Made by a program: the position numbers and the translations under genes. The notes below the pieces were generated by a model that was given only the letters and a program-made list of their open reading frames with translations, was not told the origin of the DNA and ran no database searches. From contig NZ_QAYG01000009.1 in NCBI RefSeq assembly GCF_003053845.1, positions 124,001 to 188,000 on the forward strand: a stretch of DNA of 64,000 nt, written 5' to 3'. The stretch's first letter is position 1. Every line of letters begins with the position of its first letter. This document shows, piece after piece, positions 1 to 64,000 of the stretch. This stretch comes from Breoghania corrubedonensis (lineage in GTDB: Bacteria; Pseudomonadota; Alphaproteobacteria; Rhizobiales; Stappiaceae).

Positions 1-415
1 GCGCCTTCGCCGTCACCTGCTGATCGCGGGTGACGTCGGGCATCTGGCGATAGTAGGAGTTGCCCATGATGTAGAGCGCATAGGCCGCGTCCGGCGAGCC
101 GGGATAGAGCGTCGCGAAACGCCTGGCCGCGGTGATCGCCTCCGCGTACTTGCCGCGCGAATAGTTCGTGTAGGCAAGGTTGATCAGCGACTTGCGCGCA
201 TATTCGGAATAAGGATGGAGCCTGTCGACTTCCTCGAACTTCGCCGTCGCCTGCTTCAGATCGCCGGCGGCGCGGAAGGCCAGGCCCTCGTTGTAGAGCT
301 GATCGGCCGGCGTGTCGTCCATCGCCAGATCGTCTGGCTTCTTGGAAGCACAGGCCGTAAGGGCCAGCACCGCGACCAGCGGCAGCACGCGAACAAGCGC
401 CCGGCTCCGGTTCAT
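1..415 (-). CDS. bamD: BamD outer-membrane assembly lipoprotein (C-terminus cut by window edge)
   Basis: BamD is the essential lipoprotein of the BAM complex, which inserts beta-barrel proteins into the outer membrane from the periplasmic side. The visible N-terminal 138 residues start with MNRSRALVRVL, followed by a hydrophobic signal peptide and the lipobox LTAC, so lipidation at about Cys22 is expected. Then come TPR-like helices (DQLYNEGLAFRAAGDL, HPYSEYARKSLINLAYTNY, YPGSPDAAYALYIMGNSYY) typical of BamD/ComL. The frame is open to base 1, so the rest lies outside the window. In alphaproteobacteria bamD commonly follows lpxC at the end of the dcw cluster, as here. The identification is firm; the exact start is the only ATG just before the signal peptide. 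Confidence 0.9.
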   Translation of the reverse strand, partial: MNRSRALVRVLPLVAVLALTACASKKPDDLAMDDTPADQLYNEGLAFRAAGDLKQATAKFEEVDRLHPYSEYARKSLINLAYTNYSRGKYAEAITAARRFATLYPGSPDAAYALYIMGNSYYRQMPDVTRDQQVTAKA

Positions 416-687
416 TACACCCCGCGCCGCAGCACCCAGTTCGGGTCCGCTCGATACGATTACACGTCGCAACACTGATCGCCTCTCCTCAGGAAGCCGC
501 GGCCGTCCCAGTGACGGCCCGACTTTCTCCAGACCCGGTCCTTCTAGCGCGGAAATCCCCTTGATGGAAAGGGGGCGTGGAACATCGGCCCGCCGCCCCT
601 CGCCAACACGCATCCACCCCGCACATCGAACATGCGACTTGGCCCGGCTTTGCAACTTTTTTGTGGCGATTGCGCCGGTCGTTCGCC

Positions 688-1626
688 TCAGGCGACTTCC
701 GGGCAGTAGGCGGGCATGGCGATCTCGCCGGAAAAATCGACGTGAGCGGCTTCACGCTGCGGGCGGCCGACCACCATCTCGTACGCATCCTCGTCGGCGA
801 ACAGCGCCACGAGAATGGAGTGATTCATCTTGTGACCGGGCTTGTAGGACCGGTACTCGCCGAGAATCGGATAGCCGGCGAGGCTGAGATCGCCCACCGC
901 ATCCAGCGTCTTGTGACGCACGAACTCGTCCGGCCAGCGCGTGCCTTCCGGGTTGAGAACGCGATCATCGGAGATCGCCACCGAGTTCTCCAGCGAGGAG
1001 CCCTTGGCAAAGCCCATCGCCCACAGCTTCTCCACGTCGGAAACCTTGCCGAAGGTGCGTGCCCGGGCAAGCTCGTTGCAGAACACTTCCGGCGTCAGGT
1101 CGGAGACGAAGCGCTGGCGACCGATGAGGGGCGTGTCGAAATCGATGGTGATGTCGAAGCGCGTGCCGGCATAGGGCCGCAGCTCGCTGACCGCACCGTT
1201 CATCTCGATCCGCACCGGCTTCAGGACACGGATATAGCGGCGCGGGGCATTCTGGGTGACGATGCCGGCCTGATCGATGGCATCGACGAAATGGGCCGAG
1301 CTGCCGTCCATGACCGGCACCTCGTTGGCATCCACTTCCACCACCACATTGTCGATGCAAAGTCCGCGAAGCGCCGCCATCAGGTGCTCGATCGTGCCGA
1401 TCGATTCCGCGCCACGGCCGATGACCGTGCAAAGCGCGGTGGCGGAGACCTGCGACCAGTGCGCCTTGATCTCGTTTTCGGTGCCGGGGGCGATAAAGGT
1501 GATGCCGTTATCGGCGGGAGCGGGGTGAAGCGTCATCGAAACGGGCTTGCCTGAATGAACCCCCAGGCCATTGAGCGTCACACGCTCGGCGAGAGTTTTC
1601 TGCCTGTCGTTTCGAAGTCCCGTCAT
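688..1626 (-). CDS. lpxC: UDP-3-O-acyl-N-acetylglucosamine deacetylase
   Basis: LpxC removes the N-acetyl group of UDP-3-O-acyl-GlcNAc, the committed step of lipid A synthesis in the cytoplasm. The protein has 312 residues, normal for the family. Zinc ligands fit His81 (in TIEHLMAAL), His238 and Asp242 (in HKTLDAVGDL), with the general acid His near 265-269 (GHKMNHS). The open frame extends upstream, but ATG 1626 is chosen because GAGGA sits 7 nt before it and MTGLRNDRQKTL aligns with the usual LpxC beginning. It lies between ftsZ and bamD with long non-coding gaps on both sides, so it is probably transcribed separately from ftsZ. Confidence 0.96.
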   Translation of the reverse strand: MTGLRNDRQKTLAERVTLNGLGVHSGKPVSMTLHPAPADNGITFIAPGTENEIKAHWSQVSATALCTVIGRGAESIGTIEHLMAALRGLCIDNVVVEVDANEVPVMDGSSAHFVDAIDQAGIVTQNAPRRYIRVLKPVRIEMNGAVSELRPYAGTRFDITIDFDTPLIGRQRFVSDLTPEVFCNELARARTFGKVSDVEKLWAMGFAKGSSLENSVAISDDRVLNPEGTRWPDEFVRHKTLDAVGDLSLAGYPILGEYRSYKPGHKMNHSILVALFADEDAYEMVVGRPQREAAHVDFSGEIAMPAYCPEVA

Positions 1627-1776
1627 TCTTCTGTCCTCAAGTGGCCACATCGGCCAAGTGCCCCCGCACGTCACGCCATCCGTTCGGTTCAGCACCGTCA
1701 GCAACCGGCTCGTTCGAATGAAGCAGAGCTGATACAGTCTGCCTCAAAACGTGCCAACCCGGCCTTGTCGTCTCCC

Positions 1777-1834
1777 GAATTCGAACGTCTTGAATTCGAA
1801 GGTCTTGAATTCGAACGCGAGAATTCGAACGCGA
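1777..1834. repeat. Four tandem GAATTCGAA-based units
   Basis: Four adjacent units are visible: GAATTCGAACGTCTT (1777-1791), GAATTCGAAGGTCTT (1792-1806), and two identical 14-mers GAATTCGAACGCGA (1807-1820, 1821-1834). Each starts with the overlapping palindromes GAATTC and TTCGAA. They lie in the lpxC leader region. No function is known to me; a protein-binding array or slipped-strand repeat are both possible. Confidence 0.85.
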
Positions 1835-2229
1835 GCGCCGGATGCGCGACGTCAGCCACGGTTGGACCGCGACTTCGCGAGGGACACTACCCGCACCGGC
1901 TGCGAGGCAGAAATAAAGCTTTATTACGCATTGTAACGCTTCCCCAACCTTCCGCAGCGAAGCTCTGCGCAATGCGCTCCACTCCTGATTGACGCGCATT
2001 TCCGGATCATCCGCGAATATGCAGGAAAACCGGCGAATTCGGTACGATGGCACGCCGCGCCGCGCTCCGGGAGAACCGATGTCACAATGCGTGATCGCGG
2101 TGATAGCGCGTGATGGTAAGACCAGCGGACGGCATGGAAAACCCGACCCGGGGAGCCGTTACGGCATTGATGGGGAGAAGGATCCCGCCCCCACGCACCG
2201 CGCATGACGCGATTCGCCCTCCCCGGCTT

Positions 2230-2266
2230 GCGCAAACGACAAACGGCCCGGCGAATGCCGGGCCGC
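2230..2266 (-). terminator. Rho-independent terminator after ftsZ
   Basis: Read on the minus strand, a 9-bp GC stem CGGCCCGGC / GCCGGGCCG (2244-2265) with a 4-nt loop is followed by TTTGTCGTTT. It lies about 35 nt beyond the ftsZ stop and would end the ddl-ftsQAZ transcript. Confidence 0.8.
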
Positions 2267-2299
2267 TGCCACGAGGAAGTCGAGGAAGTATCTGCGTCG

Positions 2300-4075
2300 T
2301 CAGTTGGCCTGACGGCGCAGGAAGGCCGGGATTTCCAGCTGGTCATCCTCGGTCTGCTGGCGGGCCTGCGGAGCGGGCCGGCCATGCGGGTCGAGACGCC
2401 CGGCGGCGGCCTGGGTCGGCCGCTTGGCGTACTCATTGTGGACAGGCTGCGGCGCCGGCTGGGGCGCTGCAGGCTGGGGAGCGGCCTGGCGGGGCGCAGC
2501 CTGCTGAGGCACGGGCTGCGGCTCGTAGGCCTGCTCTTCGTGAACGTAGTCTTCGTGCTCTTCACGGCGACCGAGACCGGAAGCCAGACGGCGCAGCAGG
2601 CTCATCGGCCGACGGTCGTCTTCTTCCTCGTAGCCGTGACCGTGCGCGGGGGCATGGGCGTGCTCATGCTCTTCGGCCGCGACACCCATCGACTGACGGA
2701 TCTCGGCATGGACGATCGGCGGAAAGTCGTCGATCTCCGGCATGCGACGGCCCGTGACCGCTTCCGCGGTGGGGGGGATGTAAGGCTCGGCCGCCGGCTC
2801 TTCGCGGGGCGCCGGCGCGGCCGGAACCTCGTCGAAATCGAGCGGCATGTCGCGCTGGGAAACAACACCCGGGTTCGGCTGGTAGGCCTCGATGGTCACG
2901 TCGGGATCGGATGCCACGGAGGTCGGCCGATGGTGGCCGGATAGCTCGGCTTCCAGCGCGTCTTCGGCAACCACTGCGGCAGGAGCCGGCCTGGAGGCGA
3001 CCGGCTGCTGGATCCGCTCCTGCTTCTTCGGCTCCGGCGCGCTCACCGCCTTCAGCCGCTCGGTCAGCACGGACATGCGGGTTTCGGCGGGAGAGACGTC
3101 GTCACGGAATTCGCGGTCGATACCGGTGGCCACCACGGAGACGCGAACGGTGCCTTCCAGGCTCTCGTCGAAGGTCGCGCCCATGATGATGTTGGCGTCT
3201 TCGTCGACTTCCTCGCGGATCCGGGTCGCAGCCTCGTCCACCTCGAACAGCGTCATGTCGCGGCCGCCGGTGATCGAGATCAGCAGGCCCTTGGCGCCCT
3301 TCATCGAGGTCTCGTCGAGCAGCGGATTGGCGATCGCGGCTTCCGCGGCCAGCATGGCGCGGTTGTCACCGGTGGATTCGCCCGTGCCCATCATCGCCTT
3401 GCCCATGCCGCGCATGATCGAGCGCACATCGGCGAAGTCGAGGTTGATAAGGCCTTCCTTCACCATCAGGTCGGTGACGCAGGCCACGCCCGAATAGAGC
3501 ACCTGGTCGGCCATCGCGAAGGCGTCGGCGAAGGTGGTCTGCTCGTTGGCGATGCGGAACAGGTTCTGGTTCGGAATGACGATCAGCGTGTCGACCGACT
3601 GCTGCAGCTCCTGGATGCCGTGCTCGGCAAGGCGCATGCGGCGCTGACCCTCGAAGTGGAACGGCTTGGTGACGACACCAACCGTCAGGATGCCCTGCTC
3701 GCGGGCCGCCCGGGCGATGACAGGCGCCGCACCGGTGCCGGTGCCGCCGCCCATGCCGCCGGTGATGAACACCATGTGGGCACCGGCCAGGTGATCGTTG
3801 ATCTCGTCCAGCACTTCTTCGGCGGCCGCACGGCCGACTTCCGGCTGGGATCCGGCGCCAAGGCCTTCCGTCACCGCCACGCCCATCTGCACGACGCGGT
3901 CGGATTGGGAGAGCGTCAGGGCCTGCGCATCGGTGTTGGCGACAACGAAGTCGCACCCCTGCAGGCCGGCCTGAATCATGTTGTTGACGGCGTTTCCGCC
4001 TGCGCCGCCAACGCCGAAGACCGTGATTCTCGGCTTCAGCTCCGTGATATCGGGAATCTGGAGATTGATGGTCAT
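2300..4075 (-). CDS. ftsZ: Cell division GTPase FtsZ
   Basis: FtsZ is the tubulin-like GTPase that forms the cytokinetic Z-ring. The 591-residue product begins [17 protein letters not shown], the usual alphaproteobacterial start, and GAGGAAG lies just upstream. An in-frame extension to 4144 is not supported. The GTP signature [10 protein letters not shown] is at residues 107-116. The GTPase domain covers about the first 320 residues. It is followed by a roughly 250-residue linker rich in Pro, Gln, Ala, His and Glu, then the C-terminal peptide [15 protein letters not shown] that binds FtsA and other partners. A long linker is normal for Rhizobiales FtsZ. The gene is last in ddl-ftsQ-ftsA-ftsZ and is followed by a terminator. 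Confidence 0.98.
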
Positions 4076-4232
4076 GACTTCCTCGTAATCCTTGGCACGC
4101 CCGCTTGCGGGCGCTCCGGCTTCCTCGTCCTCGTTACCGGCCATGGCCGGCGTTTTGCTGCAGCACCCGTCGCTTCCTCGACGGCGGGAGCTGCCGCCCC
4201 CTGGCCTTGATCTAAAGCGCCTTCCGGCCGCT

Positions 4233-5543
4233 CTAAAAGCTGTCCCGGATCCAGCGGCCGACCCGGCCGAAATACCCGGTTCCGGTCATCCGCCACTGGC
4301 GGCGATCCGGCTCGAACTGTTCGATCTGCGCGACCTGCGGATAGATAAGAAGACCGACCGAGGCCGCGAAGGCCGGTCCCTTGGCTGCTTCCGGCAGGCC
4401 GACGATGCCCAGTGGCCTGCCGAGGCGCACGTTGCGCCCCATCACCCGGCGCGCCTGTTCCGCCATGCCGTTCAACTGGCTGGCGCCGCCCGTGAGCACG
4501 ACGCGCTTGCCGACCTGGCCGGCAAAGCCGGATGCGTTCAGGCGGTCGCGCACCAATTCCAGGATCTCTTCCACCCGGGGCCGGATGATCCGCGTCAGCA
4601 CCGAGCGCGGCACCTGTTGGGGCATGTCGCTGTCGTCCACCGACGGCACGGAGATGAGATCGAGATCGTCGCCGCCGCCCGGCAGCGTGTTGCCGTAAAG
4701 CGTCTTGATGCGTTCGGCATCGCGCAACCGGGTCGAAAGACCGCGCGCGATGTCCATCGTGACGTGGTGACCGCCGACAGCAATGGCATCCACATGCACC
4801 GCCTGTCCTTCCACGAAGACCGCAAGCGTCGTCGTGCCGCCGCCCATGTCGATACAGGCGACGCCCAGTTCGGCCTCGTCGTCGACCAGCGTCGCAAGAC
4901 CGCTCGCATAGGGCGTGGCGACCATCGTCTCCACCTTCAGGTGCCCGCGGTTGATGCAAAGCTCCAGGTTCCTGAGCGGCGGGAATTCGGCCGTGACCAC
5001 GTGCATGTCGACGCCGAGCTTGCGGCCGATCATGGCGCGCGGATCGCGGATGCCGCGATTGCCGTCGAGCGTGTAGGAAATCGGCAGCGCATGCACGATG
5101 GCGCGGTCATCGACCGCGAAATGCTCGCCGCCCGCCGCCAGCACGCGCTGGATGTCGGCCTCGCTCACCGCGTCGCCGGCAAGCGGCACGCTGGCGCAGA
5201 AGATCTCCGAAGCCAGGCGGCCGCAGGTGGTGTTGACGATCAGCGATTCAACCGTCACCCCGGCCATCCGCTCCGCGCTGTCGACCGCCTGGCGGACCGC
5301 CTGCTCGGCGAGATCCAGATCGACGACCACGCCGGACTTGATGCCCCGGGCGCGCTGATAGCCGTAGCCCAGAACTTCGACCGCGTGCGTGCGGCCGGGC
5401 AGCACATCGCTATCCTCGTGCGGGGTGAGCTTTGCGATCAGGCAGCACACCTTGGTCGACCCGATATCGAGCACCGAAACGATGACCGACCGGCGCGCCG
5501 GCAGCGGCTTCATGCGCGGCAGATAGGGAGACGCGACAGACAT
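4233..5543 (-). CDS. ftsA: Cell division protein FtsA
   Basis: FtsA is the actin-like ATPase that ties FtsZ filaments to the inner membrane and recruits later divisome proteins. The protein has 436 residues. It shows the actin-fold phosphate motif [13 protein letters not shown] near residue 25, the second phosphate loop [14 protein letters not shown] near the middle and the adenosine motif [12 protein letters not shown]. The C-terminal tail [11 protein letters not shown] is a short amphipathic helix, the usual membrane anchor. Its ATG at 5543 overlaps the ftsQ stop by one base (TAATG), indicating translational coupling. The 157-nt gap to ftsZ shows no clear gene. Confidence 0.97.
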
Positions 5544-6451
5544 TATGTATCCGCTCCCTTTCGAGAGACCGCGACCCCGGACTGGTCACCGCCACGGTTG
5601 AGCTTTGCGTCCTTGGCGAGCCTGACGACGATGCGGTCCTTGAGCCTGAGATCAACGGCGGTGATGTCGCGCGACAGCAGACCCTTTTCCTGGTCGAGCC
5701 GCACGAGGTAGCGCAGCGCCTCGTCGACACCGTCTTCCGGCAGCCTGACCGTGATGTTGTTTTCCAACACGAGGTTCCAGCGGCGCTCGGCGATCAGCAC
5801 GAGGGCGCGAACCCGCGAACGCAGTTCCGGCACGCCGTCGAGTTCGGCCAGGATCTGCGGCGCCTCCTTCTGCGCCCCGTGACCCACCACCAGTGGCAGG
5901 TTGGCGTAGCGTTCCTTCACCTCGTCGGTGATCACCGTGCCGTCGCGGTCGATGATCGAAACGATCTTGCCGCGCTGCCACAGCGCATACGGGACCCGTT
6001 CCGACAGCGACACCTTGAGCGTGCCGGGATAGAATTTCTGGACCGAGACGTCGCGCACCCACGGGTTGCGCTGAAGGCGCTGGCGCGCGGCAGCCGCATC
6101 GAAGGTCAGGAGCGAGGAACCGTTCGGGATTTCAAGCTCTTCCAGGATCTCGAATTCGGTCGTCTCGCGCTGGCCGGAAAGCTGGATCGCCTTGATGGAG
6201 AACCCGGCTTCCGCGGTGAGCGCGTCGGTCGCCGCCTGCGTGTACCCGCCCAGCATCATGCCGTAGAGCACGGTGGCACCCAGAAAGCCGAGCGCGCCGG
6301 CGGTGCCCGTCCAGACCGGAAGGTGCGCCAGAAAGCCGGCCTCGCGCCACACCGGACGACGATTGAGGCGCGCGACTCCGCGGCCCGGCTTCATGCCGGT
6401 CCCCGCCGTCTCGTTCGCCTTGTCGTTCCGTCGCTTTCCTAGCGCGAGCAA
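5543..6451 (-). CDS. ftsQ: Cell division protein FtsQ
   Basis: FtsQ is a bitopic inner-membrane protein that links early and late divisome proteins. One transmembrane segment ([19 protein letters not shown]) is followed by a POTRA domain ([20 protein letters not shown]) and the periplasmic beta domain ([19 protein letters not shown]). I choose TTG 6451 because GGAGG lies 7 nt before it and the resulting start, M-LALGKRR, resembles other rhizobial FtsQ N-termini as I remember them. This gives 302 residues and a 13-nt overlap with the end of ddl. The alternative ATG at 6394 (283 residues) has a weaker ribosome-binding site. Confidence 0.9.
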
Positions 6452-7362
6452 CTTGCATCCTCCACCATCCAGCTCACCACCTCCCCGAACGAGTGACCCG
6501 CGTGGGCCGCCATGTCCGGAACAAGGGAGGTCGGCGTCATGCCGGGCTGCGTGTTCACTTCCAGGCAAATCAGTTCGCCGGTACCGTGAAGCCTGTCATC
6601 GAGGCGGAAATCGGCCCGGGAGACGCCCCTGCACCCGAGTGCCTGATGCGCCTTCAATGTCAATTTCTGTACTTCATGGTAAATATTTGGTGAAATTTCC
6701 GCCGGCAGGATGTGTTTTGATCCGCCGGGCGCGTACTTTGCGTCGAAGTCGTAGAACTGATGCCGATCGGACACAATGTCGATCACGCCCAGCGCAACAT
6801 CACCCATTACCGCACAAGTCAATTCGCGGCCCGCTACATAGCGTTCCACCATGATCCGGTCGCCATAGGGCCAATCGGAAGAATAGAGCTGCTGGGGCGG
6901 ATGTTGCTGGTCCTCGCCGACGATGAGCACGCCGAAACTCGAGCCCTCGTTGACGGGCTTGATCACGTAGGGCGGCTTCATGGGATGTTCGCGCGCCGCC
7001 TCCAGCCGGTCCAGGATCCGATGCGGAGCGACTGGCACGCCGGCGGCCTTCATCACCGCCTTGGCGCGGTCCTTGTTCATGGCCAGCGACGACGCCATGA
7101 CGCCGGAATGGGTGTAGGGAATCTCAAGGATTTCAAGCAGCCCCTGGATACAGCCGTCTTCACCGAAGGGACCGTGCAGGGCATTGAAGGCGACGTCGGG
7201 GCGCAAGCTCGTCAGCACCGTGGCAATGTCGCGGCCGACGTCGACGCGGGTCACGCGATAGCCGCGCGCCTCCAGCGCATCGGCGCACTCCTTGCCGGAT
7301 GTCAGGCTCACCGGTCGTTCCGACGACCACCCACCCATCAGCACTGCGACATGCTTCGTCAT
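6439..7362 (-). CDS. ddl: D-alanine--D-alanine ligase
   Basis: Ddl joins two D-alanines with ATP to make the dipeptide added by MurF. The protein has 307 residues, the usual size. It shows the N-terminal motif [16 protein letters not shown], the HGPFGEDG loop, and ATP-grasp signatures ([40 protein letters not shown]). ATG 7362 is chosen over an in-frame TTG at 7374, which has no suitably placed ribosome-binding site. It is the first gene of the ddl-ftsQ-ftsA-ftsZ block and follows a 251-nt AT-rich gap that probably contains a promoter. Confidence 0.96.
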
Positions 7363-7613
7363 GACCGCACTCAAGCTCCCGTGTTACGCGGCCCCTTGTT
7401 CGGGCCTTATCGGGACATGATGCGGTTAAAATTCGTTAGAAAGTGTTAACCTAACCAGGATCTGAACGCGTTTCGTCAATTTTTGTGGTCGATTAATTTT
7501 TGTCTCGAATTTCCCTCGAATCCCCTTCGAATTCCCTCGCATTTGTCGAAAATTCAAAACCCGACCGAACGTCCCGGGGTGGGGATAAATTACGAAATTC
7601 TTTACCCTGTCCG
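7363..7613 (-). promoter_or_regulatory. AT-rich upstream region of ddl-ftsQAZ with TTAA-rich inverted repeat
   Basis: The gap between murB and ddl is much richer in A/T than its surroundings and has no credible gene. At 7424-7451 the inverted arms GGTTAA and TTAACC enclose 16 nt that contain further TAAC/TTAG tracts. CtrA, the alphaproteobacterial cell-cycle regulator, binds TTAA-N7-TTAA, and ftsQA/ftsZ promoters are known CtrA targets in Caulobacter. The match here is only approximate. A separate promoter for ddl-ftsQAZ is the simplest reading. Confidence 0.4.
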
Positions 7614-8572
7614 TTAACCCCGGCCGAGAAACGGTTCGACCGATTTGCCCGCCTCGAACAGGCCCAGCCGCTTGATCTCCCATTCCAGCCTGACACCCGA
7701 ATTCTCCAGAACGCGGGCCCGGACCGTCTCGCCCAGCGTCTCCAGATCGAGCGCGCTCGCCTCGCCCCGGTTGATCATGAAGTTGCAGTGCATCTCGCTC
7801 ATCTGGGCGTCGCCGACGGCAAGCCCGCGACATCCCGCCGCATCGATCACTTTCCAGGCGGAATTTTCGGCTGGGTTCTTGAAGGTCGAGCCGCCGGTCT
7901 TCTCGCGGATCGGCTGCGCCTTCTCGCGGTGCGCGGTCACGGCCTCCATCTCGCTCTGAATGGCCTCAGCCTCCCCCGGCACGCCCTCGAAGACGGCGGA
8001 GGTAAAGATCAGGTCGCCCGGCTGGCCGGAGTGACGGTAGGCATAGTCCATGTCGGCATTGGAAAGCCGGATGACGGTGCCGGACCGGTCGACCGCATTG
8101 AGCTCCACCATGCGCTCGCGCGTCTCCGCGCCGTGCGCTCCGGCGTTCATCCTGAGCGCGCCGCCGACGCCGCCCGGAATGCCGGCATAGAAGGCGAAAC
8201 CGGAGAGCTTCGCCTGAAGTGCGGCCTGGGCGAGCCGCTTGTCGGGCACCGCAGCACCGACGCGAAGCCGCGTCTCGCCGACCGGTTCCAGATGGCCGAA
8301 GCCCTTGCCGGTCAGCCGGACCACGACGCCCGGCACGCCGCCATCGCGGATCAGCAGGTTGGACCCGAGCCCGACGGGCAGCACCGGCACATCCTCGGGC
8401 AGCACCTTCATGAAGGCGGCGAGATCGGCCTCGTCGGCGGGCTGGAACAGAAGCTGCGCCGGGCCGCCGACGCGCAGCCATGTGACAGGGCCCAGCGGCT
8501 GGTTCGGCAAAAGCCGACCGCGCACGCAGTCGAACGCTTCACGGCCAAGGCCCTCCAGAAGATCGGGAAAAC

Positions 8573-8576
<4 letters not shown>
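7614..8576 (-). CDS. murB: UDP-N-acetylenolpyruvoylglucosamine reductase
   Basis: MurB reduces UDP-GlcNAc-enolpyruvate to UDP-MurNAc with NADPH and FAD in the cytoplasm. The 320-residue product has the FAD-binding motifs [15 protein letters not shown] and [15 protein letters not shown], the [18 protein letters not shown] segment, the catalytic Ser region GGSTFKNP and the C-terminal LEWEIKRLG. It is the short type II form. The start is TTG 8576: GGAGGG lies 6 nt upstream and the TTG overlaps the murC stop as TTGA. No in-frame ATG lies close by. Confidence 0.95.
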
Positions 8577-10018
<1,442 letters not shown>

Positions 10019-10550
10019 GATGGAACTCCTGATTGTCTCAACTGGCGCGCGCGCCCGAAAGGGGGAGCGTTAGCGCAATTCCGCGTACTTGTCGCCCCCC
10101 TCGCGAGGGGCGGTGGATAGTGGGGCGGGAGGAAGACGGCGGGGCAGGTCAGGTTCCGTGACAGTGCCGCTTGCGCCCTTCTCCCCCCCTTGCGGGGGAG
10201 ATGTCGGCCTTGGCCGACAGAGGGGGGTGAAGCAGCAGGTTCGGAGCAAGCGGCGTTACCCCCCTCTGTCACGCGGATCGCGTGACATCTCCCCCACAAG
10301 GGGGGAGAGGGGTGCTTGCCGAACCAACACGGATCTTCTCCGCCGTTTCGGCCCGCTATTCTTCTTTCCATACTCGCCTGCGCGGGAATGACAAACCGAG
10401 AGGGCGGGCGGCGGTCTGTCGTGCTCCGTGTCGCCACCACTTGCTCCCCTCTCCCCCCTTGCGGGGGAGAGGAGCGCAAGCGGCACCCGCACAGGTCGCC
10501 TGAGAAACCCGGACTCGTCACCGGTACGGATCACCACACCATCGCGGCCC
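10019..10550. repeat. Palindromic repeat block between murG and murC
   Basis: This 532-base gap has no credible gene. Two facing copies of one palindromic element are clear at about 10179-10228 and 10258-10311. Each joins a C-run/G-run hairpin (CCCCCTTGCGGGGGAG type) to a second hairpin (TGTCGGCCTTGGCCGACA in one copy, TGTCACGCGGATCGCGTGACA in the other) and an AGGGGGGT tail. A third hairpin copy is at about 10446-10474, and a GC-rich relative at about 10095-10130. Such elements are common between genes in Rhizobiales. Confidence 0.8.
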
Positions 10551-11660
10551 TCAGTACACAGACGCCTTGCCGCCTCCGGCCACGTGTTCCACCAGATCGG
10601 CCAGCCGCTTGACCGCGTCGGGGCGGCCTTGCGTGTGGGCGGCATTGGCCGCCGCGATCAGGCGGTCCGGATCGTCCATCAGCTCCGCCAGCTCCTTCGC
10701 CATGCGGCGCGCGGTAAGGTCGGCCTGCGGGATGCACCAGGCACCGCCCGCCTCCTCCAGCACTTCCGCATTGGCGCTCTGGTCCTGATCGAGCGCATGG
10801 GGCAGCGGCACCAGGATCGACGGCCGGCCGATCACCGACAATTCCGCCACCGACGAGGCGCCGGACCGGCAGATCACCAGATGGCTCAAGGCAATACGCG
10901 CCGGCATGTCGACGAAGAACGGCGCAAGGCTCACATCCACGCCCAGCTCGTCGTAGCGCGCGCGGACCCGGTCGATATCCTCCGGCCGGCATTGCTGGAC
11001 GAGCGCAAGCCGCTGGCGAAGCGTCGGATCGAGTTCCGCCAGCGCATCCGGGATCATCTCGGAAAAGAACCGCGCGCCCTGCGAACCGCCAAAGACCAGA
11101 AGCCGGAACGACTTGTCGAGCGATGGCGGATCGTAGGACGTCTTCGCGTCCTCGATCACCGCCGGGCGCACCGGATTGCCTGTATGGCCGGCCTTGGCGG
11201 CAAACGGCTCGGCAAGCCGGGTTTCGGCGAAGCTCTGGGCGATGCCGGTGACGAAGCGCGCGAGCATTCGGTTCGCCCGCCCCATCACTGCGTTCTGTTC
11301 GTGCAGGATCGTCGGAATGCCGAGAACACGGGCCGCCATCATCGGCGGAAAGGTCGGATAGCCGCCGAAACCGACCACGACCCGGGGCTTCAGCCGGCGC
11401 AGGATGACGAGCGATTGAAAGAAGCCGCGCGCAAGCGCGAAGGCGGTCCTGGCCAGTGCCACCGGGCTCTTGCCGCGCACGGTCTCGGACGAGACGATGT
11501 GGATCTTGCGGGCCGGAAACGACTGGCCGTAACGGTCGGCGCGCTCATCCGTGGCGAGTTCCACCACGAAGCCGCGCGCGGCAAGCTCGCCGGCCAGCGC
11601 CTGGGCGGGAAACAGGTGGCCGCCAGTGCCGCCGGCGGTCAGCAGGATCGTCTTTTCCAT
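10551..11660 (-). CDS. murG: UDP-GlcNAc:lipid I N-acetylglucosaminyltransferase MurG
   Basis: MurG adds GlcNAc to lipid I on the inner face of the membrane, making lipid II. The 369 residues contain the N-terminal GGTGGHLFPA loop (residues 10-19), the membrane-associated basic patch, the second G-loop FGGSQGARFF and the UDP-GlcNAc-binding region CRSGASSVAELSVIGRPSILVPLPHALDQDQSANAE. ATG 11660 is the natural start although no strong ribosome-binding site precedes it. It is followed by a large repeat block before murC. Confidence 0.96.
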   Translation of the reverse strand: MEKTILLTAGGTGGHLFPAQALAGELAARGFVVELATDERADRYGQSFPARKIHIVSSETVRGKSPVALARTAFALARGFFQSLVILRRLKPRVVVGFGGYPTFPPMMAARVLGIPTILHEQNAVMGRANRMLARFVTGIAQSFAETRLAEPFAAKAGHTGNPVRPAVIEDAKTSYDPPSLDKSFRLLVFGGSQGARFFSEMIPDALAELDPTLRQRLALVQQCRPEDIDRVRARYDELGVDVSLAPFFVDMPARIALSHLVICRSGASSVAELSVIGRPSILVPLPHALDQDQSANAEVLEEAGGAWCIPQADLTARRMAKELAELMDDPDRLIAAANAAHTQGRPDAVKRLADLVEHVAGGGKASVY

Positions 11661-11736
11661 GGGATCATTTCATTCGTTGATCGAAACAGGCGTTGATCGG
11701 TTGAGGCCGTCCGCGTGCCCGGACTACTCATCCCGC

Positions 11737-11768
11737 ACTCACTTGACGGGCCGAACTCACTTGACGGG
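11737..11768. repeat. 14-bp direct repeat across the ftsW stop codon
   Basis: ACTCACTTGACGGG occurs at 11737-11750 and again at 11755-11768, an 18-nt period. The second copy encodes the last FtsW residues and the stop codon on the minus strand. The first copy is just past the gene, so it looks like a small tandem duplication that duplicated the stop. Confidence 0.7.
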
Positions 11769-12923
11769 ATCGATCGGCACACGCGCGACGCGGCGCACGA
11801 CCACCGGTGCGGTGCGGCTGGGACGCGGACGCTTGCGCGTCAGTGCCAGCACGAAGCCCATGGCAAGCGCCACCGCCAGCATCGACGAGCCGCCATAGGA
11901 AATGAAGGGAAGCGTCATGCCCTTGGCCGGCATCATGTTGAGGTTCACGGCCATGTTGATGGCCGACTGGATACCGAACATCACCATCAGTCCGGCGGTG
12001 GCCAGCCGCACGAAGGGATCGGGCTCGCGCCGCGCATGGGTGAGGCCGCGAAGCACCACGAAGGCGAAGACCGAAAGCAGGACGATGCACATGATGATGC
12101 CGAATTCCTCCGCCGCCACGGCGAAGATGAAGTCGGTGTGGCTGTCGGGCAGGATGCGCTTCACCGTCCCCTCGCCCGGTCCGCGCCCGAGCCACCCGCC
12201 CTGCACGATCGCCTCCAGCGCGGTATCGACCTGATAGGTGTCGCCCGAGCCGGGATTGATAAAGCGGTTGATACGGGCGGTGACGTGCGGCAGCAGCATG
12301 TAGGCCGAGCCGAGGCTCGCCACGCCGAGCAGCCCCAGCGCGCCAATCCAGACCCACGACAACCCGGCCATGAAGAACAGCGCCGCCCACACCATCAGGA
12401 GCAGCATGGTCTGGCCGAAGTCGGGCTGGGCGATGAACAGCGCCGCCACCATGACGAACAGCAGGATGGAGAAGAGCCGGCCCGGCACCTCCGGCCGCTT
12501 GCCCGCTTCCGACAGCAGGAAGGCGATGAGAATGACGAAGGCCGGCTTGATGAACTCCGACGGCTGGATGGAGAAGCCGAGGATATCGATCCAGCGCCGC
12601 GCGCCCTTCACTTCCACCCCGGTGAACAGAACCAGCACCAGCGCCACCAGGCCGAGCGCGAAGATGACCAACGCCGCACGACGCACCATGCGCGGCGTGA
12701 GCATGGAGGCGCCGAGCATCACGGCGAGCGCGGGAAACAGGTACAAGGCCTGACGCTTGACGAAGAAATAGGGCTCCAGCCCCAGGCGTTCGGCCACCGG
12801 CGGCGACCCGGCGAACGACAGCACGACGCCGCCGAGCATCAGCGCGACGAAGCCGGCAAGCAACAGGTGGTCGACCGTCCACAGCCATTCCGAAAAGGCG
12901 CTGCGGTCCACGCGGCTGGCCAT
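11757..12923 (-). CDS. ftsW: Peptidoglycan glycosyltransferase FtsW
   Basis: FtsW is the SEDS-family glycosyltransferase that polymerises septal lipid II together with FtsI. The 388-residue product has about ten transmembrane helices. It has the SEDS motifs GARRWIDILGFSIQPSEFIKP and QPDFGQTML, and the PGEGTVKRILPDSHTDFIFAVAAEEFG loop. The conserved SYGGSSMLA follows near the C-terminus. AGGA lies 9 nt before ATG 12923. It lies between murD and murG, as in most dcw clusters. A long open frame on the same strand in another register is only a codon-bias shadow. Confidence 0.96.
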   Translation of the reverse strand: MASRVDRSAFSEWLWTVDHLLLAGFVALMLGGVVLSFAGSPPVAERLGLEPYFFVKRQALYLFPALAVMLGASMLTPRMVRRAALVIFALGLVALVLVLFTGVEVKGARRWIDILGFSIQPSEFIKPAFVILIAFLLSEAGKRPEVPGRLFSILLFVMVAALFIAQPDFGQTMLLLMVWAALFFMAGLSWVWIGALGLLGVASLGSAYMLLPHVTARINRFINPGSGDTYQVDTALEAIVQGGWLGRGPGEGTVKRILPDSHTDFIFAVAAEEFGIIMCIVLLSVFAFVVLRGLTHARREPDPFVRLATAGLMVMFGIQSAINMAVNLNMMPAKGMTLPFISYGGSSMLAVALAMGFVLALTRKRPRPSRTAPVVVRRVARVPIDPVK

Positions 12924-13095
12924 CTGGTTTCCTCGTGTGAAGCAACCCGCCCCGAGGCGATCCGCCGAGGGTGGAAAGGTTGCCGGGTTTCATAGTGCTG
13001 GAGCATGCGTTCCGCGCCCGCTCGACCGCGGCATGCTTCAGGGCGATCCGGGCGTCATCCCCGGCGGAAAATTCTGTCGAAGACCGTTTCCCGCG

Positions 13096-14502
13096 TCACG
13101 CGACGACGCTGTCGATCGCGGCGACGGCCGCGCGGAAGGCATCTCCGCGCTCTTCGAAACTGGAATACTGGTCGTAGCTGGCGCAGGCCGGCGACAACAG
13201 AACCACCGGCTCGCCATGGGTATCGGCGCTGGCTGCCCGCGTGGCGTCGCCAAGGGCCGCCTCCAGCGTCCGGCTCATCGTCCAGGGTACCGCATCGCCC
13301 AGCGTGGCGGCAAACCGTTCGGCCGCCTCGCCGATCAGATAGGCATGGACGATGCGCGGAAACCAGTCGGTGAGATTGTCGATCCCGTCCGTCTTGGCCC
13401 GCCCGCCGGCGATCCAGTAGATGCGATCGAAGGAGCCGAGCGCGCGCTGGGCGGCATCCGCGTTGGTCGCCTTGGAATCGTTGACGAAGAGCACCTTGCC
13501 GCGCCGTCCCACGATCTCCATGCGGTGCGGCAGGCCCGGGAACGTGGCGAGCCCCGCCGCGATCGTGTCGGCATCGAGCCCAAGGAGACGCAAGGCGGCG
13601 AAGGCGGCGGCGGCGTTCTGGGCGTTGTGCGCGCCGCGCAGCGTATCGATGCCGGTGAGATCGGCGACCTCCACCGCCTCGCCCTTCACCACTTCGTAAA
13701 GCACGGTGCCATCGGCATAAACGCCACCCTCCACCGCATGCGTCGCGGAAATCCGGCGCACCCGGCCGAGCCCGTCGTCGAGCTGATCGGCGATGCCGGC
13801 GGAAATGGCGTCATCGACACCGATGACCGCGTTGCGCCCGGCCGCGACGAGGCGCGTCTTGATGGCGACGTAATTGTCCATCGAGCCGTGCCGGTCGAGG
13901 TGGTCGGGCGCGATGTTCATCAGGACGCCGATATCGGGCGCGAGCCCGGGGGCCAGATCGATCTGGAAGGAGGAGCACTCCACCACGTAGGTCCGGCCGG
14001 GAACGAAGGGGGCGAGCGCCAGCACGGGCGTGCCGATATTGCCGCCGAGCTGCACGTCGCGCCCGGCATGTTTCAAAAGGTGCGTGATCAGCGAGACGGT
14101 GGTCGACTTGCCGTTTGTGCCGGTGACGGCGATGAACGGGCAATCATTCCCGGCGCCCCCGCCGATACCCGGACGCACCCGGCGTTCGCGGGCAAACAGC
14201 TCCAGATCGCCGATGATCTCGATATTGGCGTCGTTGGCGGCCCGTACCGTCCAGTGCGGCTCGGGATGGGTCAGCGGCACGCCGGGGGCGAGCACCAGGC
14301 AATCGAAAGTCGACCAGTCGGCGGCAGACAGATCGGTGAGCGCGATGCCGGCGGCTTGCGCCTTTTCGCGCGAGGGGGCGGCGTCGTCCCATGCGAAGAC
14401 GTGCGCGCCGCCGGCCATCAGCGCACGCGCCGTGGCAAGGCCGGAGCCCCCGAGCCCGAACAGTGCGACCGATCTGCCGGCGAATGAAGTGACCTCGATC
14501 AT
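13096..14502 (-). CDS. murD: UDP-N-acetylmuramoyl-L-alanine--D-glutamate ligase
   Basis: MurD adds D-glutamate to UDP-MurNAc-L-Ala using ATP. The 468 residues have the N-terminal dinucleotide-like fold ([17 protein letters not shown]), the ATP loop [18 protein letters not shown] near residue 122, [26 protein letters not shown] and the C-terminal [19 protein letters not shown] motif typical of MurD. ATG 14502 is the first start in frame and agrees with the family N-terminus. The 172-nt gap to ftsW and the 42-nt gap from mraY show no genes. Confidence 0.97.
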
Positions 14503-14544
14503 CGATCTATCTCAACTTCCCCGATCTCTCTCAGCTTCCCCGGC

Positions 14545-15630
14545 CTATCGCAGTTTCAAGGTGGCGAGACCAACGAGCGCCAGCACCACGGCGATGATCC
14601 AGAAACGGATCACGACCTGCGATTCAGTCCAGCCCAGATGTTCGAAATGATGGTGGATCGGCGCCATCTTGAACACCCGCTTGCCCGTCAGCTTGAACGA
14701 AAACACCTGGATGATGACGGAAAGCGCCTCCAGCACGAACAGGCCGCCGATGATGGCGAGTACGATCTCGTGCTTGGTGGCGACCGCAATGGAGCCGAGC
14801 ATGCCGCCCAGCGCCAGCGAGCCGGTGTCGCCCATGAAGATGGCGGCCGGCGGCGCGTTGAACCACAGAAAGCCCAGCCCCGCCCCCATCACCGCGCCCG
14901 CGACGACGGCCAGCTCGCCGGTGCCGATGACGAAGTTGATCTGCAGGTAGTCGGCGAAGACCTTGTTGCCCGACAGGTAGGCGATGAGGCCGAAGGAGCC
15001 GCAGGCGATCATGACGGGAACGATGGCGAGGCCGTCGAGCCCGTCGGTCAGGTTCACCGCGTTGCCCGCCCCCACCATGACGAAGGCGGCGAAGACGATG
15101 AAGAACAGGCCCAGATCGACGACCATGTCCTTGAAGAACGGGAAGGCCAGCGAGGTGGAGAACGGCTCGGGCTGGAGAAGCGAGATGCAGAAGGCGGCGA
15201 TCACCGCGATCAGCGCTTCCAGCGACAGGCGGAAGCGGCCGGAAAAGCCCTTGTGGCTCGACTTGGTGACCTTCAGATAGTCGTCGTAGAAGCCGATCCC
15301 GCCGAAGCCGATGGTGACGAACAGCACGATCCAGACATACGGATTGGCGAGGTTCGCCCAAAGGAGCGTGGAGACCAGCACCCCCGACAGGATCATCAGC
15401 CCGCCCATGGTCGGCGTGCCCTTCTTGGTGAGAAGGTGCGAGGCCGGGCCGTCGGCGCGGATCGGTTGTCCCTTGCCCTGGCGCAGGCGCAGCGCGGCGA
15501 TAATGGCGGGCCCGAACAGGAACACGAACAACAGCGCCGTCATGATGGCGGCGCCGGTTCGGAAGGTGATGTATCGAAAGACGTTAAAGGCGGAGAACTC
15601 GTTGGAAAGGTCCACCAGGAAATAAAGCAT
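14545..15630 (-). CDS. mraY: Phospho-N-acetylmuramoyl-pentapeptide transferase
   Basis: MraY transfers phospho-MurNAc-pentapeptide to undecaprenyl phosphate, producing lipid I. The 361-residue polytopic protein shows the family motifs [28 protein letters not shown] (aspartate pair), [11 protein letters not shown] and the PIHHHFE histidine cluster of loop E. GGGG lies 7 nt before ATG 15630. It sits 17 nt after murF and 42 nt before murD. Confidence 0.97.
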
Positions 15631-15647
15631 TCATTCGCCCCAGTTCG

Positions 15648-17078
15648 TTACGACGCCGCGCGGGTCCGTTTCGCGCCATAGGCGTCGGTGAGGGCGGAAA
15701 CCAGCGGTCCCATCTTCGTCCCCAGCGAGCCCTTGATCATGACCGCATCGCCTGCCCGTATCGCGGCGAGGAGGTCCTTTTTCAGTTCATCGGAGGTCTC
15801 CACCCACTCTCCGCGCCTCGTTTGCGGCAGGTGCTCCCACAACTCCCGCATCGACCGGCCGACGCAGTAGACAAGGTCGATGCGCGCCGTCTCCAGCGGT
15901 CCGGCCAGTTCCCTGTGAAGCTCGCCGGCCCGCTCCCCCAGTTCCAGCATGTCGCCGAGAACGGCGATGCGCCGCCCGCCGCGTTCCACTCCGGCCCGCC
16001 CCAGAAGCGCGATGGCCGCGCGCATGGAAGCGGGATTGGCATTGTAGCTTTCATCGATCAGGGTGACCGTCCCGCCGCGAACGGTCAATTGATGCCGCTC
16101 GCCGCGCCCTTTCGGCGCCTCCATCTCGCCGAGCGCCAGCGCGCCCAGCGCCAGATCAGCGCCGGCGCTCTTCACCGCGGCAAGCACCGCGAGCGAATTG
16201 TCGACGAGATGCCGGCCCGGCGCGCCGATCTTCCAGGTCAGATCCTCACCCAGCACACGGCCCGAGACGCAGCTGCAATCGCTGCGCTCCACGACCTGCG
16301 TGACATGGGCATCGAACGCGCGGTCGGCGCCAAAGGTCACGATCTCCTTCACCCCGGCAACGCTGGCCAGGAACCGAAGCAGGTCGAACTGCGGGTTGGA
16401 GGCGTTGAGCACCGCCACGCCGCCCGGCTCGAGGCCTGTGAAGATCTCGGCCTTGGCGCGTGCGATGTCCTCCACCGAGACGAACTGGGCGAGATGAACC
16501 GGCGCAACGGTCGTGACGATCGCCACATGCGGCCGCACCATGGCGACGAGCGGCGTGATCTCGCCGGCATGGTTCATGCCGATCTCGAACACCCCGTATT
16601 CGGTATTGGCCGGCATGCGCGCCAGCGTCAGCGGCACGCCCCAGTGATTGTTGTAGGAGGCGACGGAGGCATGGGTGCGCCCGCTTTTCGCCAGCGCCAG
16701 CCGCAGCATCTCCTTGGATGAGGTCTTGCCGACCGAGCCGGTGACCGCGATGATCTTCGCGTTCGTGCGCGCCCGTGCGGCCCGGCCCAGATCCTGCAAC
16801 GCCTGGAGCACATCGGGAACGGCGACGTAGCGCCCTTCGGGGGGAAGCTCGGACAGCCTGTCCTCCGCCACCACGGCAAGCGCCGCGCCCCGGCTCAGCG
16901 CGCCTTCGACGAACTTGTGCCCGTCGCGGATCTCACCCTTGATGGCGAAGAACGCCTCGCCCGGCTGGATGGAGCGGCTGTCGATGGAGATCCCCGTGAT
17001 CGTCGTCGTCGGGTCGCCTATGATGCGCCCGGACACGGCCTCCACCAGATCGTCGAGCCTCCACAGCACATCGCTCAT
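15648..17078 (-). CDS. murF: UDP-MurNAc-tripeptide--D-alanyl-D-alanine ligase
   Basis: MurF adds the D-Ala-D-Ala dipeptide made by Ddl, completing the pentapeptide precursor. The 476-residue product has the ATP loop AVTGSVGKTSSKEML, the EIGMNHAGEI motif, NASNPQFD and IDESYNANPASMRAAI with GRRIAVLGDMLELG. ATG 17078 overlaps the murE stop as ATGA and GGAGA lies 7 nt before it. The open frame upstream of this is inside murE and is rejected. Confidence 0.97.
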   Translation of the reverse strand: MSDVLWRLDDLVEAVSGRIIGDPTTTITGISIDSRSIQPGEAFFAIKGEIRDGHKFVEGALSRGAALAVVAEDRLSELPPEGRYVAVPDVLQALQDLGRAARARTNAKIIAVTGSVGKTSSKEMLRLALAKSGRTHASVASYNNHWGVPLTLARMPANTEYGVFEIGMNHAGEITPLVAMVRPHVAIVTTVAPVHLAQFVSVEDIARAKAEIFTGLEPGGVAVLNASNPQFDLLRFLASVAGVKEIVTFGADRAFDAHVTQVVERSDCSCVSGRVLGEDLTWKIGAPGRHLVDNSLAVLAAVKSAGADLALGALALGEMEAPKGRGERHQLTVRGGTVTLIDESYNANPASMRAAIALLGRAGVERGGRRIAVLGDMLELGERAGELHRELAGPLETARIDLVYCVGRSMRELWEHLPQTRRGEWVETSDELKKDLLAAIRAGDAVMIKGSLGTKMGPLVSALTDAYGAKRTRAAS

Positions 17079-18562
17079 CCAAGGGTCTCCTTCGGGACTT
17101 TCCGCGAAAAATCCGCAAGTGCGGCCAGAACGGCCTCGTGATCGGAAAACGGCAGCACCGTGTCGCCCACGATCTGGCCCGTTTCGTGACCCTTGCCCGC
17201 GATGCACAGAACGTCACCGGCCTCGAGCATCTCGACCGCCGCATGGATGGCGATGCCACGGTCTCCGATTTCCATCGCGCCCGGCGCCGCGTTCATCATC
17301 GCCATGCGGATCTCGGCCGGGTTTTCGCTGCGCGGATTGTCGTCGGTGATGATCACCACGTCGGCCCGTTTCGTAGCGATCTCACCCATGATCGGGCGCT
17401 TGCCCTTGTCGCGGTCGCCACCGCAGCCCACCACCACGATGAGCCGCCCGCTCGCATAGGGACGCAGCGCGCCAAGCGCGTTGTCGAGCGCATCGGGCTT
17501 GTGGGCGTAGTCGACGAAGACAAGCGCGCCCTTGTCGCTTGCACCCACCCGCTCCAGGCGACCCGGCGCCCCTTCGAGACGCGAAAGAGCCGGCACGGCG
17601 ACATCCGCCGCAACGCCGGCGGCAATCGCAAGGCCGGCCGCGATCAGCGCGTTGGAAACCTGGAACCGGCCGACCAGCGGCAGGTCGACATCGAACCGCC
17701 TGCCCGCAGCCTCGATCACCAGGCGCTGATGGAAACCCTCGATCGTCACGCTCACCAGCTTCAGGTCTTCGCCCGTCTCGCCGACGGTGAGCGTCTTCAG
17801 TCCGCGCCGCTTCGCGATTTCCGCGATCCGGTCGGCATATGTCTCGCCCGGATCGTAGACGGCTGTGCCCCCCTCGCCCAGCAGCGTATCGAAGAGCCGC
17901 AGCTTGGCCTGGAGATAATCCTCGACAGTCGGATGATAGTCGAGGTGATCTCGGCCCAGATTGGTGAAGGCGGCCGCCTTGAGCGTCACGCCGTCGAGCC
18001 GGCGCTGGTCGAGCCCGTGGCTGGAGGCTTCGAGCGCCGCATGCGTGACGCCGTCGCGGGCCAGATCGCGGAGCGTTGCGTGCAGCGACACCGGGTCCGG
18101 TGTGGTCAGCCCGCCATAGTGGGCTCCCCTGGACGTCACGGTGCCGATCGTGCCGATAGAGGCCGCGTGGTGGCCGGCGGCATCGAAGATCTGGCGCACG
18201 AAGACGGCGACGGACGTCTTGCCCGCCGTACCGGTGACGGCGACAAGCGTTTCCGGCTGCGCACCGGCGAGGCGCGCGGCGATGAGCGCCAGCGCGCGGC
18301 GCGGATCGTCGGCGCGTATGACCGGCACGTCGAGCGGGGGAAGCTCGGCATCCTGGCCCGCGAGCACGGCGACGGCACCGGCGGCCACGGCTGAGGCGGC
18401 AAAGGCCGCACCATCCACCTTCACGCCCCTGAGGGCGGCGAACAGGGTGCCGGGCGCCACCTTGCGGCTGTCGGCGGTGATCGAGGCGACCTCCAGGGCG
18501 CGCGCCTCATTCGGCACGGTCAGGGAGACAGGCAGGTCGGCGATGATGTTCTCAAGCTGCAT
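17075..18562 (-). CDS. murE: UDP-MurNAc-L-Ala-D-Glu--2,6-diaminopimelate ligase
   Basis: MurE adds the third stem residue. The motif DDNPRSENP (DNPR) near residue 400 is the signature of enzymes that use meso-diaminopimelate, so the wall is DAP-type. The 495 residues also contain SRKVAPGTLFAAL, the ATP loop VTGTAGKTSVAVFVRQ, EASSHGLDQRRLDGV, FTNLGRDHLDYH and FVDYAHKPDALDNAL. ATG 18562 (MQLENIIADLP) is chosen; it is preceded by GGGA. The frame remains open further upstream without a family-like sequence. A 254-nt gap separates it from ftsI. Confidence 0.96.
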   Translation of the reverse strand: MQLENIIADLPVSLTVPNEARALEVASITADSRKVAPGTLFAALRGVKVDGAAFAASAVAAGAVAVLAGQDAELPPLDVPVIRADDPRRALALIAARLAGAQPETLVAVTGTAGKTSVAVFVRQIFDAAGHHAASIGTIGTVTSRGAHYGGLTTPDPVSLHATLRDLARDGVTHAALEASSHGLDQRRLDGVTLKAAAFTNLGRDHLDYHPTVEDYLQAKLRLFDTLLGEGGTAVYDPGETYADRIAEIAKRRGLKTLTVGETGEDLKLVSVTIEGFHQRLVIEAAGRRFDVDLPLVGRFQVSNALIAAGLAIAAGVAADVAVPALSRLEGAPGRLERVGASDKGALVFVDYAHKPDALDNALGALRPYASGRLIVVVGCGGDRDKGKRPIMGEIATKRADVVIITDDNPRSENPAEIRMAMMNAAPGAMEIGDRGIAIHAAVEMLEAGDVLCIAGKGHETGQIVGDTVLPFSDHEAVLAALADFSRKVPKETLG

Positions 18563-18816
18563 TTGATTCCCGCATCGGCTATGGGCCATCCGCATTCTTC
18601 GGGCTCGCGCCGGGTTCCCCTCCCCCCAACGGGGAGACGGGCACACGCTGCAAGGCCACGAGAAGACACCACGTTCCCGAAGGATCGCGAATGACGTCCC
18701 TTATCCATTCACCGACCATTTCCGAAGACGATCAGGCACCGCGCCATGGTCTCGCGCGCGCGGCCTGAATCGGGCTACTCCGGCAGTTCTTCGTATTTCA
18801 CCTTTGACCGGCCGGC

Positions 18817-20553
18817 TCAATAGGAGACGAGGGTCGTATCGCTGTCTTCGCTCATATGCGGCACCACACCGAGCATCGGCGCGATACGGGCAATGATCTT
18901 GGAGACAGTCGGCGCGGCGTTCATGCCGGCGGTCGCGTAGTATTTGCCTTCCTCCGGCTTCGGCTCATCCAGCACGACCAGAACGAGGTATTGCGGATCG
19001 TCCATCGGGAAGGCCGCCAGGAAGGAATTGCGGCGCCTGTCGTGGGCATAACGGCCGTCGACGACCTTGTCGGCCGTGCCGGTCTTGCCGCCGACCATGT
19101 AGCCGGCGACGCGCGCGTTCCTGCCCGAGCCCTCCACGGCGTTGAGCCGGAAAAGATATCGCATCATGTCGCTGACGCGCTTGGAGATCACGCGCTTGGC
19201 GCCCTTCGCGGCCTCGGTCGCGGTGCGCGGGAAGAAGGTCGGCTCGATGAGCATGCCGCCGTTGATGAGCGCGACGCCGGCCACGGCGGTCTGCATCGGC
19301 GACACGGAAATGCCGTGCCCATAGGAGGCCGTCATCGCGGTGATTTCACTCCACTTGCGCGGCAGCAACGGCGCGGCGACTTCCGGCAATTCGGTATCCA
19401 CCTTGTCCAGCAGGCCGATGCGCTTGAAGAACTTCTCCTGCTGGTCGATGCCCACATCGAGCGTCATCTTCGCCGTGCCGATGTTGGAGGAATGCACGAA
19501 GATCTCCGGCACCGTCAGGACGCGGCGCGTGCCGTGGAAGTCATGGATGGTGAAGCCGCCGATGCGGATGGGCTTGGTGGCGTCGTACTTGCTGTCGAGC
19601 GTCACCTTGCCGGAATCAAGCGCCATGGCGATGGAGAAACTCTTGAAGACGGAGCCCATCTCGTAGACGCCGGCCGTCGCCCGGTTGAGGTTTTCCGGCT
19701 TCAGCGCCTCGCCCGGATCGTTGGGGTCGTAGTCCGGCAGCGACGACATCGCCATCACCTCGCCGGTGTGAACGTCCAGCACGATGCCGACCGAGGCGAT
19801 CGCCTTGTAGCGCTCCATCGCCTTGCTGAGTTCGTCGCGCACGACATGCTGGACGCGCAGGTCCATCGACAGCCGGACCGGCTTCAGCGCCTGATCGGTC
19901 GCGAACCCGAAATGCTGGAGATCGGCGATGCCCTGTCCGTCCAGATATTTTTCCAGCCCGGCAATACCCTGCTCGTCCACATTGGCGATGCCGACGATGT
20001 GTCCCGCCGTCGGCCCGCCGGGATAGAAGCGGCGGTTTTCGGTCAGAAAGCCGATACCGGGAATGCCGAGACGGTGGATCGCCTCGCGCTGGAGCGGCGT
20101 GATCTCGCGCTTGAGCCAGATGAAGCCGGCATCGCTTTCCAGCCGCTTGCGCATCGCATCCGAACCGAGTTCGGGAAGCACGGAGGACAGCTTGTCGATC
20201 GCCTCGTCCACATCGACGATCTTGCGCGGTTCGGCATAGACCGAGGGCGCCTTGATGTCGGTGGCCAGCAACTCGCCGTTGCGGTCGACCAGATCGGGCC
20301 TTGCGGCGAGGATCGCCTGCTGCGCGCCGATATAACCCGATGACGACGTTTCGTCCGACATGCCGAGATCGATGAGCCGCAGCGCGATCAATCCATAAAG
20401 CAGCGCGAACACCGCCATGACCACGACCACCCGGCCCGGGGTGCCCGCATCCTCCGCCATGGAGCGGGAGACGACGGCCGAGACGCGCGGAGCCTGGGCG
20501 CGAGATCGGGCACTTGCGGCAAGCGGCGAGAAATCGCTGGCAGCGAGGGACAT
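18817..20553 (-). CDS. ftsI: Septal peptidoglycan transpeptidase (PBP3)
   Basis: FtsI cross-links septal peptidoglycan and works with FtsW. The 578 residues comprise a cytoplasmic tail, one membrane anchor (about 40-60), the PBP dimerisation domain and the transpeptidase. The active-site motifs are S301-VFK304, SSN (355-357) and KTGTA (490-494). GGAG lies 7 nt before ATG 20553. It follows ftsL on the same strand after an 82-nt gap. Confidence 0.97.
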   Translation of the reverse strand: MSLAASDFSPLAASARSRAQAPRVSAVVSRSMAEDAGTPGRVVVVMAVFALLYGLIALRLIDLGMSDETSSSGYIGAQQAILAARPDLVDRNGELLATDIKAPSVYAEPRKIVDVDEAIDKLSSVLPELGSDAMRKRLESDAGFIWLKREITPLQREAIHRLGIPGIGFLTENRRFYPGGPTAGHIVGIANVDEQGIAGLEKYLDGQGIADLQHFGFATDQALKPVRLSMDLRVQHVVRDELSKAMERYKAIASVGIVLDVHTGEVMAMSSLPDYDPNDPGEALKPENLNRATAGVYEMGSVFKSFSIAMALDSGKVTLDSKYDATKPIRIGGFTIHDFHGTRRVLTVPEIFVHSSNIGTAKMTLDVGIDQQEKFFKRIGLLDKVDTELPEVAAPLLPRKWSEITAMTASYGHGISVSPMQTAVAGVALINGGMLIEPTFFPRTATEAAKGAKRVISKRVSDMMRYLFRLNAVEGSGRNARVAGYMVGGKTGTADKVVDGRYAHDRRRNSFLAAFPMDDPQYLVLVVLDEPKPEEGKYYATAGMNAAPTVSKIIARIAPMLGVVPHMSEDSDTTLVSY

Positions 20554-20635
20554 CAGGAGGCTCCTTCGGGATGGACCGCCGCGATCAAGGCGGACCGGTG
20601 GCTCGTGAACAGGCTTGTGGCTGCGGCCGTGACCG

Positions 20636-20989
20636 CTATCGGATGACGGTGCCGCGCGCGGCGTAACCGCCCAGCGGATCGTTGCTGAACGGCGTGAACT
20701 GAATGGGTTTTGTCGGCAGATCGTTGATGGAGGCGATCTGCTTCACCTGAAGTGGCTCGAGATGGAGATAGGCGTTGTAGCGTTCCACCAGCCGCTGCAA
20801 TCGCGCGGGCTGGTTGAGCACGCTCCATTCCGCTTTCAGGAGGTCGATCTTGTCTTCCTCCTGCTCAATGGCGCGCTGCAGATGGGCCACCCGATCAGCG
20901 GCGTTCTCCGCGTTGTGCTTCATGTTGTAGACCACGGCCGCACCGACGATGACGGCAAGGATCAGCACGATGTTGAGGATACGAAACAC
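20636..20989 (-). CDS. ftsL: Cell division protein FtsL
   Basis: FtsL is a small bitopic protein that forms the FtsQLB subcomplex. The 117-residue product has a short cytoplasmic N-terminus, one transmembrane helix (LNIVLILAVIVGAAVVYNM) and a heptad-rich periplasmic coiled coil from about residue 30 to 70, the expected layout. The start codon is GTG, 6 nt after the rsmH stop; GGAGG lies within the end of rsmH. Sequence identity among FtsL proteins is low, so position between rsmH and ftsI carries much of the call. Confidence 0.9.
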   Translation of the reverse strand: MFRILNIVLILAVIVGAAVVYNMKHNAENAADRVAHLQRAIEQEEDKIDLLKAEWSVLNQPARLQRLVERYNAYLHLEPLQVKQIASINDLPTKPIQFTPFSNDPLGGYAARGTVIR

Positions 20990-20995
20990 GAGTTC

Positions 20996-22033
20996 TCAGC
21001 CTCCGAGCGTCTGAAACGTGGGCAGGTTGGGCGCACCGAGGTTTTCCCGCGCACCGTCGCGCGGCGGGTTCTCGGTTCGAATGCCGGCGCGAAGGCGCGC
21101 GGAACGGGCCCGCGGATTGGCGGCGACTTCCGCTTCCCCCGGCTCGACCGCGCCCTTGAGCGCGAAGGTGAAGGTCGGCGGCAGCACGTCCGCCTCCGGC
21201 AGGTGGCGCGAGCCGCCGGAATGGACACGGCAGCGCTCGGCCAGGAAGCGCTTGACGATGCGGTCTTCCAGCGAATGAAAGGTGACGACGGCGAGCCGCC
21301 CGCCGGGCTTCAGGCAGCGCTCGGCGGCGGCCAGAGCCTCCACGACCTCGCCAAGCTCGCTGTTGACGTAGATCCTGAGCGCCTGGAACGTCTTGGTGGC
21401 GGGATGCGTCGCCTTGCCGGGCTTGCGACCGATGGTGCGCTCTACCAGGTCGGCCAGTTCCAGCGTGCGGGAAAAGGGCTTCGTCTTGCGCGCCTCCTGA
21501 ATGGCGCGGGAAATCGCGGAGGCGCGTTTTTCCTCGCCCAGGATGCCGATGATGCGGGTGAGCTCGCGCCCGTCGATCTCGTTGACGACGTCGGCGGCGC
21601 TGGGGCCTGCCTGCTCCATGCGCATGTCGAGCGGGCCATCCTGGCGAAACGAGAAGCCGCGGTTCGCCTCGTCCACCTGCATGGAGGAGATGCCGAGATC
21701 GAGCACGACGCCGTCGACCAACAGTTGCCCGGCGCCCGCCGCATGGGTGTCGAGTTCGGAAAAGCGGCCGGGAACAAGCGTGAGGCGGCCTGAGAATTCG
21801 GCGACCATCGCCTGCCCGTCGCGGATGGCGTTGGGATCGCGGTCGACGGCGATGACGTTCGCGCCCGTACCCAGAATGGCACGCGTGTAGCCGCCGGCCC
21901 CGAACGTGCCGTCGACGATCGTCTCGCCCGCCTTCGGCTGAAGCGCGGCCAGCACCTCGTCGAGGAGAACGGGAATGTGGCGTGCCGGTCCGCCAGCGAC
22001 CGGGGGCTTGCCCCCTTCGCGACCCGCCATCAT
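20996..22033 (-). CDS. rsmH: 16S rRNA (cytosine-1402 N4)-methyltransferase RsmH (MraW)
   Basis: RsmH methylates N4 of C1402 in 16S rRNA using S-adenosylmethionine. The 345 residues show [13 protein letters not shown], the SAM-binding motif [39 protein letters not shown] and [13 protein letters not shown], all standard. The ATG at 22033 overlaps the mraZ stop as ATGA, so the two are translationally coupled; a second in-frame ATG follows immediately. The open frame extends to 22834 but that part is inside mraZ and the leader. Confidence 0.97.
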
Positions 22034-22533
22034 CCCGTACTCCCCGAAGGTGTGGCCGAAAGCGTGGATGCTCCGGCGGGCTGAGCCGCAGACTGGGGCT
22101 CGCCGGAAAGAACCTCCAGCGCACGCCTCAGCGCCTCCGCACGATGTTCGGCGAAGCGTTCCGGGTTCCACATCTGAAACTTGTATCCCTGTCCGACGAA
22201 GGTCACCTGGTCCGTAATGCCTGCATGCAGCCTGAGCGTTTCCGGCAGAATGACCCGCCCGTCGCTGTCGAGCTTGAGGTTCTCCGACACGCCGAAGAGC
22301 GCCATCGAGACGAAATCGTGCTGCGGGGTGAGCGTGGTGAAACTGTCGACGCGCTTCTGGATCTCGCCGAGCAGCGCATTGCCGCCCGCATCCACCGCCG
22401 GCAGATGGGCGGAGGGGAAGCAGTAGACACCCTCGTAGTTCTCGCGCGAGAGCGCGGCGCGAAACGGCGCGGGCACGGAAACGCGCCCCTTGGCGTCCAG
22501 CCGATTTGTGAAGTTCGACACGAAGTCGGCCAT
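22030..22533 (-). CDS. mraZ: Transcriptional regulator MraZ
   Basis: MraZ is an AbrB-like DNA-binding protein that regulates its own dcw operon. The 167 residues contain two SpoVT/AbrB-type repeats: residues 6-50 with [14 protein letters not shown], and about 80-125 with [20 protein letters not shown] Ser/Ala/Pro-rich tail follows. It is the first gene of the cluster, about 290 nt downstream of a decameric repeat array that may be its operator. The start [17 protein letters not shown] is typical of the family. Confidence 0.95.
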
Positions 22534-23116
22534 TCATCGCCTCGCCCCTCGCACAAGCCAACCGTGTGCGAATCCATGCCGCAGCCCATACGATCCCGGC
22601 CGGCACATCCATTCGTGACCGCCGCTGCGGCCGATCTCGTGACAAGTCCCCGCCTCCGTGCGCAAAACGGACGTGTAACCGCGATACCGAAGCGCTGTAA
22701 CGCCCCGCCCGGACACGCCTCGCGAGACCTGCGGACACAGACGTCCGCACCCGGTTTCGCGCAGTATTCAGCGGTTTTGCAGGCCCCGTTTCGGCAACGG
22801 CTCTTCTCTCAGCCGGGATAATATGGGATATCATGGGCGATCACGGGCGTCAATGGAACGGACATGGATGTTCAGGCTCGATCCCCCCGGACCAAGGCGA
22901 TTTAAACCTCATTAGGCTTAACGGCGCGTTGCCATCCCGGCCTCGCCGACGGGCCAGGCGGCTTGCGATAAATCATGGTTAACAAATGGTTTTCATCCAC
23001 CCGGCACAGGGCGCGCGAATGGTTCGGCGCGCGAGCCGCGCGCGCACGGCGCCGGTAACGGCGCGCTTGCGCCTGCGGCGGCGCGTCACAACCGGGTGTG
23101 GAAAAGGTGGAAAGGT
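22534..23116. other. Non-coding gap between rnpB and mraZ
   Basis: No gene is supported in these 583 bases. The part nearest mraZ forms a leader of about 290 nt. At 22814-22858 lies the decameric repeat array with an embedded promoter-like sequence. The stretch 22870-23116 is the region downstream of rnpB. It has several GCGC-rich inverted repeats, but no clean terminator with a T-run was found. Confidence 0.6.
22814..22858 (-). promoter_or_regulatory. Decameric repeat array and promoter of mraZ (putative MraZ operator)
   Basis: On the plus strand the pentamers CGGGA, TGGGA, TGGGC, CGGGC and TGGAA start at 22814, 22824, 22834, 22844 and 22854, exactly 10 nt apart. In E. coli MraZ binds TGGGN repeats separated by 5 nt in front of mraZ, the same period. 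On the minus strand a TTGACG (22848-22853) and TATCCC (22825-22830) spaced 17 nt apart lie inside the array and could be the -35 and -10 boxes, fitting autorepression. The repeat orientation relative to mraZ and the 290-nt distance are caveats. Confidence 0.6.
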
Positions 23117-23517
23117 GCCAGTCGGCCTGTAAGCCGGGTTCTGTTCGGCGGGCGAACCCGCCGCGACGACCATTCATCTGGGACGTCCGTTACCGGACGC
23201 CTCGCGCGACCTACCCGGACGGTCAACGTGAAAACACGCCTGGGAGTTGCCTCCCGCGCCGTCCCTATTCGGTCTTGCTCCCGGTGGGGTTTACCATGCC
23301 GGCCCCGTTGCCGGGACCGCGGTGGGCTCTTACCCCACCCTTTCACCCTTACCTGCGCGCCCCCTTGCGGGTTTTGAGCAGGCGGTTTGCTTTCTGCGGC
23401 ACTTTCCCTGAGGTCGCCCTCGCCGGGCGTTACCCGGCACCGTGTTTCCATGGAGCCCGGACTTTCCTCCCCCGCCGCCTTTCAGCGCTTGCGGGAGCGG
23501 TCGTCCAGCCGACTGGC
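23117..23517 (-). ncRNA. rnpB: RNase P RNA (class A)
   Basis: RNase P RNA is the catalytic subunit that matures tRNA 5' ends. Read on the minus strand, the terminal pairing GCCAGTCGG at the 5' end matches CCGACTGGC at the 3' end. Conserved core blocks follow: GAGGAAAGTCCGGGCTCCATG (CR-I) early, GAAAGTGCCGCAGAAAGCAAACC, the TAAGGGTGAAAGGGTGGGGTAAGAGCCC region, and near the 3' end GGCTTACAGGCC. The length of about 400 nt is normal for alphaproteobacteria. Ends are set by the P1 helix and are accurate to a few bases. Confidence 0.97.
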
Positions 23518-23523
23518 ACGCCG

Positions 23524-23552
23524 TGAGTAGGGACCGCGGCAGACAAAATCAA
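23524..23552 (-). promoter_or_regulatory. Promoter of rnpB
   Basis: On the minus strand TTGATT (23547-23552) and TACTCA (23524-23529) are separated by exactly 17 nt, and the predicted start falls about 7 nt later at the first rnpB base. This is a good housekeeping-sigma spacing, although the -10 box is not perfect. Confidence 0.55.
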
Positions 23553-23597
23553 GGCCGGACAGCATCGCGGCCCGGCCTCATACGCTTTTATGTGATC

Positions 23598-23644
23598 GAG
23601 CCCCGGTCCGCACACGCCCCTGCGGGCGGCCGAAACCGGGGCTC
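23598..23644 (-). terminator. Hairpin terminator after the lytic transglycosylase gene
   Basis: Perfect 10-bp arms GAGCCCCGGT (23598-23607) and ACCGGGGCTC (23635-23644) enclose a loop that has its own small GC hairpin. The arm lies 10 nt beyond the gene stop. A second stem AGGCCGG/CCGGCCT followed by TTGATTTTG lies just after it and could also stop transcription before rnpB. Confidence 0.55.
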
Positions 23645-23654
23645 TCATGTCGCC

Positions 23655-24209
23655 TCAAACGACATCGCCCAGCAGGGCGATCACCCGGTGGCAGTATCGC
23701 TTGCTCACCGGATTCATGTGCCGCGCATAGTGCCCGGCATTGTAGCGCAGAACGGTGCCGCAGGTATCGCCGGAGGCGAGCTGGTGCGCCTTGGCCAGAT
23801 ACCGCATGCCCCATTCCAGATTTGTCGCCGGATCGTAGAGCGCCTTGACGGACCCGCGATAGCCGATGCCGCGCGCGGTTGCGGGCTTGATCTGCATCAG
23901 CCCGATCTCGCCATGCGACCCGCGCGCCCGGGCGTTGAAGTTGCTCTCGATCCTGACGATGGCCTTGGCGAGGCTGACCGGCACGCCATGCTTGCGCGCA
24001 GCCGCCGAGATCAGGGCCGAATACCTGCCGTTGCCGCGCTCCTTGACCTCTCCCCCATCATCTTCCTCGACCGAGGTCTTTTCGAAATGCGCCTGATAGG
24101 CCCTGAGCGCGGCCAGAGGACCGCTGCCGTTACCCGCCATTGCCGGCATGTTCGTCATGAAAGCCCCCGTCGCCACGACCAGGGCGACCCAAAGTGCACG
24201 TCCCTTCAT
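23655..24209 (-). CDS. Lytic transglycosylase, SLT domain
   Basis: This is a secreted peptidoglycan-cleaving enzyme that breaks the MurNAc-GlcNAc bond with anhydro product formation. The 184-residue protein has an N-terminal signal peptide (residues 1-25, ending in a PAMA-G type site). The SLT (lysozyme-like) domain has the catalytic Glu in RIESNFNARARG, the GEIGLMQIKPATARGIGY motif and the RYNAGHYARHM signature. It is smaller than Slt70 or MltE-type proteins and probably free in the periplasm, since no lipobox is seen. It stands alone, with long gaps on both sides. Confidence 0.9.
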   Translation of the reverse strand: MKGRALWVALVVATGAFMTNMPAMAGNGSGPLAALRAYQAHFEKTSVEEDDGGEVKERGNGRYSALISAAARKHGVPVSLAKAIVRIESNFNARARGSHGEIGLMQIKPATARGIGYRGSVKALYDPATNLEWGMRYLAKAHQLASGDTCGTVLRYNAGHYARHMNPVSKRYCHRVIALLGDVV

Positions 24210-24734
24210 TCGAATTGTTTACCCGTTCTCTTGTTGAAGAAGGGCGGGGGTATGACGATGGGAACCGACCAAAATCGGACCGGCCAAATCACGAATTGTT
24301 ACGGAAAACCTGCGAAAAACCGGGATTTTTGGGGTTGAAATCGGGGAATTGGGCAGCAAACTGACGAAGGGTGACGAGACCTTGGGCTTGATGTGAAGGA
24401 ACCGTGACGACAATCGGGCACACCCCATCGCACCGTGACCGCCCACAGCGCCATGAACCGACCGATCGCGCGCGGATACGGCTTCGCCACGCATTGCAGA
24501 CAACACCGGTTTCGCCGCTTTGGTTCCGCATTTGGGAGGTTTTGTAATTCGGGCGACGGGACACAGGCGTTAGGCAAAGGTTAACGTTAAGCGCAGGTGA
24601 ACGGCCGATCGGCGGAAATCCGGGCAATGACGGTGGTGAGTTTATCGCTAGGCGGCGAAGAGGCATGGTGACGGGCCGCGTTCGGGTTCTCACGTCCCGG
24701 CGTTCATTGTGCGCAGGAGCCCCCGGAGCGCGCG
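24210..24734. other. Non-coding gap upstream of the transglycosylase
   Basis: No gene is supported in these 525 bases. Local A/T content is higher around 24280-24360. The motif TTAG-N7-TTAA at 24570-24584 differs in one base from the CtrA consensus TTAA-N7-TTAA and is followed by CGTTAA. It may be part of the promoter region of the minus-strand transglycosylase gene, about 360 nt upstream. Nothing else stands out. Confidence 0.4.
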
Positions 24735-25478
24735 CTACCGTTTCAGCGTCGTCAGCAACCGATGGAGCGTCGTGATGGTGGAGGCGTCGGCCACGCCGTC
24801 CACCTTCATCGGGCGGAAATGGCGCTGGAACGCCTCGACCACCGTCATCGTCTCGGCGTCATAGGCCCCCGTGACCGGCACCTTGTAGCCATAGAGCGAC
24901 AGCATGGTCTGCAACGCCTCCACCGGCTGGCCGATGGCGCCTTGCTGCAGGAAGCGGCCCGAGGCGATCTCTTCCGGCTCGACCCAGTGGCCGACGCCGG
25001 CGGACGCAAGCCGCGCCCAGGGGAACTTCTCGCCCGGATCGATCTTGCGCCCCGGCGCCACGTCGGAATGGGCAAGCACCCGCTCTGCCCGGATCGAACG
25101 GCGGCGGACGATATCGAGACAAAGCGCCGTTACCGCATCTATCTGCGCGTCGGGGAATGCCTGGTAGCCGTACTGGTGGCCACGGTTGACGATCTCGATG
25201 CCGATGGAACGGGAATTGATATCCTCCTCGCCCGCCCAGAATGCCGCGCCCGCATGCCAGGCGCGCTGCTCTTCGGCCACCATCTGGACGATGCGTCCGT
25301 CCTCGTGAACGAGGTAGTGGGCAGAGACCTCCGCCGCCGGATCGCAAAGACGGGCCAGCGCATGCTCGGCGCTCTCCATTCCGGTATAGTGGAGGAGCAG
25401 CATGTCGAGCGGCCCCTTGCGCGCGCCGTGATTGGGCGAGGCCGCGACTTCGCCTGCCAGCGGCGTATCGGCTTTCAT
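24735..25478 (-). CDS. N-acetylmuramoyl-L-alanine amidase (AmpD-like) with peptidoglycan-binding domain
   Basis: The enzyme splits the bond between MurNAc (or anhydroMurNAc) and L-alanine in wall fragments. The 247 residues have an amidase_2 domain with zinc-ligand motifs LLHYTGM (His) and HSDVAPGRKIDPGEKFPW (His and Asp), plus SIGIEIVNRGH. It is followed by a C-terminal peptidoglycan-binding_1 domain (VEALQTMLSLYGYKVPVTGAYDAETMTVVEAFQRHF). No signal peptide is seen, so a cytosolic recycling role is likely. Its ATG 25478 overlaps the stop of the upstream J-domain gene as TGATG, giving translational coupling. Confidence 0.92.
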   Translation of the reverse strand: MKADTPLAGEVAASPNHGARKGPLDMLLLHYTGMESAEHALARLCDPAAEVSAHYLVHEDGRIVQMVAEEQRAWHAGAAFWAGEEDINSRSIGIEIVNRGHQYGYQAFPDAQIDAVTALCLDIVRRRSIRAERVLAHSDVAPGRKIDPGEKFPWARLASAGVGHWVEPEEIASGRFLQQGAIGQPVEALQTMLSLYGYKVPVTGAYDAETMTVVEAFQRHFRPMKVDGVADASTITTLHRLLTTLKR

Positions 25479-26167
25479 CAAATTCCCCGTTCCAGAGAGA
25501 CCTGCCGCCATGCCTCGTTGAGCGCGGCCATGCGATCGTTGGCGATGCGCACGAATTCCTCCGGCACACCGCGCGCGATCAGCCGGTCGGGATGGCTTTC
25601 GGTGACCTGCCGGCGGTATTGCCGCTTGACCTCCGCATCGCTCGCGGAACGCTCGATGCCGAGCACCTTGTAGGGGTCTGCCCCATCGATGACATGGCGC
25701 GCGCGGATCTGCTGAAAGCAGCGCTCCTCGATCGAGAAGATCTCCGCCACGCGTTCCAGATAGGCAAGCTCCGCCTCATGGACGTAACCATCCGCCTTGG
25801 CGATGTGGAAGAGCCCGTCGAGGATATCGATCAGCGTTTCCGGCTGCTCGGTGAAGAGAGAAGCGATGCGCCTTGCGTAGGTCTCGAAACCGGCCACGTC
25901 CTGCTTGGCGAGATCGAAGACGCGCGCGACGTTGCGCTCCTCACCCGGGGGAATGTCGAACAGGCTGAAGAAGGCGATTTCCTCGTCGCTCGTCACAACA
26001 CCATCGGCTTTGGCCATCTTCGCCGAAAGCGCGATCATGGCGGCGGAGAACGCGAACGTGTTGCGCGCCTCGCCGCCACCGACGAGGTTCGCGATACGAT
26101 CGAAAAGCTGGGCACCGCTCGCCTGAATGGCGGAGGCGACGGCGGCAAGGGTGGACCAGAGACTCAT
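25478..26167 (-). CDS. TerB-like and J-domain protein (DjlA-like)
   Basis: The 229-residue protein has a TerB/DjlA-type helical domain (about 40-155, with AKMAKADGVVTSDEE and AKADGYVHEAELAYLERV acidic metal-binding-like loops) and a C-terminal J domain (165-229) with the HPD motif in TESHPDRLIARG. J domains stimulate DnaK ATPase. E. coli DjlA has a membrane anchor; no clear one is present here, so the protein may be soluble or peripheral. It is coupled to the amidase gene downstream. Confidence 0.88.
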   Translation of the reverse strand: MSLWSTLAAVASAIQASGAQLFDRIANLVGGGEARNTFAFSAAMIALSAKMAKADGVVTSDEEIAFFSLFDIPPGEERNVARVFDLAKQDVAGFETYARRIASLFTEQPETLIDILDGLFHIAKADGYVHEAELAYLERVAEIFSIEERCFQQIRARHVIDGADPYKVLGIERSASDAEVKRQYRRQVTESHPDRLIARGVPEEFVRIANDRMAALNEAWRQVSLERGI

Positions 26168-26231
26168 GAGGCAAATCTATAGAACAAATCGGCACGGGCC
26201 GGAACGGATGTGGTGCCGCGGCGGATTGCGT

Positions 26232-26759
26232 TCACATGGCCGCGGCCGAGCGCGCCGCCTGGTCGTAATGGCCTGAAACCGAGCGCATGACGGCGGCCAG
26301 CCGCGACAACTCCACCTCATCGAGCCCCAGCGTCTTGACCGGACCGACCAGCAGCGCCTCGCGGATGCGGCGGTATTCAAGGCATGACGCCTCCCCCGCC
26401 TCGGTGATCGTCGCCGTCTTTTCCTTGCCGCGCTTGCCGGTGACGACAAGGCCCGCCCTTTCCAGCTTGCGCAGCGCATAGGTGACGGTGTGGGTGTCCT
26501 CGATATTGAGCACGAGACAGATATCGGCGAGCGACTTCGGCCGTCCGCGATGGTTGACCGAATGCAGCACCTGCACATCCAGCGGCGTCATGCCGGGCTG
26601 GCCGGCCGCTGTCATCGCCCTGACCATCCAGCGGTGATAGGCGTTGACCATCATCGTGACCGCGAATTCCACCTCCGACAACGCCGGCATGGCACCTTCC
26701 GCCAGATGGGCGGAGGAGACGACGGGGCCGATCCCTGCAAGCGTGTTGTTCGATGGCAT
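26232..26759 (-). CDS. MarR-type winged-helix transcriptional regulator
   Basis: The 175-residue protein has a winged-helix core (TPLDVQVLHSVNHRGRPKSLADICLVLNIEDTHTVTYALRKLERAGLVVTGKRGKEKTATITEAGE) with helices at both ends for dimerisation, as in MarR proteins. It lies downstream of the TRAP transporter genes on the same strand, beyond a palindromic repeat, and is the nearest candidate to bind the palindromes at 30255 and 43165. That link is an inference from position only. The effector is unknown. Confidence 0.85.
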   Translation of the reverse strand: MPSNNTLAGIGPVVSSAHLAEGAMPALSEVEFAVTMMVNAYHRWMVRAMTAAGQPGMTPLDVQVLHSVNHRGRPKSLADICLVLNIEDTHTVTYALRKLERAGLVVTGKRGKEKTATITEAGEASCLEYRRIREALLVGPVKTLGLDEVELSRLAAVMRSVSGHYDQAARSAAAM

Positions 26760-26821
26760 GGCGCGGTTCCTCGCTGCGTTCGGTCTTTGTCGTTCACGCC
26801 CTCGCGCCAGCCACCGCAGCC

Positions 26822-26921
26822 TGTCATCCCCGCGCTAGCGGGGATCCGGCACCCGGGGCGGCCTTCGGGGCGGGGTCGATCACCCTGTGGTTAGCGGATT
26901 CCCGCCTTCACGGGAATGACA
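26822..26921. repeat. Composite palindromic intergenic repeat
   Basis: Two hairpins, GTCATCCCCGCGCTAGCGGGGAT at the left end and ATTCCCGCCTTCACGGGAATGAC at the right end, face each other, so the element starts with GTCAT and ends with ATGAC. The same architecture recurs elsewhere in the window. It lies between dctM and the MarR gene. Confidence 0.75.
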
Positions 26922-26955
26922 CACGGAGCAAAACACGGGGCAGCGCCGCCCTTCC

Positions 26956-28260
26956 CTAATGCGCCATCATGTTGTGCGGCAGCCACAACGCGATCTGCGG
27001 GAAGGCCACCACCAGCACGACGGCGACGACCATCAGCAGGAAGAACGGCAGCGCCATGCGCGCGACCTTGAAGATGTTGTGCCCCGTCATGCCCTGCAGC
27101 ACAAACAGGTTGAAGCCCACCGGCGGGGTGATCTGGCTCATCTCCACGACGATGACGAGATAGATGCCGAACCAGATGAGGTCGAGACCGGCCTGCTCGA
27201 TCATCGGCAGGATGACCGAGGTCGTCAGCACCACGACCGAGATGCCATCGAGGAAGCAACCGAGCACGACGAAAAAGATCGTCAGCGCCGCCAGCAGTTC
27301 GTAGGGCGTGAGGTTGAGCGAGCCGATCCAGGTGGCGAGCTCGCGCGGGATGCCGGTGAAGCCCATGGCGACCGTCATGAAGGCGGCACCCGCCAGGATG
27401 AAGGCGATCATGCAGGAGGTGCGCGTCGCGCCCATCAGCGCCAGGGAAAAGGTGTTCCAGTTGAGCGTGCCCGAGCTCCACGACAACAGCAGCGCCAGCA
27501 GCACGCCAACGGCGGCGGCTTCCGTGGGTGCGGCGAGCCCGGCATAGATGGAACCGACGACGCCGACGATCAGCAGCAGCACCGGAAACAGCCGCCGCGT
27601 CGCCCTGATGCGATCCCAAAGCGCGATCGGCTCTTCCTTGGGCGGCATCTTGGCGCTGTTGAGCATCGACCACACCGCCACATAGCCCATGAACAGCACA
27701 CACAGCATGATGCCCGGCACCACGCCGGCGATGAACAGCCGCGCGATCGACTGCTCGGTCGCGGCCCCGTAGACGATGAGGATGATGGAGGGCGGGATCA
27801 GCAGGCCCAGCGTGCCGGAGCCCGCCAGCGTGCCGATCGCCATGCGCTCGTCGTAGCCGCGCTTTTTCAGTTCCGGCAGCGACATCTTGCCGATGGTGGC
27901 GGTGGTCGCCGCCGACGATCCGGAGACGGCCGCGAAGATCCCGCAGCCCAGGATGTTCACATGCAGCAGCCGGCCCGGCAGATTGCGCATCCACGGGCTC
28001 AGCCCCTCGAACATGTCCTCCGACAGGCGCGAGCGGAAAAGGATCTCGCCCATCCAGATGAACATCGGCAACGCGGTGAGATCCCAGGAATTCGAGGCGC
28101 CCCACACGGTCGTGGCGAGCACGGTGCCGGCGGGTACGGAAACGAGCAGCACGATGGCGGCGAGCGCGACCCCAAAGAGCGCGACGGCGACCCAGATCCC
28201 CGTGGCCAGCGCCGCCAGCATGCCGAGGCCGAGGCCGATGGCGATGATCGTGGTATCCAT
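26956..28260 (-). CDS. dctM: TRAP transporter large permease DctM
   Basis: DctM is the channel subunit of tripartite ATP-independent periplasmic transporters, which import organic acids or related solutes with sodium. The 434-residue protein is a polytopic membrane protein (about 12 hydrophobic segments) with family motifs such as SGSSAATTATIGKMSLPELKKRGYDERMAIGTLAGSGTLGLLIPPS and TPPVGFNLFVLQGM. It starts directly after the dctQ stop (TAGATG). Confidence 0.95.
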   Translation of the reverse strand: MDTTIIAIGLGLGMLAALATGIWVAVALFGVALAAIVLLVSVPAGTVLATTVWGASNSWDLTALPMFIWMGEILFRSRLSEDMFEGLSPWMRNLPGRLLHVNILGCGIFAAVSGSSAATTATIGKMSLPELKKRGYDERMAIGTLAGSGTLGLLIPPSIILIVYGAATEQSIARLFIAGVVPGIMLCVLFMGYVAVWSMLNSAKMPPKEEPIALWDRIRATRRLFPVLLLIVGVVGSIYAGLAAPTEAAAVGVLLALLLSWSSGTLNWNTFSLALMGATRTSCMIAFILAGAAFMTVAMGFTGIPRELATWIGSLNLTPYELLAALTIFFVVLGCFLDGISVVVLTTSVILPMIEQAGLDLIWFGIYLVIVVEMSQITPPVGFNLFVLQGMTGHNIFKVARMALPFFLLMVVAVVLVVAFPQIALWLPHNMMAH

Positions 28261-28821
28261 CTACTCGGTCCCCTCGACGAGATCGTGATCGGGCATCGGT
28301 TCCATGTAGCTGGGCTCCCCGCCCAGAAGCGTGACGACGAGATCGTCGATGAGCGAGATCAGGAAGACGGCGAGCCCCGCCGTCATCGCGGCCTGCGGGA
28401 TCCACAGGGGCACGGGGATGATGCCGAAGGAGACCTCGTTGAACTGATAGCTGTCGAGCGTGAGCAGGGCCGCGTTCCAGGCGAAATAGCCGATGAGCGC
28501 GACCGCCACCGCCAGCACCCAGAGTTCCAGAAAGCGCGCGACGGAGCGCGGGACCATCTGCAGAAGGATGATGACGCGGATGTGGTCGGCATTGCGCAGG
28601 GTGGAGGCGAGCGCCAGGAACGAGGCGCCCACCAGCAGGAAGCCGGCGATTTCGGCAAGCGAGGGCACCAGCAGGCCGAGCGGCTCGAGGCCGATGAGGG
28701 AGCGGGCGCCGTCGAAGATACGGGCGGCGACCTGCGCCACCACCATCACCGCGATGACAACGAGGCACAGCGCCGCCAGGGCGGCCGACAACCGGTAGAG
28801 CGCATCAAGTGCTTTGCGCAT
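28261..28821 (-). CDS. dctQ: TRAP transporter small permease DctQ
   Basis: DctQ is the four-helix membrane subunit that pairs with DctM. The 186-residue protein has four hydrophobic segments, starting LYRLSAALAALCLVVIAVMVVAQ, and the loop with a conserved Arg in TLRNADHIRV typical of the family. ATG 28821 is chosen; the frame is open further upstream but runs into a repeat. The stop is immediately followed by the dctM ATG. Confidence 0.9.
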   Translation of the reverse strand: MRKALDALYRLSAALAALCLVVIAVMVVAQVAARIFDGARSLIGLEPLGLLVPSLAEIAGFLLVGASFLALASTLRNADHIRVIILLQMVPRSVARFLELWVLAVAVALIGYFAWNAALLTLDSYQFNEVSFGIIPVPLWIPQAAMTAGLAVFLISLIDDLVVTLLGGEPSYMEPMPDHDLVEGTE

Positions 28822-29131
28822 GGTTTTCTTTCGAATGATGCGGGCGAATGAAGTGGGCCAGTGGCCCGGTGGGCCCGACAACGGCTTGGCATCCGGCAAA
28901 CGAGCGGACAATACGACGCCGTCGCAAAGTCAACCCGTCCCCGGTCTCTCGTCCGTCATTGCCCGGCGCAGTCCGGGCAATCCACCTCGGCCCGCAGCAT
29001 TCGCGGACAGGCAATGGCTCCCCCGGACGAAGCCGGGGGATGACGGCGGATGGAGACGTGGCGACGGAGAGAGACGCGGGGCGGCGGAGAGAACGGAGCC
29101 CCCGCCGCACGCTTGTCCGGAGGCCTGACGC
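28822..29131. repeat. Palindromic repeat in the dctP-dctQ gap
   Basis: The gap holds one copy (about 28940-29047) of a roughly 100-bp composite palindrome. It begins CCGGTCTCTC and CCGTCATTGCCCGG, and ends in a CCCCCGGACGAAGCCGGGGG hairpin followed by ATGACGG. A near-identical copy lies at 34592-34697. No gene is supported here. Hairpins in this position could lower dctQM expression relative to the abundant binding protein DctP. Confidence 0.8.
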
Positions 29132-30115
29132 CTACTTGGAGAAGGCTTCGATGATGGTCTTGCCGTCGTCGCCGGCCTTGGCCTGCCACTCCTTGACCAT
29201 GGTCGCGCCGATTTCCTTGAAGCCGGCATCAAGCGCTTCCGACGGCGGAGCGACCTCGATGCCGTTGTCGGCGAGCATCTTGGTTTTTTCTTCCGTCTCG
29301 GTCTTGGAGGCTTCCCAGCCGCGGGTCTCGGCGGTCGCGGCCGCTTCCTTCACGGCTGTCTGCACATCGGCCGGCAGCGCCTCGAAGGCGGCCTTGTTGA
29401 CGATGACCATGTTCTTCGGCAGCCAGGCCTGGGCATCGTAATAGTGGTCGAGATAGTCCCACGCCTTGGAATTGGCGCCCGTGGAGGGCGACGTGATCAT
29501 CGCCTGAACGCGGCCGGTGGAGAACGCGGTCGGCAGATCGGGGACTTCCACCTGGGTCGGCACGGCGCCGGCGAGCTGGGCGATCCGCTCGGTCGCGGCG
29601 TTGTAGGCGCGGAAGCGCATGCCCTTCAGGTCGTCCATGGAGGAGATGGCGCCCTTGGAATAAATACCCTGCGGCGGCCACGGCACGGCGAACAGCAGCA
29701 TCAGTCCCTGGGCATCGAGCTTCTTTTCAAGAACCGGGCGTGAGGCGTCATAGAGCTTCTTGGCGGCATCATACGAGGTGGCCAGGAAGGGCACGGAATC
29801 GAGTTCGAAGATCGGGTCCTCGTTCGACAGGCGCGAGATCAGCACTTCGCCGAGCGGCACCACGCCCTTGCGCACCGCGTTCTTGATTTCCGGATGCTTG
29901 AGCAGCGAGCCGGCGGAATGGATCTGGATGGTGAGCTTGCCGTTCGTCGCGGCTTCCACGTCCTTCGCGAATTCCGCGATGTTCACCGTGTGGAAGTTGG
30001 TATCGCCATACGGCGTCGGCATGTCCCACTTGGTCTGCGCGCTGGCGGCAAACCCGATCACGGAGGCAGCGACGAAGGCCGCGCCCGCCGTGAGAAGACG
30101 GTTGGTTTTCAGCAT
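29132..30115 (-). CDS. dctP: TRAP transporter substrate-binding protein DctP
   Basis: DctP binds the solute in the periplasm and delivers it to DctQM. The 327 residues start with a signal peptide cleaved around ASAQT (residue 26), followed by the DctP fold (MPTPYGDTNFHTVNIAEFAKDVEAATNGKLTIQIHSAGSLL). The substrate-carboxylate Arg is likely in GMRFRAYNAAT. The ligand cannot be told from sequence; the operator shared with a hydantoinase/5-oxoprolinase gene suggests a cyclic amide or amino-acid derivative. A 26-bp palindrome lies about 140 nt upstream. Confidence 0.94.
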   Translation of the reverse strand: MLKTNRLLTAGAAFVAASVIGFAASAQTKWDMPTPYGDTNFHTVNIAEFAKDVEAATNGKLTIQIHSAGSLLKHPEIKNAVRKGVVPLGEVLISRLSNEDPIFELDSVPFLATSYDAAKKLYDASRPVLEKKLDAQGLMLLFAVPWPPQGIYSKGAISSMDDLKGMRFRAYNAATERIAQLAGAVPTQVEVPDLPTAFSTGRVQAMITSPSTGANSKAWDYLDHYYDAQAWLPKNMVIVNKAAFEALPADVQTAVKEAAATAETRGWEASKTETEEKTKMLADNGIEVAPPSEALDAGFKEIGATMVKEWQAKAGDDGKTIIEAFSK

Positions 30116-30454
30116 AAGGATTCTCCCTGTCGGGGCGCCGGGCTGTTACCCTTGACGCACCATGAGGCTCTTGAGGACCGAGCGAGCGGATACGAACCTT
30201 CAGCTCAGTACACCTGCTCACGGATGTCAAAGCTAGACGTTTGGTCCATATACATCAACAATTTATCGACAAATTATTGATATGTGCCTGCAACTCCGGC
30301 AACTGACCAGAAATTGCGCCGCAAACCGCCGGGCCATTGAGCACACACTGTCACCCAACGGCCCCCGGGTTCATCGTGACACGCGCCCGGGCAAGACGCG
30401 CGCGCCACGGCAGGCCGCCATGGCGTGCGACGGGATCAATTCAGCGCGATGCGA
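30116..30454. other. Upstream region of dctP
   Basis: This 339-base gap holds the dctP leader and the palindromic operator at 30255-30280 in an A/T-rich stretch. The remainder, toward the TadG-like gene, has no supported gene. Confidence 0.6.
30252..30282. promoter_or_regulatory. 26-bp palindromic operator upstream of dctP
   Basis: Centred on TCGA, the arms TCAACAATTTATC (30255-30267) and GACAAATTATTGA (30268-30280) match at 11 of 13 positions. The 18-mer ACATCAACAATTTATCGA (30252-30269) recurs with 16 of 18 identities at 43165-43182 in front of the hydantoinase gene. Dimeric repressors of the MarR or GntR type bind sites of this kind. Confidence 0.7.
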
Positions 30455-31807
30455 TCAATTCAGCAGATAGATCTGCGTGCCTTCCGCCGCCATGCTCTTG
30501 GCGCCGTCATGGATGCGGATCTTTCCGTCCAGGCTGAGCTTGTTCAGCACCAGCGTCAGCCGGTCGCCATCCAGGTTGCCGCTGCCGTTCAGGTGAAGAT
30601 CGCGGCTCGGCAGATAGATCAGACCTTCGACATCCATCTTGCCATCGAGATTGTACCGGTTGCCGGAGGGCGAAAGGCCGGGCGCCTCATACAGCAGGAT
30701 ATCCTTGAAAACGCCACCCTGCGGGGCCTTGACGTCCAGTTTCGAGGACCCTTGCACTGTCAGGAAGGCAGCATCCTTGTCCGCCAGATAGATGGTGACG
30801 TCCGACCCGGTGACGTTCTGGTTGTTGAACGTGATGCGCGCGCCCTTGGACAGCGCATAGAAGCCCGCCCCCATCTCCACGTCCTGAACCGACCCGTTGA
30901 ACGTGACGCTCGCTCCCTTGAAGGCGTAAAGCCCCTTGCCGAAGCGGACGCGATGCGCATTCAGCGACAAGGGCGCCTTGATCACGTAGTCGCCGGGCTC
31001 GAACTCGACCTCCTGAACATTTCCGTTGATCGGAGGCCAGTTGCAGTAGGTGCCCGGTTCGAAGACCATGATGCTCCCGTTGGGATCGGGCATGTCGGTG
31101 ACGCAGCTCATCTCCTTGCCCAGATCGCGCGGCGGCTCCGGCAGAACGTTGGCGAAGGGATCGGGGATCGGCGTGCAATGCTCCACGAAGCTCTCCGGCA
31201 TCGGCCTGAGATTGCCGCCGCTCGTGCCCTTGATGCACAACTTGCCGGTATCGATGTGGCGGGAATCGATCCACGTCGCCGGCTCGGCGCGCGACGTCAC
31301 GTGCATCTCGCAATCGGGCATGTCGATCGAACCGCTGCCGTTTGCCTTGAAGGCATCTCCAGCGCTCTCGTCCAGCAAGAGGATGCAGACGCTGGTTGAG
31401 GAAACCGCCGCCGCCGCATGGGCGCGGACCTCGAGATCGTTGATATTGACGAGCCGCAGCAAGGAGGTGGGAACCTGGGCCGTGGCCTCGCCGACCACCT
31501 TGCTTTCCTCAAAGGAGAAATCGGACGTCAGCCCGTTGTGCGGCACGGACGACATGTTGGCGGAGAAGCTGCGGCGCGCCGTCTCCACCTCTTCGCCGCG
31601 CGCACGCGCACCACTCAATACGGCCGCATCGAGCGCGGCTTGCAGCTGCGACTTCTGCCCCACCGCAATGCCGTAATCGATGGCGCCTCCCACGACGCCG
31701 GTGATCACGACACCCGACAAGGCGAAAACGATTGCCACATTGCCCCGCTCCGTGCGCAGAAACCGCCGGCCAAGCGTCTTCAGTTCATGAACCCAATTCA
31801 ATTCCAT
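30455..31807 (-). CDS. TadE/TadG-like protein with Flp-pilus type N-terminus
   Basis: The protein (about 450 residues) begins with a short cytoplasmic part, then ERGNVAIVFALSGVVITGVVGGAIDYG, the TadG-type transmembrane segment of Flp-pilus accessory proteins, followed by QKSQLQAALDAAVLSGA. The periplasmic remainder is rich in Asn/Gly/Val short strands (GLYAFKGASVTFNGSVQDVEMGAGFYAL) suggesting a beta-helix or beta-rich passenger. No other tad genes lie nearby, so it is an orphan. ATG 31807 is preferred; an in-frame ATG at 31816 is equally possible. Confidence 0.75.
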   Translation of the reverse strand: MELNWVHELKTLGRRFLRTERGNVAIVFALSGVVITGVVGGAIDYGIAVGQKSQLQAALDAAVLSGARARGEEVETARRSFSANMSSVPHNGLTSDFSFEESKVVGEATAQVPTSLLRLVNINDLEVRAHAAAAVSSTSVCILLLDESAGDAFKANGSGSIDMPDCEMHVTSRAEPATWIDSRHIDTGKLCIKGTSGGNLRPMPESFVEHCTPIPDPFANVLPEPPRDLGKEMSCVTDMPDPNGSIMVFEPGTYCNWPPINGNVQEVEFEPGDYVIKAPLSLNAHRVRFGKGLYAFKGASVTFNGSVQDVEMGAGFYALSKGARITFNNQNVTGSDVTIYLADKDAAFLTVQGSSKLDVKAPQGGVFKDILLYEAPGLSPSGNRYNLDGKMDVEGLIYLPSRDLHLNGSGNLDGDRLTLVLNKLSLDGKIRIHDGAKSMAAEGTQIYLLN

Positions 31808-32095
31808 CTGCCCCATAATCGCGTCGATATATGGAGACCAGAAATACTCGGATATGTTTCCGATAGATAAAACAGAGCAGGCACTTGTCAAAAATCAGAA
31901 ACATGAACAGATTATATGTTTAAAAAATCAATAATATAATCCGAGAATTTGAGTATCACTTTAACATAAACATTAACCATCCCCGCCGGCCAGAGCATAT
32001 TCCGAGCGGATCGAATTCGATGTTGGCTTATCGAGCGATCGCGAGGCAATCTGCGTAACCAGATCAGCCCTGAGCAAGAGCGAGCGGTTTCCGCC

Positions 32096-32785
32096 ATGTC
32101 ACAAGCACGTTTCGATGTCCTCGTTCCCGGTTCCAGCCTTGCCTTCGAGGGAGGATTCTTCGGCATATCGTCGATCGTGCTGGTGGAAGCCGGCGGCAAG
32201 CGGGCGCTTTTCGACGTTGGCCACGGCGTCACGCGACGGATGCTGCTGGAAGCGCTCGCCGAGCGCAGCCTCACCCCGCGCGACATCGATCTGCTGATTT
32301 TCTCGCACGGACATTTCGACCATGTGCTGAACATGGACCTTTTCCCGAACGCCCCGATCGTGATGGGGCGCGAGGAATACGATTATATCGGAGCGATCTT
32401 CGAGGATGATCAGGTCACTCCGCGCTACCTGCCCGCCCTCCTTGACGCGCGCGCGGTGGAAGCCATCGACGGCGAGGTCGAGATTCTGCCGGGCGTGGTG
32501 CTGTTTCCCACCCCCGGCCATTCGCCGGGCCATGTTTCGCTGGAACTGGAGAGCGCCGAGGGACCCGTGGTGCTGGCCGCCGACGCGCTGAAGACCGCAC
32601 GCGAAGCCTCCACCGGCATTCCCGACATGGAGATCGACCCGAGGAAGCGCGGCCGGGCCTCGATCCAGGAGGTGTTGCGACGCGGGCGGATCATCGTGCC
32701 GGGGCACTTTCCCACGATCCACCGCGAGGCGGACGGCCGGATCTGGTGGGACGAGATCCAGAAAATGCCGCTTCTGATCAGATAG
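32096..32785 (+). CDS. Metallo-beta-lactamase-fold hydrolase
   Basis: The 229-residue protein carries the full MBL metal set: H71-G-H73-F-D75-H76, H142 (in TPGHSPGH), D163 and H204 (VPGHFP). It resembles N-acyl-homoserine lactonase and glyoxalase II-like hydrolases, but the substrate is not evident. No signal peptide is seen. It is the only plus-strand gene in this area and its tail overlaps the convergent GT87-like gene by 8 bases. Confidence 0.85.
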   Translation: MSQARFDVLVPGSSLAFEGGFFGISSIVLVEAGGKRALFDVGHGVTRRMLLEALAERSLTPRDIDLLIFSHGHFDHVLNMDLFPNAPIVMGREEYDYIGAIFEDDQVTPRYLPALLDARAVEAIDGEVEILPGVVLFPTPGHSPGHVSLELESAEGPVVLAADALKTAREASTGIPDMEIDPRKRGRASIQEVLRRGRIIVPGHFPTIHREADGRIWWDEIQKMPLLIR

Positions 32786-34001
32786 GGGCAGCCGCACCGG
32801 CCGATGTGGGGGCGGTCGCGGCGACAAGAATGCGCCGGCCGACAAGTGCGAACAGGATCAGCGCCGGCAGCGGACCCGAGCCGAAGGGCGCGACGATACC
32901 GAGCCCGCCGCTGAAGAACATCAGCGCGAAACAGGCGGCGAGCGCCGTTTTCTCGAACGGTGCGAAGCCCTCCTCCAGCCCGAGACGGATGAGCAGCCCG
33001 GCCGGGATCGCCAGCATCGCCAGGTCGTAATCGAGAATGAAGGGGACGACGAGCGTCGTGCCGGAAACCAGCATCGCCGCCTTGAGCGGCATCGACGGCG
33101 AGCGCCACCACGCGGCCACGACCACGACGAAGACGACCACCGAAAACAGGACTTGCGCGGTCATCGCCGTGTCGGCCCCTAACCCGGCCTGCCGCATCCA
33201 GGCGAAGAGCGAGATCATCCGCGCCATCGAGATGTGAGCCCCGATGAGGTTGTCACCGGCAAGCGGGATCTGGGCGATGAACGCCTGCCAGGTGGCCGTA
33301 CCGAAGACGAGCCACGACAACGCGGCGACGGCAAGCGTGGTGATCGCGGCGCAGGCGAAGGCCCGGTATTCGCGCCCCGCCAGCAGGGCGAAGGGCAGCA
33401 GCAGCCCGAAATGCGGCTTGTAGGCGAGAAGGCCGATGGCGAGCCCGGCCAGCCAAGGCCGGCGGCGCTCCAGCGCGGCCATGGCGAAACCGAAAAGCGC
33501 GACGCTCAGCAGCCCGTTCTGGCCGTGCAGCAGACAGAACAGGAAGCCAGGAAAGGCGAGGCTCAGCCACAGCGCCTCGCCGCGGCGCACGAGCAGGCGC
33601 ATGGAAACGCAGGCGAGCGCCAGCGTCCCCGCCTCGAACAGGACGTAGCCGAGGCCGAAGGGCACGAGGCCGAAAGGCAGCAGGTAAAGAAGCCAGCTCG
33701 GCGGATAGAAGAAGGCGACGCCGGAGATGCCGAAGAGCTCCATCTGCCGCTGGGAAAAGGCGACCAGATCGTAGGGCAGCGTCGGATTGCCGGTAAGCGC
33801 GGAGCGCGCCGCCGTCCAGAACGAGACGAAGTCCATTCCGACATCCCTGCCCGGATCACCGGAAGTGAGCGCGACGAAGACGAAATAGCCGTAAAGGCTC
33901 GCATAGGCGGTGATGAGGATCACCGCCGCCCGCTCGACATTCTCGCGCCGGATCTCACCGCCCGAGGCAAGCGCACGCAGCAACCCGTTCAACCGACACA
34001 C
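32778..34001 (-). CDS. GT87/DUF2029-type membrane protein
   Basis: The 407-residue protein is a polytopic membrane protein with about 10 hydrophobic segments. The early loop GMDFVSFWTAARSALTGNPTLPYDL matches the DUF2029 (mannosyltransferase-like GT87) family, in which an Asp in this loop is the likely catalytic base. FYPPSWLLYLLPFG and LAYKPHFGLLLP are further family motifs. Such enzymes use polyprenyl-linked sugars; the acceptor is unknown. Confidence 0.75.
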   Translation of the reverse strand: MCRLNGLLRALASGGEIRRENVERAAVILITAYASLYGYFVFVALTSGDPGRDVGMDFVSFWTAARSALTGNPTLPYDLVAFSQRQMELFGISGVAFFYPPSWLLYLLPFGLVPFGLGYVLFEAGTLALACVSMRLLVRRGEALWLSLAFPGFLFCLLHGQNGLLSVALFGFAMAALERRRPWLAGLAIGLLAYKPHFGLLLPFALLAGREYRAFACAAITTLAVAALSWLVFGTATWQAFIAQIPLAGDNLIGAHISMARMISLFAWMRQAGLGADTAMTAQVLFSVVVFVVVVAAWWRSPSMPLKAAMLVSGTTLVVPFILDYDLAMLAIPAGLLIRLGLEEGFAPFEKTALAACFALMFFSGGLGIVAPFGSGPLPALILFALVGRRILVAATAPTSAGAAAPI

Positions 34002-34119
34002 CCCCGTCGTCTTCGACGGAGGGAGACTAGGCGGGCGACTTTAAGATTTCGCTACGGGAACGAAGGGCCGCAGGGGCGGGATGCATGGCCCCGCGCTCGG
34101 CCCCGCCCGCCTCACCCGC

Positions 34120-34455
34120 TCATTTCGGCGGCGTCGCCGTAACCTTGATGGCCGAGAAATAGGCGGCGGCGTTGGCGATGTCGTCGTCCGAGAGGCCCTT
34201 GGCGATGATCGACATCTGTTCGTGGGTGCGCGCGCCCGAGCGAAACGCCTTGAGCTGCTTCACGATATAGGTCTCGCTCTCGCCGGCGAGATTGGGAACG
34301 GTCGGATTGGTGCCGAGGCCGTTCAGTCCGTGACAGACCTGGCAGGTGGTGCGCACCTTCTTGCGCCCGGCCTCCAGATCGCCGGCCGCAGCCGGTGCGG
34401 CGATGATCGCCCCGGCGCAAAACGCCGCGACGCAGCACAACGCGGCCCGCAACAT
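34120..34455 (-). CDS. Periplasmic c-type cytochrome (class I)
   Basis: The 111-residue product has a signal peptide (cut near APAAAG), one heme motif CQVCH at about residue 38, and a likely distal Met in EQMSIIAKGLSDDDIANAAAYF, as in cytochrome c553/c4-type proteins. GGAGGGAG precedes ATG 34455. It lies downstream of the sugar dehydrogenase gene on the same strand, separated by a palindromic repeat, and is a plausible electron acceptor for that enzyme. Confidence 0.9.
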   Translation of the reverse strand: MLRAALCCVAAFCAGAIIAAPAAAGDLEAGRKKVRTTCQVCHGLNGLGTNPTVPNLAGESETYIVKQLKAFRSGARTHEQMSIIAKGLSDDDIANAAAYFSAIKVTATPPK

Positions 34456-34776
34456 GCGGGCTCCCTCCGTATTCCGCATTCAGATCCCTCCCCTGACCGC
34501 CCGCCCGGCGGCAGATGCGTGCATGTCAGGCAGCCGGAGCCGGCGGTGTCCACCGCGCGTCACCGTTCCGCTGCCTCCGGCGTTTCCTTTTCCCGGTCTC
34601 TCATCCGTCATTGCCCGGCTTCGTCCGGGCAATCCAGCACGGGCAACGAAGGCCGGCGCGCAAGGTGGATCCCCCGGACAAAGCCGGGGGATGACGGCGG
34701 AGCGAGCGGCGAACGACGAGCGGCACGAGGATCACCCCGGCCGCCCGTTTCGCGACGTCTCCCGTGCGCCTTGCCG
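34456..34776. repeat. Palindromic repeat between cytochrome and dehydrogenase genes
   Basis: A copy of the composite palindrome described at 28940-29047 lies at 34592-34697, with CCGTCATTGCCCGG at the left, GTCCGGGCAATCC next, and CCCCCGGACAAAGCCGGGGGATGACGG at the right. The rest of this 321-base gap shows no gene. Confidence 0.8.
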
Positions 34777-36039
34777 TTACTGCGGCTTGGAATACGAGAT
34801 CCGGTAGATCGCCCCGGCGAGGTCGTCGGAGACCAGCAGCGACCCGTCGCGAAGCTGGGCGACGTCGACCGGACGGCCGAGATATTCGCCATTCTCGTCG
34901 ATCCAGCCTTCCGCGAAGGGTTCGGCGCTCGCCTTGCCCTCGGCATCGATCCTGGTGACCATCACCCGCGCGCCGACAGGCGTCGTGCGGTTCCACGAGC
35001 CGTGCTGGGCGGAGAAGATCGCCCCCTTGTACTCGGCCGGGAACTGGTTGCCCGTGTAGAACATCATGCCGAGATCGGCGGCATGCGCGGTCATTTCCAC
35101 CGCCGGAAAGACGACATCCGCGGGCGGTTCGTCATTCTTGTACTCGTTGGTGCGCACCGACCCGCCGCCATACCACGGGAAGCCGAAATTCTGGCCCTGC
35201 GCGGTGGCGTGATTGAGCTCGCCCGGCGGGATATCGTCGCCCATGCCGTCGACCTGGTTGTCGGTGAACCACAGGTCGCCGGTGGCGGGATCGAAATCCA
35301 TGCCGACGGAATTGCGGATACCCGAGGCATAGACTTCCCGGTTCTTGCCGTCGGCATCAACGCGGATGATGCCGCCAAGCCCCCACGTGGTATAGAGCTC
35401 GGCCTTCTCCGGCGCCGGCACGTTGAAGGGCTGGCCGAGCGTGATGTAGAGCTTTCCGTCCGGCCCGATATCGCACACGCGCGCGGTGTGGTTGTAGCTT
35501 TCCTCCTCCGGCGGGATCAGTTCGCCCTGCTTGATCACCTCGAAGGCCGCCACGTCCGGGCTTTCATAGAAGAATTCCGCCGCCGGAAAGTTCAGAACCC
35601 GGTTCTGCTCGGCCAGATAGAGATTGCCATCCCTGGAAAAGCAGGGCCCGTTCGGCACCGAGAAGGCGAGCGAGGGCGCGAAATCCTTCACCTCGTCGGC
35701 AACCCTGTCCTTGTTGCGGTCGGTGACCGACCAGACCTTGTTCTTGCGCGTGCCGACGAAGGTGACGACCCCCTGCGGCCCGACCGCCATGTGCCGCGCG
35801 TCCGGCACGACGGCGTAGAGATCGATCCGGAAGCCTTCCGGCAGCTTGATCCGCTGAAGGGTCTTTCTGATGCCGTCGGCATAGTCCCCGCCCTGCTCGA
35901 CATATTCGAAGTCCGTCGTACCCGTCTTCTTGAAGCCGGACAGTTTTTCCAGGTTTCCCTGGCCCTGGGCAAAAGCGATGCCCGGAATACCCGCCACGAT
36001 CGTACAGCCAAGAAGCGCCCGCGCCATGGAACGTCTCAT
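34777..36039 (-). CDS. Soluble sugar dehydrogenase (L-sorbosone dehydrogenase / PQQ-type beta-propeller)
   Basis: The 420-residue protein has a signal peptide (through GIPGIAFAQG). It then shows repeated beta-propeller blades with family motifs: LPEGFRIDLYAVVPDARHMAVGPQG, NGPCFSRDGNLYLAEQNRV, GIRNSVGMDFDPATGDLWFTDN and QHGSWNRTTPVGARVMV. This is the fold of soluble PQQ-dependent glucose/sorbosone dehydrogenases. AGGAG is 7 nt before ATG 36039. It likely oxidises a sugar or aldose in the periplasm and passes electrons to the cytochrome c encoded next. PQQ use is inferred from the family; no PQQ synthesis genes are in view. Confidence 0.88.
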   Translation of the reverse strand: MRRSMARALLGCTIVAGIPGIAFAQGQGNLEKLSGFKKTGTTDFEYVEQGGDYADGIRKTLQRIKLPEGFRIDLYAVVPDARHMAVGPQGVVTFVGTRKNKVWSVTDRNKDRVADEVKDFAPSLAFSVPNGPCFSRDGNLYLAEQNRVLNFPAAEFFYESPDVAAFEVIKQGELIPPEEESYNHTARVCDIGPDGKLYITLGQPFNVPAPEKAELYTTWGLGGIIRVDADGKNREVYASGIRNSVGMDFDPATGDLWFTDNQVDGMGDDIPPGELNHATAQGQNFGFPWYGGGSVRTNEYKNDEPPADVVFPAVEMTAHAADLGMMFYTGNQFPAEYKGAIFSAQHGSWNRTTPVGARVMVTRIDAEGKASAEPFAEGWIDENGEYLGRPVDVAQLRDGSLLVSDDLAGAIYRISYSKPQ

Positions 36040-36328
36040 ATCAAGTCTCCTCCCAGTTATGACCACCTTGTTCGCGATCTTACGCTAGGGACGGTAGCAC
36101 ATGAAAATTGGTCAAACGTCCGATCATTAGATATGTCACGGAATAAATCGTTTCCGAAAACGGAAAGAATACGCACCCCGCGACGACAAATCAGCGCTGC
36201 GCCCGCAGCCCTGCGCGACCGCCGCCCCGCGGAACAGGGCCGGAATCAGCAAAGCCGCGACAGGAGAAATCCGGCCGCGGCTTTTGTCTTTGAACGTGCG
36301 TCACGCGTCGCGATTGCGGCGAGAGAGC

Positions 36329-36820
36329 TTACCGCGCGCGGCAGAAATGATACTGCCCGTCATAGCCCAGGAAGTAACCGGTGCGCGGATTGAAGCTGCG
36401 GTACCGGCTCTCGCAGTAGCGGTACCAGCCATCGCTCCAGGCCGGATAACGCCCACCGTCGTAGGAGCGCGGTGCCGTGGCGTTGCCGATGGCGAGCCCG
36501 GCACCGAGCCCGAGGATGCCACCCAGGATCGCCGCGCCGGCATTATTGTTGTTACGATGACGACGACGGTCCCAGTCCCGGCGATGGTCGCGACGGTAGG
36601 ACCGCGACCTGTCGCGATCACGGTCGACGCGGTGGCGACGTTCGGCGCGGTAGCGGCGTCCATCGCGTCCATCGCGCTGCTGCCAGTTGTAGCGCCCGGA
36701 CATTTCCGGTGAATTGTCGGAATCGCCGGCAAACGCTGGCGGCACCGTCATCACGGTACTGAGCGAGAGGGCGAGAGCGACCGAAATGGCCCTCCAAACC
36801 TTGCTTCCAGTCTTCAGCAT
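36329..36820 (-). CDS. BA14K-type small secreted protein (copy 1)
   Basis: The 163-residue protein has a signal peptide (cut near PPAFAG), a highly basic Arg/Asp/His-rich stretch (about 50-85), a glycine-rich hydrophobic segment (AGAAILGGILGLGAGLAIG) and the conserved C-terminus YCESRYRSFNPRTGYFLG followed by YDGQYHFC, which defines the BA14K (lectin-like, Brucella 14-kDa) family. GGAGG precedes ATG 36820. A paralogue lies immediately upstream. Confidence 0.85.
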   Translation of the reverse strand: MLKTGSKVWRAISVALALSLSTVMTVPPAFAGDSDNSPEMSGRYNWQQRDGRDGRRYRAERRHRVDRDRDRSRSYRRDHRRDWDRRRHRNNNNAGAAILGGILGLGAGLAIGNATAPRSYDGGRYPAWSDGWYRYCESRYRSFNPRTGYFLGYDGQYHFCRAR

Positions 36821-36947
36821 GTCGTCCTCCATCTGTTCGTCAGGTGCCGGCCGGGGCCGCGCGGTCCGCGCCACGCCTTCGCCAACGCGTTTACGTTAGG
36901 AACGTCTTGGGCGTCTCAATGTTCCACGCGGCGCGCATCTGTGCCAA

Positions 36948-37409
36948 CTATCGGCAGAAATGATAGTCGCCGTCATATCCGAGGAAATAGCCCGTACGCG
37001 GATTGAAGCTGCGATAGCGCGATGCGCAATAGGCCTGCCAGTCCGGCGTCCAGGCTGGCGGCGTGCCGTAATAGCCGCCATAGTTGTTGTAGTTGACCGG
37101 CGGCGGTGGCGGCGGCGGGGCGGCGTTCGCGGAATTGGCGATCACGCCGCCGAGAAGGAGCCCGGCGCCGAGCCCCAGGATGCCGACGGCCGCGGCATCG
37201 CCCCCGCGATCGCGTCGATGGTGACGATAGTCGCGATGATGACGATAATCACGGTGATGATGGCGATAGTCGTCGTGATACCTGCGCGGCCCGTCGCGCC
37301 AGTTGTCACGCCACGGCTGAGCGGAAACCGTGGCGGTCGACGTCACCAGCATGCCCGCCACTGCGAGTGCAGAAACCGTTGCGCCTGTAATCTTCTTGAA
37401 TGCGGACAT
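36948..37409 (-). CDS. BA14K-type small secreted protein (copy 2)
   Basis: The 153-residue paralogue has a signal peptide (cut near TVSAQP), a His/Arg/Tyr repeat-rich tract (RDYRHHRDYRHHRRD), a hydrophobic glycine-rich segment, a poly-Pro run and the C-terminus YCASRYRSFNPRTGYFLG. It is almost identical to copy 1 in the last 25 residues and diverged elsewhere. The 127-nt gap and identical ends indicate a tandem duplication. Function in this family is not established beyond immunoreactivity and carbohydrate binding in Brucella. Confidence 0.85.
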   Translation of the reverse strand: MSAFKKITGATVSALAVAGMLVTSTATVSAQPWRDNWRDGPRRYHDDYRHHHRDYRHHRDYRHHRRDRGGDAAAVGILGLGAGLLLGGVIANSANAAPPPPPPPVNYNNYGGYYGTPPAWTPDWQAYCASRYRSFNPRTGYFLGYDGDYHFCR

Positions 37410-37716
37410 TGGACACTCCATCCGTTTTCGGCTGCCGAGACATGGTGCCGAGAATTGCAGCGATCCTAGCCACGGGGCTCTGAACCCGTCCTGATGGAAC
37501 CGTTCATCACGCGTTCAGCTCGTCAGGCCGGTCTGCGCGATACCCGGAATGCCGGCCATGATGCCGGAGGGACTGTTGACAGGAGGGGAACGCGTTCGGC
37601 GCCGTAAACCTCAAACGACCAGCCGCGCCAAAGACCCTGGCGTTTCCACTCAGGCGCAAGATTGCGGCGTCTCGAAGGTGCTGGCAGATAAAATGCGCCG
37701 CCCGCCCGAACAATCG
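37410..37716. other. Non-coding gap
   Basis: These 307 bases hold the leader of the second BA14K gene and the downstream region of the FAD oxidoreductase. A 68-codon open frame on the minus strand has no ribosome-binding site or recognisable sequence and is not called. Confidence 0.5.
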
Positions 37717-39024
37717 TTATCCGCGTGCACCCCTCAGCCGCGACAGCGCAAAGGGTGCCGGGTCCACGCAGGGCTCTGCGCCAATGACGACCTCGCCGGC
37801 AAGCCGCCCCGCGCCGGGACCGATGCCGAAGCCGTGGCCGGAAAAACCGGTCGCGATGAAGAAGCCCGGCAGCGAGGCGACCGGCGAGATCACCGGCACC
37901 GCATCGGGCGTCGTATCGATATAGCCGGCCCAGCGCTCGGCGATCTCCACATTCGCGAAATCGGGCAGCACCGCCACCAGATCGCGCCAGGCGGCTTCCA
38001 GCGTCGCGGCCACGGGTCTGGGGTCGAGAACGCGCTGATCCTCGAAGACGGTCGGGGCATCGAGCGCCCATGTGCGCTTCTGCTTCAGGCTTTCGAGGAA
38101 GCGACGACCGATGGCGAGGCGCGTGGAGCGCCATTCGTCCTTCAGGATGGGCAGGAAATCGAGGAAATAGCGGAAGCTGTCGGCGGTGATATCGGCGCTC
38201 GACAATCCCCCGTGCGCGATGGTGCAGCCGCCGTCGAGCCGCCGGCGCAGGGCGAATTTCGGCGTCCATGCCCCGCCATGCGTGACATCGGGCCCGCCAC
38301 GGGTACGCATCACCGAGGAGCGCACGGTGAGCTGCGGCAGATCGATGCCAAGCGATCGACAGAACAGCGAGGACCACGCCCCGCCGGCGAGCAAAACCGT
38401 CTGCGTGGCGATCGTGCCGCGTTCGGTGACAACGCCCGAGATGCGTCCGGCCGCGCGTTCCAGCCCGCGCACCGCGCAATTGGTGAGGACGGCGGCGCCT
38501 GCCCGTTGCGCGGCCCGCGCGATTGCCGGTGCGGCGAGCGCCGGCTCGGCACGTCCGTCCGATGGAGTGACCATGCCGCCGGCCCACACCCGGGCGGCGC
38601 CGGGCAGGGCTTCTGCCGCTTCCGTCTTGCTCAAGAGCCGTGTGTCGAGCCCGTGGGTACGCGCATGCGGCATGAAATCCTCAAACCGCTTCATGCCGGC
38701 GGCATCGGCGGCGAGATAATGGACGCCGGTGCACCTGTATCCGACATCCTCGCCGAGATCGGTGGCCATGGTTTCCCATTGCCGCATGCTTTCCCTGATG
38801 AGCGGCAGTTCGGCCGGATCGCGCCCCTGCTGGCGGCAATAGCCCCAGTTGCGCGAGGACTGTTCTCCGCCGATGACACCCTTCTCGCACAAGGCGACGG
38901 ATATGCCGCGCCGGGCGAGATGCCAGGCTGCCGACGCCCCGATGATGCCACCACCGATGATCACGACATCGGCCGCTTCGGGAAGGGTTTCACTGGAGAT
39001 GACGGGGGCGACGTAGGGGGACAT
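37717..39024 (-). CDS. FAD-dependent oxidoreductase (DAO/DadA-like)
   Basis: The 435-residue product has the ADP-binding fold ADVVIIGGGIIGASAAWHLARRGISVALCEKG near the N-terminus, the flavin-anchoring segment GEQSSRNWGYCRQQGRDPAEL and the C-terminal second FAD motif PGFFIATGFSGHGFGIGPGAGRLAGEVVIG. This is the D-amino acid oxidase/sarcosine oxidase-like family; the substrate is probably a secondary or D-amino acid. It lies next to the hydantoinase gene on the same strand, separated by a terminator and palindromic repeats, so a shared pathway is possible but not proven. Confidence 0.85.
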   Translation of the reverse strand: MSPYVAPVISSETLPEAADVVIIGGGIIGASAAWHLARRGISVALCEKGVIGGEQSSRNWGYCRQQGRDPAELPLIRESMRQWETMATDLGEDVGYRCTGVHYLAADAAGMKRFEDFMPHARTHGLDTRLLSKTEAAEALPGAARVWAGGMVTPSDGRAEPALAAPAIARAAQRAGAAVLTNCAVRGLERAAGRISGVVTERGTIATQTVLLAGGAWSSLFCRSLGIDLPQLTVRSSVMRTRGGPDVTHGGAWTPKFALRRRLDGGCTIAHGGLSSADITADSFRYFLDFLPILKDEWRSTRLAIGRRFLESLKQKRTWALDAPTVFEDQRVLDPRPVAATLEAAWRDLVAVLPDFANVEIAERWAGYIDTTPDAVPVISPVASLPGFFIATGFSGHGFGIGPGAGRLAGEVVIGAEPCVDPAPFALSRLRGARG

Positions 39025-39469
39025 GGCGGGGCATCCGGGAGGTGTTTTCTTTCGCCATAGCACGGAGGGTGCGGGCGGAGAAATCGGGATTTTCGGATGA
39101 GGTGCGGCGGGGGTGGGCGGAAGGTTCGCGGCGTGTGGCTTACCCCCACCCCTAACCCCTCCCCTCAGGGGGGGACGGATGCGGCTATCACCGGTTGTCA
39201 CGGCGGGTTTTGCGGGTCGATCCAAGGAGAGAGATTTGCAGCACGGCCCACCTCCCCCTTGAGGGGAGGTCGAACGGCCGAAGGACGTTCGGGTGGGGGT
39301 CGCGGTCCCTCGGTGGATGCGGAGGGACCGCGACCGCATGCGGCGCAACCGCAAAGGCGTCTCATTATGGATGCGGTGATTGATCGTCCTTCGCGCAAGG
39401 AGCCCACAAACGAACAGGCCCGCGCAAATCCCATGCGCGGGCCCCTGTCGTGAAACGGAACTCCCGTCC
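39025..39469. repeat. Palindromic repeats and terminator region after the hydantoinase gene
   Basis: Two G/C-run elements face each other: one at about 39141-39176 (TACCCCCACC, then CCCCTCAGGGGGGGAC), and one at about 39248-39300 (ACCTCCCCCTTGAGGGGAGGTC joined to ACGGCCGAAGGACGTTCGGGTGGGGGT). They resemble the repeat at 10.2 kb. The stretch next to the hydantoinase gene holds its terminator. No gene is supported. Confidence 0.7.
39406..39443 (-). terminator. Terminator of the hydantoinase gene
   Basis: On the minus strand a perfect 10-bp stem GGCCCGCGCA / TGCGCGGGCC (39417-39443) with a 7-nt loop is followed by TGTTCGTTTGT. It lies 26 nt beyond the stop codon. Confidence 0.75.
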
Positions 39470-42400
39470 CTACTCGGCCTTGCCGTAGCCGCCACCCGTC
39501 GGCGAGATCACGATCACCGCCTCGCCGGCCTTCAGGATGGTCTGGTCGCAGCCCTCCAGCTCGTCGATGGTGCCGTCGATGCGGCGGACCAGCGTCTTGC
39601 CGCATTCGCCGGGCTCGCCGCCTTCCAGCCCGTGCGGGCGGATGGTGCGGTGGGACGAGAGGATCGCGCAGTCCATTTCCTGAAGGAACCGCAACGTGCG
39701 CGAGGTGCCGTTGCCCGCGTGCCACTTGCCCTTGCCGCCCGATTTCGGCCGGATGTGGAAGTCCTCCAGCAGGACGGGAAAGCGGAATTCCAGCACTTCC
39801 GGGTCGGTCAGGCGCGAGTTCGTCATGTGGACGTGGACGCCGTCGGTGCCATTGAAGCCGGGACCGGCGGGCGAGCCGGAACAGATCGTCTCGTAGTACT
39901 GGTAGGTGTCGTTGCCGAAGGTCAGATTGTTCATCGTGCCTTCGGAGGCTGCCATCGCCCCCAGCGCGCCGAACAGCGTGTTGGTGACGTGCTGCGAGGT
40001 TTCCACGTTGCCGGCAACGACGGCGGCCGGGTACTTCGGCTTCAGCATGCAATCGTCGGGGATCACGATGTTGATCGGCCTGAGGCAGCCCGCGTTCATC
40101 GGAATGTCGCCGTCCACCATCACGCGGAAGCAGTAGAGCACGGCCGCGCGGGTGACGGGCTCGGGCGCGTTAAAGTTCGAGCCCTGCTGCGGGCTGGTGC
40201 CGGTGAAGTCGACGGTGGCCTCGCGCTTTTCCTTGTCGACCGTGATCTTTACGCAGATCTTCGCGCCCTGGTCGGTGGTGGTGGTGAACTCGCTGTCGTG
40301 CAGCGCATCGATCACCCGGCGCACGCTTTCCGCCGCATTGTCCTGCACGTGGCCCATGTAGGCCTGCACGACGTCCAGCCCGAAATGGGCGACCATCTTG
40401 CGAAGCTCCTGCACGCCCTTCTCGTTGGCCGCGATCTGGGCCTTGAGGTCGGCGACGTTCTGAACCGGATTGCGGCAGGGGTACTTGTGGTCGGTGAGGA
40501 GCCTGACGGTCTCCTCCTCGCGGAAGCGGCCCTGATCGACCAGCAGGAAGTTGTCGATCAAGACGCCTTCCTCGTCCACCGTCGTGGCGCGCGGGGTCAT
40601 GGAGCCCGGCGCCGTGCCGCCGACATCGGCGTGGTGGCCTCGGCTTGCCGCCCAGAACAGGATCTCCTTCTGGTCGTCATCAAACACCGGCGAGACGACC
40701 GTAATGTCCGGCAGATGCGTGCCGCCATTATACGGCGCGTTCAGCGCGAAGACGTCGCCGGGGCGGATCTTGCCCTTGTTGAGCCGGATGACGGTTTCCA
40801 CCGAACGATCCATCGAGCCCAGATGCACCGGCATGTGCGGGGCGTTGGCAACGAGCGTGCCGTTCTGATCGAAGACCGCGCAGGAGAAGTCGAGCCTCTC
40901 CTTGATGTTGACGGAATAGGCGGTGTTCTGGAGCGTCACGCCCATCTGCTCGGCGATGTTCATGAAGAGGTTGTTGAACACCTCCAGCATGACCGGATCG
41001 GCCTCGGTACCGACCGCACCGGCCCGCCTGGCCGCGACCACTCGCTTCAGGACGATGTGGTCCTTGATCGTGAGTTCGGCCTGCCAGCCCGGCTCCACGA
41101 CGATGGTGGCGTGCGGCTCCATGATCAGCGCGGGGCCGGCGATCTTCATGCCCGGCTGGATGGCATCGCGGCGGTAGATGCCCGCCTCGTGCCACGCGCC
41201 GTCGGAGAAGAACCGCGTTTCGGCCGTGGCTTCGGCCTCGGCATCGGACAGCGCGTGGTCCGGCTCAATGATGCCGGCGCCGCCGCCGATGGTCTCAACC
41301 TCCAGCGCCTCAACGACAATCGCCTTCGCCTCGTAGACGAAGCCGAACTGCGCTTTGTGGGCGGCCTCGAACTCCGCCATCATCGCAGGGATCGGGCCAA
41401 GCGTCACGGGAAGCGGGGTATCCGTGCCCTCGTAGCGCAGATGCGCGCGCACGAGTGTCTCGCACTCGGCCGCCGGGATGCCCTGGCCGACAAGCTCGCT
41501 CTCGGTCTCTTTCGCAAGCGAGGCACGCAGGGCATCGAGATCGCCCAGCATGTCGTCATTGAGCGTCTTCACCACCGCCTGCTGGCGGGTGGCGCGGATA
41601 TCGGCAAGGCCCATGCCGTAGGCCGACAGAATGCCCGACAGCGGATGGACGATCACCGTCTTCATGCCGAGATTGTCGGCCACCATGCAGGCCGATTGCC
41701 CGCCGGCGCCGCCGAAGCAGGTCAGCGCATATTCGGTGACGTCGTAGCCGCGCTGGACGGAGATCTTCTTGATGGCGTTGGCCATGTTGGCGACCGCGAT
41801 CTTGAGGAAGCCGTCGGCGACCTCCTCCGCGCTGCGGCCGTCGCCGATCTCGTCGGCCATCGCCCTGAACTTCGCGCGAACGACGTCCTCGTCCAGCGCC
41901 TCTTGCGCCTCGGGGCCGAAGATCTTCGGGAAGAACTCCGACGACAGCTTGCCGACCATGACGTTGGCGTCGGTGACGGCGAGCGGGCCGCCACGGCGGT
42001 AGCAGGCGGGGCCGGGATTGGCGCCGGCACTGTCCGGGCCGACCTGGAAGCGGCCGTCGCGGTAATGCAGGATCGAACCGCCGCCGGCCGCCACCGTATG
42101 AATGCGCATCATCGGCGCGCGCATGCGGACACCGGCGACTTCCGTCTCGAAGGCGCGCTCGTATTCGCCGTTGTAATGCGAGACATCGGTGGACGTGCCG
42201 CCCATGTCGAAGCCGATGATCTGGTCGAAGCCGGCGATCTTCGAGGTTTCCACCGCGCCGACGACGCCGCCGGCGGGACCAGACAGGATCGCGTCCTTGC
42301 CCTGAAAGAGATCGGCCGCCGTGAGGCCGCCCGAGGACTGCATGAACATCAGCCGACAGTCGGTGCCCTCGATCTGGAGTTCGGAGGCCACCTGCTCCAC

Positions 42401-43066
42401 ATAACGGCGCAGGATCGGGGAGAGATAGGCATCGACCACAGTCGTGTCGCCGCGCCCGACGAGCTTCATCAGTGGCGAGACCTCGTGGGAGACGGAGACC
42501 TGCGGGAAGCCGACCTCGCGGGCGATCTCGGCGACTGCCTTTTCGTGCTCGGGATAGGCGTAGGCGTGCATGAAGACGATCGCGAGCGAGCGGATGCCGT
42601 CGTCATAGACGGCCTTCAGCGCGGCCCGAACCTCGTCGAGATCCGGCGCCTGTTCCACCGCGCCGTCGGCGCGCACGCGCTCATTGCACTCCACGACCGT
42701 CTCGTAGAGCATTTCCGGCTTGATGATTTCCTTGGCGAATATGTCCGGCCGGTCCTGATAGCCGATCTCCAGCGCATCGCGGAAACCGCGGGTGATCAGC
42801 AGCGCGGTGCGGTCCCCTTTTCGCTCCAGCAGCGCGTTGGTGGCGACCGTGGTGCCCATCTTCACGGTGGCGATATTCTCCGCCGGAATGCGCGCGCCCT
42901 TTTCCACGCCCATCAGCTCGCGGATGCCCTGGATGGCGGCGTCGCGATAGACCTCCGGGTTTTCTGAAAGCACCTTGTGGGCGCGGATCTCACCGCCCGG
43001 CGTGCGCGCCACGATATCGGTGAAGGTGCCGCCGCGATCGATCCAGAAATCCCACTTCGCCGTCAT
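39470..43066 (-). CDS. Hydantoinase/5-oxoprolinase, fused HyuA-HyuB
   Basis: This 1,198-residue protein joins a HyuA half (residues 1-about 690) to a HyuB half, the layout of ATP-dependent 5-oxoprolinase (OplAH) and fused N-methylhydantoinases, which open cyclic amides. The start region [19 protein letters not shown] is the phosphate-binding motif of the HyuA N-terminal domain. [18 protein letters not shown] and [14 protein letters not shown] are its other conserved blocks. The HyuB half has [26 protein letters not shown] and [25 protein letters not shown] lies 8 nt before ATG 43066. The true substrate (5-oxoproline, hydantoin or other) is open. Confidence 0.93.
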
Positions 43067-43516
43067 TTGAATAGCCTCTTTGAGGTGTGTTCGTTGGAAG
43101 GTGTGCTTGTTGGAAATCGGGAGCAGCATGAAGGAAAGGCTGCGGCCCGTCATCGCAGGAAGCAACATTCACAATTTATCGATAAAATGTCAACGTTGGG
43201 AAATGGGGGAAGCGGAAGGGGGGAAGGAAGGCGCGGAGAAGGAGGCAGATACAGCGTGGACAGGACGAAGGAGGAGGCGAAAAGAGAAGAAGATGGAGCG
43301 GCTTCGCCGCGCTGATTTCTGGATTCCGGATCAGCGCTCGGCTTCGCCTCACTTGTCCGGAATGAGGGAGGATGGATTGGGCTCCGGGCCAGCCACACAC
43401 GCCCTCATTCCGGGCGGTCTGCCGCGTAGCGGCATGGCCAGACCCGGAATCCAGCGCAAGAAGTGCGCGCACGGCGCGCTCCAACTTCCTTTCTCTTCCC
43501 TTCCCTTCCCTCCCCC
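43067..43516. repeat. Operator region and inverted repeat pair upstream of the hydantoinase gene
   Basis: Next to the hydantoinase start lies a palindromic operator (43163-43195). At 43316-43455 two related hairpin units face each other: one begins CTGGATTCCGGATCAGCG and ends GTCCGGAATGAGG, the other begins CCTCATTCCGGGCGG and ends GACCCGGAATCCAG. A purine-rich tract GGGGGAAGGAAGG type and a matching pyrimidine-rich tract flank them. No gene is supported. Confidence 0.7.
43163..43195 (-). promoter_or_regulatory. Palindromic operator and promoter of the hydantoinase gene
   Basis: The palindrome is centred on ATCGAT: CATTCACAATTTATC against GATAAAATGTCAACG, 12 of 15 pairs matching. Its half ACATTCACAATTTATCGA (43165-43182) has 16 of 18 identities to the dctP operator. 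On the minus strand a perfect -35 hexamer TTGACA (43188-43193) lies at its edge, so a bound protein would block the promoter. Confidence 0.7.
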
Positions 43517-44740
43517 TCAGTCCGCCATCGTCTCAATGGAGGCAAAGCTCACCGCCGGCTTGCCAGGCTCGTCGAATGGCCGCTCGACCTCCACGATGGT
43601 GTCGGGATAGAACCCGTTGAAATGCGTCCTGAGCGCCAGCGAGTAGGCGCCGATGTGGCCGATCTCGATCCAGTCTCCGGTATCCACCGTCTCCGGCAGC
43701 CAGAACGGGCGCGACAGGATGTCGACGGAGTCGCACGTCGCCCCGCACACCTTGAAGGGCACGATCTTGTCCGCATCGCCCGCCCGGCGCTTGCGGGCGG
43801 GATCGGGAATATGGCGCGCCGGCAGCGTGATCTTGCCGGTCCAGCTGTCCGACAGCGAGGCCCAGATACCGTCGTTGATGTAGAGCCGGCGGCCCTTTTT
43901 CAAAAGCACCCGCACCACCAGCGAGATGGAGCGCGCACAGATCGCCCGTCCCGGCTCGGCGACGATGGGCATGTCGGAAAAGCCCCATTCCTCGAGATCG
44001 CTCTTGAGCTGCCCGATCAGTTCCGCGGTCGTGGGCACCTGCGGCGCCTTGCGGCGCGGATCGTGGCCGTAGGTTGCGGGAAAGCCGCCGCCCACATCGA
44101 GGCCGACGAGATCGACCCCCGCGCGCGAGCGCACCCAGTCGGCAGACGCCAGCGCGCGCTCGTAGGTTTCCGCCTCCTCGATCTGCGATCCGACATGAAA
44201 GCAGAGACCGCACTTGAAGCCGATCCGGTCGATCCTTTGCAGAAGCTCCACCGCATGCCCCGGCGCGGCGCCGAACTTCTTGGAAAGCTCGTAGGCCGCG
44301 TGGCCCTTGGTGGCGATGCGCACGAAGAGGGTGATATCGCCGGGATCGAGATCGAGCGCGCGCACGATCCTGAGGATCTTCGCCACCTCGTCCTCGTGAT
44401 CGAGCGACAGGGTGCGGATGCGATAGGTCTCCAGCGCGAGGCGAATATCGGACTGAGCCTTGACCGGATGCATGTAGAGCATTTCCGCCTTGGGCGCGAC
44501 GGCCCGCACCGCGGCGAATTCCGCCGGAGAGGCGACGTCGAAACAGTCGATGCCGACACCGGCCAGCGCCTTCAGCACGAAAGGCTCGCCGTTGGTCTTG
44601 ACCGCATAGGCCGTCTTGCCCGGAAAGGCCTGGATGAAGGCCTTCGCGTCGGCGGCGAGCACTTGCGGGTGAAAACAGTAGACGGGCTGGTCGGGACGGA
44701 GCGCGAGAGCCATCTCGCGCGCGCTTTCATATCGTTCCAT
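43517..44740 (-). CDS. Fold-III PLP decarboxylase (ornithine/lysine decarboxylase family)
   Basis: The enzyme probably decarboxylates ornithine or a related basic amino acid to a polyamine such as putrescine. The 407 residues show the PLP-lysine motif KTAYAVKTN (Lys48), the glycine loop GLDVGGGFPATYG, VAEPGRAICA (phosphate-binding) and the active-site Cys region VCGATCDSVDIL. Many alphaproteobacterial homologues act on both ornithine and lysine, and substrate cannot be settled here. ATG 44740 is preceded by AGGCG. It stands alone between repeats and the extensin-like gene. Confidence 0.9.
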   Translation of the reverse strand: MERYESAREMALALRPDQPVYCFHPQVLAADAKAFIQAFPGKTAYAVKTNGEPFVLKALAGVGIDCFDVASPAEFAAVRAVAPKAEMLYMHPVKAQSDIRLALETYRIRTLSLDHEDEVAKILRIVRALDLDPGDITLFVRIATKGHAAYELSKKFGAAPGHAVELLQRIDRIGFKCGLCFHVGSQIEEAETYERALASADWVRSRAGVDLVGLDVGGGFPATYGHDPRRKAPQVPTTAELIGQLKSDLEEWGFSDMPIVAEPGRAICARSISLVVRVLLKKGRRLYINDGIWASLSDSWTGKITLPARHIPDPARKRRAGDADKIVPFKVCGATCDSVDILSRPFWLPETVDTGDWIEIGHIGAYSLALRTHFNGFYPDTIVEVERPFDEPGKPAVSFASIETMAD

Positions 44741-44843
44741 CAATCGCCTATCGAGCTCCCCTCGTTTTTCGAAACGGCCGCCACAGCATGACAGCCGCCA
44801 TCCGCCACCACAACCGTGCTCACCACGATGGCGAACACGGCAC

Positions 44844-45935
44844 TCAGTGACAGATCCGGTAGGTGCAGGTCTTGCCGTGGCAACCCTGGTCGAGATGCAT
44901 GTGATCCTGATGATAGGCATCGCCTTCCGGCGAGAGCACGGTGAGGAAGCGATCGCACGCCTCCTTGCGCACATGCATCAGGAATGCCTTCTCCTTGCCC
45001 TTGGTCTTCCAGCCGTCGGCGACGGTGACGATCCGCCCGTCGGCAAGGCGGAAGGCGGAAATATCGACGGCATTGCCCTTGGCGTGCTCGGAAATCTTGC
45101 CGGAGGAAAGGTTGTTGCGCCGCCGGCACTGGAAGGAGGAGGCGATGCGCAGGCCTTTCAGATCCGAGCCCAGATAGCTGCGTGCCGCCGGCGCCACCAC
45201 ATCGCGCACCCAACCCGAAAATGACGACGCCAGCGCGCAATCGAGCGTTGCGTCGGGCGTGAGGTCGATGCCCTGTGGCGCCTCCAGCGCCGAAAGCTCC
45301 ACCGGCACCGGGATATGGCAGGCCGGAACCTCGGGTTCGGGCTGTTCCACCCGCTCGATCGTCGCGCCGTCGAGGCTGCAGGCGACGGGATGTTGCGGCG
45401 GCCCGTCCGGCAATTTCGGCGGCACCCTGGCAAAGAGCGTGTCGGCTTCCGGCCTTGCGGGTTTTCCGCCAGGTTTCTCAACGGGCGTTCCGACGGGCCG
45501 GGCCGTGCTCCGCGCGCTCCCATCGGTTGCCGTTCCCGCCAGCATGTCGGGCTTGGGCGGTGGCAGGTGATCGGCACCGGGTTTTGGGGCCGGCGCGGGG
45601 TTGCCCGCCGCGCGCCCGGCACCCGCGCCGCCGACAGCTTCGGCCGCAATGTCGCTTTCGGCGTCGGCGGCGGTGTCCGCATCCGTCCCGGCGGAGGGCT
45701 GAGCGGCAGTTCCGGGCACTTCTGGTTTCGCGGCCTCGGGCTTTGCGGCCTCGGGCTTTGCGGCTTCCGCCTTGCCCTCGGCAGGCTGCCCGGAAGCTTC
45801 TTCCATGGCCTGCCCCGCGCCATCGCGCGCCACGGAGCCGCGTTGCTGAGATTGCGGCGCGGCAACACCTGTGGCAGGAAGAATACAGACGGAGAGAATG
45901 GCGGCGAGGAGGGCGGCAACTTGTCTTTTCGGCAC
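44844..45935 (-). CDS. Extensin-like C-terminal domain protein
   Basis: The 363-residue secreted protein starts at GTG 45935 with a signal peptide (through ATGVAAPQ). A long Pro/Ala/Glu/Lys-rich linker has tandem KPEAA units. The C-terminal extensin-like domain (PF06904 type, about 185-363) contains CALASSFSGWVRDVVAPAA, SSFQCRRRN and HAKGNAVDISAF. It also has YHQDHMHLDQGCHGKTCTYRICH. The His/Asp pattern resembles LAS/M15 peptidoglycan peptidases, so a zinc-dependent wall hydrolase is possible. AAAGGG precedes the GTG by 7 nt. Confidence 0.85.
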   Translation of the reverse strand: MPKRQVAALLAAILSVCILPATGVAAPQSQQRGSVARDGAGQAMEEASGQPAEGKAEAAKPEAAKPEAAKPEVPGTAAQPSAGTDADTAADAESDIAAEAVGGAGAGRAAGNPAPAPKPGADHLPPPKPDMLAGTATDGSARSTARPVGTPVEKPGGKPARPEADTLFARVPPKLPDGPPQHPVACSLDGATIERVEQPEPEVPACHIPVPVELSALEAPQGIDLTPDATLDCALASSFSGWVRDVVAPAARSYLGSDLKGLRIASSFQCRRRNNLSSGKISEHAKGNAVDISAFRLADGRIVTVADGWKTKGKEKAFLMHVRKEACDRFLTVLSPEGDAYHQDHMHLDQGCHGKTCTYRICH

Positions 45936-46112
45936 GTCCCTGCCCTTTCCGGTTGCGCAAGCATCCACGCGCGTGCCTGATACGAGAGCCTGTCGGGGCC
46001 GCGCGGGTTTCGTGTTCACAACGCCTGAAGGGCGCAAGTGGTTTCGTCGGACCGTCTTTTCGGCCCATCGCCGAGGTCGAAAGCTCGGGGAACAATCCTT
46101 CGGGAGGCTATC

Positions 46113-46739
46113 ATGACGTGGGAACTCTATTCTGCCTATCTGGTGGCAACGGTGATCGTGCTGGCGATACCGGGGCCGACGATCATGCTGGTGGTCTCCT
46201 ACGCGCTGGCGCAGGGGCGCAGGACGGCGCTCGCCTCCGTTACCGGCGTCGCGCTTGGCGACACGACGGCCGCGACCCTGTCGCTCGCCGGCCTCGGCGC
46301 CGTGCTGGCGACCTCCGCCATGCTCTTCACCGTTCTGAAATGGGTGGGCGCCGCCTACCTCATCTGGCTCGGCTGGAAGATGTGGCGCACCTCGCCCGCC
46401 CCGCTTGAAACGGTGGCGACCGCGACCCGGGACAGCCGCACCATCCTGGCGCATGCCTGGATCGTGACGGCGCTGAACCCCAAGGGCATCGCCTTCTTCA
46501 TCGCCTTTCTGCCGCACTTCATCGCCCCCGGCGCGCCGGTTGCCCCGCAGCTCGTGCTGATGGGGGTGACTTTTGTGGTGCTCGCCATCGTCAACGCGCT
46601 CGTCTACGCGCTGGCCGCATCCGCCGTGCGCGAGAAGGTCAACCGGCCGGCGACGCTGAAGGCGATCAACCGGCTCGGCGGCAGCGTGTTGATCGCCGCC
46701 GGGGTGATGACGGCCGCGATGCGGCGGGTGTCGGCGTAG
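46113..46739 (+). CDS. LysE/RhtB family amino acid exporter
   Basis: The 208-residue protein has six hydrophobic segments and the family signature IPGPTIMLVVSYALAQGRRTALASVTGVALGD near the start. It exports amino acids or homoserine lactone-type compounds across the inner membrane. GGAGG lies 5 nt before ATG 46113. It is on the plus strand, divergent from the extensin-like gene with about 180 nt between them. Confidence 0.92.
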   Translation: MTWELYSAYLVATVIVLAIPGPTIMLVVSYALAQGRRTALASVTGVALGDTTAATLSLAGLGAVLATSAMLFTVLKWVGAAYLIWLGWKMWRTSPAPLETVATATRDSRTILAHAWIVTALNPKGIAFFIAFLPHFIAPGAPVAPQLVLMGVTFVVLAIVNALVYALAASAVREKVNRPATLKAINRLGGSVLIAAGVMTAAMRRVSA

Positions 46740-46782
46740 GAAGAGAAAGAGGGTGGACGCATGCGCAATGCGTACGGCCCAC

Positions 46783-47766
46783 TCAGATCACCAGCACCGC
46801 CGCCCCCGACAGCCGGCCTTCGCGCAGATCGGCCAGCGCCTCGTTGGCGCTTTCCAGCGGATATTCCGTCACCTCGGTGCGGATACCCGCCGCAGGCGCC
46901 AGCGCCAGGAACTCCACGGCATCGGCCCGCGTGAGATTGGCGACCGAGCGGATGACGCGTTCCTCCCACAGGTCGCGATAGGGAAAGCTCGGGATATCCG
47001 ACATGTGGATGCCGCCCGAGACCACCACCCCGCCTTTTTTCACCTGTTTCAAAGCCATGGGAATAAGCGCGCCGACAGGAGCGAAGATCAGCGCCGCATC
47101 GAGCGGTTCCGGCGCGGGTTCGTCCGACCCGCCGGCCCACGCCGCCCCCATTGAGCGCGCGAAATCCTGCGCGGCCGCATCTCCCGGCCGGGTGAACGCA
47201 TGGACGGTGCGGCCCTCGTGGCGCGCGAGCTGGGCGACGATATGGGCGGCCGCGCCGAAGCCGTAGATGCCGATGACGTTTGCGGGGCCGGCGAGCTTCA
47301 GCGTGCGGTAGCCGATGAGCCCGGCACACAGCAGCGGCGCGGCCTGCGCATCGGTGTAGCCATCGGGCAGCGCGAAACAGTAGTCGGCATCGGCCACGAT
47401 ATGCGTGGCATAGCCGCCGTCGCGCGTGTAGCCGGTGAAGCCGGGATGATCGCACAGGTTTTCGCGCCCGCTCTCGCAATAGGGGCACGCGCCGCAGGTG
47501 TGCCCCAGCCACGGCACGCCGACGCGCGCACCCGGCGAAAACGTTTCCACCCCCGCCCCGAGCGCCGCCACCCGGCCGACCACCTCGTGCCCAGGCACAA
47601 TGGGCACCGGCACATCGGGCAATTCTCCGTCGACAACATGCAGGTCCGTGCGGCAGACGCCGCAGGCGGAGACCGCGACGAGGATCTCGCCGGGCCCGGG
47701 CTGCGGTGTCTCGCGCCGCCTTGCGACCAGCGGCGTGCCGACCTTTTCCAGCACCATCGCCTTCAT
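46783..47766 (-). CDS. Zinc-dependent alcohol dehydrogenase
   Basis: The 327-residue product is a medium-chain alcohol dehydrogenase with the catalytic zinc site CGVCRTDLHVVDG and GHEVVGRV. The structural zinc set is C-GAC-PYC-ESGRENLC, and the NAD(P) fold is ANVIGIYGFGAAAHIVAQLA. GAGGA is 7 nt before ATG 47766. It resembles AdhA/AdhP-like enzymes. It lies downstream of the zinc-box operon on the same strand after a 96-nt gap, and may or may not be part of it. Confidence 0.9.
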   Translation of the reverse strand: MKAMVLEKVGTPLVARRRETPQPGPGEILVAVSACGVCRTDLHVVDGELPDVPVPIVPGHEVVGRVAALGAGVETFSPGARVGVPWLGHTCGACPYCESGRENLCDHPGFTGYTRDGGYATHIVADADYCFALPDGYTDAQAAPLLCAGLIGYRTLKLAGPANVIGIYGFGAAAHIVAQLARHEGRTVHAFTRPGDAAAQDFARSMGAAWAGGSDEPAPEPLDAALIFAPVGALIPMALKQVKKGGVVVSGGIHMSDIPSFPYRDLWEERVIRSVANLTRADAVEFLALAPAAGIRTEVTEYPLESANEALADLREGRLSGAAVLVI

Positions 47767-47862
47767 GCCGATATCCTCTTCCCGATACGGTTGCACGGAC
47801 ATCGGAAACCTTCGGGCACCGCAAGGCAAGCGGCATCCGTGCGTCACGGGCGCAACGGACGA

Positions 47863-48465
47863 TCACTGCGCCCGGCAACTGAGCGTGATCACCTGCGGCG
47901 CAACGGCGAAGCGCGGGTAGCTGCCGGCCGGGCCCGGCGCGATCGCGGCCGCGCAACCTTTTGCCGGAGCATCCTTCACGATCGCCAGCTTGTCCTGCGC
48001 CGGCTCCACATCCATGACGAAATCGGGATCGCGCACCGTGACGGTCAGCGGCGTGCGTGCCGGATCGACCGGCTGCGGTAGGCGCAGGCCGAAGGCGATG
48101 ATGACGATCGGCCCCGACGCATAGGCACGAAAGCCGAACGGCTTCAGGACGCCCGGCGAGCGCCCCCCCACCCGTATCGCCGTCAGATAGCCGCTGGAGG
48201 CGAGATTGCCCATAATATCGGCGCCGGCGGCCATGCTTTCGGCCTTGTCGAACGTGCCGTCGCCATTTCGATCATAGGTCTTGAAGATTTGCGCGCTGGT
48301 ACCCTCGTCCAGCGTCCAGGCCTCATCCACGGCCTTGACCAGCGTGCCGGAGAACGGGAAGGCGACACGGTAGACGAGCTGGGTCACGCTATGGGCCGCA
48401 GCCGGCGCATCCCCCGCCCCAAGGACAGCGATGACAGCGCCAAGCGCCGCGATGTGCCGTTTCAC
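47863..48465 (-). CDS. DUF1007-like periplasmic protein with EF-hand-like loop
   Basis: The about 200-residue protein has a signal peptide (cut after DAPAAA) and a DUF1007-like body (HSVTQLVYRVAFPFSG, WTLDEGTSAQIFKTYDRNGDGTFDKAES, FGFRAYASGPIVIIAFGLRL). The loop DRNGDGTFDKAE has the shape of an EF-hand calcium site. The GTG at 48465 is preferred because AGGAGG lies 9 nt before it, while the ATG at 48474 touches the AGGAGG directly. It is third in the set behind the Zur-type box and probably helps metal uptake. Confidence 0.65.
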   Translation of the reverse strand: MKRHIAALGAVIAVLGAGDAPAAAHSVTQLVYRVAFPFSGTLVKAVDEAWTLDEGTSAQIFKTYDRNGDGTFDKAESMAAGADIMGNLASSGYLTAIRVGGRSPGVLKPFGFRAYASGPIVIIAFGLRLPQPVDPARTPLTVTVRDPDFVMDVEPAQDKLAIVKDAPAKGCAAAIAPGPAGSYPRFAVAPQVITLSCRAQ

Positions 48466-48479
48466 CTTGAACATCCTCC

Positions 48480-49283
48480 TCAGGGTTGAAGCGCGGGATC
48501 GAAACCGCGCGGACGGGCTGGCCCCGGCAGGGCGTCGGCCGTGTCGGGATCCGGGAAGAACGAGCCCGGATCGACGCCCGGCGGCACGGCGGGATCGGGC
48601 GGACGGGCTGCGGGCGATACGGGCTGCGTCTGCGGCTCGGGCGGCATCTGTTCCATCCGCACCGCCCGGGCGATCACCGCGCCGCCATGCATGAGGCCGA
48701 TGGCGACGAGCCAGCTTCCCGCAATCCGCCCCGCCACATCGAACCAGCGCCGCCGCAGCACCCGAAGCGTCAGCATAACGGCGAGCACGATCCAGCAAAC
48801 CACCGCCGCGCCGGCAATGGGGAAGGCCGGATCGCGCAGGCTCGGATCGCTAAGGCGCAGAAAGAGCCCACACAGCCCGCCCGCGATCAGCGCCGCGACA
48901 GGCACCAGTCCCGCGCGAAGAACGCGCGGGCCGAGCAGTCCCAGACCGACGACGATGGACGCCGCCGGGGTGATGAGGCCAGCGGGATCCGGCAGGCCGC
49001 CGGCAAAGCCCAGCAGCACCGCCTCGCCCGCAAGGCCGCCGGTGAGCCCGAGCGCGAAGGCCACAAGCCCGCCAACCAGAACGCCCCGCCCGGCAAGGGC
49101 GAGCGCAATGGCGAGCCCGATAAGCGGCAACACCTGCTGCGGCGCCAGCACGGTGGTGAGGATCCACCAGTCGAGCAGCGAGCGCGCGGGAAGGGCGAAG
49201 ACGACAACGAGGATCGCGGCCACGCCGGCGAACGCGAGCGCCGGGCCGATCCATCGGGCCTTTGTGCTGAGCGCGGCGGTCAT
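48480..49283 (-). CDS. Unrecognised polytopic membrane protein
   Basis: The 267-residue protein has about seven transmembrane segments (for example IGPALAFAGVAAILVVVFAL, VLPLIGLAIALALAG and AAVVCWIVLAVMLTLRVL) and a Pro-rich C-terminal tail of about 55 residues. I do not recognise the family. GAGG lies 4 nt before ATG 49283, 6 nt after the hupE stop, and its own stop is 14 nt before the DUF1007-like start, so the three genes form one operon. A role in metal transport is inferred from context only. Confidence 0.75.
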   Translation of the reverse strand: MTAALSTKARWIGPALAFAGVAAILVVVFALPARSLLDWWILTTVLAPQQVLPLIGLAIALALAGRGVLVGGLVAFALGLTGGLAGEAVLLGFAGGLPDPAGLITPAASIVVGLGLLGPRVLRAGLVPVAALIAGGLCGLFLRLSDPSLRDPAFPIAGAAVVCWIVLAVMLTLRVLRRRWFDVAGRIAGSWLVAIGLMHGGAVIARAVRMEQMPPEPQTQPVSPAARPPDPAVPPGVDPGSFFPDPDTADALPGPARPRGFDPALQP

Positions 49284-49289
49284 GTCACC

Positions 49290-49901
49290 TCATGTCACCA
49301 GGAAATAGCAGCCGCCGAGCGCGATCGCCGCGCCCAGCACCCGCGAAAACCGGCCTTCGTGAATGCGCTGGAGCCCGAGCCCGACGCCGATGCCGATCAG
49401 ATGGATGGTGCCTGTGGCCAGCACGAAGCCGATGGCATAGTCGGCCGGATCGGCGGCGCGCGGCAGTTCCGCGCCGTGGGCGTAGCCGTGGCAGATGGCG
49501 AAGATCGCGATGAGCGCCAGCGCGCCCCATTCCGGCGGGTGCCAGGCGAAGGCGATCGCCAGCCCCAGCGCCAGGATCGACAGGGCGATGCCGGTTTCGA
49601 TGCCGATCATCGGCACGCCGAGAATGCCCATGATGCCGCCAACGACCATGATCAGCGGAAAGGCGACGGGCAGGCTCCACACCGGCCGCCCGCCCATCTG
49701 CGCACCCCACAGGCCGACCGCGAACATGGCGAGGAAATGATCGGCCCCGGTGAGCGGATGTTCAAAGCCGCTGGTGAAGCCGCCCGCCCCGCCCTGGATG
49801 ATATGGGCCGAGGCCGGAGCGCTGAGCCCCAGCACAGCCAGCCCCGACAGGGCGATGATGCTCGCGGGCACGTGCCCGCCCTTCAGCCTGCTTCGACGCA
49901 T
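49290..49901 (-). CDS. hupE: HupE/UreJ family metal permease
   Basis: HupE/UreJ proteins are small permeases usually linked to nickel or cobalt. This 203-residue member has a signal-like N-terminus ending SAPASAH, six hydrophobic segments, and the family metal motifs HPLTGADHFLAMFAVG and CHGYAHGAELP. The leading His after the signal peptide is a common ligand position. No urease, hydrogenase or cobalamin gene is nearby. The Zur-type box upstream suggests zinc. Start ATG 49901 follows GGGA by 7 nt. Confidence 0.88.
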   Translation of the reverse strand: MRRSRLKGGHVPASIIALSGLAVLGLSAPASAHIIQGGAGGFTSGFEHPLTGADHFLAMFAVGLWGAQMGGRPVWSLPVAFPLIMVVGGIMGILGVPMIGIETGIALSILALGLAIAFAWHPPEWGALALIAIFAICHGYAHGAELPRAADPADYAIGFVLATGTIHLIGIGVGLGLQRIHEGRFSRVLGAAIALGGCYFLVT

Positions 49902-50094
49902 GCGCAGTTCCCTCTCCGGCCCCCGCCCGAAGGCGGAGCGACGACGGCAGGGCCCGGGGCCCTCATGGGGCACATGCGCCGGCAACACAAAGCACAGACC
50001 GGCCCCCCGGGACCGGCTGGTCAGCGTTTCCGACAACGATGTGCGCCCGCAAGGCCGAACGGCCTGCCGCGTCTCACGTCGCAACCCCGAAACC

Positions 50095-50112
50095 GTAATG
50101 TTATAACGTTAT
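50095..50112 (-). promoter_or_regulatory. Zur-type operator upstream of the hupE operon
   Basis: The 18-mer GTAATGTTATAACGTTAT is palindromic except at two positions (core ATGTTATAAC). It matches the alphaproteobacterial Zur box I know, GTNATGTTATAACATNAC, at almost all fixed positions. It lies about 195 nt upstream of hupE and downstream of the arsC stop, so the hupE operon is the only minus-strand target. The long distance to hupE is a caveat. Confidence 0.65.
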
Positions 50113-50249
50113 GTCCGGATTGTGGCGAGGACCACATATGAGCGGCGGCGGCAAGAGGAACGGACCGCGGCGGCATCAGAACCGACAGGCGGCCGCCCCC
50201 GTGCCGGGCGACGAGGGCGCATACGCGTCGCGGCCGGTGCGCGCGCCGT

Positions 50250-50660
50250 TCAGGCCCCACCCTTCGCCCCGACAACCTCGCCGTCTTCCTTGGTGAAGGC
50301 GGCCACGGGGCTGTCCAGAAGCTCCAAAACGGCTTCCGAGGGCCGACACAGCTTCACGCCCTTCGGCGTCACGACGATCGGGCGGTTGATGAGGATCGGG
50401 TGTTCCATCATGAAGTCGATCAGCTCGTCGTCGCTCCACTTCGGATCATCAAGGCCGAGTTCGTCATAGGGCGTGCCCTTCTGGCGCAGGACGGCGCGCA
50501 CGGGCACGCCCATGGCCTTGACGAGGCCCACCAGCGTCCCGCGCGAGGGCGGGGTCTTCAGATATTCGACGACCTCCGGCTCCTCGCCGCTTTCCCGGAT
50601 CATCGCCAGCACATTGCGCGACGTGCCGCATTTGGGGTTGTGGTAGATGGTGACGGACAT
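50250..50660 (-). CDS. arsC: Arsenate reductase, ArsC glutaredoxin-coupled type
   Basis: ArsC reduces arsenate to arsenite with glutathione/glutaredoxin. The 136 residues show IYHNPKCGTSRNVLAMI with the catalytic Cys11 (CGTSR), EVVEYLKTPPS and LINRPIVVTPKGVKLCRPSE, typical of the family. GGAG lies 8 nt before ATG 50660. No arsenite pump or ArsR gene is adjacent, so it may serve as a stand-alone reductase. Many genomes annotate such isolated genes as arsC on similarity alone. Confidence 0.88.
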   Translation of the reverse strand: MSVTIYHNPKCGTSRNVLAMIRESGEEPEVVEYLKTPPSRGTLVGLVKAMGVPVRAVLRQKGTPYDELGLDDPKWSDDELIDFMMEHPILINRPIVVTPKGVKLCRPSEAVLELLDSPVAAFTKEDGEVVGAKGGA

Positions 50661-50880
50661 GGGGAAGGCTCCGGGCATGAAGACAGGTTTTTGCGATCGG
50701 CCCTGTCGCCATCCGGGACCGGAGCCTCTCGCGATAAGGAACCTGTGGACTGGCCGGAAGATTGCGTCACCTCGGCGTAAAGAACAAGACCACCTGCAGT
50801 ACACTGCATCCCGACGGCCCCCTATCGCAACGACGCTCAAGGCTGGCCTGGCCGCCTCGTCGGGAGCCAGACCATTTCTC

Positions 50881-52332
50881 TCACCCTAAACGGTTACCGT
50901 GTGGAGCACGCGGGCAGCGTGGATCGGGGTAGAACGGCTTGTTCCAGCCGTAGCTTTTCAGCACGTCTCGCCAGCAGCGACCACGATTGGCATTGCATTC
51001 GGAGAAATACTCGCAATTGGCACAAGGCCCGTCCGGCACATCCGTCTGGATCGGATGCAACAGCCCTTCGGCGAGCGCGCTGTTCCACATTTCCATCACC
51101 GACTGCCGGCGCAAATCACCGATAATGAAGGCGGGATGATCGTAGAGTTCTTCGCAGACTGTAACGCGACCGTCCGGCAGCAGCACGAAGCTGTCGCGAT
51201 CTGCGGTGCAGAAGGCGCGCCGCGTCCATTCCAGTTCTCGTTGCTCCGGATCGCTCGCGGGCGCAAGCGCACCGCCACCAACGGAAATATCCATGTGCGG
51301 ATAGTCTTCCTGAAGCTCCAGTGCCATTCGTTCCACCTGAGCGATGTCCGCATCGGTGGCGAAAAGCGTATCCTTGTGGCGAAACAGCGATCTCCCGTAA
51401 GCGGAAAACTGCAGGCGGAACACGTTACCCATTTCGCCGGCGAAACGGATCAAATCCCGCGCAAGGGTCGCATTGTGAGGCGTCACGACCGTGTTGATGC
51501 GGACGCGAAGCCCTGCTTCTCTCAGATGATGCAGTGCCCGGAAGGCGCGGAGGTGGTAGTCCCTGACACCGACCATGTAGTCCATCGTTTCCGGATCGAC
51601 GCAGTCCAGGCTGAACTGCACGGTTTCCACGCCGATGTCGCGCAACATCCGCGCCTTGCGTGGTCCGAGGCCGATCTTGGTCGGAATGTCTGCCACCATC
51701 CCAGCTTCGTAGACAGAACGGATTATGCGAAAGATGCCCGGCCGGGCAAGAGCGTCGCCACCGGAAAACTGAAGCGACTCGACACCCAGCGACGCGAGTT
51801 CATGGACAATTTCCTCGACACGCTCCACCGGCAGCAGATTGGCCTCGCGGTCCTTGCGCACTTTAGCATAGCAATAGACACAATCCTGCGGGCAATAGAG
51901 CGTGGTCAGATAATAAACGTTGCAGGGAATGCGAAGCCGGCGCTCGGTCAGATTGACGGTGCGCGCATCCATGATGAAATCTGATGGCTCGTAGTCGACC
52001 GCATCGTCGATCGGTTCATCACTCAGACGAAAGATATCCTCCGCCTGGCGCTCGCCGGTGGTGTAGAAATCAAGGAGGGCCTGTACCTGTCCTGCCGCGT
52101 TGGGGCGGTCCGTGTCCGTGATGACGGCCCAGAGATCAATAACGTCAGCAACACGCCTGCGGCCGTTGAACAGACTGAGCACGATTGCCTCTCCCGGGGG
52201 CAGGCGGCGACAGATGTAGGAACGGTTCGTCAACGGTGAGGGTCTGGTGATCAGGACAGAGCGATCAATGTCGTTCTTCAGTCTCAGTCCCGTATGAAGC
52301 GCACCGAACCGACTTTCGGGTACCAGTTCCAT
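50881..52332 (-). CDS. Radical SAM/SPASM peptide maturase with PqqD-like N-terminal region
   Basis: The 483-residue enzyme has three parts. Residues 1-110 look like a PqqD-type RiPP recognition element, with a winged-helix-like core near YICRRLPPGEAIVLSLFNGRR. Residues about 135-340 form the radical SAM core with C147-X3-C151-X2-C154 and the QFSGGDALARPGI glycine motif. Residues 375-473 form a SPASM domain with Cys375, 393, 437, 440, 446, 453 and 473, expected to hold auxiliary iron-sulphur clusters. GGGAGA precedes ATG 52332 by 6-7 nt, so an upstream ATG at 52395 is rejected. A Cys-rich peptide gene lies 72 nt upstream. It probably forms thioether or other cross-links in that peptide. Confidence 0.85.
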   Translation of the reverse strand: MELVPESRFGALHTGLRLKNDIDRSVLITRPSPLTNRSYICRRLPPGEAIVLSLFNGRRRVADVIDLWAVITDTDRPNAAGQVQALLDFYTTGERQAEDIFRLSDEPIDDAVDYEPSDFIMDARTVNLTERRLRIPCNVYYLTTLYCPQDCVYCYAKVRKDREANLLPVERVEEIVHELASLGVESLQFSGGDALARPGIFRIIRSVYEAGMVADIPTKIGLGPRKARMLRDIGVETVQFSLDCVDPETMDYMVGVRDYHLRAFRALHHLREAGLRVRINTVVTPHNATLARDLIRFAGEMGNVFRLQFSAYGRSLFRHKDTLFATDADIAQVERMALELQEDYPHMDISVGGGALAPASDPEQRELEWTRRAFCTADRDSFVLLPDGRVTVCEELYDHPAFIIGDLRRQSVMEMWNSALAEGLLHPIQTDVPDGPCANCEYFSECNANRGRCWRDVLKSYGWNKPFYPDPRCPRAPHGNRLG

Positions 52333-52404
52333 CGGATTCTCCCATGCGGCAGGAAACGGATACTCCTGCACGTACCGAAGCACGCACAGGAGCATCCCGC
52401 ATCG

Positions 52405-52575
52405 TTACTGTGCGAGACGGTTCGCCGTTCCCGACGAGCAGCACGCGGCACAGCCCGACCAGCAGGCCTCGTTACAGGTACGCAGCGCGCCATCGATGAA
52501 CCGGTCGATGAGCAGTTCATCGATCTTGGCTTCCTTAAGTGCGATCTTTAATGAATCAAGCTGCTTCTTATCCAT
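52405..52575 (-). CDS. Small Cys-rich RiPP precursor peptide
   Basis: The 56-residue peptide starts at ATG 52575, 7-8 nt after AAGGA. A separate in-frame extension to 52632 has no such site. Residues 1-33 form a charged, helical leader-like part (DKKQLDSLKIALKEAKIDEL onward). The C-terminal core has five cysteines at 34, 38, 42, 45 and 46 (C-X3-C-X3-C-X2-C-C), then SSGTANRLAQ. The spacing resembles sactipeptides such as thuricin CD (CX3CX3C) and the Cys-rich loop of thurincin H. It precedes the radical SAM/SPASM gene and is its natural substrate. I do not recognise the family. Confidence 0.75.
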   Translation of the reverse strand: MDKKQLDSLKIALKEAKIDELLIDRFIDGALRTCNEACWSGCAACCSSGTANRLAQ

Positions 52576-52782
52576 GACATTATCCTTACCTAGGGTAATA
52601 TACAGAAAAAATATAATATGAACGCAGCTCAATCGTTATTGATTCAGATCATTGCAAAATAAAAACTACGCCATCTCGGATATATTTACGTTCTGTTGCG
52701 TCAGGCGGCTGCGTCCGAGCGGTCATCGTACTGGTTTCGCTACGGCCATTCACGTCGGACAAGCCGCCACCGCCAGGCCCGC
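52576..52782 (-). promoter_or_regulatory. AT-rich upstream region of the peptide-radical SAM operon
   Basis: The stretch 52590-52680 is far richer in A/T than the rest of the window and would carry the promoter of the peptide gene. A short palindrome TTACC-TAG-GGTAA (52586-52598) overlaps the leader just before the ribosome-binding site and could act as an operator. No gene is seen. Confidence 0.5.
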
Positions 52783-53376
52783 CTACCCCAACCTCTCGCC
52801 CACCACCAGCATCGAGGCGGCGTCGAAGCCCTTTGTGTCCATCATGTCGGCCACCTGCTTCATCGCGGCCAGCAGAGCCGCGCGCTTTTCCGGCGGCAGG
52901 GCGGCGAAGCGCTGGCGGAAGTCGTCGTGCAGCATCGGCGGCGCGGAACCAAGTACCTCGCGGCCGCGTTCCGTTACGCGTGTATGCACGATGCGGCGAT
53001 CGTCTGAGGAGCGGTAACGCTCCACCAGCCCCTTCGCCTCCAGCTTGTCCAGAATGGTGACCACCGTGGCGGAACTCAGGTCCGAACGCTCCGAAATCGC
53101 CCGCGTCGTCACCTCGCCCATGTCGTGCGCCGCCTGCAGCACGACGATCTGCGGGATCGTCAACCCCACCGCCCGCGCAACCTCGCGCGAGCGCAGGTCT
53201 ATGGAGCGCACGATGCGGCGGATGGACTTGAACACGCCGGCCGCCTCATCGGGAAAATCGGGGCGCATGTCGGCGGGCAATTCTGGGGACAAATCGGTGC
53301 GATCCTTCCCGGCCATGCCGGCGCGCGGAGCTTGCGGGTTCGTGTCGCGGAGCGTTGCCAAGAGCGAATTCCACAT
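52783..53376 (-). CDS. MarR-type regulator of the NAGGN osmoprotectant cluster
   Basis: The 197-residue protein has the MarR winged helix (TIPQIVVLQAAHDMGEVTTRAISERSDLSSATVVTILDKLEAKGLVERYRSSDDRRIVHTRVTERG) with long flanking dimerisation helices. It is divergent from the NAGGN genes across a 72-nt gap that has a matching inverted repeat. MarR proteins accompany these genes in many alphaproteobacteria. It very likely controls the cluster; the signal is unknown. Confidence 0.85.
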   Translation of the reverse strand: MWNSLLATLRDTNPQAPRAGMAGKDRTDLSPELPADMRPDFPDEAAGVFKSIRRIVRSIDLRSREVARAVGLTIPQIVVLQAAHDMGEVTTRAISERSDLSSATVVTILDKLEAKGLVERYRSSDDRRIVHTRVTERGREVLGSAPPMLHDDFRQRFAALPPEKRAALLAAMKQVADMMDTKGFDAASMLVVGERLG

Positions 53377-53393
53377 ATTGTTTGAACTCTAAT

Positions 53394-53415
53394 CGATATG
53401 CCTCTAACTATATCG
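53394..53415. promoter_or_regulatory. Inverted repeat in the divergent MarR/NAGGN promoter
   Basis: CGATAT (53394-53399) and ATATCG (53410-53415) are perfect inverted half-sites separated by 10 nt, centred about 45 nt upstream of the amidotransferase ATG. This is a plausible MarR dimer site acting on both genes. Confidence 0.45.
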
Positions 53416-53448
53416 CGTCAAATGAAATCGAGAGGTGCCTGACCAGCC

Positions 53449-55224
53449 ATGTGCGGACTTTGCGGCGAGATGAACTTCGACGGTGCCCCGGCATCCGCGT
53501 CCCGTGTGGAACGCATGACCGACGCCATGGCCCCACGCGGGCCGAACGGCGCAGGCATCGTGACGCGCGGGCCCGTGGGGCTCGGCCACCGCCGGCTGAA
53601 GATCATCGACCTGTCGGAAAAGGCGGCCCAGCCCTTCGTCGATACCGGTCTCGGCCTGACCATCGCCTTCAACGGCTGCATCTACAATTACGAGGAGCTG
53701 CGCCGCGACCTGCAGGCCAGGGGCCACGTCTTCGCCTCCACCGGCGACACGGAGGTCATCCTCAAGGCCTGGGCCGAATGGGGCGCGGACGCGATCCGCA
53801 AGCTGCACGGCATGTTCGCCTTCGCCATCCACGAGCGCGACAGCGGCCGGGTGATCCTGGTGCGCGACCGCTTCGGCATCAAGCCGCTTTATCTGGCGGA
53901 GACGGCCAAGAGCCTGCGGTTTGCCTCCACGCTCCCTGCCCTGCTGGCGGCCGGTGATGTGGAAACTGACATCGATCCCGTCGCGCTGCACCACTACATG
54001 ACATGGCACGCCGTGGTGCCCGCGCCGCGCACGATCCTGAAGGGCGTGCGCAAGCTGCCAGCGGCCACCATCCGCGTGATCGAGCCGGATGGATCGCACT
54101 CGGACACCACCTACTGGAAGCCGGTGTTCGAACGCTCCGAGGAGGACATGCGCCGCTCCGCCGAGGACTGGCGCGACATGGTGCTCGACGCGCTGCGCCT
54201 TTCCGTCGACCGCCGCATGGTCGCCGACGTGCCGGTCGGCGTGCTTTTGTCGGGCGGCGTGGACTCATCCATGATCGTCGGCCTGCTGGCGGAGGCCGGT
54301 CAGAAGGGGCTCACCACCTTCTCCATCGGCTTTGAGGAGGCGCACGGCGAAAAGGGCGACGAGTTCGTCTATTCCGACCTCATCGCCAAGCACTTCGGCA
54401 CCAAGCACAACAAGATCTTCATCAAGTCCTCGGAGATGATGGAGAACCTGCCCCATGCCATCGCCGCGATGTCGGAGCCGATGGTGTCTTACGACAATAT
54501 CGGCTTCTTCCTGCTCTCGCGCGAGGTCTCCAGGCACATCAAGGTGGTGCAGTCGGGCCAGGGCGCGGACGAGGTTTTCGGCGGCTATCACTGGTATCCG
54601 CCAATGCAGGGGGCGGCCGATCCGGTCTCGGCCTACCGCGACGCGTTCTTCGACCGCACGCACGAGCAGCTCGCCACCCACCTGCAGCCGCACGCGATGG
54701 CCAACCGCGACGAGAGCCTCGCCTTCGTGGAGGCGCATTTCGCACAAGCGGGCGCGGACGATCCGGTCGACAAGGCGCTGAGGCTCGACACCAACGTCAT
54801 GCTGGTGGACGATCCGGTCAAGCGCGTCGACAACATGACCATGGCCTGGGGGCTGGAGGCGCGCGTGCCCTTCCTCGACCACGAACTGGTGGAGCTTGCC
54901 GGCCGCATTCCGGCGCAATTCAAGCTCGACCAGGGCGGCAAGGGGGTGCTGAAGGAAGCCGCGCGCAAGGTGGTACCCGCCGACGTCATCGACCGGCCGA
55001 AGGGCTATTTCCCCGTTCCGGCGCTGAAATACATCCAGGGGCCCTATCTCGACATGGTGCGCGACGCGCTCACCAACGACAAGGCGCGCGCGCGAGGACT
55101 GTTCCGGCAGAGCTATCTGGACGCGCTCTTCGCCAACCCCACGGAGCACATCACCAGGCTTCGCGGATCGGAATTGTGGCAGGTGGCCATTCTGGAGATG
55201 TGGCTGCAATCGCAGGGGGTTTGA
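53449..55224 (+). CDS. N-acetylglutaminylglutamine amidotransferase (asparagine synthetase-like)
   Basis: This AsnB-like enzyme amidates N-acetylglutaminylglutamine to the compatible solute NAGGN. The 591 residues begin with the glutaminase nucleophile Cys2 (MCGLCGEMNF), followed by RGPNGAGI and GLGHRRLKIIDLS. The synthetase domain has the PP-loop LLSGGVDSSMIVGLL near residue 265, and GQGADEVFGGYHWYP. A synthetase gene follows after 4 nt, and this pair is the known NAGGN system. No transmembrane segments; cytosolic. Confidence 0.93.
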   Translation: MCGLCGEMNFDGAPASASRVERMTDAMAPRGPNGAGIVTRGPVGLGHRRLKIIDLSEKAAQPFVDTGLGLTIAFNGCIYNYEELRRDLQARGHVFASTGDTEVILKAWAEWGADAIRKLHGMFAFAIHERDSGRVILVRDRFGIKPLYLAETAKSLRFASTLPALLAAGDVETDIDPVALHHYMTWHAVVPAPRTILKGVRKLPAATIRVIEPDGSHSDTTYWKPVFERSEEDMRRSAEDWRDMVLDALRLSVDRRMVADVPVGVLLSGGVDSSMIVGLLAEAGQKGLTTFSIGFEEAHGEKGDEFVYSDLIAKHFGTKHNKIFIKSSEMMENLPHAIAAMSEPMVSYDNIGFFLLSREVSRHIKVVQSGQGADEVFGGYHWYPPMQGAADPVSAYRDAFFDRTHEQLATHLQPHAMANRDESLAFVEAHFAQAGADDPVDKALRLDTNVMLVDDPVKRVDNMTMAWGLEARVPFLDHELVELAGRIPAQFKLDQGGKGVLKEAARKVVPADVIDRPKGYFPVPALKYIQGPYLDMVRDALTNDKARARGLFRQSYLDALFANPTEHITRLRGSELWQVAILEMWLQSQGV

Positions 55225-55228
55225 GAGC

Positions 55229-57010
55229 ATGAGCGAGCAGGAGAAATCGCGGCGCCGGGCCAAGGCGTCGTACGATCACCGGCTGCGCCGCATGCGCGAC
55301 CAGGGGCTGAAACCACCGCTGGAGACGACCGAAACGCGCAAGAACGCCTCCATCGATTGCGGCTGGGGGCGGCTGATCTTCGCCGAGACCTTCGAGGACC
55401 CGCAGCAGCTTGCCGCCACCTTGCGCGAGGAAGGCCCGGACCGGCGCGACATCGCCTTTTACGTGCGCGATCCGCATGTGCTCTTGTCGTGCGCGCCGCA
55501 GGAGCTGTTTCTCGATCCCTCCCACACCTACCGCGTCAACCTCGCCACCTATCGCCCGGCCCGGCGCGGCCACAAGGGCTTCCACGTCCGCCGGCTGGCG
55601 ACCGAGGCCGACGCCCAGGCCGTCAATGTCATCTACCAGACGCGCGGCATGGTGACCGTGCCGCCGGAGTTCTTCTGGTCGAAGCGTTCGGCCCAGGCCA
55701 TCACCGTGCTGGTGGCGGAGGATGCGGAAACCGACGAGATCATCGGCACGGTCTATGGCATCGACCACCGCCACGCCTTCGGCGATCCGACCAACGGCTC
55801 CTCGCTGTGGTGCCTGGCGGTGGCCCCGCAGGCACGCCACGGCGGCATTGGCGAGGTGCTGGTGCGTCACCTGATCGAGCAGTTCCAGGCCCGCGGCTGC
55901 GCGTTCCTCGATCTCTCGGTCATGCACGACAACGAACAGGCCATCGCGCTTTACGAAAAGCTCGGCTTCGAGCGCGTGCCCTTCTTCACCGTCAAGCGCA
56001 AGAACCCGATCAACGAGAAGTTCTACGCAGGCCCCGCCACAGACGAGAAACTGAATCCCTACGGTCAGATCATCGTCAACGAGGCGCGCCGGCGCGGCAT
56101 CCACGTGGAGGTGACCGACGCGGAGGGCGGCTTCTTCCGCCTGACCTATGGAGGCCGCTCGGTCCATTGTCGGGAATCGCTGTCGGAATTCACCTCGGGC
56201 GTCGCCGTCTCCATCTGCGATGACAAGGCCGTCACCCGCCGCGTGGTGGAAAGGGCCGGCGTTCAGGTGCCCGCGCAATTCGAGATCGGCGCTGACAACG
56301 ACGTGAAACCGGCGGGCGACTTCCTGAAGGAGCACGGCTCCGTCGTGGTGAAGCCGGCGCGTGGCGAACAGGGGCGTGGCGTCGCCATCGACCTGACCAC
56401 CATGGACGAGGTCGCGGCCGCGATCGAGGCGGCGCGCAAGATCTGCGACCGGGTGATCCTGGAGGAATGCGTCGAAGGCAGCGACCTGCGCCTCGTCGTC
56501 ATCGATTACCGCGTGGTCGCCGCCGCCATGCGCCGGCCGCCGCTGGTCGTCGGCGACGGCCATGCCACCATCGCGGAACTGATCGCCACGCAGAGCCGGC
56601 GCCGGCAGTCCGCGACAGGGGGGGAATCCTCCATTCCCGTGGACGAGGAAACCGAACGCTGCCTCGCCGCCGCCGGCCATGCGCTGGACGAGGTGCTGGC
56701 GGAAGGCAGGGAAGTGATCGTGCGCCGCTCCGCCAACCTGCACACCGGCGGCACCATCCACGACGTGACCGGCGAGGTACACCCCGTTCTGATCGAAGCG
56801 GCCATCAAGGCGGCGCGGGCCATCGAGATCCCGGTAACGGGCATCGATTTGATGGTGAAAAGCCCGCGCCTGCCCGAGTATCGTTTCATCGAGGCGAACG
56901 AGCGGCCGGGGCTCGCCAATCACGAGCCGCAGCCCACGGCGGAACGCTTCGTCGACCTCTTGTTCCCGCTGTCGATCCCGCAGGCAAGCCGCGAGGCGCG
57001 AAGGAAGTAG
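55229..57010 (+). CDS. ngg: N-acetylglutaminylglutamine synthetase (GNAT plus ATP-grasp)
   Basis: The enzyme makes N-acetylglutaminylglutamine from glutamine units and acetyl-CoA. The 593-residue protein fuses an N-terminal GNAT acetyltransferase (about 115-260, with WCLAVAPQARHGGIGEVLV and DLSVMHDNEQAIALYEKLGFE) to a C-terminal ATP-grasp ligase. The ligase shows VVKPARGEQGRGVAIDL, VTGIDLMVKS and FIEANERPGLANHEP, and resembles the cyanophycin synthetase/glutathione ligase fold. It starts 4 nt after the amidotransferase stop, showing an operon. Confidence 0.92.
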   Translation: MSEQEKSRRRAKASYDHRLRRMRDQGLKPPLETTETRKNASIDCGWGRLIFAETFEDPQQLAATLREEGPDRRDIAFYVRDPHVLLSCAPQELFLDPSHTYRVNLATYRPARRGHKGFHVRRLATEADAQAVNVIYQTRGMVTVPPEFFWSKRSAQAITVLVAEDAETDEIIGTVYGIDHRHAFGDPTNGSSLWCLAVAPQARHGGIGEVLVRHLIEQFQARGCAFLDLSVMHDNEQAIALYEKLGFERVPFFTVKRKNPINEKFYAGPATDEKLNPYGQIIVNEARRRGIHVEVTDAEGGFFRLTYGGRSVHCRESLSEFTSGVAVSICDDKAVTRRVVERAGVQVPAQFEIGADNDVKPAGDFLKEHGSVVVKPARGEQGRGVAIDLTTMDEVAAAIEAARKICDRVILEECVEGSDLRLVVIDYRVVAAAMRRPPLVVGDGHATIAELIATQSRRRQSATGGESSIPVDEETERCLAAAGHALDEVLAEGREVIVRRSANLHTGGTIHDVTGEVHPVLIEAAIKAARAIEIPVTGIDLMVKSPRLPEYRFIEANERPGLANHEPQPTAERFVDLLFPLSIPQASREARRK

Positions 57011-57336
57011 AAAGAGGCAAGTTGCCTGTCGAAAGCAGCACCCTCCGGCGTCATCCCGGACGCGATGCAGCATGTAATGCTGCTTCGCAGATCCGGGACC
57101 GAGGCATGGTGTCCGCCCTGTGCCAGGCTCCCGGTGCAGGCTCCCGGTGCGGGCTCTAGACAAGCCGAGCGAGATCCCGTGTCTGCACGGCAGCACTGAC
57201 GTGCCACACCGCGCACGGGATGACGCTCAGAGTATCATTGAAACGACCCAGACGCGGGCGGGCCGGGCGATCCACGACTGCACAGCCCCCCCTGCCCCAT
57301 CGTGACGCACCAGGAACCAGAGGAAACGCAATCGCC
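57011..57336. repeat. Palindromic repeat between ngg and the M42 peptidase gene
   Basis: A composite palindrome at about 57050-57225 starts CGTCATCCCGGACGCG, includes the nested hairpin GCAGCATGTAATGCTGC, continues with ATCCGGGACCGAGG, and ends near CGCGCACGGGATGACG, so both ends carry GTCAT/ATGAC. A CTCCCGGTGC unit is repeated at about 57128-57152. No gene is supported. Confidence 0.7.
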
Positions 57337-58521
57337 ATGACGCTGCTAGCCGTCGATATGGATTATCTCGCCAAGACGTTGCGCGACCTGCTCGCGATCC
57401 CGAGCCCGACGGGATACACCGACGCGATCGCCCGCCATGTCTGCGAGGAGCTGGGTCGGCTGGGGCTCGACTATGAGCTGACGCGGCGCGGGGCCGTGCG
57501 CGCCGTGCTGCCCGGCAAGAGCCGCCGGCCGGCGCGCGCCTTCGTCTCCCATGTCGACACGCTCGGCGCCCAGGTGAAGTACCTCAAGGACAACGGCCGG
57601 CTGGAGCTGGTGCCGATCGGCCACTGGTCCGCGCGCTTTGCGGAAGGCGCGCGCACCACGATCTTCACCGAGCAGGGCACCTATCGCGGCACCATCCTGC
57701 CGCCCAAGGCCTCGGGCCACACCTTCAACGACGAAGTGGATACCGCGCCGATCGGCTGGACGCATGTCGAGCTGCGCGTCGATGCGCTGGCCCGCAACAA
57801 GGCCGACCTGGAGCATCTGGGCATCGATGTCGGCGATATCGTCGCCATCGATCCGCAACCGGAATTCATGGACAACGGCTTCATCGTCTCCCGCCACCTC
57901 GACAACAAGGCCGGCGTCGCCATCATGCTGGCCGCGGTCAAGGCGCTGGTGGAGGCGGGCGAGAAGCCGCCGGTCGACATCTTCTGGATCTTCACCATCG
58001 CCGAGGAGGTCGGCCACGGCGCGTCCTCGATCCTTACCCCCGACATCGCCTCGCTGATCGCAATCGACAACGGCACCACCGCGCCGGGGCAGAATTCCGA
58101 CGAGTTCGGCGCGACCATTTCCATGGCCGACCAGAGCGGCCCGTTCGATTTCCACCTCACCCGCAAGCTGGTGCAGCTGTGCCGGGACAACGACATCCGC
58201 TACCAGAAGGACGTGTTCCGCTACTACCGCTCCGACGCGGCCTCCGCGATCGAGGCGGGCGCGGACGTGCGCACGGCGCTGATGACCTTCGGCGTGGATG
58301 CCAGCCACGGCTACGAACGCATCCATTTTCACGCGCTGCGCTCGCTGGTTGAGCTGACCTGCTGCTTCGCCGAGAGCCCGATCGCCATCCGCCGCGATGC
58401 CAAGGAACACGCGGACCTCAAGGGCTTCACCCGTCAGCCAATGAACAAGGCGGAACAATACCTGACGCCCGAGATCGATGAACCGGAGACGGTGGAAAGC
58501 GAATACGAGGCGGAGGAGTAG
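57337..58521 (+). CDS. M42-family aminopeptidase of the NAGGN system
   Basis: The 394-residue protein is a M42/M20-like metallopeptidase with zinc-ligand motifs SHVDTLGAQVKY (His, Asp), DNKAGVAIML and FTIAEEVGHGAS (Glu pair), and a distal HG/His region. Homologues next to asnB/ngg are named osmoprotectant NAGGN system M42 peptidases. It may recycle NAGGN or its precursors after osmotic downshift; this is inferred. GAGGA lies about 12 nt before ATG 57337. An in-frame ATG at 57358 is also possible. Confidence 0.9.
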   Translation: MTLLAVDMDYLAKTLRDLLAIPSPTGYTDAIARHVCEELGRLGLDYELTRRGAVRAVLPGKSRRPARAFVSHVDTLGAQVKYLKDNGRLELVPIGHWSARFAEGARTTIFTEQGTYRGTILPPKASGHTFNDEVDTAPIGWTHVELRVDALARNKADLEHLGIDVGDIVAIDPQPEFMDNGFIVSRHLDNKAGVAIMLAAVKALVEAGEKPPVDIFWIFTIAEEVGHGASSILTPDIASLIAIDNGTTAPGQNSDEFGATISMADQSGPFDFHLTRKLVQLCRDNDIRYQKDVFRYYRSDAASAIEAGADVRTALMTFGVDASHGYERIHFHALRSLVELTCCFAESPIAIRRDAKEHADLKGFTRQPMNKAEQYLTPEIDEPETVESEYEAEE

Positions 58522-58810
58522 AGGGGCTCGAACCGCCTGCGGGCGCGCTCGGCGCATTCCACGAGACGACGAGGATGGTACGGGGATGGAATTGCACTAT
58601 CCCGGCCACACTCTCCCCCCGTCATTGCCGGCCCCGACCGGCAATCCATGCCGTGATCTCCCGGCTCGGGCACAAGCGCGTCTTGCGTGCCATTGCGACC
58701 GTCATCTGTGACGATGGAGCACGGCAGGGATGACGACGGAGGGCGCAGAGATGACATAAAGGAGGCGGAATGACGGGAGAGCCTCGCGACGGGGCTGCGG
58801 GAAGCCGCGC
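58522..58810. repeat. Palindromic repeat after the M42 peptidase gene
   Basis: A diverged composite palindrome lies at about 58617-58741, with CCGTCATTGCCGGCC and GACCGGCAATCC near its left end and GGGATGACGACGG at its right end. It occupies the convergent gap between the peptidase and DUF2336 genes. No gene is supported. Confidence 0.65.
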
Positions 58811-59875
58811 CTACTCGGCCGCCTTGTGGCCGCCGGAGAGAATGGCACGGGCCTTTTCCGGCGTCATTTCCTCGTAGCGCGCGAGGCTGTGCTGGGCCTG
58901 TTGGCCGGTCAGACGCAGGCGGCGCGAGCGCATCTTGACGATCTGCGCAAAGGCCGCCGGCGAAAGCTCCAGCGCCCGGCATAACAGCACCAGCGGCGCG
59001 TCGTCACCCTTGAGCATGAGACGCGTCGTCACCGTCTCCGCGACGTTGCCGACCCGCGAGAACAGCAGCGCCAGATCGACCGGCTTGTCGTTCTTGGCGA
59101 AAAAGATCGCGACCTCGTCCAGCGTCGCCTCGCCGGAGGTGACGGCGTTGATGGCGCTTTCGGTTTGCGTCTGGGAGGCGCCGAGTTCGCGCAGTTGCGC
59201 CTTGACCTCGTCGGCCATGCACTGGGTCAGAAGCTGGATCAGGCGCGGATGGCCGGCGATGCTGTCGAGCCGCTCACGGATCTGGCGCGACAGGAAGGGG
59301 ATCAGCCGGCGCGCGGGATCGGGCGGCAGATCGTGGCGGCGCACCAGCGATTCCTGCAATTCCTCGTCCTTGCGCGACTTCGCCACGAGCGTATCGAAAC
59401 TGTCGCTGGACAGCGAGGCGGAGCGGTTGTCGCTCACCGCACGCAGCACGTCGTTCGTACCGCGGCGGACAAGAATATCGGTGACCGGCGCTGTCAGATT
59501 GAGCCGCGCGGCCAGTGCCTTCAGGTGATCCTGGGACTTTCGTTCTGCCAGATCCACAAGGTCTTCGGTGTGCAGCACCGGCGAGGCTTCGAGAATGCGC
59601 GCGGCGATTTCGATGATCTCGTCTTCGGCCAGCCGCAGTGCCAGTTCGCGCGGCAATAGCTGGTGGTCGCCCAGGCGCTCCGCCAGTTCCAGCCGCGCGG
59701 AATCCTCCAGCCGGCTGAAGAAACCCAGCACGACATTGCCGAAGACCTGGGCAAGCTGCTCCGCCTTGGCCCCTTCCACAGCGAGGAAAAGGTCGGTGAG
59801 AACATCGATCAGCGCGTTGCGATCGATCTCGTCACCGCTGCTAGCCATCGCGGTCAAACGCTCAAAAGCCTGCAT
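58811..59875 (-). CDS. DUF2336 family protein
   Basis: The 354-residue protein is predicted to be all-helical, HEAT-like, with no signal peptide or transmembrane helix. Family-like motifs include FSRLEDSARLELAERLGDHQLLPRELALRLAED near the N-terminus and SRQIRERLDSIAGHPRLIQLL. DUF2336 proteins are restricted to alphaproteobacteria; their function is not established to my knowledge, though some are adjacent to signal-transduction genes. The ATG at 59875 is preferred over a TTG two codons earlier, though no strong ribosome-binding site precedes either. Confidence 0.8.
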   Translation of the reverse strand: MQAFERLTAMASSGDEIDRNALIDVLTDLFLAVEGAKAEQLAQVFGNVVLGFFSRLEDSARLELAERLGDHQLLPRELALRLAEDEIIEIAARILEASPVLHTEDLVDLAERKSQDHLKALAARLNLTAPVTDILVRRGTNDVLRAVSDNRSASLSSDSFDTLVAKSRKDEELQESLVRRHDLPPDPARRLIPFLSRQIRERLDSIAGHPRLIQLLTQCMADEVKAQLRELGASQTQTESAINAVTSGEATLDEVAIFFAKNDKPVDLALLFSRVGNVAETVTTRLMLKGDDAPLVLLCRALELSPAAFAQIVKMRSRRLRLTGQQAQHSLARYEEMTPEKARAILSGGHKAAE

Positions 59876-60223
59876 TCCCAATCCGTATCAGCTACATGAC
59901 TGAACGTAACCTCTCGTCCCGCGCAACGTCGGCGGATACCAGAGACGCAAACGAGGATACATCCCGGAGCATCAGGCTAACGCCTATGGCTTCAGGAAGG
60001 ATTAACGCCGAAAGGCGAAATGCGGGCCCGTTTCGACCTTTCCCGCAAGAAATCATCCCGGGCTGCGACACTTTTTATAATGCATTGAATCGGGACAGTT
60101 ATTGACGCCGTTGGAAATTTTTTCCGCCTGAGTTGCTGCACAGCAATATCATTTGTGCTTCTCAACGGCCGTTTCCATACCTACTCTTGAGACTTATCGG
60201 CAGTCCGAAAGGGAGGCATTGGA
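59876..60223. other. Non-coding gap between DUF2336 and the 27-aa gene
   Basis: This 348-base gap holds the leaders of two divergent genes. A T-run and A/T-rich patches lie around 60068-60122. No clear promoter pair or gene was found on either strand. Confidence 0.5.
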
Positions 60224-60307
60224 ATGACTCTGGACCGCAGTCTCGGCCTTATCATCGTGTGCGCCGCGTTAACGTTCGTCGTCGCGATCGTTGTGGGCGT
60301 CCTGTAG
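60224..60307 (+). CDS. Tiny single-span membrane protein (27 aa)
   Basis: The frame starts ATG 60224 with GGAGG exactly 7 nt upstream and ends at TAG 60305. The product is MTLDRSLG followed by an unbroken hydrophobic stretch (LIIVCAALTFVVAIVVGVL). It would be a single transmembrane helix, nearly without extramembrane parts. A perfect terminator follows 44 nt later. It is too short to match any family I recognise; the strong ribosome-binding site and the terminator are the main support. It could be a small regulator of a membrane enzyme or a toxin-like peptide. Confidence 0.6.
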   Translation: MTLDRSLGLIIVCAALTFVVAIVVGVL

Positions 60308-60350
60308 TGGCCTGATGAGTTCTTCTCAAGTCGGATGTTAAGTTGAGTTT

Positions 60351-60388
60351 CGGGGCGCCCCGCCAAGTGGGGCGCCCCGTTTTCGTTT
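60351..60388 (+). terminator. Rho-independent terminator after the 27-aa gene
   Basis: A perfect 11-bp stem CGGGGCGCCCC (60351-60361) / GGGGCGCCCCG (60369-60379) with a 7-nt loop is followed by TTTTCGTTT on the plus strand. On the minus strand no T-run follows, so it serves the small plus-strand gene rather than azoR. Confidence 0.9.
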
Positions 60389-60438
60389 CGTCGTCCGCTC
60401 GGGCGGAAACGGTCTGGCGGAAACCGGCCGCCGCGCCC

Positions 60439-61050
60439 TCAGGCGGCGCGCGAGAAGCTTTCCACGCTGACGGTGATCTGCTTGCGCGCGGCTTCCAGAG
60501 CCTCTTCCACCCGGAACATCTGCTCACCGGCGGCGATGACGGTCACGTCGGTGATGCCGACGAATGCCAGCATGTGACGCATGTAACGGGTCGCGAAATC
60601 GACCTCGGACTCCACGGGCACGCCGGCCGACGACACGACCAGATAGGCCTTCTTGCCGGTCAGCAGGCCTTCCGGACCGGCTTCGGTGTAGCGGAAGGTT
60701 TCGCGCGCGCGGCAGACGAGATCGACCCAGGCCTTCAACGCGGCCGGCACGCCGAAATTGTAGACCGGCACGCCGATGACCACCGCGTCGGCGGCCCGCA
60801 ATTCGCCAATCAGCGTATCGGAAAGCGCCAGCGCGGCCTTGTGCTCATCAGTGCGCTCGGCCGGATCGGTGAAGTTGGCGGCGATCCAGCCCTGGTTGAC
60901 GACCGGCAGGCCGACAGCGACGTCACGCGAGATCGTGGTGACATCGTCGTGCTTCGCCTTGAAGGCGTCGACGAGATGATTGGTGAGATCGCGCGAGGTG
61001 GAACCTTCGCTGCGGGCGGAGGAGTCGACTTTCAGGATGGTGAGGGACAT
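60439..61050 (-). CDS. azoR: FMN-dependent NADH-azoreductase
   Basis: AzoR is a flavodoxin-fold reductase of azo dyes and quinones. The 203 residues show the FMN-binding start ILKVDSSARSEGSTSRDLTNHLV, VVIGVPVYNFGVPAALKAWVDLVCRARETFRY and the PEGLLTGKKAYLVVSSAGV loop. ATG 61050 is preceded by a weak CGAGAC. It lies between metH and the small membrane gene with no operon partner. Confidence 0.92.
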   Translation of the reverse strand: MSLTILKVDSSARSEGSTSRDLTNHLVDAFKAKHDDVTTISRDVAVGLPVVNQGWIAANFTDPAERTDEHKAALALSDTLIGELRAADAVVIGVPVYNFGVPAALKAWVDLVCRARETFRYTEAGPEGLLTGKKAYLVVSSAGVPVESEVDFATRYMRHMLAFVGITDVTVIAAGEQMFRVEEALEAARKQITVSVESFSRAA

Positions 61051-61284
61051 GTCTCGTTTCCGTTTGACCCGGTTGCAGGCGGGAATTGTTCAAACGGCTG
61101 TTTTGCACTTTTTGCGGCGCAACATAAGCCCCTGTTCCTTGAACGCAGCGTTCACACTGAGGTGTCGTGCAAGCCCGAGGGAGCGCGGCCGGGAGCAAGT
61201 GGCCTGTCCGTCGAGACGGACGAGCCCGTGCGTTCCGCCTCGAAAGGCGGTGTCCCCTGCTCCGCAGCTTCGCGCGTGCGGCCC

Positions 61285-64000
<2,716 letters not shown>

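Follow-up and report, generated by a model that had tools for sequence, protein, structure and literature searches.

The mraZ locus in the window

In the window, the stretch of 64,000 nucleotides from Breoghania corrubedonensis that was analyzed here, mraZ, rsmH (mraW) and a gene for an FtsI-type penicillin-binding protein are read from the minus strand, and the RNase P RNA is their upstream neighbor (Table 1). A small open reading frame that follows rsmH has no Pfam match and is placed as ftsL by position only. The 167-residue product of mraZ is 27% identical to E. coli MraZ, matches PF02381, contains two DxxxR motifs and, in a predicted structure with a mean pLDDT of 87, has the MraZ fold; its best structure matches include M. 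genitalium MraZ, alone and promoter-bound (9r4j, 9sz7).

From a start site predicted 7 nt past the -10 element, the transcript would begin with a leader of about 284 nt. No fold beyond chance was found in the leader (22534-22818; z +1.0), no terminator on the leader (minus) strand of the window, and no Rfam match within 20000-26000 besides that to RNase P; these results lend no support to the window leader as a structured RNA or an UpsM-like attenuator.

Table 1. Genes, promoter elements and proposed operator boxes at the mraZ locus (positions in the window)
Feature	Position	Strand	Basis
ftsI-type penicillin-binding protein	18817..20553	-	Pfam profile
Small ORF in ftsL position, name by position only	20636..20989	-	no Pfam match
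rsmH (mraW), second gene of the cluster	20996..21985	-	Methyltransf_5, E 2.1e-89
mraZ, 167 aa, both DxxxR motifs (DAKGR, DSDGR)	22030..22533	-	PF02381 match, sequence, model
Predicted mraZ leader, about 284 nt	22534..22817	-	predicted start 7 nt past -10
Proposed MraZ operator, five-box 10-bp array	22814..22858	-	sequence, chance test, conservation
Box 5, TCCCG (CGGGA on +), at predicted start site	22814..22818	-	sequence, conservation
Box 4, TCCCA (TGGGA on +), CCC being the final three bases of the -10 hexamer	22824..22828	-	sequence, conservation
Extended -10, TGA TATCCC (hexamer 22830-22825), 17 nt from -35, no T at -7	22825..22833	-	sequence, conservation
Box 3, GCCCA (TGGGC on +), within spacer, adjoining TG of the extended -10	22834..22838	-	sequence, conservation
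Box 2, GCCCG (CGGGC on +), sharing the last -35 base	22844..22848	-	sequence, conservation
-35 element, TTGACG	22848..22853	-	sequence; TTGAC outside search anchor
Box 1, TTCCA (TGGAA on +), immediately 5' of -35, often degenerate	22854..22858	-	sequence, loci counts
RNase P RNA (rnpB), upstream neighbor	23114..23516	-	Rfam match

Five boxes and embedded promoter elements

Upstream of mraZ, five pentamers follow one another at a period of exactly 10 nt, and direct reading of the sequence bears out the coordinates given for them in an initial annotation, which had taken the array for a MraZ operator with an embedded promoter. On the mraZ strand the array reads TTCCA TTGAC GCCCG TGATC GCCCA TGATA TCCCA TATTA TCCCG, and it contains, as had also been proposed, TTGACG and TATCCC 17 nt apart. 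This pair, with TGn ahead of the hexamer, has the spacing of sigma-70 -35 and -10 elements. The boxes of the window are imperfect, with CGGG twice and TGGA once, and the array contains ATGGG twice and GTGG nowhere.

A generic sigma-70 scan of 22500-23150 returned no promoter, because it demands T at the last -10 position, which TATCCC lacks. Absence of this T, together with dependence on CarD, is common among alphaproteobacterial promoters. The genome of B. corrubedonensis has two PF02559 matches, one in an open frame of 206 residues and one in a frame of 1171 residues, which fit CarD and Mfd, respectively.

Within the 64-kb window, the pattern YGGR repeated five times at period 10 has one match, and it appeared in 0 of 100 dinucleotide-preserving shuffles. 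For searches of other sequences a core of 16 letters as read on the mraZ strand, CCCAN6CCCANGNTATCCCA, was used with a mismatch limit; at up to one mismatch, it occurs a single time in the B. corrubedonensis genome. A second block (TTAAGCCTAATGARGTTTAAATCGC..TTGGTCCGGGGGATCGAGCCTG) lies 5' of the -35 element, at 22870-22925 of the window, and is near-identical at positions 2100-2180 of one related locus (L003).

Conservation in the order

Searches detected mraZ in each of the 61 family genomes and in 102 of the 150 order genomes. Searches of the latter set with the core (up to one mismatch) gave 88 matches in 80 genomes and none with a reversed control. All except two of these matches (86/88) lie on the mraZ strand, 32-331 nt upstream of mraZ (median 171), the two others being in a genome in which no mraZ was found (G137) and on another contig of G163. 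Counted by genome, the core precedes mraZ in 79 of the 102 that have the gene. Among the other 23, 19 fetched regions all match a weight matrix, at 8.0-55.4 bits with L098 as the weak one, the largest shuffle value being 4.7; three more (L037, L038 and L051) were read directly, and the contig of G204 was too short. The fetched region L109 (161 bases) was left out of the scoring. Overall, nearly every examined related genome with mraZ carries the same arrangement, in which TGGG-core repeats spaced at 10 nt accompany the gene on its upstream side.

The weight matrix and an alignment were built from 39 non-redundant loci of 53, with the window, L003 and L004 left out. Information in the aligned loci is high in the array block, with the majority sequence TTCCATTGACGCCCATGnnnTCCCATGnTATCCCATATnnTCCCG, and low in the flanks, the core letters being conditioned because the alignment was anchored on the core. 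Of 75 order loci, a set that includes the window, 72 have the -35 sequence TTGAC, which lies outside the anchor, and the spacer between -35 and -10 is 16-18 nt in 75/75. TG stands one base before the -10 hexamer in 68/75 of these loci and in 70/77 loci of the wider class (its G and most of the hexamer lie inside the anchor), and the last -10 base, with position -7 likewise part of the anchor, is C in 74/75 and 76/77, respectively. Box 5, also outside the anchor, is conserved, with at least three of four letters kept in 65/75 order and 59/77 class loci. Box 1 is often degenerate, at least three of the four letters of CCCA being kept in 43/75 and 36/77. Relatives fill between two and five of the five box positions, most often four or five. 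These counts support the reading of the array as a MraZ operator: the array is conserved and linked to mraZ, and in most relatives a TTGAC-17/18-TAT promoter lies within it.

A separate observation concerns the surroundings of box 1. GANTC, the sequence methylated by CcrM, lies within or alongside box 1, adjacent to the -35 element, in 30 of 75 order loci from eight families (GATTC in 26 and GAATC in 4; for example, L006, L008, L035, L037, L056 and L058), and it is absent in the window. It is found in 1 of 77 class loci, and its background frequency is 1.7% of 15-mers (136/7911). Since the loci are related, the underlying events are fewer than the locus counts.

Searches found no mraZ in 48 of the 150 order genomes, whereas rsmH was found in 147 of 150; a recheck with the Pfam model was also negative in G082, G095, G101, G170, G174, G200 and G203. 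Three families (f28, f36 and f42) contain genomes with and without the gene. The array was found in 0 of 40 regions upstream of rsmH in mraZ-negative genomes, none of which scored above -10.6 bits; these 40 come from the 48 such genomes, the others having an absent, split, weak or unfetched rsmH, and the region of L143 is short. Because array and gene adjoin, one deletion could remove both, and their joint loss is supporting rather than decisive evidence for a link between them.

Breadth and orientation across the class and phylum

Outside the families of the order, 80 regions from the same class (76 from one placement set and 4 from a second) were searched, and 68 contain the core with at most two mismatches and 77 with at most four; no clear array was seen in the remaining loci of this set, L226, L246 and L258. 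TTGAC is present in 53 of the 77. Comparison with related genomes thus finds the 10-nt array at mraZ conserved across both order and class.

Two features emerged that go beyond the initial annotation, namely the direction of the boxes, which lie on the -35 and -10 elements and face opposite to those of E. coli, and the base that precedes TGGG, which is mostly A. In 30 loci of the phylum outside the class, array scores favor TGGG on the coding strand in 26 and on the opposite strand in 1 (L176), with 3 ties; taken individually, many of the short arrays do not beat shuffles. In these loci and in E. coli, GTGGG boxes are found between mraZ and a preceding -10-like sequence, whereas the coding-strand boxes of the present class have the sequence CCCAT and coincide with the -35 element, the extended -10 and the predicted start site. 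When paired exact boxes only are counted, and loci without a parsed N-terminus are left out, the base before TGGG is A in 123/172 boxes of the order and 154/208 of the class, and G in 39/40 coding-strand boxes of the phylum loci and E. coli. Judged from sequence, the box in this class is reversed relative to transcription and placed on the predicted core promoter. An R/V change in the N-terminus of MraZ that would track the change from GTG to ATG was considered and dropped, because family f70 has FRG and still has ATGGG.

Comparison with known MraZ systems

The published background on MraZ and UpsM used here comes from passages of the open literature (PMC5089854, PMC7761207, PMC8475190, PMC2704228, PMC4414408, PMC8959179, PMC5282649, PMC5138195, PMC13031359). 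Within this open literature, control by MraZ is described in E. coli, Burkholderia, Corynebacterium and mycoplasmas only. Searches of the open-access literature turned up no description of an alphaproteobacterial MraZ operator.

As the initial annotation had pointed out, the 10-nt period of the array is that of the E. coli MraZ sites, and the sites of Burkholderia and Mollicutes share it. The E. coli Pmra promoter resembles the window in that direct repeats with a TGGG core, spaced at 10 nt, precede mraZ and adjoin a TTGACA promoter. However, Pmra has three boxes, which on the coding strand are GTGGG and follow the -10 element, whereas the window has five, which are CCCA or CCCG on that strand and extend from 5' of the -35 element to the predicted start; neither the G before TGG that gives the GTG core nor repeats downstream of the -10 in operon orientation are found here. 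In Burkholderia cenocepacia, PmraBc contains four 7-nt repeats with 3-nt spacing on a fragment from upstream of mraZ that MraZ binds in EMSA, but, as in E. coli, these repeats are positioned 3' of the -10, where they overlap the start site. The Mollicutes site, (AAAGTGKN3)3, which is joined by the cryo-EM structures of M. genitalium MraZ on its promoter (9r4j, 9sz7), likewise presents 10-nt repeats bound by a MraZ oligomer, but it has a GTG core in another sequence context. The proposed operator is of a known kind, MraZ boxes 5' of mraZ, and differs in orientation, in position on the promoter and in flanking base.

A possible UpsM promoter

According to the published work on UpsM, the UpsM promoter is the sole source of mraZ transcription in R. 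sphaeroides, with a mapped leader of 268 nt, and upstream fragments of mraZ with a length of 188 or 67 nt are without activity. UpsM itself, described as the most abundant sRNA of R. sphaeroides, is a 206-nt sRNA released at a terminator, and the long leader with a terminator is regarded there as exclusive to Rhodobacteraceae. A term search of the UpsM paper gave no mention of MraZ binding, direct repeats or TGGG. A promoter far upstream of mraZ is common to R. sphaeroides (268 nt) and the window (about 284 nt predicted), but the terminator and special fold are not found in the window leader.

One family (f70), which we infer to be the Rhodobacteraceae, has the array at a matching place. Its array is degenerate, with the majority sequence GTTGnTTnCCATGAATTCCCATGnCATCCCT. 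From the best array site, leaders of 240-282 nt are predicted in the 24 of 30 loci that have at most four mismatches to the core; the other 6 have five or six mismatches to the anchor, and their leaders, 84 and 315 nt among them, are unreliable. A hairpin with a T-run lies 193-218 nt from the predicted start in 19 of 30 loci. The agreement of these predictions with 268 and 206 nt points to this element as the UpsM promoter, and in sequence the array appears to be the promoter of an UpsM-like leader in f70. As an observation in its own right, the f70 loci (L262-L291) have a conserved mraZ leader (CAGGTTTCATACAGGC ... CCCCCCAGGTGGCGCGCGCA) with a late hairpin, which fits UpsM. Two f70 loci, L254 (1-500) and L255 (turned, 1-500), carry extra TGGGA-type repeats on the coding strand (for example, TGGGATTTCATGGGC), some hundred bases 5' of the promoter array and facing the opposite way.

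Proposed mechanism and alternatives

The array is very probably a MraZ operator that serves autoregulation and coincides with the dcw promoter. It would be a class-specific form of a known system: MraZ would bind the boxes, the promoter would fire and repression would be the outcome. With a 10-bp lattice all boxes fall on the same face of the DNA, which is what binding by a MraZ ring would require, and an oligomeric ring may contact consecutive boxes along that face. With boxes 1 to 5 occupied, the DNA from the -35 element to the predicted start would be covered and RNA polymerase excluded. Since the boxes and the promoter elements (-35, extended -10 and predicted start) are interleaved, bound MraZ and RNA polymerase would be mutually exclusive, and rising MraZ would turn off mraZ, rsmH, ftsI and later genes. 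TATCCC could be understood as a compromise, its first half serving sigma with the help of the upstream TGn and its second half serving as operator. Points that count against this reading include the imperfect boxes of the window, the three class loci that lack a clear array, the activating role described for MraZ in mycoplasmas and the core itself, since GTG, which is said to be conserved among distant species, is mostly ATG in this class.

Repression is deduced from the geometry together with the repression by MraZ reported in E. coli. It is unlikely that MraZ binds here but activates, or acts both ways depending on occupancy. Activation by MraZ has been described in mycoplasmas, and five boxes permit partial occupancy; however, the boxes span the region between the -35 and the predicted start, where steric repression usually acts, and the E. 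coli protein represses.

We regard as quite improbable the reading in which the block is a conserved dcw promoter and nothing else, its repeats being read by RNA polymerase or by another regulator rather than by MraZ. TTGAC and TGnTAT are indeed among the most conserved letters, and loss of the promoter accompanies loss of mraZ, as would follow from one deletion. Yet box 5 and the CCC of the -10, which would be useless to a sigma-70 promoter, are conserved (65/75 for the box and 74/75 for C at -7), the 10-nt TGGG lattice is a known MraZ signature, and copies away from mraZ make up only 2 of 88. Finally, chance periodicity, for which a GC-rich region with its common short G-runs might have been blamed, is refuted by the shuffles and by class-wide conservation at one gene.

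Significance

Returning to the MraZ operator, we lean slightly towards a wider view in which, in Alphaproteobacteria, the dcw promoter and the MraZ operator would be one object, a 10-bp ATGGG lattice, reversed relative to that of E. coli, which supplies half of the -10 element, so that repressor and polymerase would compete for the same bases. The UpsM of R. sphaeroides would then be made from a MraZ-controlled promoter, and GANTC in box 1 would offer a possible CcrM input in many genomes of the order.

MraZ heads one of the best conserved bacterial gene clusters, and the array provides a concrete, testable candidate operator across an entire class, to which major cell-cycle models belong. The array also suggests that an operator may change direction and shift onto the core promoter with no change in its gene or its 10-nt spacing. 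In addition, it makes MraZ a candidate regulator for the UpsM promoter.

Follow-up and report, generated by a model that had tools for sequence, protein, structure and literature searches.

Characterized peptides made by radical SAM enzymes are mostly exported antibiotics or cofactors. In the sactipeptide and ranthipeptide systems of SkfB, CteB, PapB, and Tte1186, the maturase combines a RiPP recognition element (RRE), a radical SAM domain, and a C-terminal Fe-S domain in one chain, and a small Cys-containing precursor adjoins it; on the same fold, SuiB and PqqE make C-C links and EpeE makes epimers. In CteB, a peptide Cys has been located at the auxiliary cluster (PMC8326336). The gene pair described here, from a 64,000-nucleotide stretch of the Breoghania corrubedonensis genome (hereafter the window, to which all coordinates refer), has this same arrangement of domains and genes. 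It genuinely belongs to the radical SAM RiPPs, although no curated model covers its family, and the 56-aa peptide is almost certainly modified by the enzyme encoded in the same operon.

Precursor gene and maturase

The precursor gene (52405..52575, minus strand, stop included) starts at the ATG at 52575, is preceded by the ribosome-binding site AAGGA (52583..52587, minus strand), and encodes in 56 codons the peptide MDKKQLDSLKIALKEAKIDELLIDRFIDGALRTCNEACWSGCAACCSSGTANRLAQ. Residues 1–33 make up a charged leader with no GG cleavage motif. The core segment C34–Q56, delimited by precursor alignment (CNEACWSGCAACCSSGTANRLAQ; 52408..52476, minus strand), contains C34, C38, C42, C45, and C46 in the spacing C-X3-C-X3-C-X2-C-C, together with one Trp and no Tyr. 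A gap of 72 nt separates the precursor stop from the maturase ATG (52332), both genes lying on the minus strand. The peptide matched no NCBIfam or Pfam model (no family at E ≤ 1), a search for a second copy in the window's genome returned insignificant matches only, and tblastn of plasmids with the peptide gave no match. The gene call rests on the reading frame and on selection relative to the Afifella pfennigii ortholog, which aligns across all 56 residues with 42 identical (22 of 24 in the core). The precursor has a pS of 0.83 (synonymous sites saturated) and a pN of 0.19, compared to 0.63 and 0.17 for the maturase; because pS is saturated against so low a pN, we conclude that the precursor is a real gene under purifying selection.

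The maturase gene (50881..52332, minus strand) encodes a radical SAM/SPASM protein of 483 aa, assigned by matches over cut-off to PF04055 and PF13186 and by its structural model. Its start was set at ATG 52332 because homologs agree on it, a longer frame to 52395 being possible. The radical SAM cluster motif C147-X3-C151-X2-C154 (51871..51894, minus strand) is invariant in 50 homologs, and the SPASM domain (50914..51210, minus strand; PF13186 and alignment) contributes C375, C393, C437, C440, C446, C453, and C473. Nine of these ten cysteines are invariant in the 50-homolog alignment and C440 is conserved in at least 90%; no other conserved Cys was found there. Two auxiliary clusters are expected for the SPASM domain and, as seven cysteines serve eight positions, one of them should have an open site. 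The full-length model (pLDDT 92, pTM 0.91) placed SuiB and SkfB first in Foldseek, with PqqE among the nearest folds, and VIA gave Z 27.6 for SkfB (3.5 Å over 359 residues, RRE included) and Z ~26 for SuiB. A family-profile search of the PDB also returned SkfB as the best match (1.6e-22), then SuiB, PqqE, and CteB.

The N-terminal domain of the enzyme (residues 3–112; 51997..52326, minus strand) was modeled as a PqqD-like winged helix. Folded alone, the N-terminal 110 residues reached a pLDDT of 91; the best Foldseek matches were leader-bound lasso-peptide B1 RREs and PqqD, and VIA scored the domain at Z 9.0–9.6 against RREs across 83–88 residues. Since the winged-helix part of the non-RiPP protein Rv2067c (8hkr) scored slightly higher, at Z 10.6, the fold alone is no proof of an RRE; the Foldseek ranking, the position in the enzyme, and the family context together confirm the modeled domain as one.

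The first-pass annotation, made from the letters of the window, had placed both genes correctly, with their coordinates, motif, and 72-nt spacing. The AAGGA site that it saw ahead of the 56-codon gene lies at 52583–52587, its C-X3-C-X3-C-X2-C-C core runs from C34 to C46, and the CX3CX2C motif and SPASM domain that it named are borne out by the two Pfam matches and the conserved cysteines. Its PqqD-like N-terminus had been a guess, confirmed by domain modeling, Foldseek, and VIA, and the winged-helix RRE that it expected of a fold model of this region was indeed obtained. Its RiPP interpretation of the gene pair is supported.

Core pattern, distribution, and genomic slot

Sixteen precursors align on C-x2-4-C-x3-C-x2-3-C, most of them ending with a further C-x2-G. 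Four Cys columns are invariant across the precursors of the window, Afifella, Paenibacillus, Methanothrix, Delta3, and Aminicenantes, and C46 with the following SSG in the window precursor matches the C-x2-G end of the family with three residues missing. When a profile built from Paenibacillus precursors only was run over 4147 small ORFs of the loci, the next matches were other maturase-adjacent precursors, and the Afifella precursor scored weakly (HMM E ~0.04). The leader sequence link between the window precursor and the others is weak, and the core pattern is their only common feature. Directly upstream of homologous maturases, 39/185 small ORFs bear the motif, against 30/4425 elsewhere (odds ratio 39, Fisher p = 6.6e-38), in loci that are related and not fully independent; about half of the matches elsewhere are further precursors within the same loci. 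The partnership of precursor and maturase thus recurs beyond the window: the Cys pattern, which the first-pass annotation had proposed to look for beside the maturase in other genomes, is kept there in several phyla, one archaeal MAG included.

Several loci show variant arrangements. MAG and isolate loci with the same maturase family (L083, L085, L031, L057, and L071) have at least two tandem Cys-x3-Cys precursors. Rhizobial plasmids and a Desulfovibrio MAG (L007:5628-8863, L008:5659-8881, L005, and L081) have a common precursor ending GC(D/T)(S/G)CT(V/I)CPCMICW, and in the rhizobial case the maturase has another radical SAM enzyme next to it. At a second locus of Afifella pfennigii (L098:6449-8230), a distant maturase (31% identity) is preceded by a 102-aa peptide with the Cys-rich repeats GGGDCEDNSC, GGGDCGNESC, and GGTCGSNVC. 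On the Paenibacillus peoriae plasmid NZ_CP011513.1 (L006:7532-9418), the maturase copy appears in the record as two separate frames, whereas related genomes have it intact.

The closest relative of the maturase is that of Afifella pfennigii, at 77% identity. Among 200 relatives searched, the sole match outside its own genome was a distant rhizobial one (29%), and 385 Alphaproteobacteria yielded no further match at E ≤ 1e-45. The pair is carried by 7 of the 100 genomes in the Paenibacillus set, those read having two tandem precursors before one maturase, and also occurs in an archaeal Methanothrix MAG, the MAG of an Olavius deltaproteobacterial symbiont, and Aminicenantes MAGs; no relative was found in viral contigs. 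In a tree, the window groups with Afifella (100/100). The Methanothrix copy clusters with Paenibacillus (100/99), a placement that suggests transfer across distant lineages, although the MAG contig could be misbinned.

An ArsC-family gene lies downstream of the window pair and a MarR regulator gene upstream; further out, one flank has a HupE/UreJ gene and the opposite flank an asparagine-synthase/ATP-grasp pair. These flanking genes are unrelated to the pair. Within the genus, the marR-arsC slot holds a putative sulfotransferase-like ORF (read from sequence) in one genome and ~8.7 kb of different genes in another, and because of this variation we regard the pair as an accessory cassette. The region 53449-57010, with asparagine-synthase-like and GNAT/ATP-grasp genes and then a peptidase gene, looks like an N-acetylglutaminylglutamine amide (osmolyte) operon. 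The sole Rfam match in the window is a class A RNase P RNA (23114-23516, minus strand).

Probable oxygen-type control, export, and proposed mode of action

A putative FNR/FixK-type box, ATGATCTGAATCAA (52639..52652, minus strand), matches the consensus TTGATN4ATCAA with one mismatch, its center lying 70.5 nt ahead of the precursor start codon; Afifella has a perfect box at the equivalent position, ~66 nt upstream of the precursor start. By chance, ~0.76 one-mismatch boxes are expected in the entire 64-kb window. Perfect boxes are rare, at five per genome in the window's genome and in Afifella, and the reversed control gave none. Among the genes that follow other boxes are those for a cytochrome c peroxidase, for Crp/FNR-family regulators, and for an MFS transporter (NarK-like by reading), as well as an operon with a 4Fe-4S protein beside a hydrogenase-4-like membrane subunit; the cytochrome c peroxidase, Crp/FNR regulator, and 4Fe-4S/hydrogenase-4-like genes are of the anaerobiosis type. 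Ahead of the Paenibacillus precursors, pattern search found no FNR/CRP-like site; a different conserved promoter-like block is present there. In Afifella, nirK is 2.5 kb away from the cassette, and an FGE-type protein and nnrS are nearby. As NirK has no match in the window's genome, the box is common to the two genomes and the neighborhood is not, and denitrification was rejected as a common context. From the putative box, we infer that the operon may be under low-oxygen control.

We think it likely that the pair is a minimal RiPP operon, expressed anaerobically, whose peptide carries intramolecular thioethers and acts in the producer cell or leaves it by an unlinked route. Going by the conserved box, an FNR/FixK/DNR-type regulator would switch the operon on at low oxygen, and the helical, charged leader of the 56-aa precursor would dock on the maturase's own N-terminal RRE. 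The radical SAM cluster would then generate a 5′-deoxyadenosyl radical that abstracts hydrogen from core residues, and core Cys thiolates held at the open site of the SPASM auxiliary cluster would attack, forming intramolecular thioethers at a cost of 2 Da each. This scheme is drawn by analogy from SkfB and CteB; the cross-linking of the cysteines and its partner residues are putative. The product would be a small cross-linked Cys-x3-Cys peptide.

An exported bacteriocin-type sactipeptide or ranthipeptide, with its exporter and leader peptidase encoded elsewhere in the genome, seems to us unlikely. The argument for it comes from mostly Bacteroidota relatives that share this core pattern, where 16 of 51 neighbors are C39 peptidase-ABC exporters and 18 of 51 are outer-membrane barrels, a context that agrees with Bacteroidales RiPP loci as reported (PMC10352776) and indicates that the family product is exported there. 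The neighborhoods of the window clade, however, have no C39 exporter or outer-membrane barrel family and no neighbor family common to different lineages, no immunity gene candidate lies beside the window pair, and the C39 domain is absent from the window's genome, Afifella, and Paenibacillus rhizophilus. As the pair lacks a GG motif and an adjoining gene for an exporter, a leader peptidase, or immunity, and the genome lacks a C39 domain, action in the producing cell, or exit by an unlinked route, is probable. The first-pass annotation had reported no adjacent transporter or protease, to which we add the genome-wide absence of the C39 peptidase domain; its description of an unusually small system suits the window clade, but the family at large includes complete export loci in Bacteroidota.

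We give little credence to a metal- or redox-active product, serving anaerobic or denitrifying growth, whose cysteines stay mainly free or become only partly cross-linked, with the maturase setting their spacing by one or two links. The C-x2/3-C-x3-C-x2-C core, the oxygen-type box, and the nirK/nnrS neighborhood in Afifella would suit it, but that neighborhood is not common to the window's genome, and metal binding is putative. It is quite improbable that the maturase performs other chemistry on the peptide, be it a C-C link, as SuiB and PqqE do, or epimerization, as EpeE does. Although both SuiB and PqqE rank with the closest folds, conserved Cys form the framework of the core, which has one Trp and no Tyr, it lacks a Glu/Tyr pair such as PqqA has, and no conserved Cys beyond the ten cluster ligands is available as the hydrogen donor of an epimerase. 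A spurious small ORF, with some other substrate for the enzyme, is scarcely credible: no family model matches the ORF, but its saturated synonymous against few non-synonymous changes, its conserved core, and the upstream motif enrichment speak for a gene, and selection and synteny led us to rule this reading out.

The intramolecular-thioether operon is our preferred reading, and the window branch is unusual in being exporter-free and probably oxygen-controlled. More tentatively, we may be seeing an uncatalogued, widespread Cys-x3-Cys family with a branch that lost or never had export, maintained as a two-gene oxygen-controlled cassette for an intracellular cross-linked peptide with, for example, a role related to redox, metals, or nitric oxide in anaerobic respiration. 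The two genes form a unit complete in itself, in which substrate and enzyme are clearly linked, and which is found in bacteria and one archaeal MAG. At two genes and 2 kb, it offers a simple test bed for the roles of unexported cross-linked peptides, and its defined core pattern provides a means to find more of them.

Relation to described peptide families

The features by which RiPP precursor/maturase pairs are recognized are present here, namely a radical SAM and SPASM enzyme, an RRE, and a conserved adjacent precursor with a conserved core. Among their products, sactipeptides have the Cys sulfur bonded to an alpha-carbon, and ranthipeptides have it bonded to a beta- or gamma-carbon. No NCBIfam family reached its cut-off with the maturase among the best 25 of 56 matches listed; the PqqE model gave 86.3 bits (cut-off 381) and the mycofactocin maturase model 69.2 bits (cut-off 265), and membership of the PQQ or mycofactocin pathways was rejected on these scores. 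SkfB, the nearest solved structure by profile and fold, is ~18% identical to the window maturase. Kinship with SacP23 was weighed, this being another Cys-rich peptide from Paenibacillus. The SacP23 cluster of Paenibacillus polymyxa comprises a TIGR04068 maturase, TIGR04066 and TIGR04069 partners, an ABC transporter, and a protease (PMC10731318), whereas the window pair has neither transporter nor protease genes, and the kinship was rejected on this difference in make-up.

The GG-leader Bacteroidales RiPPs (TIGR04149) have Cys-x3-Cys cores and a maturase homologous to that of the window over most of its length (24–30% identity), and some family precursors score weakly, below cut-off, with the GG-Bacteroidales model. 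These systems use C39-ABC exporters, whereas the window has no GG motif, C39 exporter, or outer-membrane partner; membership was rejected because the leader has no GG and the genome no C39 domain. The CXXX-repeat peptides (TIGR04114, TIGR04117, and TIGR04118; maturase TIGR04115) resemble the window family in their C-x3-C cores, and TIGR04117/TIGR04118 give weak scores, below cut-off, for the precursors from Paenibacillus and Aminicenantes. When the window's genome was searched with TIGR04115 (cut-off 350 bits), the window maturase gave no match at E ≤ 0.001, on which ground membership was rejected. Elsewhere in this genome, a QhpD-like radical SAM protein beside a quinohemoprotein amine dehydrogenase gamma subunit (L121, C7:56822-57814) reaches 102 bits against the model for CXXX maturases, which is less than the cut-off.

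SCIFF peptides (TIGR03973) share with the window precursor a short Cys-rich core with C-x3-C steps. They have six cysteines, whereas the window precursor has five in another spacing and no TIGR03973 match; one Bacteroidota relative scores weakly with that model, below cut-off. The SCIFF-type maturase model is not among the best 25 of 56 NCBIfam matches listed for the window maturase, and in the profile search CteB matched distantly (1e-8). SCIFF peptides are widespread in Clostridia, a spread taken in a review as an argument against an antimicrobial role (PMC8326336). For a peptide with a role other than that of an antibiotic, SCIFF peptides are the nearest precedent.
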